Made by a program: the position numbers and the translations under genes | DNA from: Verrucomicrobiota bacterium | Lineage (GTDB): Bacteria; Verrucomicrobiota; Verrucomicrobiia; Opitutales; UBA953 | Direction of reading: 5' to 3' | Assembly: GCA_026397955.1 (NCBI GenBank) | Contig: JAPLTV010000059.1 | Span: forward strand, 62,001 to 126,000 | Length of the DNA: 64,000 nucleotides | The notes under the pieces: generated by a model | What the model was told of the DNA's origin: nothing | The model's database searches: none | Seen by the model: the letters and a program-made list of their open reading frames with translations, nothing else | In this document: positions 1-64,000 of the stretch, one piece after another | Layout of the letters: each line of letters starts with the position of its first letter | Numbering within the stretch: the stretch's first letter is position 1

Positions 1-837
1 CTCGTTATCTGGGTCGGTGGTTTCTTTTCCGTCGCTGAACAAGCCTCCTTCGGCCTACTGGCTTTGATCATCTGCGCCGCGCAGTATGAATTCTACCAGC
101 TGGTCCGGGCCATTCCCGGCGTCGGTCGGCCCCACCTTTCCGGGATCGTGGCCGGCTTCGCCTTGCATTTCGGCCTTTTCTTCCTCGCCGCCGAAGAAGC
201 GCGCGCAAACTACCTCCTGACCGGCGGAGCCTTGCTCGTCGGCTTGCACCTCCTCTCCCTCCTGCGCCATCCCGGCGAGGTCCCGACTCTCCTTCGTCGC
301 TTCCCGACCCTGTACGGCTTCGCTTACCTGCCCTTCATGCTGGCCTCGCTCATCGCCATCGCGCGCATGAAGGACGGCCATCTGCTCACCGCCCAGTCCG
401 TCGGGCTCTACTACGTCGTCTGGGTCTTCGTCGCCACGAAGTTCACCGACGTCGGCGGACTCCTGATCGGCGTGCCCTTCGGAAAGCATAAGATCGCTCC
501 GACCATCAGCCCCGCCAAGAGCTGGGAAGGTTGCCTCGGCGGACTCGCCGCTTCCGCCGGCGCTTCGGCCCTCTTCGCCTGGCTGACGCGAGACATCGTC
601 GGTATCAGTTTCATGGTGCCCTGGAAGGCCGCCGTACTCGCCCTGCCGATCGCAGTACTCAGCATTCCCTCCGACCTGATCGAATCCGTCTTCAAGCGGC
701 TCGCCGGCGCCAAGGATTCCGGCGCGACGATTCCTGGTATCGGTGGCGCGCTCGACCTTATCGACAGCATGGTACTCACCTCGCCCGTCGCCTTGATCCT
801 GCTGTCCTACTTCCTCGAGTGGGCCAAGCGCGGCTAA
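1..837 (+). CDS. cdsA: Phosphatidate cytidylyltransferase, 3' part (5' end outside window)
   Basis: Makes CDP-diacylglycerol from phosphatidic acid and CTP at the inner membrane, the branch point of phospholipid synthesis. The frame is open from base 1 with no start, so the N-terminus lies to the left. The visible part is strongly hydrophobic with several membrane segments. It ends with the CdsA signature: SVFKR, then AKDSG, then PGIGGALDLIDS, close to the family pattern S-x-x-KR-x4-KD-x-G-x2-x-PG-HGG-x-DR. The His of HGG is Ile here and the final DR is DS, so it is a variant of the motif. The stop codon overlaps the miaA start (TAATG), which implies translational coupling. Identification is firm; the missing part cannot be judged. 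Confidence 0.9.
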   Translation, partial: LVIWVGGFFSVAEQASFGLLALIICAAQYEFYQLVRAIPGVGRPHLSGIVAGFALHFGLFFLAAEEARANYLLTGGALLVGLHLLSLLRHPGEVPTLLRRFPTLYGFAYLPFMLASLIAIARMKDGHLLTAQSVGLYYVVWVFVATKFTDVGGLLIGVPFGKHKIAPTISPAKSWEGCLGGLAASAGASALFAWLTRDIVGISFMVPWKAAVLALPIAVLSIPSDLIESVFKRLAGAKDSGATIPGIGGALDLIDSMVLTSPVALILLSYFLEWAKRG

Positions 838-1727
838 TGACCGCACCCGCGCCAGCAATCCATGTGCTGACGGGCCCGACCGCCGTCGGGAAGACGGAGA
901 CCGCGCTGCGTTGGGCCGAACAACACGACGCGGAGATTATCTCCTGCGATTCCGTCTGCGTGTATCGGGGCATGGATATCGGTTCGGCCAAACCCACGCC
1001 GGAAGAACAGCGCCGCGTCCGCCATCACGGCCTCGACCTCGTCGAGCCTTCGGAACGATACTCGGTCTCGCAATATGTCGACATGGCCCGCGAAGCCATC
1101 GCCAGCGCGCACGCCCGCGGCAAACGGATACTCGTCACGGGCGGCAGCGGCTTTTACCTCGCGGCCTTCTTCGGACCAGTCACCGACGAACTCGAGATTC
1201 CGCAGGCTATCACGGATGAGGTCCGCACGCTTCAGCGGCAAGGACTGGGCGCTATGCTCATCCGCCTCCGCGAGGTCGAAGGGCAGAACCTTCCCGACTG
1301 GCTCGATGCCCAAAACCCCATCCGTATCGCCAAGGCCCTCGAACGCCGCCTGGCCTCCGGCCGGACCCTCGACTCCCTGCGCGACGAGTTCCTGACCCGT
1401 CGCGGACCTTTTGCGGACCACCCGGTCACCTGCGAACTCCTCGAACGTCCCGATGATGAGCTGAAGGTCCGGATCGCCTCCCGCACGACCGCCATGCTGC
1501 GTGATGGCATCATTGAGGAGTCCGTACGCCTCTTGGCGCTGAATCTGGACCCCGAACTGACATCCTCACGCGCTGTGGGCTATCGGGCCGTCATGGACTG
1601 GCTGGAGGGCGGGAAACGCGTGGCGGCGAGCGGCTTGGCCGAACGCATCAACCTCGACACTTGGGCCCTGGTCAGGAAACAACGTAAGTGGTTCCGCAGG
1701 TTGGGCTTAGCCAAAGATGCTGAATAA
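837..1727 (+). CDS. miaA: tRNA dimethylallyltransferase MiaA
   Basis: Transfers the dimethylallyl group to A37 of tRNAs that read codons starting with U. The protein is 296 aa, near the usual 300. The P-loop GPTAVGKT is at residues 13-20, followed by the catalytic Asp region (SCDS, D38) and YRGMDIGSAKP; the motif usually written DSxQxY reads DSVCVY here. A GGSGFYL motif (usual VGGTGLYL) and a C-terminal RKQRKWFRR tRNA-binding segment are present. The start ATG at 837 shares a base with the cdsA stop. The frame is open further upstream, but that extension is out-of-frame cdsA sequence. A hairpin at 1754-1787 may end the transcript. Confidence 0.95.
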   Translation: MTAPAPAIHVLTGPTAVGKTETALRWAEQHDAEIISCDSVCVYRGMDIGSAKPTPEEQRRVRHHGLDLVEPSERYSVSQYVDMAREAIASAHARGKRILVTGGSGFYLAAFFGPVTDELEIPQAITDEVRTLQRQGLGAMLIRLREVEGQNLPDWLDAQNPIRIAKALERRLASGRTLDSLRDEFLTRRGPFADHPVTCELLERPDDELKVRIASRTTAMLRDGIIEESVRLLALNLDPELTSSRAVGYRAVMDWLEGGKRVAASGLAERINLDTWALVRKQRKWFRRLGLAKDAE

Positions 1728-1753
1728 TCAGCTTTCGGCCTAGTTTTCTTATA

Positions 1754-1787
1754 AAATGACCTACCCTCTGTTAAAAAAGGGTCATTT
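1754..1787. repeat. Inverted repeat, possible terminator
   Basis: An eight-base arm (AAATGACC) at 1754-1761 is the reverse complement of 1780-1787, with an A-rich loop. It sits in the AT-rich 140-base gap after miaA. It is not followed by a clean T run, so it could be a weak terminator or a regulatory hairpin ahead of the peroxiredoxin gene. Confidence 0.4.
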
Positions 1788-1867
1788 ATGGCATTTTGCC
1801 GCCTCCATCCTTGCAAGCCCCTGTTTTTTGACCAATTTCGGCGTCGCACCCCCTACCCACCTAAACC

Positions 1868-2353
1868 ATGCCCCTGAAACTCGGCCAGCCTCTCCCTGAA
1901 ATCTCCCTCAAGCAGAAGACCGACGCCGGCCTGGTCGATGTCAGCCTCCGCCGCAATGTCGGCAAGGGCAAGACCGTCATCCTCTTCGTCCCGCTCGCCT
2001 TCACGGGCGTCTGCACCGACGAGCTCTGCAAGGTGACCGGCCTCCTCGACGAGTATAAGAAGCTCGGCGCCGACGTGATCGCCATCTCGGTCGACTCCCC
2101 CTTCGCGCAGGAAGCCTGGGCCAAGCAGGCCGGTATCAACCTCACCCTCGTCTCCGACTTCAACCGCGTCGCCCTCAAGGCCTTCAAGGTCAAGGATACC
2201 CGCGTGATCCCCGAGAAGACCGGCCTCCTCAACGTGGCCAAGCGCTCCGTCTTCGTGGCCGATAAGGCTGGTAACGTGATCCACTCCGAAGTGAAGCGCG
2301 ACCCGGCCTCCATGCCGAACTTCGCCAAGATCAAGAAGGCCGTCGAAGCCTAA
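1868..2353 (+). CDS. Peroxiredoxin (AhpC/TSA, AhpE-like)
   Basis: Thiol peroxidase that reduces hydrogen peroxide or organic peroxides in the cytoplasm. It is 161 aa with a thioredoxin fold. The active-site segment PLAFTGVCTDELC carries the peroxidatic Cys at residue 49; a second Cys at 54 is a candidate resolving residue. The PLAFTGVC form resembles AhpE and BCP-like peroxiredoxins more than classical AhpC. It stands alone between the hairpin at 1754 and a strong terminator at 2373, so it is probably monocistronic. No signal peptide. The reducing partner cannot be told from the sequence. Confidence 0.92.
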   Translation: MPLKLGQPLPEISLKQKTDAGLVDVSLRRNVGKGKTVILFVPLAFTGVCTDELCKVTGLLDEYKKLGADVIAISVDSPFAQEAWAKQAGINLTLVSDFNRVALKAFKVKDTRVIPEKTGLLNVAKRSVFVADKAGNVIHSEVKRDPASMPNFAKIKKAVEA

Positions 2354-2372
2354 TCGTCAGCTAGGCTTATTT

Positions 2373-2412
2373 GAAGGCGGTCGGGCTTGCCCCGACCGCC
2401 TTCTTTGCTTTT
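2373..2412 (+). terminator. Rho-independent terminator after the peroxiredoxin gene
   Basis: A perfect 13-bp GC-rich stem (2373-2385 with 2391-2403) and 5-base loop, followed by a T-rich tail. It ends the peroxiredoxin unit and separates it from acnA. Confidence 0.9.
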
Positions 2413-2466
2413 GGCTACCTGCCTGCCCATCCGCGGTGGCGAACCCTTTACATCACACACCATACC

Positions 2467-5160
<2,694 letters not shown>

Positions 5161-5180
5161 GGTTCTGACCAGGCGAAACC

Positions 5181-5211
5181 AAGGGCGACCCCGTAAGGAG
5201 TCGCCCTTTTT
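5181..5211 (+). terminator. Rho-independent terminator after acnA
   Basis: Inverted repeat AAGGGCGAC (5181-5189) with GTCGCCCTT (5200-5208), followed by a T run. It lies 20 bases past the acnA stop. Confidence 0.88.
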
Positions 5212-5252
5212 CATATCTTGCCCAGACCAGCGTCGGCCCTTAGTCGTCCTCC

Positions 5253-5723
5253 ATGGAAATCGGCGTCATCAACGGACCCAACCTCGACCGACTCGGCAAG
5301 CGCGAGCCAGAGGTCTACGGCACCCAGACGCTCGCCGACCTCGAGAAGCTGATCGAGAAGCATGCTAAGGCCGCCGGCGCCAAGACCCGTTTCTTCCAGT
5401 CCAATCACGAAGGCGAGATCATCGACACGATCGCCAAGTGGGCCGACAAGGGCGTGAATTTCCTAGTGATCAATCCAGGAGGCCATACCCACGTCTCGAT
5501 CGCCCTCCGCGATTCCATCGCCGGCAGCGGCATGCGCGCCGTCGAGGTGCACATCTCGAACATCTACAAGCGCGAGGAGTTCCGCCACAAGTCCGTCACG
5601 GCCTCCGCCTGCGAAGGCGTGATTACCGGCCTGGGCTTCGAAGGCTACCTCCTCGCGGTCGACTTCCTGGTCGCCAAGGCCAAGGCGAAACCCGCCAAGG
5701 TCGCCAAGGCGAAGAAGAAGTAA
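5253..5723 (+). CDS. aroQ: 3-dehydroquinate dehydratase, type II
   Basis: Dehydrates 3-dehydroquinate to 3-dehydroshikimate in the shikimate pathway as a dodecameric cytosolic enzyme. It is 156 aa. Motifs in order: INGPNL (6-11), the catalytic Arg17 and Tyr22 of LGKREPEVYG, SNHEGEIID, INPGGHTHVS (often INPAAYTHTS), and EVHISNIYKREEFRHKS. The last 18 or so residues are an Ala/Lys-rich tail that is not part of the fold. It stands alone downstream of the acnA terminator and runs convergently into the flavoprotein gene with only two bases between the stops. Confidence 0.95.
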   Translation: MEIGVINGPNLDRLGKREPEVYGTQTLADLEKLIEKHAKAAGAKTRFFQSNHEGEIIDTIAKWADKGVNFLVINPGGHTHVSIALRDSIAGSGMRAVEVHISNIYKREEFRHKSVTASACEGVITGLGFEGYLLAVDFLVAKAKAKPAKVAKAKKK

Positions 5724-5725
5724 AC

Positions 5726-6769
5726 CTACGCCGCGGGGAACCGCGCGAGGTCGCATTCTTTCCGCAACGCCTTGCCCGCGCAAAGGTAGTCGGCCATCTC
5801 GTCCGCCATGAGGGGCGCCCAAACCGTGCCACGCGGGCCGAGTCCGCCAAAGAGATGCGTCCGCGGCTGCGTCGGATGCGTGCCCATGAAGGGATGGTTG
5901 TCCGAGGTGCAGGGACGGACACCAGCGACGTGCGCAGTGACGTCTACCTGGACCTCCTGTCCGAAATAGCTGCGGAAACGGCGGATGAGCTTCTCCTTCT
6001 GGGGCTCGGTCGGAGCCTCATCGAGTTGATCCCACTGCCAGTTGGTCCCCGTACGCCAGACGCCCTGCCCCAATGGCAAGGCCCAGCCTTCGCGGTTCAA
6101 GATGAACGGCTTGTCGGTGACATCGGAGCGCAGCGTGAGCGCCTCGCCCTTGGCGGGCTGCCACGGCAGATACTTGAACGGGCCGCGGAGGGCGGACTTA
6201 TAGCCGTCGCAATAGATGATAGCACCGGCGCGGATAGTGCGCCAGGTGACGCCGTCAGCGGTGACCACGGCATCAGCGGGATCAAAGGATGCCTCGGTCA
6301 GGCTACCTGCCGCCACCAACTCAGCCCGGACATCCGACATGAGCTTTGGGAGGTCGACCCAGGCTCCATTCATCAACGCGCCTCCGAATTCGTCCGCCAC
6401 GCCCGCATCAAGTTCGCCGCGCGCGGAAGTCACCCGAGCGATGAAAGGCTGGCAGCTCTTGCATTCGGTACGCTTGAGTCCCTTGGCCCGCTGCTCCTCA
6501 TCGACGAACATGCGATAAACCTCGATAGGACGGAAGACCCCCAGTTCCGTCAGGCGCTTCTTGGCCGAGGCGAAGAGCTCGGGGTAATCCTTGGTCAGCG
6601 TGAAGCGCCGCCCGGTCAGGGGCGTCATGAGGCCGGCCGCAACCTGAGAGGAGGAAGACTTCCAGCAATCGTCCACGACGTGGACCGTGCGGCCGCGACG
6701 GAGGAGTTCCTTGGCGAGCAACGAGCCCGCCAGACCTTGGCCCACGATCAAAAAATCAACCTGCATCAC
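5726..6769 (-). CDS. FAD-dependent oxidoreductase, D-amino-acid oxidase (DAO) superfamily
   Basis: Flavoprotein of 347 aa. The Rossmann FAD-binding motif VGQGLAGSLLA has GxGxxG at residues 10-15, and the C-terminus carries VAGVRPCTSDNHPFMG and GGLGPRGT, typical of DAO/ThiO/MnmC-like enzymes. The early segment SSSQVAAGLMTPLTGRRF resembles the substrate-side signature of this group. The substrate cannot be assigned; an amine or amino acid is likely. It has no signal peptide. The start is either of two adjacent Met codons. It is convergent with aroQ and 48 bases downstream of the lipoprotein operon, so it may be co-transcribed with it. Confidence 0.85.
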   Translation of the reverse strand: MMQVDFLIVGQGLAGSLLAKELLRRGRTVHVVDDCWKSSSSQVAAGLMTPLTGRRFTLTKDYPELFASAKKRLTELGVFRPIEVYRMFVDEEQRAKGLKRTECKSCQPFIARVTSARGELDAGVADEFGGALMNGAWVDLPKLMSDVRAELVAAGSLTEASFDPADAVVTADGVTWRTIRAGAIIYCDGYKSALRGPFKYLPWQPAKGEALTLRSDVTDKPFILNREGWALPLGQGVWRTGTNWQWDQLDEAPTEPQKEKLIRRFRSYFGQEVQVDVTAHVAGVRPCTSDNHPFMGTHPTQPRTHLFGGLGPRGTVWAPLMADEMADYLCAGKALRKECDLARFPAA

Positions 6770-6817
6770 CGGAGGGAGATGCAGGTCGAAGGAAGGTCAA
6801 ATGACGACGACGTTTTA

Positions 6818-7357
6818 TCAGAAACCGACGGCGTTCTTGCTACCCTGCTTGGTCACGATCTTCTCCTCGGTCCAGACGGCGACGCCACGCTTCACCTCGA
6901 CGAGGGTCAGCTGGAAAACGAACGAGCTCTGGCGCGTGCTGCCGGCATTGGAACGGTCTTCCAAGATCTTGCCCTTGAGCACGTATTCAGCGTGCGGGAC
7001 ATTGGCCTTAGAGCCTGACTCGGCGCGGGCGGCATTGGCGGTGGCGTCGTTATCGAGCAACGTGACGCGACCGGCGTTGACCAGGGGCACGGTGATCTTC
7101 GAGAGCAGCAAGGCGGTGTCGAAGTTGTCGGCAGTGTCGTTGGTGATGGAGCCGAGCTGGAGCACCGGCGCGCCCTTGGAGAAGGACGGCGAAGAGATCA
7201 TCGACTGGAGCATCTGGGAGCCGGCGGTGGCGAAGTCCTGGATGTTCACCTTGTCGAGACTGACCACGAGTTCACGGCCGCTCGGATCCTTGTAGGTGGC
7301 GGGCGTGCCGCAACCGACGATGAAGACGGCGCAGGCGAGGAGAGAGAGTTTGTTCAT
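6818..7357 (-). CDS. LpoB-like penicillin-binding-protein activator lipoprotein
   Basis: Predicted outer-membrane lipoprotein of 179 aa. The signal peptide begins MNKLSLLACAVF and ends in the lipobox IVGC. The mature part has the LpoB/COG3417 pattern: DFATAGSQMLQSMI, then PVLQLGSITNDTADNFDT, then KITVPLVNAGRVTLLD. In E. coli LpoB activates the peptidoglycan synthase PBP1b from the outer membrane; the same role here is an inference. An in-frame upstream Met would add a Pro-rich stretch before the signal peptide, so the Met at 7357 was preferred. It is third in a minus-strand operon, 8 bases after the YcfL-like gene. Confidence 0.82.
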   Translation of the reverse strand: MNKLSLLACAVFIVGCGTPATYKDPSGRELVVSLDKVNIQDFATAGSQMLQSMISSPSFSKGAPVLQLGSITNDTADNFDTALLLSKITVPLVNAGRVTLLDNDATANAARAESGSKANVPHAEYVLKGKILEDRSNAGSTRQSSFVFQLTLVEVKRGVAVWTEEKIVTKQGSKNAVGF

Positions 7358-7365
7358 GGGAGGGG

Positions 7366-7797
7366 TTAGCGGGAGATGAGGCGGAGGCGGCACTCGGCGG
7401 ACTGCGCCTTGAGGGCGGTCGCGGTGACGGTGGTGAGGGCGCCGGGTTCAAGCGGGGTGACGATCCAGTTGGGCTGGCTTTCGGTCACAGTGCCGTCGGC
7501 GGCGAGCCATTCGAAACTGACGTTGATCGTCTGGCGGAGGTAGGCGCCGTTGCGGAGATCGAACTGGACGCGGGTATAGCCGCCGTCGGTCTTGGACTTA
7601 CGGGCCGCGAGCAGCTCGACCTTGTTGGCGATACGGTTGTCGTTCAGCTGCGTCGAAAAACCACCCTCAGGCTTGGTGGTAGCGTAGTTGACGGCGTCAG
7701 GGGGAGTCAGGCCGCGCTCAATGCGGTCACCCGTCTCGAGAATCGTGGTGCAACCGGCCAGGAGGCCGAGCGCAAGGAGAGGCAGAATCTTCTTCAT
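7366..7797 (-). CDS. YcfL-like lipoprotein (DUF1425 type)
   Basis: Small lipoprotein of 143 aa with signal peptide and lipobox LAGC (MKKILPLLALGLLAGC). The mature part is a beta-rich domain: RVQFDLRNGAYLRQTINVSFEWLAADG is like the YcfL/DUF1425 core. In enterobacteria ycfL lies next to lpoB, and the same order here supports the call. The molecular function is unknown. Its start overlaps the stop of the upstream COG3014-type gene by 4 bases (ATGA), so translation is probably coupled. Confidence 0.7.
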   Translation of the reverse strand: MKKILPLLALGLLAGCTTILETGDRIERGLTPPDAVNYATTKPEGGFSTQLNDNRIANKVELLAARKSKTDGGYTRVQFDLRNGAYLRQTINVSFEWLAADGTVTESQPNWIVTPLEPGALTTVTATALKAQSAECRLRLISR

Positions 7798-9176
7798 GGA
7801 ATGAGAGGGGTGCAGCGGAGGACTACGGGGTGATTTTCCTGCGTGGACTTGAGGCTTACAAGCAGAACCTTGCCCGCAGGCAGCGTCAGGGTCGCCTCGG
7901 GATGACCGACGACGGTCAGTTTCTGGCCGGGCTTCGCTTCCAGCCGGGCTACTGAGAAACGGGCGGGGAGGCTCGACCAGTTACGCAGGTCGGCCTTGGT
8001 GGTACCGACGGTATAGATTGCCGTACCGACCTTGGTGGCAATGGCCCAAAGCACAGCTCCGGAGCCTGAATTTTGGCGATTAGCCGCTTCTTCGGAGGAT
8101 TTATTGATGAGGTAACTGGCGGTCGCTTTCACGGCAGCGGAGGTGAAAGCCTGGGCTTTGATACCCGGCAAAGCCGCCTCGAAGTGCTTGGCGATCAGGG
8201 CGTCCGGGCGGCTCGCCAACGGTAGGGCGACGTCCTTGGCGTCCAATTTGAGCTTGAGATTATAATTCAATCCCGATGGCCGGATGGCCGGCAAAGCGAC
8301 GCTTACGTAAGGCACGCGCGAGGAGACAATGAAGAGCGGAATGTCGATCCGCTGCTGATACCAATCCGGACACATGCCCGTCTCGGAAACGACATAGACG
8401 ATCGTGCCCTGCCCCTCGCTCGCCGGAGCCTCGGCATCCTTCAGGTCGCGACGGAAGGTTTCGTTCGACCCGTTGAGTTGCGTCGCCGCGAGCAGCTCCT
8501 TGCGGGCCTTCTCGCGATCGGCAGGATCCTGGCCGAGGCGCAGGAAGAACATTCCCTGGAGCCAATGGCTGAAAGCGTCATCGTACGCGCCTTCGGCCGT
8601 CAGGCTCGCAAGATTCTCCTCGATCATGCCGAGGCCTTCCTTCGTGCGCTCATCCTGCGAGGCCTTCGCGACGTCGTACTTCGCCTCCTTGCCCTTGGGC
8701 TTCACGTAGAGCTGCCCCGAGCCGAAGGCCTGCTGGACGAAGCGCAAACGAGCCATGGCGACGCGCGCGCCATTGACGTCGCCCAGCTCCAACCGGTTCA
8801 GGGCCTGATAGGTAGAGGCGTAGATGCGATCGGCCGGACGTGGACGATACGCCTCGGCGTAGCCGTTGGTAAAAGCCGAGAACGTCGCATCGGCGACCGA
8901 GAAACCCGGTCGCTCTTCTTCTTCGCGGAAGGAGGCTTCGACCTGCTCGAATACCCGACTGCTTTCCTTCAGCTTGCCCTGGGCACGCAAAGCGGAACCG
9001 GCGTCGAGATTCCAAACTAAAGCATCTTTCGACTCCGCCGCCGCGAAGTTCTGCGCGATAGTAGCGGCCGTCTCATAATCCCCCTCCTCGACGGCGACCC
9101 GGACGCGCGGACCACGGTCGACATACGTCGCGCAGCCGACTAGGCAAAGCATCAGGATGGGGAGGTACGAACGCAC
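7794..9176 (-). CDS. COG3014-type lipoprotein, function unknown
   Basis: Lipoprotein of 460 aa; signal peptide MRSYLPILMLCLVGC with lipobox LVGC. The N-terminal part (about 20-240) is helical and TPR-like, with EGDYETAATIAQ and ALNRLELGDVNGARVAMARL. The C-terminal part contains DLRNWSSLPARFSVARL, a segment I recall from COG3014 proteins. COG3014, YcfL-like and LpoB-like genes occur together in several proteobacteria, and this operon has the same three in the same order. A role in an envelope complex connected with peptidoglycan synthesis is an inference. First gene of the operon. Confidence 0.75.
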   Translation of the reverse strand: MRSYLPILMLCLVGCATYVDRGPRVRVAVEEGDYETAATIAQNFAAAESKDALVWNLDAGSALRAQGKLKESSRVFEQVEASFREEEERPGFSVADATFSAFTNGYAEAYRPRPADRIYASTYQALNRLELGDVNGARVAMARLRFVQQAFGSGQLYVKPKGKEAKYDVAKASQDERTKEGLGMIEENLASLTAEGAYDDAFSHWLQGMFFLRLGQDPADREKARKELLAATQLNGSNETFRRDLKDAEAPASEGQGTIVYVVSETGMCPDWYQQRIDIPLFIVSSRVPYVSVALPAIRPSGLNYNLKLKLDAKDVALPLASRPDALIAKHFEAALPGIKAQAFTSAAVKATASYLINKSSEEAANRQNSGSGAVLWAIATKVGTAIYTVGTTKADLRNWSSLPARFSVARLEAKPGQKLTVVGHPEATLTLPAGKVLLVSLKSTQENHPVVLRCTPLIP

Positions 9177-9224
9177 AGGGAAGCCCCCGCAGACTAACCC
9201 GCCCCGCCCACAAGTAAAGGCCGG

Positions 9225-10181
9225 TCAGGCCAGCTGGAGCCAGCGGGCGCCCAGGTAAAGCCACAGGGGCGTGACGAGCGGGCAACAGAGCATCGTGATG
9301 ACCGAGCAGCGCAACGAGACCAGGACCTCGCCCTTGAACATCTCCACGATCAGGAAGGTAAAGATGCCGCAAGGCATCGCCGCCTGGACCAGCATGACCT
9401 TACGCAAGGATTCGTCGGCGACGAAATAACCGACCGTCGCTAGAACTAGGACCGGCATGACCAGCCACCGCACCGCCATCACGCCAAAGGAGACCGGAGC
9501 ATCTGCGGCCAGGCGGAAGTCCTTGATGATCTCATGGAGGTAGATGCCGGTGAGCAGCGTACCGATCGGGATGGCGCAATCACCGACCGTATGGCAAAGC
9601 CCATTCGCAAACTTGATGGGCGCACTCTGGCCGAAGCCCGCGAAGTTGATCGCGAGAGCCACGAACAAGGCAACCGTCATGGGCTGGAAGAGCTTCTTCA
9701 GTCCTTTGCGCAAGGATTCGCCCGAGAGCATCGCGATGCCGACCGTCCAGACGGCCGCCTCGACGCCGACATTATGCACCAGCAGCACGCCGACGACGTC
9801 ATTATCGAATAACGCCGCCGTAACCGGGATGCCGAGGTACCCGAAATTATTGACGCCGGCCGAGAAGGCGAACGTACGACGGGCCGTACCAGCCGGGACC
9901 TTTAAGAGCGAACCGATCGCGGTCGCGACGGCGTAGCCGGTGACGATCATCAGGAAGCCCGCGCCGAGGTAGAGCAAGGCCTGCGAGCCCGAGGCGATGA
10001 GCGGATTGCCACTCACACGGGAGAAGATCATCGCCGGGAAGAAGACCCAGATGATCATGCGCATCAGCGGCTGCCGCGCATCAGCGCCAACCCAACCCTG
10101 CCGCGCCATGAACCAGCCGAGCAGGATCAGCAGCCCGAGGCGGGTGATGGCCAGCGCGACGTCGGCGGAGAAGACATTCAT
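9225..10181 (-). CDS. AEC (auxin efflux carrier) family transporter
   Basis: Inner-membrane protein of 318 aa with about ten hydrophobic segments in the two-times-five arrangement of AEC carriers. The motif GVNNFGYLGIPVTAALF in the fourth or fifth segment is the characteristic N-G-(F/Y)-x-G-x-P region. Bacterial members transport malonate, malate or other small organic anions; the substrate here is unknown. The start ATG at 10181 (MNVFSADVAL) was chosen because the open extension upstream is a hydrophilic Gly/Arg/Pro stretch that is not protein-like. It is divergent from ssrA. Confidence 0.85.
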   Translation of the reverse strand: MNVFSADVALAITRLGLLILLGWFMARQGWVGADARQPLMRMIIWVFFPAMIFSRVSGNPLIASGSQALLYLGAGFLMIVTGYAVATAIGSLLKVPAGTARRTFAFSAGVNNFGYLGIPVTAALFDNDVVGVLLVHNVGVEAAVWTVGIAMLSGESLRKGLKKLFQPMTVALFVALAINFAGFGQSAPIKFANGLCHTVGDCAIPIGTLLTGIYLHEIIKDFRLAADAPVSFGVMAVRWLVMPVLVLATVGYFVADESLRKVMLVQAAMPCGIFTFLIVEMFKGEVLVSLRCSVITMLCCPLVTPLWLYLGARWLQLA

Positions 10182-10258
10182 GGACGACGATAGCCCACCG
10201 CCTCGCCCCCGACTTGGGAAGAGAAAAATGGCCTCCGGGGGCGGAATACCCCGGTACC

Positions 10259-10286
10259 TTGACATTCCGGGGCGGATGAGGATAAT
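10259..10286 (+). promoter_or_regulatory. Sigma-70 type promoter of ssrA
   Basis: A consensus -35 box TTGACA (10259-10264) is followed after 16 bases by GATAAT (10281-10286), a five-of-six match to the -10 box. A start near 10293 would give a 5' leader of about 45 bases, to be removed by RNase P to make the mature tmRNA end at 10338. Confidence 0.72.
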
Positions 10287-10337
10287 GAACGCCGTTCCTT
10301 CTCAGTCGGATCCCGCAAATGACCGACGTCTCATTTC

Positions 10338-10706
10338 GGGGGTGTTCCGGATTCGATTCCCGCCAAGATATCGCGACGGCATGCAGAGGGTAGTTCGTAA
10401 CCTCTTAAATCCAACGGGCAGCACTATAACTGCTAAAAACACCATCACGTTCGAGAACGACAACGTTCTCGCGCTCGCTGCCTAAGTACAGCGACGAGCC
10501 CCAGGGCGCGCCTGCAGTCCTGGATCAGCTCGGTTAACGTGGGCGATCCCCTCCTCTAGTTGTTATCTCCGGGGTAAGTGAGAATACAGATAGGTCGCAC
10601 GGGTGCTCATCCCCAAACGCGATCGAGATCAATGATGAAGCTACGCATGTAGAAGTTACGACGTAAGGGTAGGAAGACGTGGGTTCGACTCCCACCACCT
10701 CCACCA
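10338..10706 (+). ncRNA. ssrA: Transfer-messenger RNA (tmRNA)
   Basis: Rescues stalled ribosomes together with SmpB and tags the unfinished protein for proteolysis. It is a one-piece tmRNA of about 369 nt. The 5' end GGGGGTG pairs with CACCTCC before the encoded A-CCA end. That seven-base acceptor stem includes a G3-U70 pair, the alanine identity element read by AlaRS. The 5' segment GTTCCGGATTCGATTCC and the 3' T-arm GTGGGTTCGACTCCCAC are diagnostic. The resume codon and tag frame lie at 10432-10485, flanked by regions that can form pseudoknots. It is flanked by its own promoter and terminator. No integrase is next to it, although ssrA is a common integration site. Confidence 0.95.
10432..10485 (+). 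other. tmRNA tag-peptide reading frame
   Basis: The internal frame of ssrA begins at the GCT resume codon and encodes AKNTITFENDNVLALAA followed by TAA. The end LALAA is the usual ClpXP/ClpAP degradation signal. The tag is 17 codons long, and the first Ala matches charging by AlaRS. Confidence 0.9.
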
Positions 10707-10719
10707 TTTGAGAAGCAAC

Positions 10720-10748
10720 AGCCTGCGACCACCCGGTCGCAGGCTTTC
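10720..10748 (+). terminator. Rho-independent terminator of ssrA
   Basis: An eleven-base perfect stem (10720-10730 with 10735-10745), four-base loop and short T tract, starting 14 bases after the tmRNA 3' end. Confidence 0.88.
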
Positions 10749-10854
10749 TCCGTTGGACGATTTCGCCACCCTGCCCTCTGACATGGCTAAATCGCCCGAA
10801 AAACATCCAGACCATCACTTGAAGGCCACCCCCCAGGGCGACATACTTCCATTC

Positions 10855-12183
10855 ATGCGCCCCCTACTCCTGGCCACCCTCGCGCTCTTCGCCGCCGTGG
10901 CGCATGCAGCCGATCGATCCAAGCCGAACGTGGTCATCATGCTCGTCGACGATCTCGGCAGCGGCGACGTCAGCTGCCTCTTCCGCGACGTGGTAAAGAC
11001 CCCGAACATCGATCGCCTCGCCAAGCAAGGCGTCAAGTTCACCTCAGGCTACGTCACCGCCCCGCTCTGCGGCCCCTCCCGCGCTGGCTTCCTCAGCGGC
11101 CGCTATCAGCAGCGCTTCGGCTTTAACGGTAACCGCGACGGCATCCCGACCAACATCCCGCTGCTTCCTGGCCTGCTGAAGTCCGCCGGCTACCGGACGG
11201 CCCTCTTCGGCAAATGGCATAGCGCCGGCCCGATGCCCCACGAACGTGACTGCTTCGATGAGTCGCTGGTGTCGGCCACCTCCAGCCCGTTCATCGACTA
11301 TTTCCACCCGAAACTGTCACGTAACGGCAAGGTCGAGGTCTTCCAGGAATACAGCACCGACCTCTTCGCCCGCGAGGCGACCGAGTTCATCCGACGCAAC
11401 ACGGACAAGCCCTTCGCGCTGACGGTCACGTTCAATGCGCCGCACATCCTGCGCACCACGAAAGACGCGATGATCCATCAGAAGGATTTCGAAACGGGAC
11501 AGGCCGCGGGCAAGGTGGTCGATATCCCTAAGGTCCCCACGGCCCGCCCAGGTGAAGCCGCCCGCTACGCCGCCCAATTTCCCGGCGACACCGCCCGTGC
11601 CGATACGGTGGCCACCATCGTCGCGCTGGACGAAGCCGTCGGACGCATCCTCGATCAGCTGAAGGCTTCCGGACTCGAGCAGGACACTCTCGTCTTCTTC
11701 TTCGCCGATAACGGCGGCCACCCAGAAGTCCGCAGCGAGAACCTGCCCCTGCGGGACTATAAGTGGAACCTCTTCGAAGGCGGCATCCGCGTACCTTTCC
11801 TCGCACGTTACCCAGCCAAGTGGCCGGCGGGCCGCGCCTTCAACCACCCAGTCAGCTCGCTCGACATCCTGCCGACTTGCCTCGCCGCCGCGGGCATCCC
11901 CGCGCCAGCCGGACTTGATGGTGTCGACCTGACGCCCTTCCTCGGCACGGCGACGTCATCCGCACCCCACGAGGCTCTATTCTTCTCCATCGCCAAACAA
12001 GCGGCCGTCCGCTCGGGCCAATGGAAATACGTCCGCGACCAGCAAGGCGGTCAGCACCTCTTCGACGTCGAAGCCGACGTCAGCGAGACCAAGGACCTGG
12101 CCGCGACCGAACCGGCACGCCTCAAGGATCTGGCCGCCCGCTGGGAAGCCTGGAACCTAAAGGTGCGCGCCGAAGCGAAGTAA
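10855..12183 (+). CDS. Secreted sulfatase (arylsulfatase family, Cys type)
   Basis: Hydrolyses sulfate esters, probably of sulfated polysaccharide, outside the cytoplasm. It is 442 aa with a signal peptide (MRPLLLATLALFAAVAHA). Metal-binding MLVDDLGSGD is followed by the sulfatase signature LCGPSRAGFLSGR, whose Cys72 is the residue converted to formylglycine. KWH and a late FFADNGGHPE motif complete the active site. No formylglycine-generating enzyme is in the window, so it must be elsewhere for activity. The start at 10855 places Met before the signal peptide; the longer open frame runs back into the ssrA terminator. It is convergent with the methyltransferase gene (stops one base apart). 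Confidence 0.9.
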   Translation: MRPLLLATLALFAAVAHAADRSKPNVVIMLVDDLGSGDVSCLFRDVVKTPNIDRLAKQGVKFTSGYVTAPLCGPSRAGFLSGRYQQRFGFNGNRDGIPTNIPLLPGLLKSAGYRTALFGKWHSAGPMPHERDCFDESLVSATSSPFIDYFHPKLSRNGKVEVFQEYSTDLFAREATEFIRRNTDKPFALTVTFNAPHILRTTKDAMIHQKDFETGQAAGKVVDIPKVPTARPGEAARYAAQFPGDTARADTVATIVALDEAVGRILDQLKASGLEQDTLVFFFADNGGHPEVRSENLPLRDYKWNLFEGGIRVPFLARYPAKWPAGRAFNHPVSSLDILPTCLAAAGIPAPAGLDGVDLTPFLGTATSSAPHEALFFSIAKQAAVRSGQWKYVRDQQGGQHLFDVEADVSETKDLAATEPARLKDLAARWEAWNLKVRAEAK

Positions 12184-12184
12184 C

Positions 12185-13717
12185 TCAGCGCTTCCGGTAG
12201 ACCTCGAGGCGGCAGTCGTAGCCGCCGAGGTCGACGGTGCGGCTGGATTCCAGGCGCAGGGTCGGATCGACGGACGAGAGACGCAGCGGGTTGATGAAGA
12301 CGAGACGTCCGTTCGGGCGCAGGACTTCGGACGCGATCTTAAAGAGATCGGTGAACAGGCCGTGCATGTTCGGCACGCGCACGCGACGTCCGAGCGGCGG
12401 ATTCGAGATGACCAGCGAGACCTTGCCGCGGTCGAGCTCCGGGATGCGGATGATGTCACGGAAGTCGGCCGTGTGGAACGCGGCCTTGGTGCCGGGCAGC
12501 TTGGCGGCCTTGAAGTTAGCCTCGGCGATGGCGATCGCGGCCGGGTCGATGTCGGTGCCGACGATCTGCCCTACCCCGCCGGCCAAGGCGGATTCGATGA
12601 GCTCCAGTCCGGAACCGCAGAACGGGTCCCAGACGATCTCCTTATCCTGGCGTCCGGCGACGCGCACCAAGCAGGCCGCCAGCGGCGGGTGCGAGGCGGC
12701 GTTGACGGCGTCGGTGCGGTAATAAAGGCGAGGGTTCGGCGAGATACGCGGACGCAGCTCGACCAACGCGCGGAGTTCGTCGAAATGCACGTCGACGGAC
12801 CACGGGGACTCGCGGGCATCGTTAAGGACGCGTGGATTCAGCTCGAAGGCCTTCTTGGCGACCTTGGCGACGGCGTCGTCGTGATTGCCCTCGGACACCA
12901 TGCTCAGGCGATAGCGGGCGGCGCCCTGCGTGAGGGCCAGCATCAGCTTCTCGGTGAGCGGCGAAGCAATCGCCTTGGCGAGCACCTCAAGTGCTTCGGC
13001 CGAACCAGGCTCGCGGATAAAGGCGAGGAAGAAGGCGGCGGTATCGAAACAGCGTAGCTGGTAGAGCTCCGCGAGCGTGAAGGCATCCTTCGGTTCGACG
13101 ACCACGAAACAACCGCGGACTTCGACCACGCGGAACTTGCCGCCGCGGCCTTCGTCTTCGCGCACTTCATCAGCGACAATAGACTCGAGTCCCTTGCGGC
13201 AGCGCAGGTGCAGGCGCAGGCCAGGTTGCTTCGGCACGATGGCGTCGAGACGCACGTTGCTCGGTCCGCCCTGGCGGGCCACGCTCGCACGGACCTTCTG
13301 TTCGTCGATGAGCTTCTCGCCGGAACCTGCGACCGCCTTGAGCGTCGCCGCCCCGCCAATCTTCTCGAGAGCCGAGGCGACCTTCTTCTTCTCGCGATCG
13401 ACGTCGGTCGTCTTAAGGATGTCGATTAGCTTGCGTTCGGACTCTTCGTCGCCGCCTAGTTTCGGGATGGCGGCGGTGGCGTAGCGGCGGATCTTCTCGG
13501 ACGGGTCCTGCAGGAGGCCGATCATCCAGGCCTTCACGGCGGCCTTCATCTCCGGGTTACGGGAGGTCGAGAAGACCACGCCGACGGCCCGGACGAGGGC
13601 GACCTGCTGGTTGCGCTCCTTGGGGTCGAGCTGGTTAAACTTGGGGACCTCGACGTTCCAAAGCTGGGCGGCTGGCACTTCGCGCAACTGTCGGTAAAGG
13701 TCGTTGTCGGCTTTCAT
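12185..13717 (-). CDS. RNA/DNA methyltransferase with HEAT-like N-terminus (UPF0020/THUMP type)
   Basis: A 510-aa S-adenosylmethionine-dependent methyltransferase. Residues 1 to about 140 form helical HEAT-like repeats (MIGLLQDPSEKIRRYATAAIPKLG). The middle third (about 155-310) looks like the THUMP/RNA-recognition part of RlmL/Trm14-type enzymes. The C-terminal catalytic domain has WDPFCGSGLELIE (SAM motif I), GTDIDPAAIAIAEAN and the catalytic SNPPLGRR, an NPPY variant with Leu. The target is probably a guanine N2 in rRNA or tRNA by family, but this is inference. Start at 13717 (MKADNDLYRQL); an upstream in-frame Met adds a Pro-rich stretch only. Divergent from gltB. Confidence 0.8.
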   Translation of the reverse strand: MKADNDLYRQLREVPAAQLWNVEVPKFNQLDPKERNQQVALVRAVGVVFSTSRNPEMKAAVKAWMIGLLQDPSEKIRRYATAAIPKLGGDEESERKLIDILKTTDVDREKKKVASALEKIGGAATLKAVAGSGEKLIDEQKVRASVARQGGPSNVRLDAIVPKQPGLRLHLRCRKGLESIVADEVREDEGRGGKFRVVEVRGCFVVVEPKDAFTLAELYQLRCFDTAAFFLAFIREPGSAEALEVLAKAIASPLTEKLMLALTQGAARYRLSMVSEGNHDDAVAKVAKKAFELNPRVLNDARESPWSVDVHFDELRALVELRPRISPNPRLYYRTDAVNAASHPPLAACLVRVAGRQDKEIVWDPFCGSGLELIESALAGGVGQIVGTDIDPAAIAIAEANFKAAKLPGTKAAFHTADFRDIIRIPELDRGKVSLVISNPPLGRRVRVPNMHGLFTDLFKIASEVLRPNGRLVFINPLRLSSVDPTLRLESSRTVDLGGYDCRLEVYRKR

Positions 13718-14035
13718 GGCTTGGGGTGTCGGGCGGGCGGGCGGCAAAGTCAAGGGAGACGCAGGCGGACGGCGGGTGGCGGCTGGAGCCCAACATCCGT
13801 CGTGCCGTGTCGCACTTTGGGCTTTTTCCTAACAAAATTAACCAAAAGCGGACGAGCGATTGTCGGCCCGAGAAGTTGGCACGAAAACCCGGCTCCGCCC
13901 CCCTCCGGCCAATCCACAAGTTGCCTTTGACAGGGGGGGATTATTGCCCACTAGATTTAACTGTCTTGCGGTCTCCGCCAAGGCACCCGGCGGCTCAGCC
14001 GCCAGCCCATCCGACCACTTTTGCCCACACCAGAA
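13718..14035. other. Intergenic region between the methyltransferase and gltB
   Basis: 318 bases without a plausible gene, upstream of both divergent genes. The centre (about 13810-13970) is AT-richer than its surroundings and holds the candidate gltB promoter. A TGGCAC at 13877-13882 resembles half of a sigma-54 site but lacks the matching GC element. Confidence 0.6.
13927..13957 (+). promoter_or_regulatory. Candidate gltB promoter
   Basis: TTGACA at 13927-13932 and TAGATT at 13952-13957, with a long 19-base spacer containing a run of seven G. The -35 is perfect and the -10 matches four of six, about 80 bases before the gltB start. Confidence 0.4.
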
Positions 14036-17000
14036 ATGAAGAATCCCGGACTTCCCGAAAAACAGGGTCTTTACGACCCCCAGTTTGAGCATGACGCCTG
14101 CGGCGTCGGCTTCGTTTGCCAGATGAAGGGCAAGCGTTCGCACGATATCATCCAGCAGGCCCTCACCATCCTGGTGAACCTCGACCACCGAGGCGCCTGC
14201 GGCTGTGAGACCAACACCGGTGACGGCGCGGGCATCCTGCTCCAGCTCCCCCACGGGTTCTTCGCGAAGAACGGCCCGGCCAACCTCCCCAAGCCGGGTC
14301 ACTACGGCGTTGGCATGCTCTACGTCTCGCCGGACGCCAAGATCCAGGCGGCGACCGAAGCCACCTTCACCGAGATCGCCAAGTCCCAGGGTCTCTCGAT
14401 CCTCGGCTGGCGCACCGTCCCCGTCGACAACGCCTCCCTCGGCCAGACTGCCATCAGCAGCGAGCCCGTCGTCCGCCAGGCCTTCCTCGGTCGCCCGGCC
14501 GATTGCGCCACCGACCAGGACTTCGAACGCAAGCTCTTCATCCTGAGCAAGCAGGCCCACCACCAGATCCGCGCCACCGGGAAGGACGAGTTCTACTACG
14601 CCAGCTCCCTCTCCTGCCGTACGATCATCTATAAGGGCATGCTCATGCCCGAACAGGTCGGTAAGTATTTCCACGACCTCGCCGACAAGTCGATGGACAC
14701 CGCCCTCGCGCTCGTCCACTCGCGCTTCTCGACCAACACCTTCCCGAGCTGGGAGCGTGCGCACCCGTACCACTACATCGCCCACAACGGCGAGATCAAC
14801 ACCCTCAACGGCAACGTCAATTGGATGAAGGCCCGCGAGCCTCTCCTGGCCAGCCCGCTGTTTGGTAAGGACCTCCCGAAGATCCTCCCGATCGTGAACC
14901 CCAACGGTTCCGACTCCGCCAAGTTCGACAACGTCCTCGAGCTCGTCGTCATGGGCGGCCGCTCGCTGCCTGAAGCGATGATGATGATGATTCCAGAGCC
15001 GTGGAACGGCCACGAATCCATGAGCGCCGAGAAGAAGGCGTTCTACGAATACAACTCTTGCCTCATGGAACCGTGGGACGGACCCGCCTCCGTCGTCTTC
15101 ACCGACGGCACGATGATCGGCGCCACCCTCGACCGTAACGGCCTCCGCCCTTCCCGCTACTACGTGACCAAGGATGACTTCGTCATCATGGGCTCCGAAG
15201 CCGGCGTCCTCCCGATCGACCCCGCCAACATCGCCTCCAAGGGCCGCCTGCAGCCGGGCCGCATGTTCCTCGTGAATATGGAAGAAGGCCGCATCGTCGC
15301 CGACGAGGAGATCAAGCAGAAGATCGCTTCCCAGAAGCCCTACCGCGAGTGGCTCGACAAGAACCTCATCAAGCTCGCCGATATCGCCGATGCTCCGGCC
15401 GCCACGCCGTCGTCGCACAGTAACACCGTCCAGCGCCAGCTCGCCTTCGGTTACACTTTCGAAGACCAGCGCAAGCTACTCGTCCCGATGGCCAAGGATG
15501 GCGTCGAAGCCATGGGTTCGATGGGCACCGATATCCCGCTCGCCGTGCTATCGAACAAGTCGAAGCTCCTCTACGATTACTTCAAGCAGCTCTTCGCGCA
15601 GGTCACCAATCCGCCGATCGACTGTATCCGCGAAGAGATCGTCACCTCCTCCGTCACCACGATCGGACCCGAGCGCAACCTGCTCGACCCGAATCCGTCC
15701 AGCTGCCACCTGATCGAGCTCCAGTCGCCGATCCTCACCAACGAGGAACTCGCCAAGCTCCGCCACGTCGCCCACGGCCAGTTCAAGTCCGTCACCATCC
15801 CGACCCTCTTCGACGCCAAGTCGGGCGCCAAGGGCCTCGAAAAGGCCATGGACGAAGTGTGTCGCCAGGCCGGCCTCCACATCGATGCAGGCATCAACCT
15901 CATCATCCTGAGCGATCGTGGCGTCGACCGTCACAACGCCGCCATCCCGCCACTGCTCGCTGTCGCCGGTCTGCACCACTACCTCATCCGCGAAGGCAAG
16001 CGCACTAAGGTCGGCCTCATCCTCGAGTCCGGCGAACCGCGCGAAGTCCACCACTTCTGCACGCTCATCGGCTACGGTTGCGCGGGTATCAATCCCTACC
16101 TGGCGTTCGAAACCCTCGACGACACGATCAAGCAGGGCCTCCTCGTCGGCGTCGACCATTACACGGCCTGCAAGAATTACGTGAAGGCCGCCACCAAGGG
16201 CATCGTCAAGGTCGCCTCTAAGATTGGTATCTCGACCATCCAGAGCTACCTGGGAGCCCAGATCTTCGAATGCGTCGGCCTTCAGCAGAAGGTCGTCGAC
16301 AAGTACTTCACCGGCACGGCCACGCGCATCGAAGGCGCGGACGTCGCCGCCGTCGCCGAAGAGACCCTCGAGCGTCATAACCGCGCGTTCCCGGAGCGCG
16401 TCGACACCCCTGCTACCCTCGAGGTCGGCGGAGACTACCAGTGGCGCAACGAAGGCGAAGGCCACCTCTTCAGCCCGCAGGTCATCCATTCACTGCAGAA
16501 GGCTGTCCGCACGAACAACTACGATACCTTCAAGGTCTACTCTGGCCTAGTGAACGACCAGATGCAGCAGATCTTCACGCTGCGCGGCCTCCTCCAGTTC
16601 AAGGCGCGCACCCCGGTCGATATCAATGAAGTCGAGTCCATCGAAAACATCTTCAAACGCTTCAAGACCGGCGCGATGAGCTACGGCTCCATCTCGACCG
16701 AAGCCCACGAAACCCTCGCCGTCGCGATGAACCGCATCGGCGGCAAGTCCAACACCGGCGAAGGCGGCGAAGACCCGGCGCGCTTCACTTGGACCAACGA
16801 ACAGGGCGACTCGAAGAACTCCGCCATCAAGCAGGTCGCTTCCGGCCGCTTTGGTGTCACGAGCCGCTACCTGACCAACGCCAAGGAAATCCAGATCAAG
16901 ATGGCCCAGGGCGCGAAGCCCGGCGAAGGCGGCCAGCTCCCCGGCGGCAAGGTCTACCCACCCATCGCCAAGGTGCGTCACTCGACCCCCGGCGTCGGCC

Positions 17001-17239
17001 TCATCTCCCCTCCCCCGCACCACGACATCTACTCGATCGAGGACCTTTCGGAACTCATCCATGACGGAAGTCGGCGTGGGCACCATCGCCACCGGCGTCG
17101 CCAAGGCGCACGCGGACGTCGTCCTCATCTCTGGCTTCGACGGCGGCACGGGCGCTTCGCCCCAGACCTCCATCAAGCACGCTGGCCTGCCCTGGGAACT
17201 CGGCCTCGCCGAAACCCACCAGACCCTCGTCCTCAATAA
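14036..17239 (+). CDS. gltB: Glutamate synthase large subunit, N-terminal part (frame broken near 17060)
   Basis: Amidotransferase and central part of NADPH-type GOGAT, which makes two glutamates from glutamine and 2-oxoglutarate. The amidotransferase nucleophile is Cys22 (DACGVGF), after a short propeptide. Family sequence continues through the central and FMN-domain start ([53 protein letters not shown]) to about residue 1009. Then the frame changes, and the last 60 or so residues (Arg/His-rich) are out-of-frame noise. The real gene continues at 17061 in another frame. About 16 residues (47 nt) are missing at the junction compared with the family. TTG at 14021 is an alternative start. Confidence 0.9.
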
Positions 17240-18566
17240 CCTCCGCTCCCGCATCGTCGTCGAAACCGACGGTCAGCTGAAGACCGGCCGTGACGTCGTC
17301 ATCGCCGCCCTCCTCGGCGCCGAAGAGTTCGGCTTCGCCACGGCCCCGCTGGTGACCCTCGGTTGCATCATGATGCGCGTCTGTCACCTCAACACCTGCC
17401 CGGTCGGCGTCGCCACCCAGGACCCCGAGCTCCGCAAGAACTTCACCGGCCGTCCGGAAGATACCGTGAACTTCATGCGCTTCATCGCCCAGGAAGTCCG
17501 TGAGATCATGGCTCAACTCGGCTTCCGTACGCTCAACGAGATGGTCGGTCGCACCGATGCCCTCGAAGCGCGTCACGCCGTCGACCACTGGAAGGCCAAG
17601 GGTATCGACCTGTCCAAGCTCCTCTACTCGCCGAAGGCCGGCCCCGAAGTGGGTCGCTTCTGCACCGAGAAGCAGGACCACGGCCTCGAGAAGGGCCTCG
17701 ACCTCTCCGTCCTCCTCGCTGCCTGTCAGCCCGCCATCGATAAGGGCCAGAAGGTCCGTTACGAAGGCGAGATCAAGAATACCCACCGCGTCGTCGGCAC
17801 AATCCTCGGCAACGAAATCACCAAGAAGCACATCGACGGCCTGCCGGACGGCACCATCCACCTAAAGTTCAAGGGTAGCGCGGGCCAGTCCCTCGGCGCC
17901 TTCGTTCCCGCAGGTGTGACGATCGAGCTCGAAGGCGATGCCAACGACTACGTCGGCAAGGGCCTCAGCGGCGGTCGCGTCATCGTCTACCCCGATGCCA
18001 AGGCCACCTTCCCGGCTGAAGATAACATCATCCTCGGCAACGTCGCCCTCTACGGCGCCACCTCTGGCGAGGCTTTCTTCCGCGGTATGGCTGGCGAACG
18101 TTTCTGCGTTCGCAACTCGGGTGCGACCACCGTCGTCGAAGGCGTGGGCGACCACGGCTGCGAATACATGACCGGTGGACGCGTCGTCGTCCTTGGCCTC
18201 ACGGGCCGTAACTTCGCGGCCGGCATGAGCGGTGGCGTGGCTTACGTCCTCGACGAGAAGGGTGACTTTGCGGTCCGATGCAACAAGCAGATGGTCGGCC
18301 TTGAAAAGCCTGACGCTAACGATGCCGCGGAACTCCGCGGCCTCATCGAACGCCATGCCGAGCTCACGGGCAGCCAGAAGGCGAAGAAGCTCCTCGCCAA
18401 CTGGGACGCCTCCCTAGGCAAGTTCGTCAAGGTGATGCCCAAGGACTATAAACGCGTCCTCCAGGCCATCGCGACCGCGCAGGCCAAGGGACTCAGCGGC
18501 GACGCTGCTCTCAACGAAGCCTTCGAGATCAACTCCCGCGACCTCGCCCGCGTCGGCGGCGGCTGA
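17061..18566 (+). CDS. gltB: Glutamate synthase large subunit, C-terminal part (after frame break)
   Basis: Carries the rest of GltB: the second half of the FMN-binding barrel from [23 protein letters not shown], the 3Fe-4S cluster ligands in [12 protein letters not shown] (C-x5-C-x4-C), and the C-terminal beta-helix domain rich in Gly ([32 protein letters not shown]). The two parts plus the 16 missing residues sum to about 1526 aa, the normal GltB length. An ATG happens to lie at 17061, so a 501-aa product could be made by re-initiation, but it would lack part of the FMN site. Followed 35 bases later by an intact gltD. Confidence 0.9.
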
Positions 18567-18601
18567 TCACCCTCACGTTCACACCAAGCACCTTCTGCAC
18601 C

Positions 18602-20086
18602 ATGGGAAAACCTACCGGATTTGTCGAATTCCAGCGCGAACTCCCGCCTGATCGCGATGCCCTCACCCGCATCGGCGATTGGAAAGAGATCCACCACCAT
18701 CACTCCGACGAGAAGCTCCAGAAACAGGGCGCCCGCTGCATGGATTGCGGCGTGCCGTTCTGCCACACGGGCAAGCTCATCAGCGGGATGGCCAGCGGCT
18801 GCCCGATCAACAACCTGATCCCCGAGTGGAACGACCTCGTCTACAAGGGCCTCTGGCGCGAAGCGCTGGAACGCCTCCACAAGACCAACAACTTCCCGGA
18901 ATTCACCGGCCGCGTCTGCCCCGCCCCGTGCGAAGGCTCGTGCGTGCTCGGCATGAACAAGCCCGCCGTGACGATCAAGAACATCGAAGTCTCGATCATC
19001 GACAAGGGCTACGAGAACGGCTGGGTCATCCCCCGTGCCCCGACGAAGCGTACCGGCAAGAAGGTCGCCGTCATCGGCTCCGGTCCCGCCGGCCTCTCCG
19101 CCGCCGCACAGCTCAACTACGCCGGTCATAACGTCACCGTCTTCGAACGCTCCGATCGCCCGGGCGGCCTGCTGATGTATGGCATCCCGAACATGAAGCT
19201 CGATAAGAACGAAGTCGTGCTTCGCCGTATCTCCCTCCTCGAAGCCGAAGGCGTCACCTTCAAGTGCGGCGTCAACGTCGGCGTCGACATCTCGTCCGAA
19301 CAACTCCGCAAGGACTTCGACGCGGTCATCCTCACCGTCGGCGCCACCAAGGGCCGCGACCTTCCCCTTCCCGGCCGCGACGCCAAGGGCGTGCACCTCG
19401 CGATGGAGTTCCTCTCCGCAAACACGAAGAACCTCCTGGACGGCAAGTCCCCTGACGCATCCTTCACCGCCAAGGGTAAGGACGTCGTGATCATCGGCGG
19501 CGGCGACACTGGCACCGACTGCGTGGGCACCTCACTCCGCCACGGCTGCAAGTCCGTCGTCCAGCTCGAGATCATGGCGAAGTCCCCGCTCACCCGCGCC
19601 AAGGACAACCCCTGGCCGGAATGGCCGAAGACCTACAAGGTCGACTACGGCCAGGAAGAAGCCGCCGCCCAGTTCGGCTCCGACCCTCGCGCCTACCTCA
19701 CCACGGCCACGAAGTTCGTCGCCGACGAACAGGGCAACCTCAAGGAAATCCACACTGTCGAAGTGGAATGGAAGAAGAACGATAAGGGCGTCTTTGGCCC
19801 TCAGCAGATCGCCGGCACCGAGAAGGTCCGTCCTGCTCAGCTCGTCCTCCTCGCCATGGGCTTTATGGGTCCGGAACAGCCTCTCCTCGAAGCCTTCGGC
19901 GTCGAACGTGACGCCCGCTCCAACGTCAAGGCCGAGCACGAGAAGTACGTGACCAACCTCCCCGGCGTCTTCGCCGCCGGAGATTGCCGTCGCGGACAGT
20001 CCCTCGTCGTCTGGGCCTTCAACGAAGGCCGTGGCGTCGCCCGCGAGTGCGACAAGTTCCTGATGGGCAAGACGGAGCTCCCGTAA
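18602..20086 (+). CDS. gltD: Glutamate synthase small subunit
   Basis: NAD(P)H-oxidising flavoprotein subunit that passes electrons to GltB. It is 494 aa. The N-terminal cysteine motifs [12 protein letters not shown]...GCPI and [12 protein letters not shown] bind two [4Fe-4S] clusters. An FAD GxGxxG/A ([15 protein letters not shown]) follows at about 155, and the NAD(P)H site [15 protein letters not shown] near 297. The last FAD segment [23 protein letters not shown] is complete. All key residues appear intact, in contrast to its broken partner gltB. A strong terminator follows, so gltBD form a two-gene operon. Confidence 0.96.
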
Positions 20087-20107
20087 GCCTCGCCACCATC
20101 GTCCACC

Positions 20108-20140
20108 GAAGCCCGACTCATTGAGTCGGGCTTCTTGTTA
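20108..20140 (+). terminator. Rho-independent terminator after gltD
   Basis: GAAGCCCGACTCA (20108-20120) and its reverse complement (20122-20134) form a 13-base palindrome followed by a T-rich stretch. Confidence 0.85.
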
Positions 20141-20186
20141 TGATGATTCCCCTTGAGTAGACCCAACGGTATCCCACGGTGCTGCC

Positions 20187-21785
20187 ATGACCCTAGCGCC
20201 TTGGTTCAAGCCGGCGCTCGCCCGCACCCTGCAAGCCGGCTACGGACGTGCCGACTTCCTCGCCGACCTCTCGGCTGGCCTGCTCGTGGGCGTGGTCGCC
20301 CTCCCCCTCTCGATCGGCCTGGCCATCGCTTCGGGGGTTAGCCCCGAACAAGGCCTCTATACAGCGATCATCGGCGGCGTCATCGTCTCCCTCCTCGGCG
20401 GTTCCCGCGTGCAGGTCGCTGGACCGGCCGGCGCGTTCGTCGGCATCTGCGCCGCCGCGGTCATCACCCATGGCTACATCGGCCTCGCCCTCGCCACCCT
20501 GATGGCCGGCTTGTTGCTCGTGGCCTTCGGCCTCCTGCGTCTCGGCAAGTACATCGGGTACATCCCTTATCCGGTCGTCATCGGCTTCACCACCGGCATC
20601 GCGCTCATCATCGCCAGCACACAGCTCGATTCCGCCCTCGGGATCGCCGACCCCACCCCGGCCATCCCCGACTTCATTGGCCGGATTGCATACGTCTTCC
20701 GGCATGGTAGCCAAATCCACCTCGGCGGCCTCGCAGTCTCGGCCGGCACGCTCGCCGTCATCATTGGCCTGCGAAAGATATCGCTCAAGATTCCTGGCGC
20801 GCTCATCGCCGTCCTGCTCGGCACGGTCATCGTAACGCTCCTCGGCGTACCGGATTCCTCCGTCCAGACCATCGGCTCCAAGTTCAAAGAGATCAGCGCC
20901 AACTTCCACTTGACGGACTGGAGTACCGCCCTGCCCGACCGGGCCGCTTGGCTCGCCAAGGCTTGGGATGTCCTCCCACTGGCCTTCGGCATCGGTATCC
21001 TCGTAGGCATCGAATCCCTGCTCTGCGCAGTCGTGGCCGACGGGATGACGGGCGACCGCCATGACTCCGATACCGAACTAGCCGCCCAAGGCGTGGCCAA
21101 CGTCGCTTCTGCCTGCTTCATGGGCCTTCCGGCGACTGGCGTCATCGCCCGCACTAGCACCAACGCCCGCGCCGGCGCGAAGTCCCCGATCTCCGGCCTG
21201 ATCCATGCGGCGACGATCTTGGCTATCCTGCTCATCCTCGCCCCGCTGGTGAAACTCATCCCCTTGGCCTCCTTGGCCGGCGTCCTACTCTCCGTCTGCT
21301 GGCAAATGGCCGAGCTACCACTCTGGCCCCGCCTTTTCCGCGCGGGCGGCTCCGACATGGTCCTGCTGGTGCTCGCCTGCCTTATCACGGTCTTCGCCGA
21401 CCTCATCTGGGCCGTCGGCCTCGGCGTGGTCGTGGCGTTCATCTTCCTGCTCATCCGCAAATCCTCGCATCCCGAGAAAGAGGAACCAGAGACTATTGAC
21501 GTCGTGGAAGCCGAAGCCGAGGTGCGCCTCGCCCTTTCCGGCCATCTGCACTTCGGCCGCGCCGCCGAACCGCGTGCCGTCGAAGCCCGCCTCAAGGCCG
21601 GCACGCTGCACCTGACCCTGGACTTCAACCACGCCCTCTTCGTCGACTGTTCCTACGCCCAAGCCCTACGCGAACTCGCCCTCCATGCCCGCAAGCAAGG
21701 CGTGACCGTACGCGCCGTCGGCCTGCAGGGCCGCTCCGCCGCCGACTTCGCCCGCTTCGGCCTCAGCGAAGTCATCGGAATTTGA
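20187..21785 (+). CDS. SulP family inorganic anion transporter with STAS domain
   Basis: Inner-membrane protein of 532 aa. About 11-14 hydrophobic segments span residues 25-420, starting with DLSAGLLVGVVALPLSIGLAIASGVSPEQGLYTAII, the SulP signature region. GPAGAFVGICAA lies in the third segment. The cytoplasmic C-terminus (about 430-530) is a STAS domain. Family members carry sulfate, bicarbonate or dicarboxylates; the substrate is not determined by the sequence seen. It follows the gltD terminator and is likely a separate unit. Confidence 0.9.
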   Translation: MTLAPWFKPALARTLQAGYGRADFLADLSAGLLVGVVALPLSIGLAIASGVSPEQGLYTAIIGGVIVSLLGGSRVQVAGPAGAFVGICAAAVITHGYIGLALATLMAGLLLVAFGLLRLGKYIGYIPYPVVIGFTTGIALIIASTQLDSALGIADPTPAIPDFIGRIAYVFRHGSQIHLGGLAVSAGTLAVIIGLRKISLKIPGALIAVLLGTVIVTLLGVPDSSVQTIGSKFKEISANFHLTDWSTALPDRAAWLAKAWDVLPLAFGIGILVGIESLLCAVVADGMTGDRHDSDTELAAQGVANVASACFMGLPATGVIARTSTNARAGAKSPISGLIHAATILAILLILAPLVKLIPLASLAGVLLSVCWQMAELPLWPRLFRAGGSDMVLLVLACLITVFADLIWAVGLGVVVAFIFLLIRKSSHPEKEEPETIDVVEAEAEVRLALSGHLHFGRAAEPRAVEARLKAGTLHLTLDFNHALFVDCSYAQALRELALHARKQGVTVRAVGLQGRSAADFARFGLSEVIGI

Positions 21786-21830
21786 ATACATAAGATTGTA
21801 TAAGGAGGTACCGGGGGATAAAAACCCTTC

Positions 21831-23132
21831 ATGCGACATGCCATTCTGGCCTTCCTCACGTTTTGGCTATCCCCGCAGTGTCAGGCGCTCTACATGCAGA
21901 TCGACACCGAGAAAGTGCCGATCGAACGCATCCTCGAGAATCTTCAGGCCAAGCTTAAGCTCCAGCCAGACAGCTTTGATCTCCACTATCAGCTAGCCCG
22001 CGTCCACGCGATGGCCGCCTATTCCGAAGCGACGGTGCTGCCGGTCTATAAATCATACAAAGGTTTTGCCGGCCGGGTCATGTATACGGAAGGTGGTGGC
22101 GACAATGGCACCCCCATCAAGTGGGGATTCCAGAACGACCGCGGCGAGCGACCCAAGGGCAACGACATCGGCAAGAATTTCACGCTCGCCCTGCAGCATT
22201 ATGAATCCGCCCTCGTCCTGATGAGGAAATCCAGCGACCTTGATGACATCAGAGGCCATGTGCTACCGGTGCAGTTGGGCTACGCCTGGTGCTTGGAGAT
22301 GTCCGGCCTCAGAACCCAGGCCCTGGATTCGTATCGGCAGACCTTCTGCGCCGCCTGGCAGCTCGAGGTCTCGCATGATTTCGACGTCCAAGGATGGAAA
22401 AGCGGCAAGATCCTCCAACTGAACGACCTCAAGCCCATCGAAGAGCCGGCGGCCGACAAACCAGGCCGTCTTTCCAGCAGACACCCCGGACACCTCGGAC
22501 CCGGCATCTGCTTCAGCGAGGAATCCATCAATTACATGCTTCGTCTCCTCGACATACGGAAGGATGCCACGGAAATCGGGGTACTGAACTACCATAAGAA
22601 ACACCTTTCGACGATGGGCCGCATGATCACCCCCATCCTCATCCCGCTTGCGGACAGCCCGTTCGAAACCTTGATCAACCCTGACGCCGGCGTGGCCTTC
22701 GACCTCGATGGCTCCGGACTGGCTCGCCACTGGGGTTGGATCACGCCCAAGGCCGCCTGGCTGGTCTTCGACGGCAAGCAGACGGGGCAGATCACCTCGG
22801 GACTCCAGATGTTCGGCAGCGTGACCTTCTGGATCTTCTGGCGTGATGGCTATCAGGCACTGGGCTCGCTCGACGCCAACGGCGACGGGCTAATCAACGG
22901 GGCCGAGCTCAACGGACTGGCGCTGTGGCAGGACATCAATGGCAACGGCATCAGCGAACCAGGCGAAGTGAAGCCGATCGCGACCTACGGCATCGACCAG
23001 CTTTCCTGCCGCGGCGAAGCCGCCGGCCCGGGGCTGAGGTTGAGCCGCCAAGGCGTCCGCTTCAAAGACGGTACCGTTCGCCCTAGCTACGACTGGGATT
23101 CGCCGATGTGCGCCCCGGCCGCGGTGAAGTGA
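21831..23132 (+). CDS. Secreted protein with C-terminal EF-hand pair, function unknown
   Basis: A 433-aa protein I do not recognise by name. It has an N-terminal hydrophobic signal-like stretch (MRHAILAFLTFWLSP). Residues 30-160 are TPR-like (DSFDLHYQLARVHAMAAYSEA). Two EF-hand/dockerin-like calcium loops lie near the C-terminus, DANGDGLINGAEL from 348 and DINGNGISEPGEV from 368. The arrangement resembles the FG-GAP/dockerin proteins common in PVC bacteria. A good AAGGAGGT lies about 22 bases before the ATG, too far for normal use, so the start is uncertain. It stands alone between sulP and the inositol phosphatase gene. Confidence 0.75.
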   Translation: MRHAILAFLTFWLSPQCQALYMQIDTEKVPIERILENLQAKLKLQPDSFDLHYQLARVHAMAAYSEATVLPVYKSYKGFAGRVMYTEGGGDNGTPIKWGFQNDRGERPKGNDIGKNFTLALQHYESALVLMRKSSDLDDIRGHVLPVQLGYAWCLEMSGLRTQALDSYRQTFCAAWQLEVSHDFDVQGWKSGKILQLNDLKPIEEPAADKPGRLSSRHPGHLGPGICFSEESINYMLRLLDIRKDATEIGVLNYHKKHLSTMGRMITPILIPLADSPFETLINPDAGVAFDLDGSGLARHWGWITPKAAWLVFDGKQTGQITSGLQMFGSVTFWIFWRDGYQALGSLDANGDGLINGAELNGLALWQDINGNGISEPGEVKPIATYGIDQLSCRGEAAGPGLRLSRQGVRFKDGTVRPSYDWDSPMCAPAAVK

Positions 23133-23181
23133 ACTAGGGTCTGAGATTGCCCCGCAACGGTGCCACCCCTACGTTGCCGGC

Positions 23182-23937
23182 GTGAGCACGCCCTCCCTTC
23201 AAGCCCTGAAATCCGTCGCGCTGGCCACGGCCATCGCCGCCGGCGACTTACTGGCCAAAGGCGCCCAGATGAAGGTCAACGCCTCCACGGACGACGACGT
23301 GAAGATGCAGGCCGACGTGGATTCGGAACACCTGGTCCGCGACATGCTCAAGGCCACCGGCATCCCGGTGATCGGCGAAGAACTCGGCGGCGACGCCTCC
23401 CTCTACGAAGGCGACAACCTCTACTGGGTCGTCGACCCGCTCGACGGCACCTACAATTACCTCCGCCGCCAGCCCTCCACCTGCGTCTCTCTGGGCTTGA
23501 TGCGCGGCAAGGAACCGGTGCTCGGGGTGATCCATGACTTCACCGGCAAGAAGACCTACCTCGGCGTCGTCGGCGAAGGCAGCTTCCTTAACGGTGTCCG
23601 CATCACGCCCGGCTGGGTCTCCGACATCAAGGACGCGTGCATCATGACGGGCTTCCCCGCCGCGGCCGACAAGTCCGGCCCCGCCATGGAGCTCTTCGTC
23701 CAGCAGGTCGGCCGTTATAAAAAAATCCGCATGATCGGCTCCGCCGCTCTCGCCCTCGCCTACGTGGGTGAAGGCGTCGCCGATACCTATTATGAATCCG
23801 GCACGAACCTCTGGGACGTCGCCGCCGGTCTCGCGATCATCAAGGCCTCGGGCGGATATTTCCGACTCGTCCCCACGGGCAAGCGCCCGTTGAACTACGA
23901 CCTCTGGGCCTCGGCCCGCGAGGAGTGGACACGCTAA
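23182..23937 (+). CDS. Inositol monophosphatase family phosphatase
   Basis: A 251-aa Mg-dependent phosphatase of the IMPase/CysQ/FBPase-like superfamily. The metal-binding motifs are Glu66-Glu67 (GEELGG) and DPLDGTYNY (Asp85 and Asp88), with the late WDVAAGLAII Asp. The substrate could be inositol phosphate, histidinol phosphate or PAP. The genome's hisB here is the single-domain dehydratase, so a separate histidinol phosphatase is needed; this enzyme is only one possible candidate. Start is GTG at 23182. Confidence 0.85.
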   Translation: MSTPSLQALKSVALATAIAAGDLLAKGAQMKVNASTDDDVKMQADVDSEHLVRDMLKATGIPVIGEELGGDASLYEGDNLYWVVDPLDGTYNYLRRQPSTCVSLGLMRGKEPVLGVIHDFTGKKTYLGVVGEGSFLNGVRITPGWVSDIKDACIMTGFPAAADKSGPAMELFVQQVGRYKKIRMIGSAALALAYVGEGVADTYYESGTNLWDVAAGLAIIKASGGYFRLVPTGKRPLNYDLWASAREEWTR

Positions 23938-23987
23938 GGCCGCGCCTTAGGCGTGGACAAGAGGCCTGATACGAGTAGGTTTCCGAC

Positions 23988-24458
23988 GTGCTCCTCGCCC
24001 TGACCAATCCGATCAAAGAAGCTATCATCAAGCATGCGGTGGAGAACTACGCCGAGAAGGTCCTCGGTCAGGATTACGGCTCGATGGGCTTCTGGGTCGC
24101 CCTCGCGATGGTCGTCGTCTACATCCCGCTTCTCGGACGACTCGCTGCCGCGCACTTCTTTGGCAAGGATGGCACGACCTTCGGTATCGGCCTCACAGGC
24201 CTCGTCTCCGTTGCGCTGACGTTCGCCGCGATCTGCATGGCCGATACGAGCCTTTCGGGCTTCATCCCGAAATCCATCGAGATCTTGGTCATCTCGCTCT
24301 GCACGGCCACGGTCGTCCTGCTGGTCACCAGCGCCTCCGCCCAGGTCCTGAGCATGGGCTTCGGCCCTTCCCTCGGCCTCCAGCTGATTTTCTGGAATAT
24401 CGTCTTCCTCGCCCAGCTAGCCACACGCTTCCTGATGGATTTCTGGAAGCACGTCTAA
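23988..24458 (+). CDS. Small integral membrane protein, function unknown
   Basis: A 156-aa protein with four predicted membrane segments (around 33-50, 65-85, 95-118 and 125-145). The hydrophilic N-terminus reads MLLALTNPIKEAIIKHAVENYAEK. Start GTG at 23988, 50 bases after the phosphatase gene, so the two may be co-transcribed. I do not recognise a family. Confidence 0.65.
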   Translation: MLLALTNPIKEAIIKHAVENYAEKVLGQDYGSMGFWVALAMVVVYIPLLGRLAAAHFFGKDGTTFGIGLTGLVSVALTFAAICMADTSLSGFIPKSIEILVISLCTATVVLLVTSASAQVLSMGFGPSLGLQLIFWNIVFLAQLATRFLMDFWKHV

Positions 24459-24480
24459 GGCCTGACATCCCTGGATAACA

Positions 24481-24514
24481 AGAAGGCCGGCCTCCTCGCG
24501 GACGCCGGCCTTCT
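24481..24514. terminator. Bidirectional terminator between the membrane protein gene and ppc
   Basis: AGAAGGCCGGC (24481-24491) and its reverse complement (24504-24514) lie between two convergent genes and can serve both strands. Confidence 0.8.
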
Positions 24515-24533
24515 GCTTTGATCGCTTACCGAA

Positions 24534-27281
24534 TCAGCCCGTGGCTTGGAGGCCGGCGGCGATGGCGTTCAGCGAGAGGAGCATCTGCGGCAAGAGCGCG
24601 TCGGCTTCCTTGCGGTCGCCGTCGGCGACGCGCTTGCGCCAGTCCTTGAGCAGGGCGACCTGCTGTTCGTGCAGGAGGTCGATCGCGGATTCGCGCAGAG
24701 CAATCACCTTGCGGAGACGCGGACGTCCTTCGCTGAGCTTCGAACCGGAAAGCTCGTCCAGCATCTTGCGGGTCAGGTTATGCTCGGCGAGGATACGGTT
24801 CAGGAAGAGGCCGCGCAGTTTCTTGTCGGTCACGAGCGCACCGTAGAGCTTCATCATGCTGCGATTGGAAGCCAGGACGCTGGTGGAGGCGTTCTTGAGC
24901 ATGTAGCGCAAGGGCGGCCAATCATCGTAATTCTTTCGGATAACCTCGAATCCCTTGGGGTCTTCGTCCTTAAGGCGGGCCAGCGCGGAGCCGACGCCGT
25001 ACCAGCCGGAGAGATAGAAACGAGCTTGGCTCCAGGCGAAGACCCACGGAATGGCGCGCAAGTCCTCGAGCGAGGCGGCGCCGGTACGGCGGGACGGACG
25101 CGAGCCGATACGGCTGGCTTCGATGACGTCGATCGGGGTGGCCTGGCGGAAGAACTCGATGAAGCGCGGGGTCTGGATGAGCGACTGGTAGGCCTCGCGG
25201 GAGAACTCGGCGAGACGGTCCATCACCTTGGCCTGCGCGGTCTCGCTGCGGACGGCGACGTCGTGCAGGAAGGTGTTCTGGGTCACGCCGGCGGTCAGCA
25301 ACTCGAGGTTATTCACCGCGGTGATGTGATTGGCGTACTTCTGGGTAATGCTCTCACCCTGCTCGGTGACGCGCATCTCGCCCTGAATGGAACCCTGCGG
25401 GAGCGCGTCGATAAAGCGGTGCGTCGGGCCAGCGCCGCGGGAGATGGTGCCGCCTCGGCCATGGAAGAAGACGATGCGCACGCCATGCTTCTCGCCGACG
25501 GCGGCGAGGTTCTGCTGGGCGCGGTAGAGATTCCAGAGCGAGGCGAGGATGCCGCCGTCCTTATTGGAGTCGGAGTAGCCGATCATCACCTGCTGGGTGA
25601 GACCGTCGGTGATGCCAGCGTCGCGGCGGGCCTGCAGCGTGCGCTTGGTCATCGGATGGGATAGGAACGCGTCCATGATGCCGGTGCTTCGTTCAAGGTC
25701 GCCGATGGTCTCGAAGAGCGGGACGACCGGGAGGAGACAGTAGGCGCCTTCCGAACCACCGGCGGTGAGGCCAGCTTCGCGGGCCAGGAGGTAGACAGAG
25801 AGAAGGTCGGACACCGAGCGGGTCATGCTGACAATCAGCGAACCTAGGCCGGCCGAACCGTACTGACCGATATGGGTGACGAGCGTGCGGTGGCAGGCCA
25901 CCACCGCGTCGGCCTCCGTACCAATGCTGGCCTGCTCGCGCATGAACGGACGGGTCGAGCGTAATTCGGAGTCGAGGAAGCCGAGACGGCGGGATTCATC
26001 CCACTGCGCGTAATTCGTGTCATCCTGACCGGTGGCGGCAAGGAGCTGGCCAATCGCCTTATCGTGGAAGGCGCTATTCTGGCGGATATCCAGGACGGCC
26101 ATATGGAAGCCGAAGGTACGCAGGAAGCGCAGCAACGGATCGAGTTCCGCGCGGGCGATCCGGCCGGCGCCAACTTCGACCAAGGTCTCACGCAGGAAGA
26201 GCAGGTCGGCAATGACGCCCTCGGGCGTACGGTGCTGACCATGACCCAATTCACCTTCGGCATTGGGCAGGCGGAGGCGTGTCAGGTTGATGTACTGGCG
26301 CCAGGTCTCTCCGATATTGCGCTTGAGGGCTTCCTCGCCGGCTTCGCCATGGGCGGCGGCGTGCTTGGCTACCTGACGGAGGAACACCGCCGGCGGCTCC
26401 TGCAGGTGATCGCCGAGGGAGAGGCGCTGGCCGAGGGTCTCGAGGCGCTCGTTGCAGATTGCGACCGCCGTGGAGCGGAAGAGATTCAACGCGCGGGCGG
26501 TGACATCGGCCGTGACCAGCGGGTGGCCGTCACGGTCGCCGCCGACCCAGGTGCCGAGAGCGATCTGGGGCAATGAATCCGGATGTTCGACGCGGGCAGG
26601 GTCGAAGCCGGCTTCCTCCCAGGCCTGACGCAGACGCAGGTCCATGCTGACGACGGCGTCCGGAAAGACCTTCGAAAGGAAGTAATTAATGTTCCGGAGT
26701 TCCGACGCCACGTCGGGCTTCTGGTGATAGATTTCACCGGTGCGCCAGAGACGCTCGAGCGCGACCTTGATCTCTTCGCGGATCGCGCGCTGTTCGGCGA
26801 CGGTCCACATGTTGTTTTCGCGACGGACGAGCAGCTTGTAAATCTCGCGGTGGATCTCCAGGACCGTGGCGCGCTTCGCTTCGGTCGGGTGGGCGGTGAG
26901 CACAGGCTCGACGCGCATGCGGTTGAGGCGCTTGGCGATCTGCTTGTCGGTCAGGCCAGCGGCGGTAAGGGCACGGAGTGCGCGACCCCACGAGCCAGGA
27001 TCGGAAGCGAGGCCATGCTTGTCTTCGCGGAGACGCTTGGACTGCGCCGAAGCATTTTCTTCCACCATGTTCAGGAGCTGGAAGGCGATCGAATACGCCT
27101 GCACGCCGCGGTAGGAAAAGATCTGCACCCCGCGCAGTTTGCGCTTACCCATCCACGGCAAAGTGCCGGCCAAGTCCTTGTGGTCGAGCTGCTCGAGCAC
27201 CTCGACGAAGCACGTCATCATGAAGTCGAGGTCCTTGTCGACTTTCTTAAGCCCGCGGGCGAGATCGGTGCTGATAGCCAT
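24534..27281 (-). CDS. ppc: Phosphoenolpyruvate carboxylase
   Basis: Carboxylates PEP to oxaloacetate, replenishing the TCA cycle. It is 915 aa. Signatures: VLTAHPTEAKRATVLEIH with the catalytic His, the mobile-loop FFHGRGGTISRGAGPTH, and GYSDSNKDGGILAS. The C-terminus ends SLNAIAAGLQATG; bacterial enzymes normally end in TGxG or NTG, so the extreme end is slightly shortened or varied. The start ATG at 27281 (MAISTDLARGL) was preferred, since the open extension upstream encodes a Cys/Arg-rich stretch unlike the family. Divergent from the helicase gene with 95 bases between. Confidence 0.96.
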   Translation of the reverse strand: MAISTDLARGLKKVDKDLDFMMTCFVEVLEQLDHKDLAGTLPWMGKRKLRGVQIFSYRGVQAYSIAFQLLNMVEENASAQSKRLREDKHGLASDPGSWGRALRALTAAGLTDKQIAKRLNRMRVEPVLTAHPTEAKRATVLEIHREIYKLLVRRENNMWTVAEQRAIREEIKVALERLWRTGEIYHQKPDVASELRNINYFLSKVFPDAVVSMDLRLRQAWEEAGFDPARVEHPDSLPQIALGTWVGGDRDGHPLVTADVTARALNLFRSTAVAICNERLETLGQRLSLGDHLQEPPAVFLRQVAKHAAAHGEAGEEALKRNIGETWRQYINLTRLRLPNAEGELGHGQHRTPEGVIADLLFLRETLVEVGAGRIARAELDPLLRFLRTFGFHMAVLDIRQNSAFHDKAIGQLLAATGQDDTNYAQWDESRRLGFLDSELRSTRPFMREQASIGTEADAVVACHRTLVTHIGQYGSAGLGSLIVSMTRSVSDLLSVYLLAREAGLTAGGSEGAYCLLPVVPLFETIGDLERSTGIMDAFLSHPMTKRTLQARRDAGITDGLTQQVMIGYSDSNKDGGILASLWNLYRAQQNLAAVGEKHGVRIVFFHGRGGTISRGAGPTHRFIDALPQGSIQGEMRVTEQGESITQKYANHITAVNNLELLTAGVTQNTFLHDVAVRSETAQAKVMDRLAEFSREAYQSLIQTPRFIEFFRQATPIDVIEASRIGSRPSRRTGAASLEDLRAIPWVFAWSQARFYLSGWYGVGSALARLKDEDPKGFEVIRKNYDDWPPLRYMLKNASTSVLASNRSMMKLYGALVTDKKLRGLFLNRILAEHNLTRKMLDELSGSKLSEGRPRLRKVIALRESAIDLLHEQQVALLKDWRKRVADGDRKEADALLPQMLLSLNAIAAGLQATG

Positions 27282-27376
27282 GCGACGACAGTCGTAGCAC
27301 GGGCACAGGAAATCTCGCAACCGCAAACCCCCTCGGCTTGCGTCCAAGGCGTTCGGCTCTTTGATGGAAAGTCGCC

Positions 27377-29743
27377 ATGTCGGACTCACGGCTCATCCTC
27401 CCCGACCTCTGGCAGCAGGACGCCCTCCGTGCCCTCCGCCAAGGCGAGGACGTGGTAATCCAAGCCCCGACCGGCGCCGGCAAGACCCACGTCTTCGAGC
27501 TTCTGATCAAAGGTGGGCATCGTGGACAGGCGGTCTACACGGTCCCGACCCGTGCCTTGGCCAACGACAAGCGGGCCGAATGGCTAGCCCTTGGCTGGGA
27601 TGTCGGCATCGCGACCGGTGACGTCAGCGACAACCTGGGCGCCCCAGTAATGGTGGCTACCTTGGAGACCCAGCGGCACCGTTTCCTCGAAGGAAGGCAC
27701 CCTGACCTACTCGTGGTGGACGAATACCAGATGCTGGCGGACAGCCGCCGCGGCGCGGCCTACGAGACGGTCCTGGCCATCGCCCCACCCTCCACCCAGC
27801 TCCTCCTGCTCAGCGGGAGCGTCTCCAACCCCAAGGCCGTCGCAGAATGGCTCCGCAGCCTCGGCCGCAAGGTGACCCTCATCGAAGAGCACACCCGCCC
27901 CATCCCTTTGGAGGAAGTCTCGCTGGACGCCTTGGAGACCCGCGAGCCGACCGGCATCAAGGGCCACATCGCCCGGGCCGTGATCCGCGCCGTCCTGGCC
28001 GACCTTGGCCCGATCCTGGTCTTTGCCCCCCGCCGCCGGGCCGCCGAGCAGATCGCCCGCGACATCGCCGCCGGACTCCCCCTCGGCAATGGCCCCGCAC
28101 TCTCGCCCAGCCAACGAGCCATGGCTGGCGACGACCTCAACCGACTGCTTCGCCAAGGCGTCGGCCTCCACCACAGCGGCCTGACCTTCGACCAACGCAC
28201 CGAGCTCATCGAGCCTTGGGCCAAGGCCGGCAAGCTCAGCGTGGTGGTCGCGACGACCGGCCTGGCTTCGGGGATCAACTTCTCCCTTCGTTCGGTGCTC
28301 GTCACCGACCGCCGCTACTCCGCCGAGCACGCCGAACGCGAAGTCCGCCCGGACGAACTCCTCCAGATGTTCGGGCGAGCCGGACGCCGCGGGCTCGACG
28401 ACCGCGGCTTCGCGCTCTGGACCGGGGACAGCCCCCGCCTCGGTGAAGCCAAGCCGCTCCAGCTCAAACGCAGCGAGGCCCTCGACTGGCCGGCCTTCCT
28501 TTCGTTAATGCGTCGAGCCGAAGACCCGAAAGCGGCCGCCGTCAAACTGGCCAAGGCGCTCTTCACGCGCGAACCGATCGACCTTGCCTTGGATCGATTG
28601 GCCGAAGACCTGCCAACCGACATCCCCGCGGCCGCCGCCGGCGCGACGCGCCACATCGACGAGATCTGCGGAAGGAACGGTACTTGGCAGCGCGAACGGC
28701 CGACTCACCTCGTCCCGCTCTCGCAAGCGCTCATCTACGTGAAGGACACCTGGCACCCCGCCCTCACCAAACCCGACTCCCTTCGTGCCCTGCCCTACGG
28801 CACTCCCTGCAAGCTCGAGACGAGCGAAGGCCTGCGCTATGGACGCACGATCACGCTCGCACACTTCCCCAAGGAAGCCGGCGCTTCGCACCTCACGCCC
28901 GCCGAATGGTTACTGAAGGCCTTGCGCAAGCTCGAAGGCGGCCAAGTCCGCCCGCGCACCTGGAAGCTCGAACTCCTCGAGAAAGAAATCCTGCCGCTAC
29001 TCCCCAAACTGACCCAAGGTGGGCTCGCCCATGGCGGAATCTACCTCGGCCGCGACAGCGTCCAGGTGAAGCTCGATTACTCCCGCGCCGATGTCCGCGT
29101 CTGGCCGGATGCAGACAACCACCCGCTGATCAACCCGCCCCGCCGACAGGTCGAGAAGCAGGACATCAACCTGCGCGAAGTCCTCGGCGGAGGCACGATG
29201 CACACCGCTCGGGCGGGTCGTCTCTGGAAGAAACTCGGCTTGATCGACGCCGCCGGGCATCCGACCGAACGTGGATACATCGCCTCTCTCTTCCAACACG
29301 GCGAAGGACTCGCCGTCGCCGCCGCCCTTGAGGACTCAGCGTATGACGCCCGCGCCATCGCTTGGGACCTCGCCGAGCTCCGTGCTGGCGAACGCGTAGC
29401 CTCGGCCGGACGTAATTCCAGCCGCCTCGGCGCCTGCTGCCGCCTCGCTTACAAATCCCTGACCGCCGAGGGCTACCTACGCGAAGGCCTGCCCGCCGGC
29501 TTCGGGGAGGGCTGTGCCGAAGCGCTCAAAGGCTTCGCCCTCCACGGCAAGATTCCGCCGGTCAACGCCGAAGGCCACGGGCCTGGCCAAGGCGACCTCG
29601 AACGCGCCGTCCTCGAATGGCGTAGCACCCTGCAGCTCATCGCACACGGTCCCTCCCACCCTTCCGATCGCTGGCAACAGTTACGCGTGGCGGCCCAAGA
29701 AGTGCTTGGGCGTATTATCGGCAAGGCGGCTGAGCGCCGCTAA
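27377..29743 (+). CDS. Superfamily 2 DExH helicase (Ski2/Suv3-like)
   Basis: A 788-aa ATP-dependent RNA or DNA helicase. Motif I APTGAGKT is at 30-37, motif Ia TVPTRALANDK follows, motif II is DEYQML (115-120), motif III LLLSGS, motif V TTGLASGINF, and motif VI QMFGRAGRRG. The DEYQM form recalls the DEIQM of Suv3-like RNA helicases, and QMFGRAGRRG recalls Ski2 and Hel308. The C-terminal 350 residues have no motif I recognise and probably give nucleic-acid specificity. No neighbouring nuclease was seen; a role in RNA turnover or repair is inference. Convergent with the SGNH gene, stops 3 bases apart. Confidence 0.87.
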   Translation: MSDSRLILPDLWQQDALRALRQGEDVVIQAPTGAGKTHVFELLIKGGHRGQAVYTVPTRALANDKRAEWLALGWDVGIATGDVSDNLGAPVMVATLETQRHRFLEGRHPDLLVVDEYQMLADSRRGAAYETVLAIAPPSTQLLLLSGSVSNPKAVAEWLRSLGRKVTLIEEHTRPIPLEEVSLDALETREPTGIKGHIARAVIRAVLADLGPILVFAPRRRAAEQIARDIAAGLPLGNGPALSPSQRAMAGDDLNRLLRQGVGLHHSGLTFDQRTELIEPWAKAGKLSVVVATTGLASGINFSLRSVLVTDRRYSAEHAEREVRPDELLQMFGRAGRRGLDDRGFALWTGDSPRLGEAKPLQLKRSEALDWPAFLSLMRRAEDPKAAAVKLAKALFTREPIDLALDRLAEDLPTDIPAAAAGATRHIDEICGRNGTWQRERPTHLVPLSQALIYVKDTWHPALTKPDSLRALPYGTPCKLETSEGLRYGRTITLAHFPKEAGASHLTPAEWLLKALRKLEGGQVRPRTWKLELLEKEILPLLPKLTQGGLAHGGIYLGRDSVQVKLDYSRADVRVWPDADNHPLINPPRRQVEKQDINLREVLGGGTMHTARAGRLWKKLGLIDAAGHPTERGYIASLFQHGEGLAVAAALEDSAYDARAIAWDLAELRAGERVASAGRNSSRLGACCRLAYKSLTAEGYLREGLPAGFGEGCAEALKGFALHGKIPPVNAEGHGPGQGDLERAVLEWRSTLQLIAHGPSHPSDRWQQLRVAAQEVLGRIIGKAAERR

Positions 29744-29746
29744 GGC

Positions 29747-30373
29747 TTACTTGCCCGCGATCACTTTCGCCGCGGCCTTAGCCATCTCGCCGGCACCCGC
29801 GGTGTTCGGGTGGACGCGGTCCGGCAGCAGCTCGGGGGATTTTTCGAGGGCGGCATGCATGTCGATCACGCCGCAACCCAGTTCCTTGGCGAGGGCGTCG
29901 ACGCGCGGAATCTCTTTCTGGATGTTCTCCTCGTTGATGCCGTAGTTGCCCTTGCCGGGTACCGGCACGGGGCGACAGACGAACACCTTCGGCTTGGACT
30001 TGAGGGACTGGAACGACTTCACGAGCTCGCGGTAATCGGCGTCGAACTCGGCCTCGAACTTCCAGTTCTGCGGCTTGGTATCGTTCGTACCGAGCATGAT
30101 GACCACGATCGCCGGCTCCATCGCGAGGGCGTCCTGATATTTCTTTTCCTTCCAGTAAGGGAAGTCGCCCTTCTTCAGGAGCGTGCGACCGCTGACGCCA
30201 AAGTTGCCGACCTGATAGCCATCGCCGAGCAAGGCCTGTAACTGGGCCGGATAGGACTTACCCTTCTGGGCACCGGAGCCCTGGGTGATACTGTCGCCGA
30301 CGCAGGCGACTTTGATGGGTTCGGCGGCGCGGGCGGTCATGAGGGAAATCAGGGCGAGAAGGAAGATTCGCAT
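29747..30373 (-). CDS. Secreted SGNH/GDSL hydrolase
   Basis: A 208-aa esterase-type hydrolase with a signal peptide (MRIFLLALISLMTARAA). All four SGNH blocks are present: GDSITQG with nucleophile Ser28, the GVSG glycine, GTND, and DRVHPN with the catalytic Asp/His pair. The family includes acetyl-xylan, rhamnogalacturonan and sialate O-acetylesterases; deacetylation of polysaccharide outside the cell is likely. It is encoded upstream of and divergent from rnpB. Confidence 0.88.
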   Translation of the reverse strand: MRIFLLALISLMTARAAEPIKVACVGDSITQGSGAQKGKSYPAQLQALLGDGYQVGNFGVSGRTLLKKGDFPYWKEKKYQDALAMEPAIVVIMLGTNDTKPQNWKFEAEFDADYRELVKSFQSLKSKPKVFVCRPVPVPGKGNYGINEENIQKEIPRVDALAKELGCGVIDMHAALEKSPELLPDRVHPNTAGAGEMAKAAAKVIAGK

Positions 30374-30471
30374 GGGGTTCGCCTAATGAAAGCCGCGCGA
30401 AGGCCTTTCCAAGGCCTAAGTCTCGGCTTTTGCCCTTCCCTGCGGGGCCGGCGGACGCTATCTTGAGCGGA

Positions 30472-30841
30472 CAGTCATACATGTGCGTTCGCGCGGAGTA
30501 ATCCGTGAGGAAAGTCCGGACACCACAGGGCAGGATTCCCGCCGCAAGTCGGGGCACGTCGCAAGGCGTGACGGATAGTGCCACAGAGAAGATACCGCCT
30601 CCTCCGCAAGGAACGAGGTAAGGGTGAAAAGGTGGGGTAAGAGCCCACCGCTCGAAGGGTAACCGACGAGGCAAGGTAAACCCAATCCGGTGCAAGACGA
30701 ACAGGGACCGTCCGAGGTCGCCCACCAAGGTCCCGGGTTGTCGCACCGCCGCAAGGCGGGTCCGCAAGGTCAGAGAAATGAACGCGCAGGGGATCGGCGA
30801 GAGCCGCCCAAGGACAGAATCCGGCTTATAGTGTATGGCTC
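30472..30841 (+). ncRNA. rnpB: RNase P RNA (bacterial class A)
   Basis: Catalytic RNA that removes 5' leaders from tRNA precursors and from tmRNA. The universal core is visible: GAGGAAAGTCCGG at 30507-30519, AGAGAAATGA near 30772, and ACAGAATCCGGCTTATAG at 30814-30831. Helix P1 can form between AGTCATACAT (30473-30482) and GTGTATGGCT (30831-30840), and this sets the ends. The length of about 370 nt is normal. A terminator follows directly. Ends are accurate to a few bases only. Confidence 0.93.
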
Positions 30842-30848
30842 AAAAGAC

Positions 30849-30884
30849 GGAGGGCCGAACGGAAACGTTCGGCCCTCCCCCTTT
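30849..30884 (+). terminator. Rho-independent terminator of rnpB
   Basis: A perfect 13-base stem (30849-30861 with 30866-30878) closed by a GAAA loop and followed by CCCTTT. It may also act for gltA, which ends at 30903 on the other strand. Confidence 0.9.
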
Positions 30885-30902
30885 GCGGACTGATCAGGTC
30901 GC

Positions 30903-32204
<1,302 letters not shown>

Positions 32205-32239
32205 GGCGGGGGTGTTGCCGCCAGAGTCGAAAACACGCC

Positions 32240-32884
32240 TCAGCGGGCGGACAAAGTCAGGAAATTGCGGTAGAGTTGCAAGCCTTTGACCTGACTTTTC
32301 TCCGGATGGAACTGGGTCGCGAAGACCCGGCCCCGCCGGACACCGCTCACGAACCGGCCCGCATAGTCGGTCTCGCACCAGACCAGGGAGGGGTCGGTCT
32401 CGACGACACGGTAACTATGCACGAAATAGAACGGTTCCCCTTCGGCCCGCAGGCCTTCGGTCAGGGGGGCGCCCGGCTTGAAGATGGCCTCATTCCAGCC
32501 CATGTGGGGGATGCGCAGACCGGGCTGGGACGGGAAGCGGCGGACGACCCCGGGGAAGATGGCCAGACCCGGGCGGTCAGCCTCCTCGGAACGCTCAAAG
32601 AGGACCTGGAGGCCCATGCAGACGCCCAGGAAAGGACGGTCGGCGGCGATCCACTGCTTCAGGAAGGACTCGAAGTCGGTACGGCGGATACAGTCCATGC
32701 AGTCGGCCATGGCACCCTGCCCCGGAAACACGACCGACTCGGCCTTCTCAGCTTCAGCCGGAGTCGCGGCCAGAAAGGCATCCGCTCCCGCGGCGACCAT
32801 CGCGCGGCTGACGCTACGCAGGTTGCCCATCCCGTAATCGATGACGGCCACCCGCGGGCGACGCACTGACCCAGAGGCTTCCAC
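32240..32884 (-). CDS. hisH: Imidazole glycerol phosphate synthase, glutaminase subunit HisH
   Basis: Class I glutamine amidotransferase that supplies ammonia to HisF in histidine synthesis. It is 214 aa. The triad is Cys89 in GVCMGLQ, and His193 and Glu195 in FHPEKSQ. The N-terminal [14 protein letters not shown] is typical. It follows hisB by two bases, so translation is likely coupled. hisF is not in the window. Confidence 0.96.
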
Positions 32885-32886
32885 GG

Positions 32887-33489
32887 TCAGGCCAGCGTAC
32901 CCTTGGTGCTCGGCACGCGGCCACCCTGGCGCGGATCGACTTCCAGCGCTTCACGCAGAGCACGGGCGAAGGCCTTGAACAGGGCTTCGGCGATGTGGTG
33001 CGGTTCGTCGCCGTATTCCAGCTTCAGGTGCAGGTTGCAACCGAGCGAATTGGCGAGGCCTTGGAAGAACTCGCGGACGAGCGCGATGTTGAAGTCCTTG
33101 ACCATGTAGTTGGTGATCTCGACCTGATAGACCATCATCGGACGATTGCTGAGGTCGACGGCGCAGCGGGCCAAGGTCTCATCCATCGGCAAGATGAAGA
33201 AACCGTAGCGGCGGATGCCGGCCTTGTCGCCAAGCGCTTCCTTAATGGCCTGACCGAGCACGATGCCCACGTCTTCCACCGTGTGGTGGTAGTCGACGTC
33301 GGTATCGCCAGTGGCCTTGACCTTGAGGTCGACCAGGGAGTGGCGGGAGAGCAGCGTCAGCATGTGGTCGAAGAAGGCCACACCGGTGGCGATTTCCGAG
33401 GTACCGGTACCGTCCAAGTTCACCTCGAGGGCGATCTTGGTCTCGGCGGTGTCCCGTCGGAGGCTGGCTTTGCGAACGACTGCGCTCAT
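32887..33489 (-). CDS. hisB: Imidazoleglycerol-phosphate dehydratase
   Basis: Dehydrates IGP to imidazole acetol phosphate. It is 200 aa, the single-domain form without the histidinol-phosphatase domain. Manganese-binding motifs: [14 protein letters not shown] and [19 protein letters not shown] (the family usually has GxNxHH; Glu-Pro precede the HH here). It makes the keto substrate for HisC, whose gene is directly upstream. Confidence 0.96.
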
Positions 33490-33526
33490 ACCCCAGAAAT
33501 CCCCGCGGAAGGCGGGATTGTCAACC

Positions 33527-34621
33527 TCACCCTTCCATCCAAGCCGCTACGGCCTGCAAGAACGCATCGGTTTCCTGCTCCGTGCCCACGGAGATACGCA
33601 AAGACTTCTCGGTGAGGCGATGGTTCGGGAAGCGGCGGACGAGAATCTTGCGGGCCCGGAGGAACTCGAAGCAGTGCGCAGAAGTCTCGACGGAAGCAGC
33701 GCGCGTCGAAGACACGGGAGCGGCGAGCACGAAGTTGCCGGCGGCGGGATTCACCTGCCAGCCGAGCTTGCGGAGCGCGGCGGCCAGGCGTTCACGCGTG
33801 GCGCGGACCTGGGTGACGGTGACGTCCAGCCACTCACGGTCATCGAGCGCCGCGGCAGCCGCAACCTGTGCGAGGCGGTCGACGTTATAGCTATCCCGGA
33901 CACGGTGCAGAATCTCAGCCACACCGACAGGACAGAGCGCGTAACCGACACGAAGTCCGGCCAGCGCATGCGCCTTGGACATCGTCCGTGTGACGATGAC
34001 GTTGGGCAGCTCGCGGGCGAGCGCGACACAATCAGCGTCGGCGAACGAGGCGTACGCTTCGTCCACGACGAGCATGCCAGGGAAAGCCTTGGCGACGGCT
34101 CGGACGACGTCCGGCGTGAAGGCGACGCCGAGCGGGGCGTTCGGGTTCGTCAGGAAGAAGACGGCGGCACCGCACTGGGCGATCGCGTCGATATCCACGC
34201 CAAGCAAATCCGTGACCTCGACCTTGACGACTTCAGCAGCCTGGGCCGCGGCGAGCACGGGGTAAAGCGAGTAGCTCGGGTTGAGCATGCCAATCGGGCG
34301 ACTAGGGCCCGCATAGGCGCGGATGATCAGGTTAAGGATGTCGTCCGAACCGTTGCCGGCGACGACGCGCGCGGCATCGAAACCATGGAAGCGTGCGACC
34401 GCTTCGCGCAAGGGGGCGGAGTCGGGCGAAGGGTAAAGACGGAGCGAAGCGCCATCATTGACCAAGGCGGCCCGGATGGCCTCGAGCGAACGCAAGCTGG
34501 GCGGGTAAGGGTTCTCGTTAGTATTGAGCTTCACCCATCCCCCGCCCTGCGGCTGTTCTCCGGGAACATAAGGCGACATGGCTGCGACATGCGGATTCGC
34601 GGCAGGAATCTTGGCGGACAT
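33527..34621 (-). CDS. hisC: Histidinol-phosphate aminotransferase
   Basis: PLP enzyme converting imidazole acetol phosphate to L-histidinol phosphate. It is 364 aa. The PLP lysine is Lys216 in [16 protein letters not shown], and substrate and cofactor residues lie in [16 protein letters not shown] and VDEAYASF. Its start shares one base with the ptsI stop. Related class II aminotransferases can act on aromatic amino acids, but the adjacent hisB and hisH support histidine synthesis. Confidence 0.93.
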
Positions 34622-36369
34622 CAGCGTAACTTGAGTTTGGCGGAGGCGAAATCTTGGAGCAGGCCACGGGTCTTACCCGCATCCGCACTGGCAACGACCT
34701 TCGCCGCGAGCTCGCGCAGCTCAGACGCGGCGGAATGGCGGAGTACGAAGCGGATCTCCGGCAAGGCGGCGGGCGTCATGCTGAGCTCATGCACGCCGAG
34801 ACCGATCAGCAAAGGCGCCCACAGCGGATCGCCGCCGAGCTCCCCGCAGACAGCGACCGGGATGCCGCGCTTCTGGGCGGCGGCAAAGATGACCATGAGC
34901 GTCCGCACCACAGCGGGGTGGCACGGATCGTAAAGCGAGGCGACGCGCTGGTTGCCACGATCGACGGCCAGCAGGTACTGCACCAGGTCGTTGGTGCCGA
35001 CGCTAAAGAAATCGGACTCGGCGGCGAGCTCGGCGGCGACGGCGGCGGCGGACGGAATCTCGATCATCGCGCCGAGTCCGATCGGGGCGGCCGGGCGGAC
35101 ACCTTCGCGAGCGAGTTCGGCTTCGACATCACGGAAGACCTTCTTCGCGCGGCGGAGTTCCTCGACTCCCGAAATCATCGGAAACATGACCTGCACCGGT
35201 CCGTGGGTGGCGGCGCGGATGAGGGCGCGGAGCTGCGGACGGAAGACATCGGGACGCTCGAGGCAGAGACGCACGGCGCGGTAGCCCATGAAAGGATTCG
35301 CTTCGTCGGCGAGGTCGCCGAGGCGCTTGTCGCCACCGAGGTCGAGCGTCCGGAAAGTCACCGGGCGGCCCTTGGCGGCCTTCACGACTTCAGCATATTC
35401 CTCATACTGGACCTGTTCGTCCGGCCAGCCGTCGAGGCGCAGGTAAAGGTTCTCGGTGCGATAAAGGCCAACACCGCGGGCGCAGTAGGCCAAGGCATCT
35501 TCCATTTCGGCGGGGTCGCCGATGTTGGCCTGCAGGCAGAAGGCGGTGCCATCCGTCGTGAGTTCGGGCAAGGCGACCTCGGAAAGCACGCGGTCGCGGC
35601 GGGTCCGGATAGCCTGTTCCTTATCGCGATACCCTTCGATGGTCTCAGGCGTCGGATTGATGATGACGAGACCCGATTCGCCGTCGACGAGGATGACATC
35701 ACCTTCCTGCACAGACTCCATCAGACCCTTCACGCCGACGACCGCGGGGACGTCCAGCGAACGGGCCATGATCGCGGAGTGACTGGTACGACCGCCCTCT
35801 TCGGTCACGAACGCGAGCACGCCTTCGTCATGCAGACCGGCGGTATCCGAAGGAGTCAAGTCGCGCGCGGCGACGACGTGAGCCTGCGCGGCCTGGCCGA
35901 CACGTTCGGGCTGGGTACCGAGCAGCTGGTCGAGCACACGTCCGGTCACATCGCGAATGTCCGACGCCCGCTCGCGCAGGAAGTCGTCATCCATCTTCTC
36001 GAAGATCTCGATGTAGCGCTGCGCGACCTCCTGGAAACAGAACTCGACATTAAAACCGCTGCGGCGGACCTCCTTGCTGACATCATCAATCAAGGCGACG
36101 TCTTCAAGGACGAGTAGGTGCGCATCGAAAATTGAGGCTTCCGATTCGTTGAGCTTACGGGCGACGTCGTCCCGGAGCTGCGAGATCTCCACACGGGTGG
36201 CGGCCAAGGCGGCCTCGAGACGGCGAAGCTCGGCCTCAGGATCGGCGACCTTCTCGCACGACACGATGGTCATACCCCGCATCAGCGGGTAGGCGGGACC
36301 ACGGGCCACTCCAGGAGCGGCGGCGATACCCTTGAGGCGTACCTCGGGCCTATGGTTTCCGGCCTTCAT
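34621..36369 (-). CDS. ptsI: PEP-protein phosphotransferase (PTS enzyme I)
   Basis: Takes phosphate from PEP onto a histidine and passes it to HPr. It is 582 aa, the normal length, with no GAF domain, so it is not PtsP. The phospho-His is His197 (GGRTSHSAIMARS). The PEP-binding barrel has FRTLDLGGDKR, GTNDLVQYLLAVDR and the catalytic Cys in VAVCGELGGDP. No HPr, EIIA or sugar permease is nearby. First gene of the run ptsI-hisC-hisB-hisH-gltA; the functional link to histidine genes is unclear. Confidence 0.93.
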   Translation of the reverse strand: MKAGNHRPEVRLKGIAAAPGVARGPAYPLMRGMTIVSCEKVADPEAELRRLEAALAATRVEISQLRDDVARKLNESEASIFDAHLLVLEDVALIDDVSKEVRRSGFNVEFCFQEVAQRYIEIFEKMDDDFLRERASDIRDVTGRVLDQLLGTQPERVGQAAQAHVVAARDLTPSDTAGLHDEGVLAFVTEEGGRTSHSAIMARSLDVPAVVGVKGLMESVQEGDVILVDGESGLVIINPTPETIEGYRDKEQAIRTRRDRVLSEVALPELTTDGTAFCLQANIGDPAEMEDALAYCARGVGLYRTENLYLRLDGWPDEQVQYEEYAEVVKAAKGRPVTFRTLDLGGDKRLGDLADEANPFMGYRAVRLCLERPDVFRPQLRALIRAATHGPVQVMFPMISGVEELRRAKKVFRDVEAELAREGVRPAAPIGLGAMIEIPSAAAVAAELAAESDFFSVGTNDLVQYLLAVDRGNQRVASLYDPCHPAVVRTLMVIFAAAQKRGIPVAVCGELGGDPLWAPLLIGLGVHELSMTPAALPEIRFVLRHSAASELRELAAKVVASADAGKTRGLLQDFASAKLKLR

Positions 36370-36420
36370 TCGTGCGTCAATTGACCGTCACGGAACGAAG
36401 GAAGCAAGGCAGGATTAGGT

Positions 36421-36927
36421 TCAGACCTCGACGGCCGTCGGCTCGTCGGTCGGCATGGCCATATCCGGCATCACGAAGTTGGGCATCGTGAGATCCGGAA
36501 TCTCGACGGACTGCGACAGGTCGAAGTCTTGGACCGCGTCGGTCAGCAGGCGCAGAGGCAACTCGGTTCCGCCTAGGACCTTCTCCTCGGCGGCTGGGGA
36601 ATCGACATAGGAAAGCAGACCGGAGTATTCGGCCGGAATGGTCACCTGCAACTCGACGAGCACCAGCGCGAGCAGGCAGAGGTGCGCGAAAGAACGGCCC
36701 ATCCGCTGACCGAAGGCATGCAGCCAGACCATCACGCCGGAAAGGGAACGCTCTTCGCGACGGCTAAGAAAGCTGAGCTGGGCCTTGTGGAGGCGAACCC
36801 GCGACTGAAAGCGGGCGCGAAGCTCAGGGGACTGACCGAGGGCGGCACGCAGACGGGCGACCTGCCCTTCGGAGGCATTACCCTCGAGGAACGCGGCCAC
36901 CAGGGATTCGAATTCGGAAGTGCTCAT
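36421..36927 (-). CDS. Putative anti-sigma factor, single-pass membrane protein
   Basis: A 168-aa protein that overlaps the ECF sigma gene by four bases (ATGA), the usual position of an anti-sigma factor. The N-terminus (MSTSEFESLVAAFLEGNASEGQVARL) resembles the helical sigma-binding region of FecR/RseA-like proteins. A hydrophobic segment is at about 82-102. The C-terminal tail repeats MPNFVMPDMAMPTDEP. No HxxxCxxC zinc motif is present. The call rests on context and topology, not on a recognised domain. Confidence 0.6.
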   Translation of the reverse strand: MSTSEFESLVAAFLEGNASEGQVARLRAALGQSPELRARFQSRVRLHKAQLSFLSRREERSLSGVMVWLHAFGQRMGRSFAHLCLLALVLVELQVTIPAEYSGLLSYVDSPAAEEKVLGGTELPLRLLTDAVQDFDLSQSVEIPDLTMPNFVMPDMAMPTDEPTAVEV

Positions 36928-37514
36928 CCGCGGAACTCATCTCCCATGAGTTCGCGCAAGGCTTCGCGGGCGCGGTTGATGCGACTTTTCACGGTACCGA
37001 TGGAGAGGCCGAGGTCTTCGGCGATCTCTTCATAGGACATATTGCGGACGTTGCGCATCGTCAGGATACGAGCGTGTTCCGGCTTCAATTGTTCCATGCA
37101 TTCGGCAACTTTGTTGACGAATTCGTTATGCTGGGCCTCGTGGCCGGGCCCCTGGGCGCCGTCCGAAAGGATGTCATGCAAGGTGGCGCCAGGATCGTCA
37201 CCGAGGTCGGCGTCAAGCGACATGGACTGATCGCGCTTCCGACGGCGCCAGTACCAGTAACGGTTACGGGCCAGATTCGTGCCGATCTGATGGATCCAGG
37301 TCGAGAAAGTCGCCGTGCCGCGAAACGAAGCCAGCACGCGATGAGCCCGGATGAAAGTGTCCTGGGTAATCTCTTCCGCGTCCTGACGATTGCGCAGCAA
37401 GGAGAAGACCTTAGCGAAGATACGGCCCTGATATTTCAGGACCAATTCGTTATAAGCCGAGAGATCCCCTTCACGGGCGCGGTCCAATGCGGACTGGTCG
37501 GCTTCGGTCTCCAT
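36924..37514 (-). CDS. ECF-type RNA polymerase sigma factor
   Basis: Sigma-70 family factor of 196 aa from the chosen start. Region 2 reads KYQGRIFAKVFSLLRNRQDAEEITQDTFIRAHRVLASFRGTATFSTWIHQIGTN, shown here only to mark the DAEEITQDTF and FSTWI motifs of ECF factors. Region 4 is MSYEEIAEDLGLSIGTVKSRINRAREAL, a helix-turn-helix that binds the -35 element. The ATG at 37514 (METEADQSAL) was chosen; an upstream Met would add 21 Pro/Leu-rich residues. Coupled to the anti-sigma-like gene and divergent from the GTPase cassette, so it may control that cassette or itself. Confidence 0.88.
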   Translation of the reverse strand: METEADQSALDRAREGDLSAYNELVLKYQGRIFAKVFSLLRNRQDAEEITQDTFIRAHRVLASFRGTATFSTWIHQIGTNLARNRYWYWRRRKRDQSMSLDADLGDDPGATLHDILSDGAQGPGHEAQHNEFVNKVAECMEQLKPEHARILTMRNVRNMSYEEIAEDLGLSIGTVKSRINRAREALRELMGDEFRG

Positions 37515-37632
37515 TAAGGGAAGATTAAGAGGGGGTGAAGAAAACAGGTCGGAATCGACCCATAATCGTGGTGACATATCTTTACATTCCCCCCTCCCTA
37601 ATCAACCTATTTCAGACCCCACCTCGGAGCCG

Positions 37633-39366
37633 ATGTTCACTTCCAGCAAGAAACCCCCTACCCTCTCCTGGGTCGACTGCCTCAGCGGAGCCCGGGGACT
37701 CATTGACAGCCTTCCGTCCTCCCTGCCCGGCGATAGTGCCAACCCGTCCCTTTCCTTGGTCAAAAGCGGCGAAGCTGTCGCCTTGGAACCCTCCGGCCAC
37801 GGCGCCGCCCTCGTCAACGGCGCCCCGCTCCGTCAGCGCCTCGAAATCTCCGAAGCCACGACAATCCAGCTACCGTCCGCCCTCCTGGTCGCCGCCCCAC
37901 CCGACCAGCAGAATTTTGCCTTCATCCGTACGGACCTCTGGGTCCTCTTCGACGCCCAGACCGGCGATCAGCTCGGCGAATTCCCCCCCCAACGCCTCCT
38001 CGACGTCGCCCAGGAACTCGGCCGCGCCACCGATACCCTCGCCTGCACGCCGCAGGGACTTGAGGTCGGCTTTAGCCTTTCGCAGATCGCGCCGCTGCTT
38101 TCCCCTCAGGAAGAAGCGCCCATCCGGCCGAGTGGCAAAGCGCTACTCGCCGCCGAACAGAATCGCGGTGCGCACCTCTGCCCGGTCTGCTGGACGCGCT
38201 TCGACGCAGGCGACGCGTTGAGCATCGCGGTCCACGAAGACCTGCGCGGCGACCCAATCCTTGGCTCCGACGTGCGCCTGCGCTTCCAACCGACGCGCTT
38301 CAACGACCAAGGCCTCGCTCTCGACCCGATGGGCCTCGCGTGCACCGACATCGCCTGCCCGCATTGCCGACGCCAGCTGCCGCCCGGCTATCTCGACCGC
38401 CCGCACCGCATCATCTCGCTCATCGGCGCGCCCAGCGCCGGCAAGTCCTACTACCTCGCCGTACTTACGCGCACACTGCAGGACCGCCTGCCGGAGGACT
38501 TCAACCTGGCCTTCAAGGATGGCGACCCCAGCGGCAACATGCTGCTGAACCAGATGCGCAACACGCTCTTCTCCGCGGCCACGCCAGAAGACGCGCTTCT
38601 CGGCAAGACGGCCCTCGAAGGCGCCACTTACGAGAAACTGCCCCGCCTCGGACGCATGGTCTCCCTGCCCCGTCCGTTCATCTACTCCATCAGCCGCCCG
38701 GGCCAGCAGCGCAATGAGACCTCGGTCATTCTCTACGATAACGCCGGCGAACACTTCGAGCCTGGCATCGATATCCATGACTCGCCCGGCGCGATGCACG
38801 TCGCGACGTCGAGCGGACTCATCTTCCTCTTCGACCCGACCGCCAACGCGCGCTTCAAAGCCAAACTCGTCGGCGTCGAGGACCCGCAGTTCACGCTCAA
38901 AGGACGCATCGACCAGCAGGACAGTATCCTGGCCGAAATGGAGACCCGCATGAAGCGCGTCCTCGGACTGGCCCAGGACGAACGCATCAAGACCCCGCTC
39001 GCCTTCGTCGTCGGCAAGTCCGACACCTGGGAGAAGCTCTTGAGCTCCCCGCTCGAACCGATCGTTAAATCCGGTGCACTCGACCTTGCCGCCGTCGCCC
39101 GCAACTCCGCCCGCGTCCGCGAAGTCCTCGTGACGCTCTGCCCCGGACTCGTCGCCTCGGCGGAATCGCTCGCGGAACAGATCAGCTACTTTGCGGCTAC
39201 GTCCTTCGGACACACCCCAGTGATGATCCAAGCCGGACTGAACAAGGGCCGCATCGCCCCTGACCCGCAGCGCCTCGCGCCAGCGCACGTCGAAGAACCT
39301 CTCTATTGGCTGATGCACCTCGCTTCCCCGGCGATGTTCCCCTCGTCCGAAAACTCCGCCCGCTGA
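37633..39366 (+). CDS. Zinc-ribbon P-loop GTPase (double-GTPase/DO-GTPase2-like)
   Basis: A 577-aa protein. The N-terminal ~170 residues are beta-rich and FHA-like in feel (GAALVNGAPL). A split zinc ribbon follows: C183-P-V-C186 and C242-P-H-C245. Then comes a P-loop NTPase domain: Walker A GAPSAGKS (265-272), the G3-like DNAG (369-372), and a G4-like GKSD (461-464). This order, zinc ribbon directly before IxLIGAPSAGKS-YYLAVL, matches the GTPases that pair with GAP1 proteins in bacterial conflict-type operons, as I recall the family. The next gene starts within its stop codon (TGATG) and is such a GAP1 protein. Nucleotide specificity is inferred from the GKSD motif. Confidence 0.75.
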   Translation: MFTSSKKPPTLSWVDCLSGARGLIDSLPSSLPGDSANPSLSLVKSGEAVALEPSGHGAALVNGAPLRQRLEISEATTIQLPSALLVAAPPDQQNFAFIRTDLWVLFDAQTGDQLGEFPPQRLLDVAQELGRATDTLACTPQGLEVGFSLSQIAPLLSPQEEAPIRPSGKALLAAEQNRGAHLCPVCWTRFDAGDALSIAVHEDLRGDPILGSDVRLRFQPTRFNDQGLALDPMGLACTDIACPHCRRQLPPGYLDRPHRIISLIGAPSAGKSYYLAVLTRTLQDRLPEDFNLAFKDGDPSGNMLLNQMRNTLFSAATPEDALLGKTALEGATYEKLPRLGRMVSLPRPFIYSISRPGQQRNETSVILYDNAGEHFEPGIDIHDSPGAMHVATSSGLIFLFDPTANARFKAKLVGVEDPQFTLKGRIDQQDSILAEMETRMKRVLGLAQDERIKTPLAFVVGKSDTWEKLLSSPLEPIVKSGALDLAAVARNSARVREVLVTLCPGLVASAESLAEQISYFAATSFGHTPVMIQAGLNKGRIAPDPQRLAPAHVEEPLYWLMHLASPAMFPSSENSAR

Positions 39367-41498
39367 TGCCCCTCCAACTTATCTTCACTTCGGCGCCGCA
39401 GGGACTCACTCCCGGCCGCAGCGGTTATTGCACCGTCGCCCGCCACCGCGCCATCCCTGAACGCCTGGCCCAGCTGCTTGAATCCGTCGGCACGCCGCAT
39501 GAACGGCCCGAAGGCGAGACGTTCACTCTCCGCATGCTCGAAGCCGGAGGTAAGAACTGGTGCGTACTCTCTCGCTTCGTCGCCCGTGGTCTCGACTACA
39601 CCCAACGCGACAACCGCCTGGCCCATCACCTGATCTTCTCCTTGGAAGAAGCCGCCCTCCTGCCTCCGCCCGCCGCCATCGCCGGACGCTGGAAAGGCTG
39701 GCGCGATGAATGGTCCGGCGCCCCCACCTGGCTCGAAGGCGAAGATCGACCGCTCCAATTGGAAACACAGACGCCGCTGACGCCCGCCGTGACGTGGCGT
39801 GAAGAAACCGGCACTGGCGCCAAGGCCGCTTGGCTCATCAACGCCTCCGGCCCCGCCGCCGTCGGCCTGCTCAATCCGCCCGAAACCCTGCGTCTCCTCC
39901 GCCTCCTGGCCGAGGCCTCCGCGCTGCTCGGCAAATCCGCTTGGGCCGCCACCTTCACCACCGACGCCACTACCACGGGCAGCGACGGCTTCCTCTGGGC
40001 CGTCAACTCGACCTCCGCCGCGGTGACGATCGACTTCACCACCGCGAAATCCCTGCCAGCTCCCTCGGGCGATATCGCCCGTCAGGCCGCCGCCGGACTG
40101 ACTTCGCCCAAAGCCCCCGCCGGACAACCGCAACGTCGCGCCGCCTCCGCCTCCGCCTCCCCCGCCAACGGCAATAACTCGGTCGCTTGGATCATCGGCG
40201 GAATCATCATCCTCGCGGCTGGCGCCACAGCGCTCGTCATGCTGAACCGACGACCCGAACCCACGCCTCCCCCGGTCGTCGTCGAAGTGAGGTCCCAACC
40301 CACGCCGGAAAACGCGAAGTCCGATGAGATCCTGAAAGCCAACCGAGCCCTCACCGAGATTCAGGGCCTGATGGAGTCCGACGACTTCATGGCCGCCGCC
40401 AAGTTGTGGGCCGAGACGAGCATGCTTTCGCCGACCTTCGTCCGTAACTACCGCGAACAAATCCTGCCTCGTATCCTCAGCAACTTCTCGGCCAGCGTGA
40501 CCAAACAGCTGCTGACCCGACTGGACCGACCCGGCGTCCTCAACGACCCCAAGTCCCTGCAGGAATCGATTGCCGAAGCCAAGGAAGCCCTTCGCCTCGG
40601 CGCTGAGATCAAGGTGCCACAGGATGAGTCATGGAAGCGTCTGCAAGCCTGCCTCGATCGTGCGCAGTCGCTGACTAACATCGAAGTGCGGCCGACGATG
40701 GTCATCCCGGGCGAATGGCGGACCGGCGAATCCGGCCCGAACTCCCCTTCCCAAGCCGACTTCCCGCTCTCTCGTTCCGCCACCGACGCCGTGGCGAAGT
40801 TCGTCGAGGCCTCCGGCGCCAGCCAGCGTGAGTCCGTGCAGATTCGCATCCGCCTGCTCGCCTTCACCTCCCCTCACCTCCGTGACGACCGTACGAAATA
40901 CCTGAGCGGCGAGATCCGCCGTACGCCACAGTCGACGTGGATCGAATCCTCGCCCGAGCCCGGCAAGCTGCCGGCGATCGGCATCAATCTCAGCAACCGA
41001 CGCAACGAGGTCTCCCTGAACTTCCCCACCGGCGAAGGCGCGCGCGCCGGCGCTAATCGCCTCATCGAGGTGATTCTCCCGAAAGGCGATCGTCAGTGCT
41101 TTGCGCTCGTCGGCGATCTCAAGGCGCTGCAGCCACTGAACCTCGGCCCGGATGCCCTGGTGCTCGACGCTGATACGGCTGTCATCCGCCCCGCTCCCTG
41201 GGCCGAAAGCGCGGTCAACGCCTTCATTTGGACCAACGGCTCGATCGGACTTTATCCGGAAGGACACGAGTTCCCTGACCGCGACCTCCCCTCGATTCGC
41301 GCCACCCGCTCGGTCCTCGACACCGACATCATCCGGCTCGAAACGAAACAAGGACCTGGCACGCCGCCCTACGAGATCGTCGCCCAGCGTCGGAAACTCT
41401 TCAAGGAAGGTAAGTTCATGCAAGCCGGCGCTCCGTGGTCGATCCAAGCCATCGACGCCAACGGCGCCGCCGGACCTCGCCTCATCGAATTCCGCTGA
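39366..41498 (+). CDS. GTPase-associated protein 1 (GAP1, N2-type) membrane protein
   Basis: A 710-aa protein. The N-terminal domain has LIFTSAPQGLTPGRSGYCTVARH at its start, written here across residues 4-26, and is followed by GKNWCVLSRF and DNRLAHHLIF. These are the hallmarks I recall for the GAP1-N2 domain. A single membrane segment lies at about 272-293 (VAWIIGGIIILAAGATALVML) after a Ser/Ala/Pro linker, so the GAP1 domain is probably cytoplasmic and the rest outside the membrane. The outer part (295-710) is helical, then beta-rich, and unrecognised. ATG at 39366 overlaps the GTPase stop. Partner of that GTPase by context. Confidence 0.75.
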   Translation: MPLQLIFTSAPQGLTPGRSGYCTVARHRAIPERLAQLLESVGTPHERPEGETFTLRMLEAGGKNWCVLSRFVARGLDYTQRDNRLAHHLIFSLEEAALLPPPAAIAGRWKGWRDEWSGAPTWLEGEDRPLQLETQTPLTPAVTWREETGTGAKAAWLINASGPAAVGLLNPPETLRLLRLLAEASALLGKSAWAATFTTDATTTGSDGFLWAVNSTSAAVTIDFTTAKSLPAPSGDIARQAAAGLTSPKAPAGQPQRRAASASASPANGNNSVAWIIGGIIILAAGATALVMLNRRPEPTPPPVVVEVRSQPTPENAKSDEILKANRALTEIQGLMESDDFMAAAKLWAETSMLSPTFVRNYREQILPRILSNFSASVTKQLLTRLDRPGVLNDPKSLQESIAEAKEALRLGAEIKVPQDESWKRLQACLDRAQSLTNIEVRPTMVIPGEWRTGESGPNSPSQADFPLSRSATDAVAKFVEASGASQRESVQIRIRLLAFTSPHLRDDRTKYLSGEIRRTPQSTWIESSPEPGKLPAIGINLSNRRNEVSLNFPTGEGARAGANRLIEVILPKGDRQCFALVGDLKALQPLNLGPDALVLDADTAVIRPAPWAESAVNAFIWTNGSIGLYPEGHEFPDRDLPSIRATRSVLDTDIIRLETKQGPGTPPYEIVAQRRKLFKEGKFMQAGAPWSIQAIDANGAAGPRLIEFR

Positions 41499-41501
41499 TC
41501 C

Positions 41502-44450
41502 ATGCAGGTCGAACGCCTCATCGCCCGCATCCGCGGCCAGCTCGAGCTCGGCACCCCCGACCTGGAAGCGCGTTCCCTCGCCGGCGAATACGCCGCACTC
41601 TGCCAACGCGTCCGCGAACGCCTCGAACAGTGCGCGACGCTCGTACGCAGCGGCAATGAGCACGCCGCTTTCCAGGCTGCGGAATCCGACCCCGACCTGC
41701 TCGGCCTCTGCGCCCTGCTCAGTTTCGCGGAGTCCGACCGCTGGCACGCCCTTTGCCGTGAACGCGGCCTGCCCGCCGGCTTCCCGCTCGATGGCCAGCA
41801 CGTCCTCGCCGTCGAAGGCCTCTACGGACGCGAGATCGGCGAAAGCCACCCGCTCTACCGCGATTACCGTGACGCCATCCGTCGCCGCGAAGAGGACCGC
41901 GCCCTTTCGGTGTTACGCTCGATCGTCCGCATCAACCCGGACGACCCCAACGCCCGCTCCGAACTCGCCCGTCTCTCCGCCAAGTTCCTCCGCGAATCGC
42001 TCGGCAAGGTCGCGACCTTCTTCGAGCAAGGCCGTGAAGAAGAAGCTGTCGAGCTCATGAACCGCATGGAACGTTTCGGCGCGAACGATCTCGCCGACGA
42101 ACCGCGCTGGGATGACGCCCTCGCCCGCCGTGTGGCCTGGCTCCGCTCGAAGGCTGCCCAACAGGTCGCCCTGCTCGTCGCCGAAGCCGCCGAAGCGCGC
42201 GCCGGCGGCCACTGGGAAGCCTGCGCCGCTTCGCTAGGCCGCGTCCGCTCGCTCGAACGCGACCATCAGCTCACGATTTCAGCCGGAGTCTCCGCCGAGA
42301 TCGTCGAGCTCGAGGCCTGGGCCGGCGAACTGGCCGCCATCGCCGAAGCCGAGGCCAGCCTGCGCGCCACGATCGAAGGCCTGAACGACGAATGGGCCAC
42401 CCTCCAGCAAGAAGCCGCCCGAGGCTCCTCGCCGGCCATCCTCATCGTGCGCCTGAGCTCATGGCTCGAGCGCGCGACACCCCAGGCCGAACGTCTGCCG
42501 GAAGGCATCCTGCGCGAAGCCCGCGCCCTCCGCCAGAACACCCGCGCCCGACTGAACCGACGCTACATGGTGATGACCTCTTCCTGGGTTGCCGGCCTAC
42601 TGCTGGTCATCGCCGGCGTGGTCTGGTGGAACATCCTGAAGACACAGGAAGAAGAATCCCGTGACCGCTTTTCCGAAGCCACGCGCCTGATTGAACTCTA
42701 CGACCACCCCGCGGCTCTCACGGCGCTGGATGAATTCGAAAAAGGAGGCATCGCCGCCGCCGACCAAGCCACCCGCAAGGCGCAGACGGTTCCGCTCCGT
42801 CAGCGCTTGGCCACGCAGAACGCCGATGAGCAGCGCCTACGGCTCGAAGCACTGGCCCTCGCCGACCGTCGCAAACAAGGCCTGACCTTGGGCAACCTCG
42901 CTGAGACCGAAAGCCGTACCGCCAAGTATCTCCAGGAGTTCAACCTCGTGGGCGGCACGCTCCAGATCCGACTCAAGGCCATCCTCCCAGAACCCGAAGG
43001 CCTACTTTCCGCCTGCCGACAGATGTTGGATCGCACCCGCAACGACGTCGCCACCCAGATTGCTACGCTCAATAAAGCGATGGGCGACGAAAACGTCACC
43101 GACCTCACCAAGGCGGCCGAAGCCCTCGAACACCTCCGACTCCTACTCAAGACCTTGACCGACGCGAAGGATAAGGACCTCGACTCCGCCTTGGCCGCCG
43201 CCGATCGCGCCGAACTACGCCTCTCCAGCGAACGTAAGACCATCGCCGCGCTCAAGAGCCTCGGCAACGCCGCCGACCTCGTGGGCTACCTCGCCGCCCT
43301 GTCCGATACCGCCGCGAACACCGCCGGCGAGAAGTCCGACCTCAGCACCCGCGCCTCCTTCGTCTTCACCCGCGCCCCCACGCTGCAGGCCCTCCCTCGC
43401 TCAGCGCTCGCCCCGCGCGTCGGCGCGATGTGGGACGCCGCCGCCACCGCCGACGCCACCGGCATCTTCAATCCGACCACGCTCACCGACGTCGAACAAC
43501 GCGTCCTGCGCTCGCTCTCTGATACCTCCTTGGCGGATTCGCTCCGCAGTTATCAGGTAAATGTCTACTCGATTCGCGGAAGCGACGCGGGACGGACGGC
43601 CTACGTGATCGGCGAGATCGTCGAATCGAAACGGACCATCACCGACGGGGTTGAGTTCACCCAGAAGGCCAAGGAGCTCACCCGCGAAGGAGCTGTCATC
43701 GAGACCACCTGGAGTCGCCGTGAATTCAATAACGGCGTCCGCGCCGGCGAAGAGATCACCAAGCCGACCACAATCAGCGAACTGGATTTCATCCGGCAGG
43801 TCAGCCGCTTCCAGGACGCCAAGACGGGCAAGCTTCTTGAACCGCTCATCCGCACGATGGACCGCGTACGCCGCAGCGACTCGCGCTACCCCGAACTGCG
43901 CGCCTACCAGCTGCAGGAACTCTACAAGCTCGCGACCACCCGTCCCGAAGCCTGGGGTCTACTCTTCTCGCCGTCCGCCCAGCGCGACGCCGATCAACTG
44001 CGCCGCATCACGCAGAATTCGCTGCGTCCCTACGACTTCCTCTTCAAGGCCAAGTGGGCCGACATCAAACTGGAACTCGGTGCTTTCCTGACTCCCCCGG
44101 GAGGCGCTGGCTACGCCGAAGAGGCCCGCTTCTGGCGCGCAACCTTCGCCAACCTCCGCAACCGTAAGCTGATTTTCGCCGGCTGGGTCGGCCGTGACGG
44201 CAAGCCAGTACTGCGCGAGACGATTAAGGGCAGCGCCTTCTACGGCCTCGATAACGAAGGCAAGTCCACCGTACTCTTCCGCGTCGGCGACGATGGCGAG
44301 GTCAAGCGCGTCGCCGAAGCCGCGCCCCTCACCCCGCTCCTCCGCTACCCTGGCACGGTGGCCGAAGCCGCACAGGCAGCTGGCATCCCGAAAGGCTTGC
44401 TCACCCCCGACGGCGGCTGGGAAACCCTCCTCCAAGGACGAGATCTCTGA
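41502..44450 (+). CDS. Large helical membrane protein of the GTPase cassette
   Basis: A 982-aa protein of unknown function. Residues 1-350 are strongly helical with TPR or coiled-coil character (many Ala, Glu and Arg heptads). A single membrane segment is at about 355-378 (SSWVAGLLLVIAGVVWWNIL). The rest (380-982) is helical to about 620 and then mixed. No enzyme motif was found. The topology parallels the GAP1 protein before it, with a cytoplasmic N-terminal half and a long extracytoplasmic half. It starts three bases after the GAP1 gene and ends three bases before the next, so it belongs to the same operon. Confidence 0.7.
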   Translation: MQVERLIARIRGQLELGTPDLEARSLAGEYAALCQRVRERLEQCATLVRSGNEHAAFQAAESDPDLLGLCALLSFAESDRWHALCRERGLPAGFPLDGQHVLAVEGLYGREIGESHPLYRDYRDAIRRREEDRALSVLRSIVRINPDDPNARSELARLSAKFLRESLGKVATFFEQGREEEAVELMNRMERFGANDLADEPRWDDALARRVAWLRSKAAQQVALLVAEAAEARAGGHWEACAASLGRVRSLERDHQLTISAGVSAEIVELEAWAGELAAIAEAEASLRATIEGLNDEWATLQQEAARGSSPAILIVRLSSWLERATPQAERLPEGILREARALRQNTRARLNRRYMVMTSSWVAGLLLVIAGVVWWNILKTQEEESRDRFSEATRLIELYDHPAALTALDEFEKGGIAAADQATRKAQTVPLRQRLATQNADEQRLRLEALALADRRKQGLTLGNLAETESRTAKYLQEFNLVGGTLQIRLKAILPEPEGLLSACRQMLDRTRNDVATQIATLNKAMGDENVTDLTKAAEALEHLRLLLKTLTDAKDKDLDSALAAADRAELRLSSERKTIAALKSLGNAADLVGYLAALSDTAANTAGEKSDLSTRASFVFTRAPTLQALPRSALAPRVGAMWDAAATADATGIFNPTTLTDVEQRVLRSLSDTSLADSLRSYQVNVYSIRGSDAGRTAYVIGEIVESKRTITDGVEFTQKAKELTREGAVIETTWSRREFNNGVRAGEEITKPTTISELDFIRQVSRFQDAKTGKLLEPLIRTMDRVRRSDSRYPELRAYQLQELYKLATTRPEAWGLLFSPSAQRDADQLRRITQNSLRPYDFLFKAKWADIKLELGAFLTPPGGAGYAEEARFWRATFANLRNRKLIFAGWVGRDGKPVLRETIKGSAFYGLDNEGKSTVLFRVGDDGEVKRVAEAAPLTPLLRYPGTVAEAAQAAGIPKGLLTPDGGWETLLQGRDL

Positions 44451-44453
44451 ACG

Positions 44454-45083
44454 ATGTCACGCCCCACCCAATTCCGCCTCCGCTGGAAAGGCGCCGTCAC
44501 CGGCCCCTTCCCGCTCCTGCGCGTGAGCGAGATGCTCCGCGCCGGCGAGATCAGCCTTCTCCATAATATCGAAGTCGATGACTCATGGATGACGGTGCGC
44601 GATTACTTCCGTGCCATCGGGCTCAGCCGCACAACCTCAGCCTCTTCCACGGATATTGCTGGCCACGGCGCCGACGCTCCGCCGCCTCCGCCTGGTGCCG
44701 AACTGACGCTCGGCGAGTCGCTCACGCCCAACGACGCCCGCAACGCCGCTGGCGAATCGCTCGAGCGCTCCGTCCGCGAAGGCTACCTCTGGTGCGGCTC
44801 AACCTTCCTGCTGCCTCCGCTCTTCGCGCTCCTGATCTACATGGTCTACATCTTAGACAGCGACCACCAGATCTCACGGACGATGCTACTCATCCTGCTC
44901 GGCTTCACGACTACGCCGGCTGCGCTCCTCCCGATTCTCTTCGTCCGGAAGCTCGGCCAGACGCTCGAACAAGAAGGCCTGTCTGACATCCGCCAAACCC
45001 AGGGAAATCTCGTAATCGTCCTCGGTTTCCTGAGCCTGGCCCTCTGGATGCTCTGCTTCTTCGTCCTCCTGCCCGCCCGCTAA
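44454..45083 (+). CDS. GYF_2-domain membrane protein of the GTPase cassette
   Basis: A 209-aa protein. The first 55 residues form a GYF_2 domain: FRLRWKGAVTGPFPLLRVSEML, then RAGEISLLHNIEVDDSWMTV, with the typical GPF and late Trp. These domains bind Pro-rich peptides. A Pro-rich linker (PPPPPGAE, near 75) precedes three membrane segments at about 110-130, 134-155 and 183-206. Last gene of the four-gene cassette. A second GYF_2 protein is encoded at 56043-57311. Confidence 0.75.
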   Translation: MSRPTQFRLRWKGAVTGPFPLLRVSEMLRAGEISLLHNIEVDDSWMTVRDYFRAIGLSRTTSASSTDIAGHGADAPPPPPGAELTLGESLTPNDARNAAGESLERSVREGYLWCGSTFLLPPLFALLIYMVYILDSDHQISRTMLLILLGFTTTPAALLPILFVRKLGQTLEQEGLSDIRQTQGNLVIVLGFLSLALWMLCFFVLLPAR

Positions 45084-45144
45084 TCAGCCTCAATCGGCTT
45101 GACGAGCCAAGGGGGGACGGCTGGACTGACCGAACTCGGTTTTC

Positions 45145-45221
45145 GGTAGTGTAGCTCAGTTGGTTAGAGCGAGGGACTCATAAGCCCTAGGTCGGCAGTT
45201 CGATCCTGCCCACTACCACCA
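45145..45221 (+). tRNA. tRNA with anticodon CAT (tRNA-Met, possibly tRNA-Ile2)
   Basis: A full cloverleaf of 77 nt with encoded CCA. The acceptor stem GGTAGTG pairs with CACTACC; the D arm is GCTCAGTTGGTTAGAGC; the anticodon loop CTCATAA gives CAT; and the T arm is GGCAGTTCGATCCTGCC. The acceptor stem is fully paired, so this is not the initiator. The anticodon stem AGGGA/GCCCT has a mismatch at 31-39. The loop sequence also occurs in tRNA-Ile2 with lysidine at position 34, so elongator Met is likely but not certain. Confidence 0.9.
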
Positions 45222-45240
45222 CCGGGTGCTTCCTTTCCGC

Positions 45241-45783
45241 TCAGGCCTTCAAGATGGCCGAGACCGGGATATCCAGTCCGTCCTTCCACAGGGCTTCCAA
45301 GGCGTAGCTCTTACGGATGTCATCGCGGAAGACATGGAAGAGGACGTCGAAGGCATCCACGACCGTCCAGCCGCTATCGCGCTGGGATTCGGAGCGGGAA
45401 GTCACGCCGACATCGTCCAGCGCATGCTCGAGGGCGATACGCAGGGCGCGCAGGTGAGGCTCGGACGTGCCGGTGGCAATCACGAGGAAATCAGCGATGG
45501 AAGAAATCTGGCCCATCTCGAGGACCCGGATCTCAACGGCCTTCTTGTCATCCAAGGCGCGCACGGCGGCAATGAGGTGGGCCGGAATCTTCGGCATGAC
45601 CACCATCGGCTTGGCAGCGGACTTCTCTCCGCGGCTCTTGGCCTTCAAAGCCGGGATGGCCGGGATGACGCGACGAGCCGGGCGGACCGAACGGGCAGCG
45701 GGCTTGGCGGACTTACCGGCAGGGCGACCCTTGGCGGCAGGCTTGGCGGAGGTCTTCTTGGTCTTCTTTTTAAGGGCGGACAT
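45241..45783 (-). CDS. rsfS: Ribosomal silencing factor RsfS with basic N-terminal extension
   Basis: Binds ribosomal protein uL14 and blocks 50S-30S joining in starvation. The C-terminal ~110 residues are the RsfS/Iojap domain: DKKAVEIRVLEMGQISSIADFLVIATGTSEPHLRAL is its core (given for recognition), then SGWTVVDAFDVLFHVF. The first 60 residues are a Lys/Ala/Pro/Arg-rich tail reminiscent of histone H1, absent from typical RsfS (about 105-120 aa). Located two bases downstream of nadD, a common rsfS-nadD neighbourhood, and convergent with the tRNA. Confidence 0.9.
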   Translation of the reverse strand: MSALKKKTKKTSAKPAAKGRPAGKSAKPAARSVRPARRVIPAIPALKAKSRGEKSAAKPMVVMPKIPAHLIAAVRALDDKKAVEIRVLEMGQISSIADFLVIATGTSEPHLRALRIALEHALDDVGVTSRSESQRDSGWTVVDAFDVLFHVFRDDIRKSYALEALWKDGLDIPVSAILKA

Positions 45784-45785
45784 AG

Positions 45786-46376
45786 TCAGGCTTGGTAAAG
45801 GGAGCGCTCATCGATGTGGCGGGCGACCCCTAGGGGCAAGCCGTTTCGGGGCGAATCAGTGCGGCGCAGGGCCTCGCGCAGAGCGGTGGAGGAAACTTGT
45901 ACCGCCGGAGCCTTCAACACCGTCAGGCGGATGAGCGCCGAGATGGCCAGAGGCGGCACGGTCGAGATACCATCACGTGACAGCACGGCAAATTCTACCA
46001 GACTGCATAGCTCGGCGACATCCTTCCACCGGTCCAGCCTGGCCAGCTGATCGGCTCCAATGATCCAGACCCGCATGGCATCGGGAAATTCGAGGGCCAA
46101 TTCACGAGCGGTCTCAATCGACCAACTCGTGCCGTCACGAAGGATCTCGCGTTCATCCACCACGGCCCACGGACAATCCGCGAAGGCCAGGCGGCACATT
46201 ATCGCCCGGTCAGCGGCAGAGGCCACCGGCGCGCCCGAACGCATCGGCGCCTGTCCCGCCGGAATGATGCGGACTTCATCCAAGCCGAGCTGCTTATACG
46301 CGGCCACGGCCGCCGCCACATGACCCGCATGCGGAGGATCGAAAGTCCCACCTAGGATGCCGATGGCAGCAGGCAT
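45786..46376 (-). CDS. nadD: Nicotinate-nucleotide adenylyltransferase
   Basis: Adenylates nicotinate mononucleotide in NAD synthesis. It is 196 aa. The nucleotidyltransferase motif GGTFDPPHAGH is at residues 9-19 (HxGH-type), and the C-terminal SSTALREALR corresponds to the family ISSTxIR. Upstream partner of rsfS in a two-gene operon, as in many bacteria. Confidence 0.93.
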   Translation of the reverse strand: MPAAIGILGGTFDPPHAGHVAAAVAAYKQLGLDEVRIIPAGQAPMRSGAPVASAADRAIMCRLAFADCPWAVVDEREILRDGTSWSIETARELALEFPDAMRVWIIGADQLARLDRWKDVAELCSLVEFAVLSRDGISTVPPLAISALIRLTVLKAPAVQVSSTALREALRRTDSPRNGLPLGVARHIDERSLYQA

Positions 46377-46457
46377 GACGTATTACGCTCCGGCCGGCCG
46401 CCGGTGGCAACCCAAAGCAGGCTTGAGCCCGAGCCCTTCCGCCGAAACACTGCCCCC

Positions 46458-47312
46458 ATGGCGTCAGCCTCCCGATTCCTCCCCCCGGGCTTCGACCCCA
46501 CGCAGACCGTGGCGGTCATCGCCGGCAAAGGCCGCTACCCCGCCCTGCTCGTCGAATGTGCCCGCGCCCGCGGCGCCAAGGTGAAGCTGGTGTCCTTCGA
46601 AGAAGAGACCGACCCCGCCCTGATCGCCACCTTCGCCCCCGCCGACCACCGCGCGATCCCCGTCGGTAAGCTTGGCCAGATGCTCGACTCGCTCAAAGAA
46701 CTCGGCGCAGCCGGCGCCGTGATGGCGGGCCAGGTCACCCCGCGTAAACTATTCACGGGCATGGTCCCTGACCTGAAGCTCATCGCGCTGATGGCCTCCC
46801 TCAAGGCGCGCAACGCCGAGACGATCTTCGGCGCCATCTCCGTCGAGATCGAGAAGGTCGGCGTCCGCATGCTGGATGCGCGCATCTTCCTCGACGACCA
46901 CCTCTCCTCGCCCGGCTGCATGACCGGCTGGGCCTGCGGCATCGGCGACGAGCAGCTCGAATTCGGAACCCGCATGGCCCGCGAGATGGCCCGGCTCGAC
47001 GTCGGCCAGTCCGTCGTCACGGCCAAGGGCACCGTCATCGCCGTCGAAGCCTTCGAAGGTACCGACAACATGCTCCGCCGCTGCGCACAGACCGGCGGCA
47101 AGGAGATGCTCCTCACCAAGACCTCGAAACACGCCCAAGACTGGCGCTTCGATGTCCCCTGCTTCGGACTCAAGACGCTCGAGAGCATGGCCGAAGGTGG
47201 CGTGACGAAAGCCGCACTCGAAGCCGATGCGGTCATCCTGATCGACAAGCCGGCGGTCATCGCCCGCGCCAAACAGCTCGGCATCGACCTCTTCGGTTTC
47301 GGTCCCGCCTGA
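46458..47312 (+). CDS. lpxI: UDP-2,3-diacylglucosamine pyrophosphatase LpxI
   Basis: Hydrolyses UDP-2,3-diacylglucosamine to lipid X in lipid A synthesis, replacing LpxH in many bacteria. It is 284 aa, the usual length. Recognisable blocks: VIAGKGRYPALLVE, DHRAIPVGKLGQMLDSLK, GVRMLDARIFLDD, VVTAKGTVIAVEAFEGTD and the C-terminal LKTLESMAEGGVTKAALEAD. The Met at 46458 (MASASRFLPPGF) was preferred over one 18 codons upstream. It indicates an outer membrane with lipid A. The phosphoesterase gene follows 4 bases later. Confidence 0.9.
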   Translation: MASASRFLPPGFDPTQTVAVIAGKGRYPALLVECARARGAKVKLVSFEEETDPALIATFAPADHRAIPVGKLGQMLDSLKELGAAGAVMAGQVTPRKLFTGMVPDLKLIALMASLKARNAETIFGAISVEIEKVGVRMLDARIFLDDHLSSPGCMTGWACGIGDEQLEFGTRMAREMARLDVGQSVVTAKGTVIAVEAFEGTDNMLRRCAQTGGKEMLLTKTSKHAQDWRFDVPCFGLKTLESMAEGGVTKAALEADAVILIDKPAVIARAKQLGIDLFGFGPA

Positions 47313-47316
47313 GCCG

Positions 47317-48231
47317 ATGATGAATCGTCGCCACTTCCTGGGAACGAGCCTGCTGGCGGGCCTGGCGACCCAGGCCTTCGGCGCGACCAAGGACGAAGAC
47401 TCCTTCGATTTCGCCTACCTGACCGACATCCACGTCCAACCTGAGCTCGGCGCCCCCGAAGGCTTCCGCCAATGCCTACGGGCCGTCAACACCCTCGCCA
47501 CGCCGGCGGACTTCGTCCTCACGGGCGGCGACCTGATCTTCGACGCGCTCGACGTGGGCATGGATCGCATCCGCGAACAGTGGAAGGTGTTCGACGAATG
47601 CAGCAAGGAACTCGTCCTCCCCGTCCATCATACGATTGGCAACCATGACGTCGTGGGATGGTCCGCGAAGTCGCTCGTGAAGCCGACCGACCAGGATTAC
47701 GGCAAGAAACTCTTCGCCGAACGCTTCGGCCTCGCGCGCACCTACCGCAGCTTCGACCACAAGGGCTGGCACTTCATCATCCTTGATTCCATCGGCCAGA
47801 ATAAGGAGACACTCGATTACGAAGGCTGGATTGACGACGCGCAGGTCGACTGGCTGAAGAAGGACCTCGCCGCGACCGGTCGCACGAAGCCGATCATCAT
47901 GGTCTCGCACATCCCGTTCTACACCACCTGGCATCAGGTACTGAAGGGCCCGGACCTCCACCTCGACGGCAAGGCCATCGTCCGCAACCTGCACACGTTC
48001 CGGAAGCTGTTCGACGATTATAACATCCAGCTCGTACTCAGCGGCCACGGACACGTCGTCGAACGCATCGAGATCGGTAAGGTCACCTACCTGCAAGGCG
48101 GCGCGGTCTGCGGCATGTGGTGGAAGGGCCCGGTCTTCGGGAAACCCGAGGGCTTCGGCACGGTCACGTGCCGTCGCGATGGGACGTGGTCATGGAAATA
48201 CCGCGACTACGGCTGGAAAGCCCGCAAGTAA
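47317..48231 (+). CDS. Calcineurin-like metallophosphoesterase, probably Tat-exported
   Basis: A 304-aa phosphoesterase. The N-terminus MMNRRHFLGTSLLAGLATQAFGA has a twin-arginine-type signal (NRRHFLG). All metallophosphoesterase blocks are present: DIH (Asp37, His39), GGDLIFD, GNHDV, VSHIP and SGHGH. The substrate is unknown. Secreted members in PVC bacteria often sit in catabolic loci, but here it is next to lpxI, possibly in one transcript. Confidence 0.87.
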   Translation: MMNRRHFLGTSLLAGLATQAFGATKDEDSFDFAYLTDIHVQPELGAPEGFRQCLRAVNTLATPADFVLTGGDLIFDALDVGMDRIREQWKVFDECSKELVLPVHHTIGNHDVVGWSAKSLVKPTDQDYGKKLFAERFGLARTYRSFDHKGWHFIILDSIGQNKETLDYEGWIDDAQVDWLKKDLAATGRTKPIIMVSHIPFYTTWHQVLKGPDLHLDGKAIVRNLHTFRKLFDDYNIQLVLSGHGHVVERIEIGKVTYLQGGAVCGMWWKGPVFGKPEGFGTVTCRRDGTWSWKYRDYGWKARK

Positions 48232-48236
48232 GCGCT

Positions 48237-48515
48237 TCAACCTTCGAAGAAATTCCAGGCGACGGCGCTCTCGGCGAGCACCCACGCAGCCACCAAAGCC
48301 AGCACCAGCAGAATCCATTTGCGATGGCGGGCCCAGATTCCCGGCGTCTCGGCCGCATGATCCAATCCGCGTCGTGCGCTCAGCAGCAGCTTCAGGCGCG
48401 CATGCCACGCCAGCTTGGTCTCGTGCGAAAGGTCGCGGTGCGCATACGCGTTCACCCGGTAATCGGGCTTGCGGAACAGCTTGGCGATGCGACTCAACAC
48501 TTCTCCTGCATACAC
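48237..48515 (-). CDS. Small membrane-anchored protein, function unknown
   Basis: A 92-aa protein, basic in its first 65 residues and ending in one membrane segment (WILLVLALVAAWVLAESAVAW). It lies on the minus strand between two plus-strand units, five bases past the phosphoesterase stop. The stable composition and clear tail anchor support a real gene. No family recognised. Confidence 0.55.
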   Translation of the reverse strand: MYAGEVLSRIAKLFRKPDYRVNAYAHRDLSHETKLAWHARLKLLLSARRGLDHAAETPGIWARHRKWILLVLALVAAWVLAESAVAWNFFEG

Positions 48516-48564
48516 CCTTTACCCACGCTTTACAAGCGGAGCGTCTCTGGGTAAGTCCAAAGGC

Positions 48565-49332
48565 GTGAAGTCCACCACCCGGTCCCTCCGCGCCCTCAAA
48601 GGCGTCCGGCCCATCGTCTGCCTGACCGCCTACGATGTGAGCACGGCCCGCATCGCAGACGCCGGCGGCGCCGACCTCATCCTCGTCGGAGACTCCCTGG
48701 GCAACACGGTCCTCGGCCTGCCCGATACGGTCGGTGTCACCCTGGACATGATGCTCCACCACTCCGCCGCCGTCGCCCGCGCTAAGACGGAAGCCCTCGT
48801 GGTCGGCGACCTCCCCTTCGGGTTGGCCCACGACAGCTTCGCCAAGCTCCTGGGCTACTGCCGCCGCTTCCTCCAGGAAGGCGGCGTCAAGGCCGTGAAG
48901 ATCGAAGGCGGCGCCTCGCTCGCTCCGGCCATCGCGCGCCTCGTCGACGCCGGCATCCCGGTCATGGGCCACGTCGGCATGCTCCCGCAACGCGTGCACT
49001 CCGCCGGTTATCGCCGCCGTGGACTCACGCCAGAAGACCAGCAGAAGATCCTGGTCGACGCCCAAGCCGTGGCCGCCGCCGGCGCCTTCGCGATCGTGGT
49101 CGAATGCGTCGACGAAAAATTCATGCCGCAAATCACCGAAGCGGTCTCCGTGCCGACGATCGGCATCGGCTCCGGCCGCGGCTGCGATGGCCAGATCCTC
49201 GTCATCCACGACCTCCTCGGACTCACACCCGAACCGCCGCCCTTCGCCCGACCTGAAGCCAACCTGCACCGTGACGCGGTCGCGGCCGTCCGCCGCTGGG
49301 CCGCCAAGGTGCGCACCAAGAAATCCAAATGA
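48565..49332 (+). CDS. panB: 3-methyl-2-oxobutanoate hydroxymethyltransferase
   Basis: First committed step of pantothenate synthesis, adding a hydroxymethyl group to ketoisovalerate from methylene-THF. It is 255 aa from GTG at 48565. Motifs: LTAYDVSTARIADAGGADLILVGDS, TLDMMLHH, VKIEGG, PVMGHVGMLPQ and TIGIGSGRGCDGQILVIHDLLG. The open frame extends upstream into the small minus-strand gene, but sequence before KSTTRSLRALKG is not family-like. Overlaps gpsA by four bases. Confidence 0.95.
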   Translation: MKSTTRSLRALKGVRPIVCLTAYDVSTARIADAGGADLILVGDSLGNTVLGLPDTVGVTLDMMLHHSAAVARAKTEALVVGDLPFGLAHDSFAKLLGYCRRFLQEGGVKAVKIEGGASLAPAIARLVDAGIPVMGHVGMLPQRVHSAGYRRRGLTPEDQQKILVDAQAVAAAGAFAIVVECVDEKFMPQITEAVSVPTIGIGSGRGCDGQILVIHDLLGLTPEPPPFARPEANLHRDAVAAVRRWAAKVRTKKSK

Positions 49333-50330
49333 ACTGCGTCATCTTCGGAGCCGGCGGATGGGGAACGGCCATGGCCATCCACCTCGCCCGCCAAGGTCAG
49401 ACCGTCACGCTCGTCCCGCGCCGCGCCGAACAGGCCCTCGCGCTCGCCACCACCCGCGAGAATAAAGAATACCTGCCCGGACATCGCCTCGATGACTCGA
49501 TCCAGATCGGCCTCGAGCCCTTGCCCGCGCTGATGGACGCCGACCTGGTCTTCCTCGCCTGCCCCTCCAAGGGCCTGCCGGAACTGCTGAAGTCAATCGG
49601 TCCCGCCGTCCGCGGCTCGTCGGCCAAGATGGCGATCTCGCTCTGCAAGGGCCTCGACCTCACCACGCTGCGTCGTCCGTCCGAAATGATGGCCGATGCC
49701 TTTGGCTCGATCCCGGTCGGCACGCTCAGCGGTCCGAGCAACGCCGACGAAGTCGCCCGCGGACTCCCCACCGCGTTGGTACTCGCGGCAATCACCGACG
49801 GCGAACTCCTCAAAGATGTCCAAGCAGCTGTGAGTGGCCCGACGCTGCGCGCCTACACCTCGACCGACCTCATCGGCGTCGAGATCGGCGGCACGCTCAA
49901 GAACGTTTACGCTCTGGGCGCGGGCCTCTGCGACGGCCTCGGCCTCGGCTCCAATGCCAAAGCCGCGATGCTCACGCGCTCGCTGCAGGAAATGGCCCGC
50001 CTCGGCGAGGCCCTCGGTGCTCGTCCGGAAACCTTCCTCGGTCTGGGGGGTGTCGGCGACCTGATGGCCACCGCGCACGGCTCCTGGAGCCGCAATCGTT
50101 CGCTCGGCGAACAGCTCGCGAAAGATCCGCAAGGTACGCTCGCCGCGCTGGCCTCCCGCAAGGAAGCCGTCGAAGGTCACCGCGCCGCCGAAGCGCTGTC
50201 CAAGCTGGCGACCAGCCGCAGACTCGATGCCCCGATTCTTTCCTGCCTGCACGCGATCCTCTACAAGGGACTCGATCCACGCGCGGGCGTCGTCGCGCTG
50301 ATGACGCGCGACCTCCGATCGGAGGCATGA
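49329..50330 (+). CDS. gpsA: Glycerol-3-phosphate dehydrogenase [NAD(P)+]
   Basis: Reduces dihydroxyacetone phosphate to sn-glycerol 3-phosphate for phospholipids. It is 333 aa. The nucleotide-binding GAGGWG is at 7-12, then SGPSNADEVARGLPTA, the catalytic Lys region IGGTLKNVYALGAG, and GLGGVGDLMATAHGSWSRNRSLG. Overlaps panB upstream (ATGA) and the SET-domain gene downstream (ATGA), so the three are translationally coupled. Confidence 0.95.
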   Translation: MNCVIFGAGGWGTAMAIHLARQGQTVTLVPRRAEQALALATTRENKEYLPGHRLDDSIQIGLEPLPALMDADLVFLACPSKGLPELLKSIGPAVRGSSAKMAISLCKGLDLTTLRRPSEMMADAFGSIPVGTLSGPSNADEVARGLPTALVLAAITDGELLKDVQAAVSGPTLRAYTSTDLIGVEIGGTLKNVYALGAGLCDGLGLGSNAKAAMLTRSLQEMARLGEALGARPETFLGLGGVGDLMATAHGSWSRNRSLGEQLAKDPQGTLAALASRKEAVEGHRAAEALSKLATSRRLDAPILSCLHAILYKGLDPRAGVVALMTRDLRSEA

Positions 50331-50791
50331 GCACTGCGGACGTCGAGTCACGTCCGTCCCCCATCGCCGGCGTCGGACTCTTCGCGAAACGAGAGTTCGT
50401 GCCTGGCGAACGCATCGCGCCCTACTCCGGCCCGACGACCCTCGAACCCCCTTCGGAAGCCTCCACCGGCGGCAAAGTCTACGCCTTGGAAATCACCCCG
50501 GGACGATGGCTGGACGGCGCTTTGGCCGACAACCCGGCTCGGCATGCCAACCACGCCTGCCACCCCAACGCCGAACTCATCTGGCACGAACAGGAATCCA
50601 TGGCTTGGCTGATCGCGCTGCAGCCGATCGCCGTCGACGAAGAAATCACCTTCGACTATGGGTTTTCATTGGCTGAAAGCCTCTTTCACCCATGCGCCTG
50701 CGGGGCGGCGGACTGCATCGGTCGGATTATCGCCACCCCCCTGCGCCCGGCCCTCCGCCGCCACCTGCGTTTTTCACGTCCAAGGGATTGA
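50327..50791 (+). CDS. SET-domain protein (protein lysine methyltransferase-like)
   Basis: A 154-aa compact SET domain. SAM-binding GVGLFA is at 15-20; the pseudoknot NH motif ANHACHPN (Asn75, His76) and EITFDYG with the catalytic Tyr111 follow; a post-SET-like zinc cluster is CACGAADC (Cys123, 125, 130, with Cys78). All catalytic positions are present, so it could methylate a lysine of an unknown protein. It overlaps gpsA by four bases. SET proteins in bacteria are mostly of uncertain function. Confidence 0.85.
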   Translation: MSTADVESRPSPIAGVGLFAKREFVPGERIAPYSGPTTLEPPSEASTGGKVYALEITPGRWLDGALADNPARHANHACHPNAELIWHEQESMAWLIALQPIAVDEEITFDYGFSLAESLFHPCACGAADCIGRIIATPLRPALRRHLRFSRPRD

Positions 50792-50842
50792 CCACCCGCA
50801 TCAGGAAGGTCAGTTTTCGCAGGTCAAACAGTCCATTTCTCC

Positions 50843-52246
50843 ATGAAAAAAGTCGCCCTTACCGAGCTCGATCCCCGGCTCCAAAAACAGATTACCGCCG
50901 CGGACCAGCAACTGAAGACAAACCCCCAGTACGCCATCGAGGTCCTTACGGGTATCCTCGTCCGTAATCCGGGCTGCATCGAAGTGCGCCGCACCCTCCG
51001 CAAGGCCCAGAAAGCCCTCCACGGAACGAAGAAAGGTCTCTTTGACGGCATCACGGGCGCCCTCACTTCCGGCAAGATCGCCAAGGCCGTCGAAGCCGAC
51101 CCTCTCGCCGCCATCGCCGCCGCCGAAGAAGTCCTCGCCAAGAAGCCCATCGACTCCAACGCGAACAAGACCATCGCCCTCGCCGCCATCAAGCTGGAGT
51201 TCCATGAGCTCGCCGCTTTCGCCTACGAAGAACTCTCGATCAACGAACCCACGCAGATCCAGCACTTCGTCGACCTCGCCAACGTCTGGATTGCCGCGGG
51301 CGAAAACGACAACGCGCTCAACGCCGCCGACAAGGGCCTGAAGCTCTTCCCTGGCAACGGCGACCTCCAGGAAGCCGTCCGCAAGGCCTCGGTCAACAAG
51401 ACGATGAAGAAGGGCAACTGGGAGGACAAAGGCGACTTCCAGTCCAAGCTCAAGGACAAGGACGAAGCCCTGCGCCTCGACCAGTCCGCCCGCACCGTCA
51501 CCGATTCGGCCACCGCCCTCGCCCAGGCCGCCGAACTCGCCCAGAAGATCCAGGCGGCCCCGGACAGCCTCGACCTCTACCGCGACATCGTCCGTATGTT
51601 CCTCATCGCCGAAGACCTCGATAGCTCGATTGCCTGGCTGCAGCGCGGTCGTATGACGACCCTCGGCAAGGCCGACACCTCCCTCGAACGCCAGGAAAGC
51701 GACCTCATCATCCGTCGCTATGAGCGCAACTCCAAGCAGCTCCGCGAAGCCATCACCGCCAACCCGGCCGATGCCGCCAGCAAGGACGCGCTCGCCAAGA
51801 ACGAGACCGAGCTCACGGATTTCCGCCTGAAGACCTCGATCTCGCTGGTCGAACGCTACCCGAACGATTTCGGCTACCGTTACGAGCTCGGCACCCTGCT
51901 CCTTGGCGCCAACCGCCTCGAGGACGCCGTCCAGCAGCTCCAGTACGCCCAGCGTAACCCGAAGTTCCGCCAACCGGCGCTCCTCGCCATCGGCCGCGCC
52001 TTCTCACAGGGTGGCAAGTACGACCTCGCCATCGAGCAGCTGACCGCCGCCAAGAGCGAAGTCCAGATGATGAACGACCTGAAGAAGGACATCATCTACT
52101 CCCTCGGCGACACCTTCGAGAAGATGGGCAAGGACAAGGAAGCCGTCGACGAATACAAGATCATCTACATGGCCGACTCGGGTTACCGCGATGTCGCCAA
52201 GAAGATCAACGACTTCTACGAACGCCAGAAGGGCGCTTCGGCCTGA
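50843..52246 (+). CDS. TPR-repeat protein, function unknown
   Basis: A 467-aa soluble helical protein, with TPR-like repeats throughout (for example QYAIEVLTGILVRNPG, DNALNAADKGLKLFPGNGDL, GYRYELGTLLLGANRLEDAVQQLQYA, GKYDLAIEQLTAA). No signal peptide or membrane segment. Probably a scaffold; partners unknown. It sits between the panB operon and purA. Confidence 0.8.
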   Translation: MKKVALTELDPRLQKQITAADQQLKTNPQYAIEVLTGILVRNPGCIEVRRTLRKAQKALHGTKKGLFDGITGALTSGKIAKAVEADPLAAIAAAEEVLAKKPIDSNANKTIALAAIKLEFHELAAFAYEELSINEPTQIQHFVDLANVWIAAGENDNALNAADKGLKLFPGNGDLQEAVRKASVNKTMKKGNWEDKGDFQSKLKDKDEALRLDQSARTVTDSATALAQAAELAQKIQAAPDSLDLYRDIVRMFLIAEDLDSSIAWLQRGRMTTLGKADTSLERQESDLIIRRYERNSKQLREAITANPADAASKDALAKNETELTDFRLKTSISLVERYPNDFGYRYELGTLLLGANRLEDAVQQLQYAQRNPKFRQPALLAIGRAFSQGGKYDLAIEQLTAAKSEVQMMNDLKKDIIYSLGDTFEKMGKDKEAVDEYKIIYMADSGYRDVAKKINDFYERQKGASA

Positions 52247-52309
52247 ACCTCACCGCTGACTTCACTTTCTTGCGGACGGCTTCCACCGCCCGCCTCCTCT
52301 TTCCTGCCC

Positions 52310-53857
52310 ATGGCACTCACACCCTTTAAGAGCAACCTCATCGCCGATGTCGGCATCAGCATGGGAGACGAAGGCAAGGGCCGCCTCATCCCTGAGATCG
52401 TCCGCGAACTCCAAGCCCTCACGGGACGACGAGACGTGGTCGGCACGGTCCTCAAGGTTAACGGCGGCGCCAACTCCGGCCACACGGTCGCCGGCTTGAA
52501 GCTCAATCTTCTCCCGGGCGGCGTGGCCGAACATGACGTCGCCTGCCTGGCCCTCGGCTCCGGTGTCGTCGCCGACCCCCGCAAAGCCCTCTGGGAGGCA
52601 CTACCGCTCGAGAAGATCGGCATCCCGGTCCTGTCCCGCCTGCTCATCGACGAACGCTGCATGATCAGCGACGTCTCCCACCGCATCCTCGACCTGGCCT
52701 GGGAAGACTACCGTATCAACGTCCTCGGCCATGAAGCCCGCGGCTCCACCGGCCGCGGCATCACGCCGGCCTACGCCGATGAAGTCGGCCAGTTCCAGAT
52801 CCACTATTCCGAATTCCTGGGCGCCAAGTCCGATTACGCGACGCGGCTTTCAGCCCGCCTGAATCGCGCGGCTTCCATCGTGCGCGACGTCTGCAAGCTC
52901 TCGGCCGACAAATGGGCCGGACTCTTCGCCAAGCTCACCGAAGCCGAACTGCGCGCCAACAAGGGCGCCGTTGACTCCGGCGTTTTCACGTCGGCGGAAT
53001 TCGACTTCACCCGCTTCGCCGGCAAGGAACCTTTCACGTTCGACCACGCCGCCGTCCTCGATTGCTACTGGAAGGCCGGCGCCTCGCTCGCCCATACCAT
53101 CGGCGATGTCCGCGAACGTATCCTCGGCGACCTCGCCGCCGACCGCCGCATCATCGGTGAGTTCGGACAGGCCTACTGGCTTGATAAGCGTGCGGGCTTC
53201 GCCCCGAACGTCACGGCCTCCCACACCTACACGCCGGAGTTCTTCCAGTCCGCCGGCATCCCGGTCCAAGCGATCCACACGGTCGGCTGCTGCAAGGCCT
53301 ACGATACCAAGGTCGGCACCCACGTCTTCCTGACAAAGATGCCGGAAGAGCACCCGCTGCAGCGTGCCCTCGCTAAACTCGAGTTCGGTACCAGCACCGG
53401 TCGCCAGCGCATGGTGGGCTGGTCCGACCTAGTGGAGAAGGCCGACGCCCTCCGCTACGGCGGCTACGACGATATCGTCCTCAACAAACTCGATGCCCTC
53501 TCGCCGCACGGCGAATGGAAGGGCGGCGACCTCCTCGTCTGCACGGGTTACCGCGACGCGACCGGCAAGGTCGTTGCAGGCGTCCCCCGCAATGATGCCG
53601 TCCGCCGAACGCTACAGCCGATCTACGCCACCCTGCCCGGCTGGACGGCCGACATCACGAAGGTGCGTTCCTACGCCCAGCTTCCCGCCGAAGCGCGCCG
53701 CTACGTGGCCTTCACGATGGCCGAGATCGTCCGCCTGGCTTCCCGCGGCGGCTCCCTGCCCACCGTCCCTAACCTTCGCTACATCGGCGTCGGCCCGGAC
53801 CCGGACCAGATCATTTCCGACGTCCCCGCGACGGCTGAACTGATCAAACAGGCCTGA
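52310..53857 (+). CDS. purA: Adenylosuccinate synthetase, divergent
   Basis: Joins IMP and aspartate using GTP in AMP synthesis. It is 515 aa, longer than the usual 430. Active-site signatures are recognisable but altered: GDEGKGR (19-25, usual WGDEGKGK), [10 protein letters not shown] with His58, [20 protein letters not shown] (usual GRRRRxGWxD), and [10 protein letters not shown] (usual GPxRxE). The segment corresponding to the IMP-binding FEGAQG reads [10 protein letters not shown]. The catalytic Asp and His are kept. It may be the true PurA of this lineage or a related enzyme with a different substrate. Confidence 0.8.
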
Positions 53858-53878
53858 CGCCCCTCCGACGCCGCGCCG

Positions 53879-54217
53879 ATGGCCGACCTGGAACATAGCT
53901 TCGCGATCCCGCTCTGGGCGCTCGTCGACCAATCCAAAGTGGAGGCCGGCACGTCCGATATGCGCGGGCTCGCCAAGGAACTGGGCAAATGGCTGGCCCA
54001 TAATTTCGACGTCGACCACAAGGGCGTGGCCATCGAGGAACCCTCCGGCACCGAACCGGGCGCGATGCCGATGTTCGTCGTCGCGAGCGTCCCGCAGGCG
54101 CAATGGCACGTGATGGTCGCGCTAGCCCAGAGCCGCGCCTGCAAACTGTTCGTGGTGCTGCCGACGGAAAGCGGGGCATTCCGACTTCAGGAGCTCAACA
54201 TCCCGAAGCCCGAGTGA
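53879..54217 (+). CDS. Small soluble protein, function unknown
   Basis: A 112-aa protein, 21 bases after purA and likely in its transcript. The alternation (AMPMFVVASVPQAQWHVMVALAQS, then CKLFVVLPTES) suggests a small alpha/beta fold. Ends one base before the stop of the convergent deacetylase gene. No family recognised. Confidence 0.6.
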   Translation: MADLEHSFAIPLWALVDQSKVEAGTSDMRGLAKELGKWLAHNFDVDHKGVAIEEPSGTEPGAMPMFVVASVPQAQWHVMVALAQSRACKLFVVLPTESGAFRLQELNIPKPE

Positions 54218-55087
54218 TCAGCCGGCGAAGACCTTGACGGTCTCAAGGTGCAACTCGGCCACCTGCTCTAAGGTCAGGCCTCCCCACTTATAACCCCCGG
54301 CCAACGCAAAGATGTGCGGGATCTTCCTCGCCCGCGCCCATTGGACGACGAGCTTCTCGCGCTTACGGATGATGTCCTTGGTGATGCCCTTCATGCCGCC
54401 GGCTTTCTCATAGGTGTCCATGCCCGCGTTATAGATGAGGAAATCCACGCGCTCCAAGGAGTGCAGCGCGTCCTCGACGTGTCCGAGGTAGCCCTTCGGG
54501 CTGTCGACCTCGACGTAGAAGTGCCGGGCGGGATCGGACGGCTCCCAGGAGTCGAACGAGTTTACGGTGACATCAGCTAGATAGACCTGCTGATGGTCGC
54601 CGAGGATGTCGAAAGTACCTCCACCCGCGTGCGCATCAAGGTCCAGGATGCCGACGGTCTTGACCTTCTTGAGGGCCTCAAGCGCGGCGAGAGCCAGTCC
54701 ATTGAACTGGCAGAAGCCGTTCCCTGAATTTTTGCGCGCATGGTGCAGCCCGCTAGAAAGACTGCCGGAGCGGCCGTTCTTCAACGCCTCCTTGACGGCA
54801 TCACGCATGCCACCGGTCGAGGCGAGGATGCTGTCCAGCAAGGGCTGCGACCAAGGGCCGACCTCCAGGAACGCGCGCTTGTCCTCAAAGGTTCTGCGCA
54901 CGTGCTCGGGCGTATGGATCAGCTCGAGCTCCTTACGCGTCGCGAGTTTGGGCGCCTCGAGCCAGACCTCACCCGCCTTGCCAGCTTCGATCATCTCCGC
55001 GACCAGTTTGGACTTAGTGACGGTCTCGGTCTTCCCTTCGACCACGTAGGTGGGGCTATAGAATACGGTGAGTGGCGGCTGCGACAT
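54218..55087 (-). CDS. Histone-deacetylase-like amidohydrolase
   Basis: A 289-aa zinc hydrolase of the HDAC/acetoin-utilisation/APAH superfamily. His115-His116 (GLHHA), zinc ligands Asp151 and His153 (LDLDAHAGGG; classical DxDxHHGNG, with the second His lost to Ala), Asp224 (NAGMD) and the catalytic Tyr266 (LAGGYKWGG). The substrate may be an acetylated lysine, polyamine or other amide; it cannot be decided here. It is divergent from the PARG-like gene with 84 bases between, a suggestive pairing. Confidence 0.85.
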   Translation of the reverse strand: MSQPPLTVFYSPTYVVEGKTETVTKSKLVAEMIEAGKAGEVWLEAPKLATRKELELIHTPEHVRRTFEDKRAFLEVGPWSQPLLDSILASTGGMRDAVKEALKNGRSGSLSSGLHHARKNSGNGFCQFNGLALAALEALKKVKTVGILDLDAHAGGGTFDILGDHQQVYLADVTVNSFDSWEPSDPARHFYVEVDSPKGYLGHVEDALHSLERVDFLIYNAGMDTYEKAGGMKGITKDIIRKREKLVVQWARARKIPHIFALAGGYKWGGLTLEQVAELHLETVKVFAG

Positions 55088-55171
55088 GACGATGTTATGC
55101 CCTCAATCAGCCGCCCCGTCAAATCCACCCCCTGTCATAGGTTGCGGTTGGCTTCGGGCCGATGCTTCGCC

Positions 55172-56038
55172 ATGGTCAAGGCGTCGCCGACCATGCCCTT
55201 CGACCCCAAGATTCCACGAGAACTCGCTAATAAACTGGGTCACGAGGCGATGCGGGTCATCGAGCTCGGTCTCTACGCCTCGCCGGCGGGTCGCCAAGTC
55301 GACATCGCTGCCGATATCGCCTCGGCGGTCGCGCGGACCAACCACCTGCCGCCCGACCATCGACATACCTCCCCCCGGACGGGAACGCACGCCACGACCA
55401 TCGAAGTCACCGAGGAGACCTCCCTGTCCGCCGCCGCCCGCCATGATGCTTCCGGACTGCGCTCACTGGTGCTCAACTTCGCCTCCCCAACCGTCGCCGG
55501 CGGAGGGTTCCTGGCCGGCGAACGCGCCCAGGAAGAATACCATTGCCGCTCTTCCGCGCTCTTCGCCTGCCAGCTCAACGGACCGATGTATGCCTTCCAT
55601 CTGCAGCAAGGTAACGCGCTGCGCTCCGATGCGATGATCTATTCGCCCGACGTGCCCGTCTTCCGGGACGATGATCATCGAATGCTCGAGACGCCCTTCA
55701 AGGTCGCCTTCGTTTCCGCCGCCGCCTGCGATGCCCGTGACGTCGCCCCGCTCGATCAGGCCAAGATCCCCGGCGCCATGAGCGCACGCATCGTGAAGGT
55801 GCTCGCGATTGCTCAAGCCAATGGCCATGACGCGCTCGTGCTTGGCGCGTGGGGCTGCGGCAACTTCGCCAACGACCCCGCGCTCATGGCTGACCTCTTC
55901 CGGCAGGCCCTCGACGGCCCCTTCAAGGGCGCCTTCCGCCGCGTGACCTTCGCGATCGTGGACACTTCCTCAGACCAACGCTGCCTGAACCAGTTCCGCC
56001 TCGCCCTCTCGCCCAAAGCCCCACCTGGGCATAACTAA
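55172..56038 (+). CDS. Bacterial-type poly(ADP-ribose) glycohydrolase/macrodomain protein (TIGR02452 family)
   Basis: A 288-aa protein of the microbial PARG family. The early helix EAMRVIELGLYASPAGRQVDI is family-typical. The catalytic PARG signature is GGGFLAGERAQEE (GGG 110-112, Gln120-Glu121-Glu122), preceded by LVLNFAS; a second macrodomain loop is LGAWGCGNFANDP. By family it removes ADP-ribose from proteins or nucleic acids. Start may be 55172 or 55193, both without an SD. Longer upstream reading runs antisense to the deacetylase and was rejected. Confidence 0.85.
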   Translation: MVKASPTMPFDPKIPRELANKLGHEAMRVIELGLYASPAGRQVDIAADIASAVARTNHLPPDHRHTSPRTGTHATTIEVTEETSLSAAARHDASGLRSLVLNFASPTVAGGGFLAGERAQEEYHCRSSALFACQLNGPMYAFHLQQGNALRSDAMIYSPDVPVFRDDDHRMLETPFKVAFVSAAACDARDVAPLDQAKIPGAMSARIVKVLAIAQANGHDALVLGAWGCGNFANDPALMADLFRQALDGPFKGAFRRVTFAIVDTSSDQRCLNQFRLALSPKAPPGHN

Positions 56039-56042
56039 AGGC

Positions 56043-57311
56043 TCAATCTTTCGCCTGACGGACCAAACGACGCAGAATCACGGCGGCTTCGGCCTGCCCT
56101 GACGGGAAGAAGAATATGACGTCGCCACCAGAATCCTTGTCGATCTCGATGGCATTATTGTAGACCGTGACATCAAGCACCTTGGCGTACTTGAAGTTCA
56201 GGCTTTTGAGACTGCCGGAGAAGATGACACGCTTGGAAGTGAACACCAGGGTGCCGCTATCGACCTTCACGAGCCGCTGCTCGGTCTGACGCTCGACCTC
56301 ATAGGAACCTGTACGGTAACGCAAGGGCCCCCAGATCTTGATGCTTGTGCCAAAACCGCCGTAACTGCGACGGGTCGTAACCCTCTTGTTGAGGCCGAGT
56401 TCCACCTGCTGCGTCCAGAAGCACCCTTCGTTTCCGATGTCCAGCTCGCAAGGGACCTCCTTCAGCGGCGAACGGCAAAGGGCCCATAGTCTCTGCGCGC
56501 TATCGATCCGCCCGTTGAGTTTATCGTCCAGACTAAGATTGATCTCCATCTGCTTGATCTCCGCCGCCAAGGCGGCGTAAGCCGAGGGATCCATGACCTC
56601 TCCGCCATCCTCCTGCTGCATCAAAAGCTTGAGCCTGTCGTTGAAATAGGACTGGAAGGCATCTTGCATGGTCTCCTTGACCTTCTCGTCCGAAAGAGGG
56701 ACCTCCTTGCCGAGGAGATTCATCTGCTCCCGCTTCTGCGGAGGCGGGATGTCGCGCAACAAGACGGTGAGCATGCCGATGCGGCAATAACTCGCGAAGG
56801 CTTCGCCGTGGATCGCTTCCGCCGCCGGCGCATCCAGTCCAAAGCTACGGGCAAGGCTACCAAGATCGGCTTTTTCCACCGGGTCGAAGTAACGGTCGGA
56901 AAGATAGGCCTCAAAGGCCTGGCGATACCACTTGATGAGGTCGTCCCGACAACGCTTGCGGACATCGTAGCCGAGCTGCTCGCCCAACGTCACCCAGTTT
57001 GCGTCTGAGATTACGCACTGCGTCGGCATCTCCGAAAGTTTATCCCAGACGGCCAGCAAGCCGGCCTGATAACCCTTTCGCCCCAACATGCTGTCCAGCA
57101 GATTAGCCCCCTTCTCAGCGGGACGCGGAAATGGCAGGACTCGGACAAGATCGGGAAGTACGGCCAAAGTCAGCCATCCCGCCATGCCGGGCTTCCAATA
57201 GTGATCGGTCGTCGCCAATTCACCCGAAGCCAGCTTGACCCTAACCTCATCCAAGGCCCAGGCGCCGATTTCGACGCCGGCGCGGGCGATGTGGATCAGT
57301 TCGGATGACAT
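56043..57311 (-). CDS. GYF_2-domain protein with GRAM/PH-like C-terminus
   Basis: A 422-aa soluble protein. An N-terminal GYF_2-type domain (IHIARAGVEIGAWALDEV, then KPGMAGWLTL) spans 1-55. The middle (80-270) is helical. The C-terminal ~100 residues have GTLVFTSKRVIFSG and VLDVTVYNNAIEI, a pattern seen in GRAM/PH-like bPH domains. No enzyme motif. It follows the SGNH gene by four bases on the same strand. It shares the GYF_2 module with the protein at 44454-45083. Confidence 0.7.
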   Translation of the reverse strand: MSSELIHIARAGVEIGAWALDEVRVKLASGELATTDHYWKPGMAGWLTLAVLPDLVRVLPFPRPAEKGANLLDSMLGRKGYQAGLLAVWDKLSEMPTQCVISDANWVTLGEQLGYDVRKRCRDDLIKWYRQAFEAYLSDRYFDPVEKADLGSLARSFGLDAPAAEAIHGEAFASYCRIGMLTVLLRDIPPPQKREQMNLLGKEVPLSDEKVKETMQDAFQSYFNDRLKLLMQQEDGGEVMDPSAYAALAAEIKQMEINLSLDDKLNGRIDSAQRLWALCRSPLKEVPCELDIGNEGCFWTQQVELGLNKRVTTRRSYGGFGTSIKIWGPLRYRTGSYEVERQTEQRLVKVDSGTLVFTSKRVIFSGSLKSLNFKYAKVLDVTVYNNAIEIDKDSGGDVIFFFPSGQAEAAVILRRLVRQAKD

Positions 57312-57315
57312 CGGA

Positions 57316-58137
57316 TTATTTGATCAAAACCAGGATCGCTTCGCCGACCTTGGCGCCAAGGAAGTCGTAGCCTTCACCGGTGAAGTGGACGTCGTTCGGA
57401 TTCTGGAGCTTAGCGAGGTGCGGAGTGATGGCGGCGAAGAGGTCGTCAGTCGGGATGCCGTGCTTCTTCATCACCTCGGCGGCGAGGGCGTTCTTCTCGA
57501 CGATTGATGCGGCGGTCTGCTTCTGGGCAGGATTATCCGGAATCGGCGTGGTGCTGGTCCAGATGAGCTTGGCGCCGGTTTTCTCGAGGCGGACGACAAT
57601 CTCCTCGAGGCGCTTCACGTAGTCAGCCGCCGGCGTGGCCCGGTCATGAATGCCGAAATTGAAATGGATGACGTCCCACTTCCCCTCACCCAGCCATGCG
57701 TCGAGATTCTTGAGACCGGAAGCCGTGGGGCCGCAATTGGCGGGGGCACGATGGACATTCGCCTTACCTTCGAGCACCTTGCGCGTGGGCTGGGTATAGC
57801 CGCGCGAGACGGAATCGCCGATCAGCAGGATGCGCGGCAGCTTGGGGTCGTCCTTCACAAAGTCCCAGGCGTTGGATTTTCCGGCGATTTTGTCGCGCTT
57901 GTGCAAAGGAAGGTAGAAATTGCCCAGCTGTTGCTGGAGCACCGCCTCCCAAGCCTGCTCGGCCGGCGAGAGCTGGGCGACCAAAGCCTGATATTTTTCG
58001 TCGACGACCTTGTCCTGCGCGGCCTTCTTGGCCGCCGCCTGAGCGGCCGCTTCCTTGGCGTTCGTCGGCTCACCCTTCGGCGGCTCGGCAGCGACCAAGA
58101 CGAAGGCGAGACTGAGCAAAGCGAGCAGGTGCTTCAT
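57316..58137 (-). CDS. Secreted SGNH-type hydrolase
   Basis: A 273-aa protein with signal peptide MKHLLALLSLAFVLVAA, then an Ala/Lys-rich helical stretch (25-75). The hydrolase domain has GDSVSRGY (block I), GIHD in place of GTND (block III) and DVHFTGEGY (block V, DxxH). It likely removes acyl groups from a polysaccharide. The Met at 58137 starts a good signal peptide. Middle gene of a minus-strand group of three. Confidence 0.85.
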   Translation of the reverse strand: MKHLLALLSLAFVLVAAEPPKGEPTNAKEAAAQAAAKKAAQDKVVDEKYQALVAQLSPAEQAWEAVLQQQLGNFYLPLHKRDKIAGKSNAWDFVKDDPKLPRILLIGDSVSRGYTQPTRKVLEGKANVHRAPANCGPTASGLKNLDAWLGEGKWDVIHFNFGIHDRATPAADYVKRLEEIVVRLEKTGAKLIWTSTTPIPDNPAQKQTAASIVEKNALAAEVMKKHGIPTDDLFAAITPHLAKLQNPNDVHFTGEGYDFLGAKVGEAILVLIK

Positions 58138-58232
58138 GGCGGGGTAAGCTGATGCAACCACGCGATCGGGAACCTTCAAGCCGTCACTGCCGCCAAAGCC
58201 TGCGACATTGGCCACCACCTTGAAGCCCGCCC

Positions 58233-59084
58233 TTACTGGGACACTCCACTCATCGGGTGCCCGGTGACAGCCTTCCAGGCGATCTCCTGCAGCAATCGGT
58301 TCAACTTCTCGGCCTCAGGCAACTTCGCGAGCTGGCTGACTACCGGAAGCCCGACCGGACTGCGACGATAGATGACCGCGTAATGGCAATAGGCCGAGAG
58401 GACGCGGATTTGCGGACCGGGATGACCAAGGACGTCGGTGAAGAGTTCGTTCTGCGTCTTAATGCCGGGCGCCTCGCCTTTAATCACCTTATCACGGAGG
58501 GCCATTACGGCTTCGCCGCTCGGCACGATGGCGATCTTGGCTGCAGGGATACGCTGATTGAGTTCCTTCACATGGTCTTCGATCTGCTTGAAATAGGGGT
58601 CATGCTTCGCACGCAGCTGGGCGAGCGTGATTACGTCGCGATCGATGGACTTGGGCTTATTCTTAGAGAGCCAGATTTCCGGATCCTCGAACGGCACCCA
58701 GTTCTGTTGGAGGGTGAAGCGGATTTTGGGGTTATGCTCCAAGCCGAGTTTGGTGAAATTCTCGATACCCGGGTCCGGCAGGAACGTCGGCGCCATGGTA
58801 AACAGATCGGCCTTACCCGCCTCGAGGACCGGCTTGGCCTTGTTCTTCTCCGGCGGCAGATCCCAGTGCTGGATGACCTTGGAGCCACCAATGGAGGAAA
58901 TCGCTAACTGTTCATGCCCCTGGATGCCCGCGGCCTTGGCCATCTCAGCGACGAGCGGCGGCATCCACACGTGGAAACTATGGCCAGCGCTCAGTACCTT
59001 GATACCGACCGGCGTTGCGCTCTCCTCCTTGGCTTGGAGCGATGAGAAACCCAGGAGGAAAAGGACGAGCAAGAGGCTGCGCAT
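58233..59084 (-). CDS. Secreted SGNH-like protein with GHSF motif
   Basis: A 283-aa protein with signal peptide MRSLLLVLFLLGFSSLQA. The first strand after it carries SAGHSFHVWMPPLV, where GHS replaces the normal GDS; SIGGSKVIQHW follows. No clear DxxH was found at the end. It resembles a group of SGNH-like proteins from PVC bacteria, and catalytic ability is uncertain. First of the three-gene minus-strand group. Confidence 0.7.
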   Translation of the reverse strand: MRSLLLVLFLLGFSSLQAKEESATPVGIKVLSAGHSFHVWMPPLVAEMAKAAGIQGHEQLAISSIGGSKVIQHWDLPPEKNKAKPVLEAGKADLFTMAPTFLPDPGIENFTKLGLEHNPKIRFTLQQNWVPFEDPEIWLSKNKPKSIDRDVITLAQLRAKHDPYFKQIEDHVKELNQRIPAAKIAIVPSGEAVMALRDKVIKGEAPGIKTQNELFTDVLGHPGPQIRVLSAYCHYAVIYRRSPVGLPVVSQLAKLPEAEKLNRLLQEIAWKAVTGHPMSGVSQ

Positions 59085-59394
59085 GAAGGGAATCTCACCC
59101 GCTCACGCCGGCCTGTCAACGGCAGCGGAAGCTCCAGGTTCCGAAAGCCGAAAGTGCTATTAAGCGGATTAATGTCCCAGTTGGGCTCCAGCGATACTGA
59201 GCATTATTTAATGAAAACGTCTCAGCACATCAGTGAAATAACCTTTTAATAGGGCTTAAACGGAGCACGGACCTTTAGCACGGTAGCAATCGATTAAGGG
59301 TGTCCCAACGACTTGCGGAGTGTAATACGACAAACGTTAGGTGAAAAGCGGCGTCGCGATTACAATCACGCCCACACCGATGAAGAAACGTTAT
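59085..59394. other. AT-richer intergenic region upstream of pckG
   Basis: About 310 bases between divergent genes, with no convincing ORF. The part from about 59155 to 59340 is clearly AT-richer than its surroundings and probably holds the pckG control region. No promoter pair or operator could be picked with confidence. Confidence 0.6.
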
Positions 59395-61209
59395 ATGTCG
59401 AACGAACCGCTCAGCCAGAACCGTAACCTGCTCCGCTGGGTGGAGAAGATGGCCGACCTCTGCCAGCCGGCCCGGATCCACTGGGTCGATGGAAGCCAGG
59501 CCGAAGCCGACCTTCTCTATGCCGAGATGGTCGAGAAAGGCACGATGCAGAAATTAAACGAAAAGCTTTGGCCAGGCTGCTATTACGCACGCTCGGACGC
59601 CTCCGACGTGGCGCGCGTCGAGGATCGTACCTTCATTTGCTCCCAATCGAAGGAGGCCGCTGGCCCGAATAATAATTGGGAGAACCCGTTTGAGATGCGC
59701 CGCAAGCTGCGCGGGATGTTCACCGGCTGCATGGCGGGCCGCACGATGTATGTCCTCCCCTTCAGCATGGGGCCAGTCGGCTCGCCGATGGCGCAACTCG
59801 GCGTCGAGCTCACCGACTCTCCGTACGTCGTCGTGAACATGCGGATCATGGCGCGTATCGGCCTGCCGGTGTACGCCGAGATTGATCGCGGCCATCAACG
59901 TGTGGTTCCCTGCGTGCATTCCGTCGGTGCCCCGCTGGGCAAAGGCAAGAAGGACGTTCCTTGGCCGTGTAATCCGGACAAGTACATCGTCCACTTCCCG
60001 GAATCACGCGAGATTTGGAGCTACGGCTCGGGTTACGGCGGCAACGCGCTGCTCGGCAAGAAGTGCTTCGCCCTCCGCATCGCCTCCAACATGGCGCGAG
60101 ACGACGGCTGGATGGCCGAACACATGCTCATCCTCGGCGTCGAAGACCCGCAGGGTGAGAAGACCTATGTCGCAGCGGCTTTTCCCAGCGCCTGCGGCAA
60201 GACCAACTTCGCGATGCTCGTCCCGCCTCCCGAACTCGTGCAGCAAGGCTGGAAGGTGACCACGCTCGGGGACGACATCGCCTGGATCAAGCCCGACGCC
60301 GACGGCCGACTGCATGCCATCAATCCTGAGGCTGGATTTTTCGGCGTGGCCCCGGGCACTTCCGCCGAGACCAACCCGAACGCGATGGCCACCCTCTCGT
60401 GCAATACAATCTTTACCAATGTGGCCCTGACCCCCGAAGGCGGAGTCTGGTGGGAAGGGATGACCAAGACGCCCCCGCCCCGCCTGACCGACTGGCAGGG
60501 CAATCCCTGGACGCCAGAAATCGCCCAACGCACCGGCGCCAAGGCCGCCCATCCTAACTCGCGCTTCACCGCACCGGCCTCGCAGTGCCCGACAATCGAT
60601 GCGGACTGGGAGAAACCCTCGGGTGTCCCCATCAGCGCCATCGTCTTCGGCGGCCGACGCGCCGCCACCATCCCGCTTGTCTACCAGGCGTTCAACTGGA
60701 GTTCGGGCGTCTACATCGGCGCGACAATGGGCAGCGAGATGACCGCGGCCGCCGCCGGGACGGTCGGGAAGGTCCGTCGCGATCCGATGGCAATGCTTCC
60801 CTTCTGCGGCTACCACATGGGCGACTATTTCCGTCACTGGATCTCGATGCAGAAGAAGATCTCTGAGACGCCGCGCATCTTCCACGTGAACTGGTTCCGC
60901 AAGGACGCCGAAGGCAAATTCCTCTGGCCAGGCTTCGGCGAGAATATGCGCGTGCTCAAATGGATCGTCCAACGCGCCCGCGTGCGCGCCCAAGCCAAGG
61001 AAACGCCCATCGGATGGATGCCGCGCTACGAGGACATCGACTGGAACGGACTCGATTTCTCGAAGGAACGCTTCGAAGAGCTACAATCTTTCGATCGACA
61101 GGCCTGGCGGGCTGAAGTCATGGCCCACGAGGAACTTTTCCTCGACCTCCACGACCGCCTCCCCAAGGAACTCATCTACGAACGCGAACTGCTCATCTGC
61201 AGGATGTGA
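59395..61209 (+). CDS. pckG: Phosphoenolpyruvate carboxykinase (GTP)
   Basis: Interconverts oxaloacetate plus GTP with PEP, the gluconeogenic step. It is 604 aa from the chosen start. Family marks: [13 protein letters not shown], the kinase P-loop [40 protein letters not shown] and [10 protein letters not shown]. The GTP-type P-loop Cys is kept. GTG at 59341 and ATG at 59380 are alternative starts; ATG at 59395 fits family N-termini. Both ppc and pckG are present, so PEP-oxaloacetate exchange can run both ways. Overlaps the next gene by four bases. Confidence 0.95.
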
Positions 61210-63128
61210 CCCCCGTGACACCGACCCCCTCCCTCTGGCGCCTATTACTGCTGTCCCTGCTGATGATCTTCGGCGGGGGTCTGGCCTGCCATCTGCTCCA
61301 GAGCGACGGCGGACGCGTGGAAGTCACAGGCTTCCGCCTCGACACGGTCAACGGCCAGTGGGTCACGGCGGATCTCTTTCGGCCGGTCGCCGCCACGCAC
61401 GAACACCCGGCCCCGGCGGTGCTGATCTGCCCGGGCTTCGAACGCAGCAAGGAGACGATGGCCTCCTTCTCGATGGAGCTGGCCCGACGCGGCTTCGTGG
61501 TGATCACGATCGACCCTTATAACCAAGGCGCCTCCAGCGCCACGATGGAGCGCCGTTCGGCGACGAAGGAAGGCTACGGGCTCGTCGCGATGGCGGAGTA
61601 CGTCCACGGCAAGACCGGCCCCGATTTCATCGACCGTACCCGCGTCGGAGCATTCGGCTACTCCGCCGGCGGCAACGCCGTCCTGCAGACGGCCTCCCAA
61701 TTCGGCGCCCGCCAAGCGACGGCCCTCCGCCGCGCGACGCGCCTCGACTCCGAGAAGGGCCGCGCGGTGACCGATAACGAGATCGCTTCCGCACAACGCG
61801 AGAACCTGCTCACGGCGATCTTCGTCGGCGGCTACGTCCTCACGATGAACGAAGAGGTCTTCGCCCCGGTCGACGCCAACGTGGGCATGGATTACGCCCG
61901 CTCCGATGAAGGCGCGTTCCGTAACGTCGCCGGCAGCGCCGACATGCGTACGGCGGCGGAATCGCTGGCGCTCGTCAACTCAGCCCGACCCGCCGAGGGC
62001 AAGCTCAAGGAGATCGAGATCGGACGCGCTTACGGAGACACCGACGCCCGTACTTATCGCATCGTCCATAACACGCCAGGCATCCACCCGCTGCTCCCCT
62101 ACGACGATCGCTTCGTCGCGCACGTCCTAGGCTTCTTCGAACTCACCCTCCGCGCCCCTTCCCCTTTGCCGGCCGATGACCAACGCTGGAAACTCCGCGA
62201 AGCCGCCACGGCGACGAGCCTCGTCGGCGGACTGCTCTTCGTGATTCCTTGCGCCGCCTTGCTCCTGCGTCTGCCGTTCTTTGCGTCGGTCCGCCAACCA
62301 ACGCCTCCCGCCGTCCCTGCGCCCACAGCCGCAGGACGTAAACTCGCGTGGTGCTTGTTCTTCTTCGGCGCCTTCGTCGCGGCAGGCCTGTTCATGCCGC
62401 TCGCCAAGGCGACGCTCACGATCTTCCCCGAGGCGAGTTCGGTGAAGCAGACCTGGTGGTTCCCGCAACGAATCAATAACGCGCTGCTGCTCTGGGCGCT
62501 GGCCAACGGGACGATCGCCCTGACTTTGTTCTGGGGCGCCTACCGCCTCCATGGTCGGCATCACGGCGTCACGCCCGCGATGTGGGGACTGAAGCTCACC
62601 CCCAAGACGGCCGGCCTCACCGCCCTACTCGCCTTCACCGTTGTCGGATGCTTCTACGCGCTGCTCTTCACTTGCTACGAACTGTTCCATGCGGACTTCC
62701 GCTGCCTCTTCGTCGCCGCCTCGACGGCCTTCCCCTCCAAGATGCTCATCGTGGCGCTAGAATACGTCCCACTGTTCTTCGTGTTCTATTTCGCCAACTC
62801 CCTCCGCGTCAACGGGGGCACGCGCCACGAAGGCGTCCCCGCCTGGCGCTCAGGACTCTACAATGCCCTCGGCAACACGCTCGGGCTCATCCTTGTGCTG
62901 TCGCTCCAATACCTGCACCTCGGCGCCACGGAGCAGCCCTTCTGGACCGACGGATGGCTCTATGTGAACCTGCTCTTCGGCGTGATCCCGATGATGTTCC
63001 TGCTGCCCTGGCTGCACCGCATCTTCTTCGACCTCAGCGGCCAGACATGGCTGGGCCCGCTCATCACCTGTCCGCTGTTCGTGATGATGATGCTGACCAG
63101 CAACGTCTGCTATATCCCCCTGAAGTAA
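61206..63128 (+). CDS. Alpha/beta hydrolase fused to a polytopic membrane domain
   Basis: A 640-aa protein. One N-terminal membrane segment (10-30) precedes an alpha/beta hydrolase domain (40-310): [22 protein letters not shown] is the oxyanion region, GYSAGG carries the nucleophile Ser153, and HPLLPYD supplies a possible catalytic His. Residues 335-640 hold about seven or eight membrane segments. Start GTG at 61206 overlaps the pckG stop; GTG at 61215 is the alternative. Substrate unknown. The hydrolase would lie on the periplasmic side if the first segment is an anchor. Confidence 0.78.
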
Positions 63129-63134
63129 GTCGCC

Positions 63135-64000
63135 TTACTTGCTGGAGCGAAAAGGCCCAGCCGGAAGACCGTCCTTGCCCGCGGAGAAGACGCTCACTTC
63201 AGGGAAGTTGGCCCAAGCGTAACGGACTTCCTTAGGCTCCTTCACGCCGGCGGCGGAGACGGAAACCTGGGCGCCGTCGGCCTTGGCCTGGGCGAAGATC
63301 CACTTACCGTCGGCACCGAGGAGCGCGAAGCCCTTGCCATCGTTATTCAAGGTCACGGCACGATCGTAAGTGAGCACCCAGGCGTCGCCCTTGCGTTCAG
63401 ACTTCACGACGCGCGGGGCTTCGCCGTCGGTACGGGTCTTGTAAACGCGCTGCAACGCGACGGCGGCGAGGCGCTCGCCGATGGGCAGTTTGTTCTTGGG
63501 ATGGATATCCTTCTCGTCGCCGAGGTCGATGTTCACGGTCTGCATCGCCCCCGGAACATTGTCAGCGATCCACTCCATGGACTCACGGATGCGCGGCCAG
63601 CCGGAATCTTCAACGGCAAGTTCAGGGTGACGGGCGAGGAAACGAGGCAGCTGGACGATAATGAACGGGAATTCCTTACCCCAGGCCTTTTGCCACGACT
63701 TGATCATCGAACCGAGGACCCACTTATAGGCCTCGGGCTGACCGGCGTTGGACTCGCCCTGATACCAGAGGGCGCCGCGGAAGGAGTAGCCGACGAGTGG
63801 AGCGACCATGCCGTTCCAGTTCATATGCGGGCCATTGGCCCAGACGGGAGCGAGCCTACCCGCATCCTGACGCAGTTTGGCCAGCGCAGCCTTGTCCTTC
63901 TCGACTGCGATCTTGGCGGCAAGCTTCTCGAAGGCCGCGGCGCGGGTCTTGATGCCAGCAGTCTCCCGTGCGTCGAAATCCTTGGCGTCGGGGACGTCGG
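63135..64000 (-). CDS. Sialate O-acetylesterase family protein, C-terminal part (5' end outside window)
   Basis: The minus-strand frame stays open to the right edge, so the N-terminus, including the catalytic Ser block, is missing. The visible part starts with a helical stretch (DAKDFDARETAGIKTRAAA, near the edge) and contains the family motif MVAPLVGYSFRGALWYQGESNA, then IGERLAAVALQRVY and a C-terminal beta domain (GFALLGADGKWIFAQAKA). Such enzymes remove O-acetyl groups from sialic acid or plant polysaccharides. An internal Met at 63824 is not the start. Convergent with the hydrolase gene. Confidence 0.85.
   Translation of the reverse strand, partial: DVPDAKDFDARETAGIKTRAAAFEKLAAKIAVEKDKAALAKLRQDAGRLAPVWANGPHMNWNGMVAPLVGYSFRGALWYQGESNAGQPEAYKWVLGSMIKSWQKAWGKEFPFIIVQLPRFLARHPELAVEDSGWPRIRESMEWIADNVPGAMQTVNIDLGDEKDIHPKNKLPIGERLAAVALQRVYKTRTDGEAPRVVKSERKGDAWVLTYDRAVTLNNDGKGFALLGADGKWIFAQAKADGAQVSVSAAGVKEPKEVRYAWANFPEVSVFSAGKDGLPAGPFRSSK

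Follow-up and report, generated by a model that had tools for sequence, protein, structure and literature searches.

Operons that pair a DO-GTPase with a GAP1 protein have hitherto been called conflict systems from gene neighbourhoods alone, and the locus described here raises the question of whether one branch of them might instead act as a machine of the cell envelope. The locus lies in the window, that is, the whole stretch of 64,000 nucleotides that was analysed (G000:C93:62001-126000), from a member of the Verrucomicrobiota (Opitutales, UBA953). Open reading frame calls place four plus-strand genes, A, B, C and D, at 37633-45083, with the ATG of B overlapping the stop of A as TGATG and with gaps of 3 bases between B and C and between C and D; these coordinates confirm the layout given by a first-pass annotation of the same DNA. 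Gene A (37633..39366, +) encodes a zinc-ribbon GTPase of 577 aa, gene B (39366..41498, +) a GAP1 protein of 710 aa, gene C (41502..44450, +) a protein of 982 aa, and gene D (44454..45083, +) a protein of 209 aa with a GYF_2-type domain at its N-terminus and three membrane segments. Every locus of the window's genus that extends far enough downstream has the order A-B-C-D, which also recurs in other families, and this arrangement is not chance. The survey of gene neighbourhoods proposed by the first-pass annotation has thus found the four genes together, and in order, in relatives.

The first two genes are those by which such systems are recognized. The first-pass annotation had seen in A a DO-GTPase-type switch, and in the HMM search A itself reaches 24.7 bits against Pfam DO-GTPase2, under the curated cut-off of 27, yet this model was matched by all 25 A homologues scanned; judged by these profiles, A is a divergent DO-GTPase2. 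In the alignment of 25 homologues the zinc-ribbon cysteines, the P-loop, a YDNAGEHFEP motif and GK[SC]D are invariant, and the residues to which the annotation had drawn attention hold up as invariant or nearly so: all four of Cys183, 186, 242 and 245 in the zinc ribbon (38179..38367, +), G265, G270, K271 and S272 in the P-loop GAPSAGKS (residues 265-272; 38425..38448, +), and G461, K462 and D464 in the G4-like motif GKSD (461-464; 39013..39024, +). An FHA match in one A homologue (E 7.3e-6) suggests that the N-terminal region of A is FHA-like. A GYF-like stretch considered at residues 90-170 was discarded as unsupported, with profile comparison giving just 6%, and a few homologues carry an internal stop codon. 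As in GAP1-N2 systems, the zinc-ribbon DO-GTPase gene lies upstream of the GAP1 gene and adjoins it. B matches Pfam GAP1-N2 at 58.9 bits (cut-off 24, E 7.5e-16), as do 43/43 B homologues scanned, so that the assignment made by the annotation stands in the HMM search. In the AlphaFold2 model of B (pLDDT 85), a GAP1 part (1-245) is followed by a membrane helix (273-293), a helical region (314-436) and a beta-rich region (440-710), and hydropathy (2.35) sets the single membrane segment at residues 273-291 (40182..40238, +). Neither GAP1-M nor GAP1-C was found by Pfam in the 43 B homologues, and L134, a protein closer to the usual type, shows GAP1-M weakly (19.6 bits, below the cut-off of 24); residues 125-245 of B, folded in the model, may be a diverged form of GAP1-M/GAP1-C. 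The part after the membrane segment differs strongly by lineage, being short in gut Opitutales and several hundred residues long in Verrucomicrobiaceae, as a sensing module might show. The annotation had found this outer half of B unlike anything known, and profile and fold searches likewise returned no sequence match or clear fold match to it. In the model of B, the GAP1 part can be aligned throughout its length with TagF of type VI secretion (PDB 9t0n; Z 6.3, 218 residues, rmsd 5.3; Foldseek E 0.059), but this likeness is weak, comes with no sequence match, and is taken as a lead only.

C is the conserved third gene of the operon. C and its homologues matched no family of Pfam, NCBIfam or PADLOC above cut-off, sub-threshold TPR-like matches being all that appeared, which agrees with the annotation's failure to place C in any known family; C represents a new protein family. 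Its model (pLDDT 85) is helical and TPR-like before the single membrane segment (356-374; 42567..42623, +), and then helical, with two beta regions in the long C-terminal part. Lysine and arginine are more numerous before than after this segment in 40/42 homologues, and by this charge rule the N-terminus of C is predicted to lie inside and the long C-terminal part outside. The annotation had given long outer parts to both B and C; the charge rule supports this for C, but for B it gave no clear orientation, and its C-terminal half would lie outside as we infer it. Fold searches with C returned common helical-repeat matches only; a part of it weakly resembles the BamD fold (Z 8.2), and such matches turn up often among TPR-like folds. 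The TagF lead had prompted a TssM/IcmF-like identity for C, which gained no support: no TssM was among the fold matches listed, and no sequence match was found. FNIII was not matched in A-D or in C homologues by sequence search. D by itself does not match Pfam GYF_2, which was found in 5/20 D homologues (best E 1.6e-4), and profile-profile comparison gives the D domain (44475..44612, +) an 86.7% probability. The annotation's GYF_2 protein with three membrane segments is upheld in its segments, and its domain type has some support from homologues and profile comparison, but not from a direct Pfam match. The number of membrane segments that it had given, one in B, one in C and three in D, agrees with hydropathy.

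A regulatory gene pair adjoins the operon. The divergent sigma-factor gene of the window (36924..37577, -), of ECF type, matches Pfam sigma-70 regions 2 and 4, and behind it lies a gene (36421..36927, -) for a protein of 168 aa with one membrane segment, which by position and hydropathy is likely an anti-sigma factor. Within the window's genus, almost every locus has the divergent ECF sigma gene next to A, with the likely anti-sigma gene behind it, and the pair has the same place in ten loci from other Opitutales, of gut type, whose neighbours are otherwise different. At the anti-sigma position in L086, the protein reaches 20.4 bits against zf-HC2, just below the cut-off of 22.2. Between the sigma gene and A, a TGACA-type element is conserved in the window's family (window 37490-37650), and it is possibly an ECF promoter. 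By its position, the sigma factor may control the A-D operon, and the sigma/anti-sigma pair would then probably tie the expression of the operon to envelope stress.

Relatives are encoded in 430 stretches that came from scanning the sequences of named genomes, most of them assembled from uncultured bacteria, and 78 loci were kept, by title almost all from Verrucomicrobiota (Opitutales and Opitutae, Puniceicoccales, Verrucomicrobiaceae and Chthoniobacteraceae), with two or three titled as other organisms and probably belonging to mislabelled bins. In the window's family, A was matched in 55/61 genomes, in five of which, all of genus g2, the match covers the N-terminal region only; outside this genus, the GTPase is present in 50/53 genomes of the family (in one as fragments). 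Across the phylum, A was found in 32/194 genomes and GAP1-N2 in 30/194, with A and B mostly adjacent, and A is absent from 162/194. For other families, which are numbered here, the sample is small: A is nearly fixed in f30 (19/23) and patchy in f14 (21/55). On these counts, the operon is no core set of the whole phylum, yet it is stable in some families. Three members of the window's genus that lack A also lack GAP1-N2, through either concerted loss or a shared assembly gap. Most genomes of genus g4 keep B, even where it is on another contig, and the GTPase there is often without B, C and D beside it. In genus g2, a GAP1-N2 protein of 467-489 aa occurs without the GTPase in 5/8 genomes (L125:9100-10503 +; L126:8914-10383 +), its gene in L126 adjoining an aspartokinase-type gene, and a separate protein of ~156 aa resembles the N-terminal region of A only. 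Among Puniceicoccales relatives (L077, L078, L079, L082, L085 and L133), the GTPase gene was seen without adjoining B, C or D, and GAP1-N2 proteins with frames of about 1000-1200 aa were seen on other contigs of related genomes. An apparent giant GAP1 fusion of >3300 aa in L098 is explained by a masked stretch of N in the sequence.

Throughout the window's genus, the operon is set in constant surroundings, with the sigma pair before A B C D; we take the neighbours to be hisC and ptsI on one side of the sigma pair and the operon, and rsfS, nadD, lpxI, panB and gpsA on the other. Pairwise distances over 30 loci correlate among A, B and C with a Mantel r of 0.96-0.98, and correlate with those of ptsI at 0.85-0.91 (A vs ptsI, 0.89). 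For close pairs, dN/dS is 0.03-0.12 in A, 0.08-0.16 in B, 0.07-0.17 in C and 0.10-0.37 in D, so all four genes are under purifying selection. No plasmid, phage or viral contig carried a detectable relative of A. This inheritance speaks against a mobile defence cassette, because the operon is near-fixed in the window's family and constant in order, is kept by purifying selection, tracks the housekeeping neighbour ptsI in its distances, and has no plasmid or phage carriers.

In other families of Verrucomicrobiota, the core does not stand alone. Outside the window's family it is often followed, and in L106 preceded, by three further genes, E, F and G, and this motor-like continuation of the operon is new here, as is the conserved third protein of a new family. 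E of L094 matches Pfam MotA_ExbB at 36.6 bits (cut-off 22.9), the transmembrane motifs of E are conserved in 12 members, and E is thus assigned by sequence to the MotA/TolQ/ExbB type. F and G are one-pass proteins whose N-terminal membrane segment starts with a conserved Asp, invariant in G and replaced in F of L104, and is followed by a coiled coil. Beyond this coiled coil, neither has a Pfam or PDB sequence match to ExbD/TolR or MotB, but their layout, with an N-terminal membrane segment and the Asp at its start, fits such proteins, and it is from this that we infer a role for them as stator partners. Strong homologues of F (E below 1e-30) are present in 14/194 genomes, all 14 of which have A (Fisher p 6e-13), an association partly expected because F was discovered beside A; they share a contig with A or C, and the survey adds that close F homologues were not seen without A. 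In family f30, which has PilM/PilO-like genes, a PilM-like gene follows the core after C (58.7 and 42 bits, cut-off 27). In the window's family, E was found in 0/21, and the window's genome has five other MotA_ExbB genes, none of which matches the E profile. Because they are absent from this family, the motor-like and PilM-like modules need not reveal the role of the four-gene form. Genome G139 of f30 holds two copies of the core (L112 and L113), one followed by a PilM-like gene and the other by E-F-G. Two such operons include a PrsW-type membrane protease (L106:11577-12800, -; L107:2893-4164, -), with GYF_2 clear in the former and sub-threshold in the latter. In family f7, a small calcineurin-type phosphoesterase gene (L120:4138-4635, -) follows A-B-C, and phosphoesterases of this type are listed as effectors of GAP1-N1 systems (Kaur et al. 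2020, PMC7159879).

What kind of system, then, do A-D encode? With confidence that is evenly balanced, we read them as a GTP-switched machine of the inner membrane that senses or remodels the cell envelope, in envelope signalling or stress. This is the best of the explanations because the core is conserved, the output modules are exchangeable, and an ECF sigma gene stands alongside, across families; the genome-by-genome co-occurrence of A and B and the vertical inheritance of the core also count for it. The first-pass annotation, too, had preferred signalling or the envelope to defence, and its preference gains from the absence of an effector, the lineage-core and vertical character of the operon, the ECF sigma factor, and the motor-like and pilus-platform-like genes of relatives. 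Against such a machine count the patchiness in other families (f14), as expected of accessory systems, the GAP1-N2 protein of g2 without a GTPase and the GTPase of g4 often without adjoining B, C and D, as well as the absence of motor-like and PilM-like modules from the window's family and the want of a MotB/TolR sequence match in F and G. An anti-phage or anti-invader conflict system of the GAP1-N2 class, in which the GTPase and the GAP1 protein would act as a threshold and C or D would be the effector, harming the membrane or stopping the invader, is unlikely. Such a system would suit the published DO-GTPase/GAP1 classification, planctomycete membrane GAP1 and GYF proteins included (PMC7159879), the patchiness in some families, the exchange of downstream modules between families, which resembles effector swapping, and the motor module, which recalls Zorya ZorAB (PMC11890865). 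However, the operon encodes no nuclease, toxin or known pore effector and has no meaningful PADLOC match, as the annotation's remark on missing nucleases and toxins had indicated. Anti-phage systems are typically patchy, mobile and found in defence islands; in the window's family, A occurs in 55/61 genomes and is single-copy, vertical, low in dN/dS and syntenic among housekeeping genes, with no plasmid or phage carriers, but f14 is patchy.

Two further explanations keep the envelope as the site of action. Surface motility or attachment, through a GTPase-controlled, proton-driven complex like Myxococcus MglA/AglRQS/Glt of which the window has a reduced or motor-sharing form, is quite unlikely. 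E-F-G is composed like AglRQS, in which a TolQ-like protein is joined by two one-pass proteins of TolR-like type (PMC3169522), a GTPase switch and a TPR-like one-pass scaffold are present, and the window's genome has, at other sites, five generic MotA_ExbB genes that might be shared; but no motor lies beside the operon in the window's family, no homology to Glt proteins or MglA is shown, F and G are like TolR/MotB by layout only, and the carriers are mostly uncultured. A scaffold for envelope biogenesis, for instance one that builds the outer membrane or peptidoglycan, with the GTPase as a timer of assembly and no sensing step, is very unlikely: the PilM/PilO-like genes of f30, the long C-terminal part of C and its weak BamD likeness would suit it, but the operon is dispensable, being missing from 162/194 sampled Verrucomicrobiota, and BamD-type matches are usual for TPR-like folds.

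If A-D form a GTP-switched envelope machine, the outer, lineage-variable part of B would sense a state of the envelope, and B's GAP1 domain, acting through the membrane, would set the nucleotide state of A; a further input, from phospho-peptides, may come through the FHA-like region. In its GTP-bound form, A would then engage the helical part of C in the cytosol, and the long outer part of C would pass a signal or force outwards, while D, as a GYF-type adaptor, might recruit proline-rich partners. In other Verrucomicrobiota, the core would drive or gate a MotA/TolQ/ExbB motor-like or PilM-like module, and the window's family would keep the core only. A branch that is inherited like core genes, lies beside an ECF sigma gene, and is operonic with a motor-like or PilM-like module in relatives provides a concrete and testable alternative to the conflict label, and offers a new bacterial GTPase-GAP1-scaffold complex for purification.

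Among known systems, the nearest are the GAP1-N2 'GTPase-centric conflict systems', which were predicted from gene neighbourhoods alone and whose description includes GAP1-M, FNIII repeats and effectors (Kaur et al. 2020, eLife, PMC7159879). The operon shares with them a zinc-ribbon GTPase gene with a GAP1-N2 gene after it, a GAP1 protein with a membrane segment, and a GYF protein that has membrane helices, like that of planctomycete GAP1-N2 operons (PMC7159879). It differs in its single GTPase gene, in that GAP1-M was not detected and FNIII, tubulin, HSP70 and kinase modules are absent, in the conserved third protein of ~1000 aa, in relatives with motor-like or PilM-like modules, and in being core and vertical in the window's family. 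No effector domain was found in A-D, whose order is fixed in the window's genus. Because the searches here did not recover GAP1-M, FNIII or effectors, and the main text of that paper makes no mention of MotA, TolQ, ExbB or PilM, the operon is not filed as a member of the conflict class, and on its sequences we place it as a distinct branch near the GAP1-N2 systems. Relatives of the window have in common with Myxococcus xanthus AglRQS-Glt a single TolQ-like channel with a pair of one-pass partners, and an envelope complex centred on a GTPase (PMC3169522), but ExbD/TolR homology could not be detected in F or G, Glt homologues are not shown, and the module is absent from the window's family. With Zorya ZorAB, they share a MotA/TolQ-type channel and a one-pass partner outside flagella (PMC11890865), but no other Zorya protein was recognized, a GTPase and GAP1 are present instead, and none was found on plasmids or phages. 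Both likenesses, the second of them looser, are analogies. A presumably belongs to another GTPase family than MglA. Tentatively, the seven-gene operon A-G could be an undescribed GTP-switched, proton-driven envelope machine, analogous rather than homologous to MglA/AglRQS/Glt, of which the window's four genes would be the switch and scaffold core, with a motor that was lost, never had, or is borrowed.
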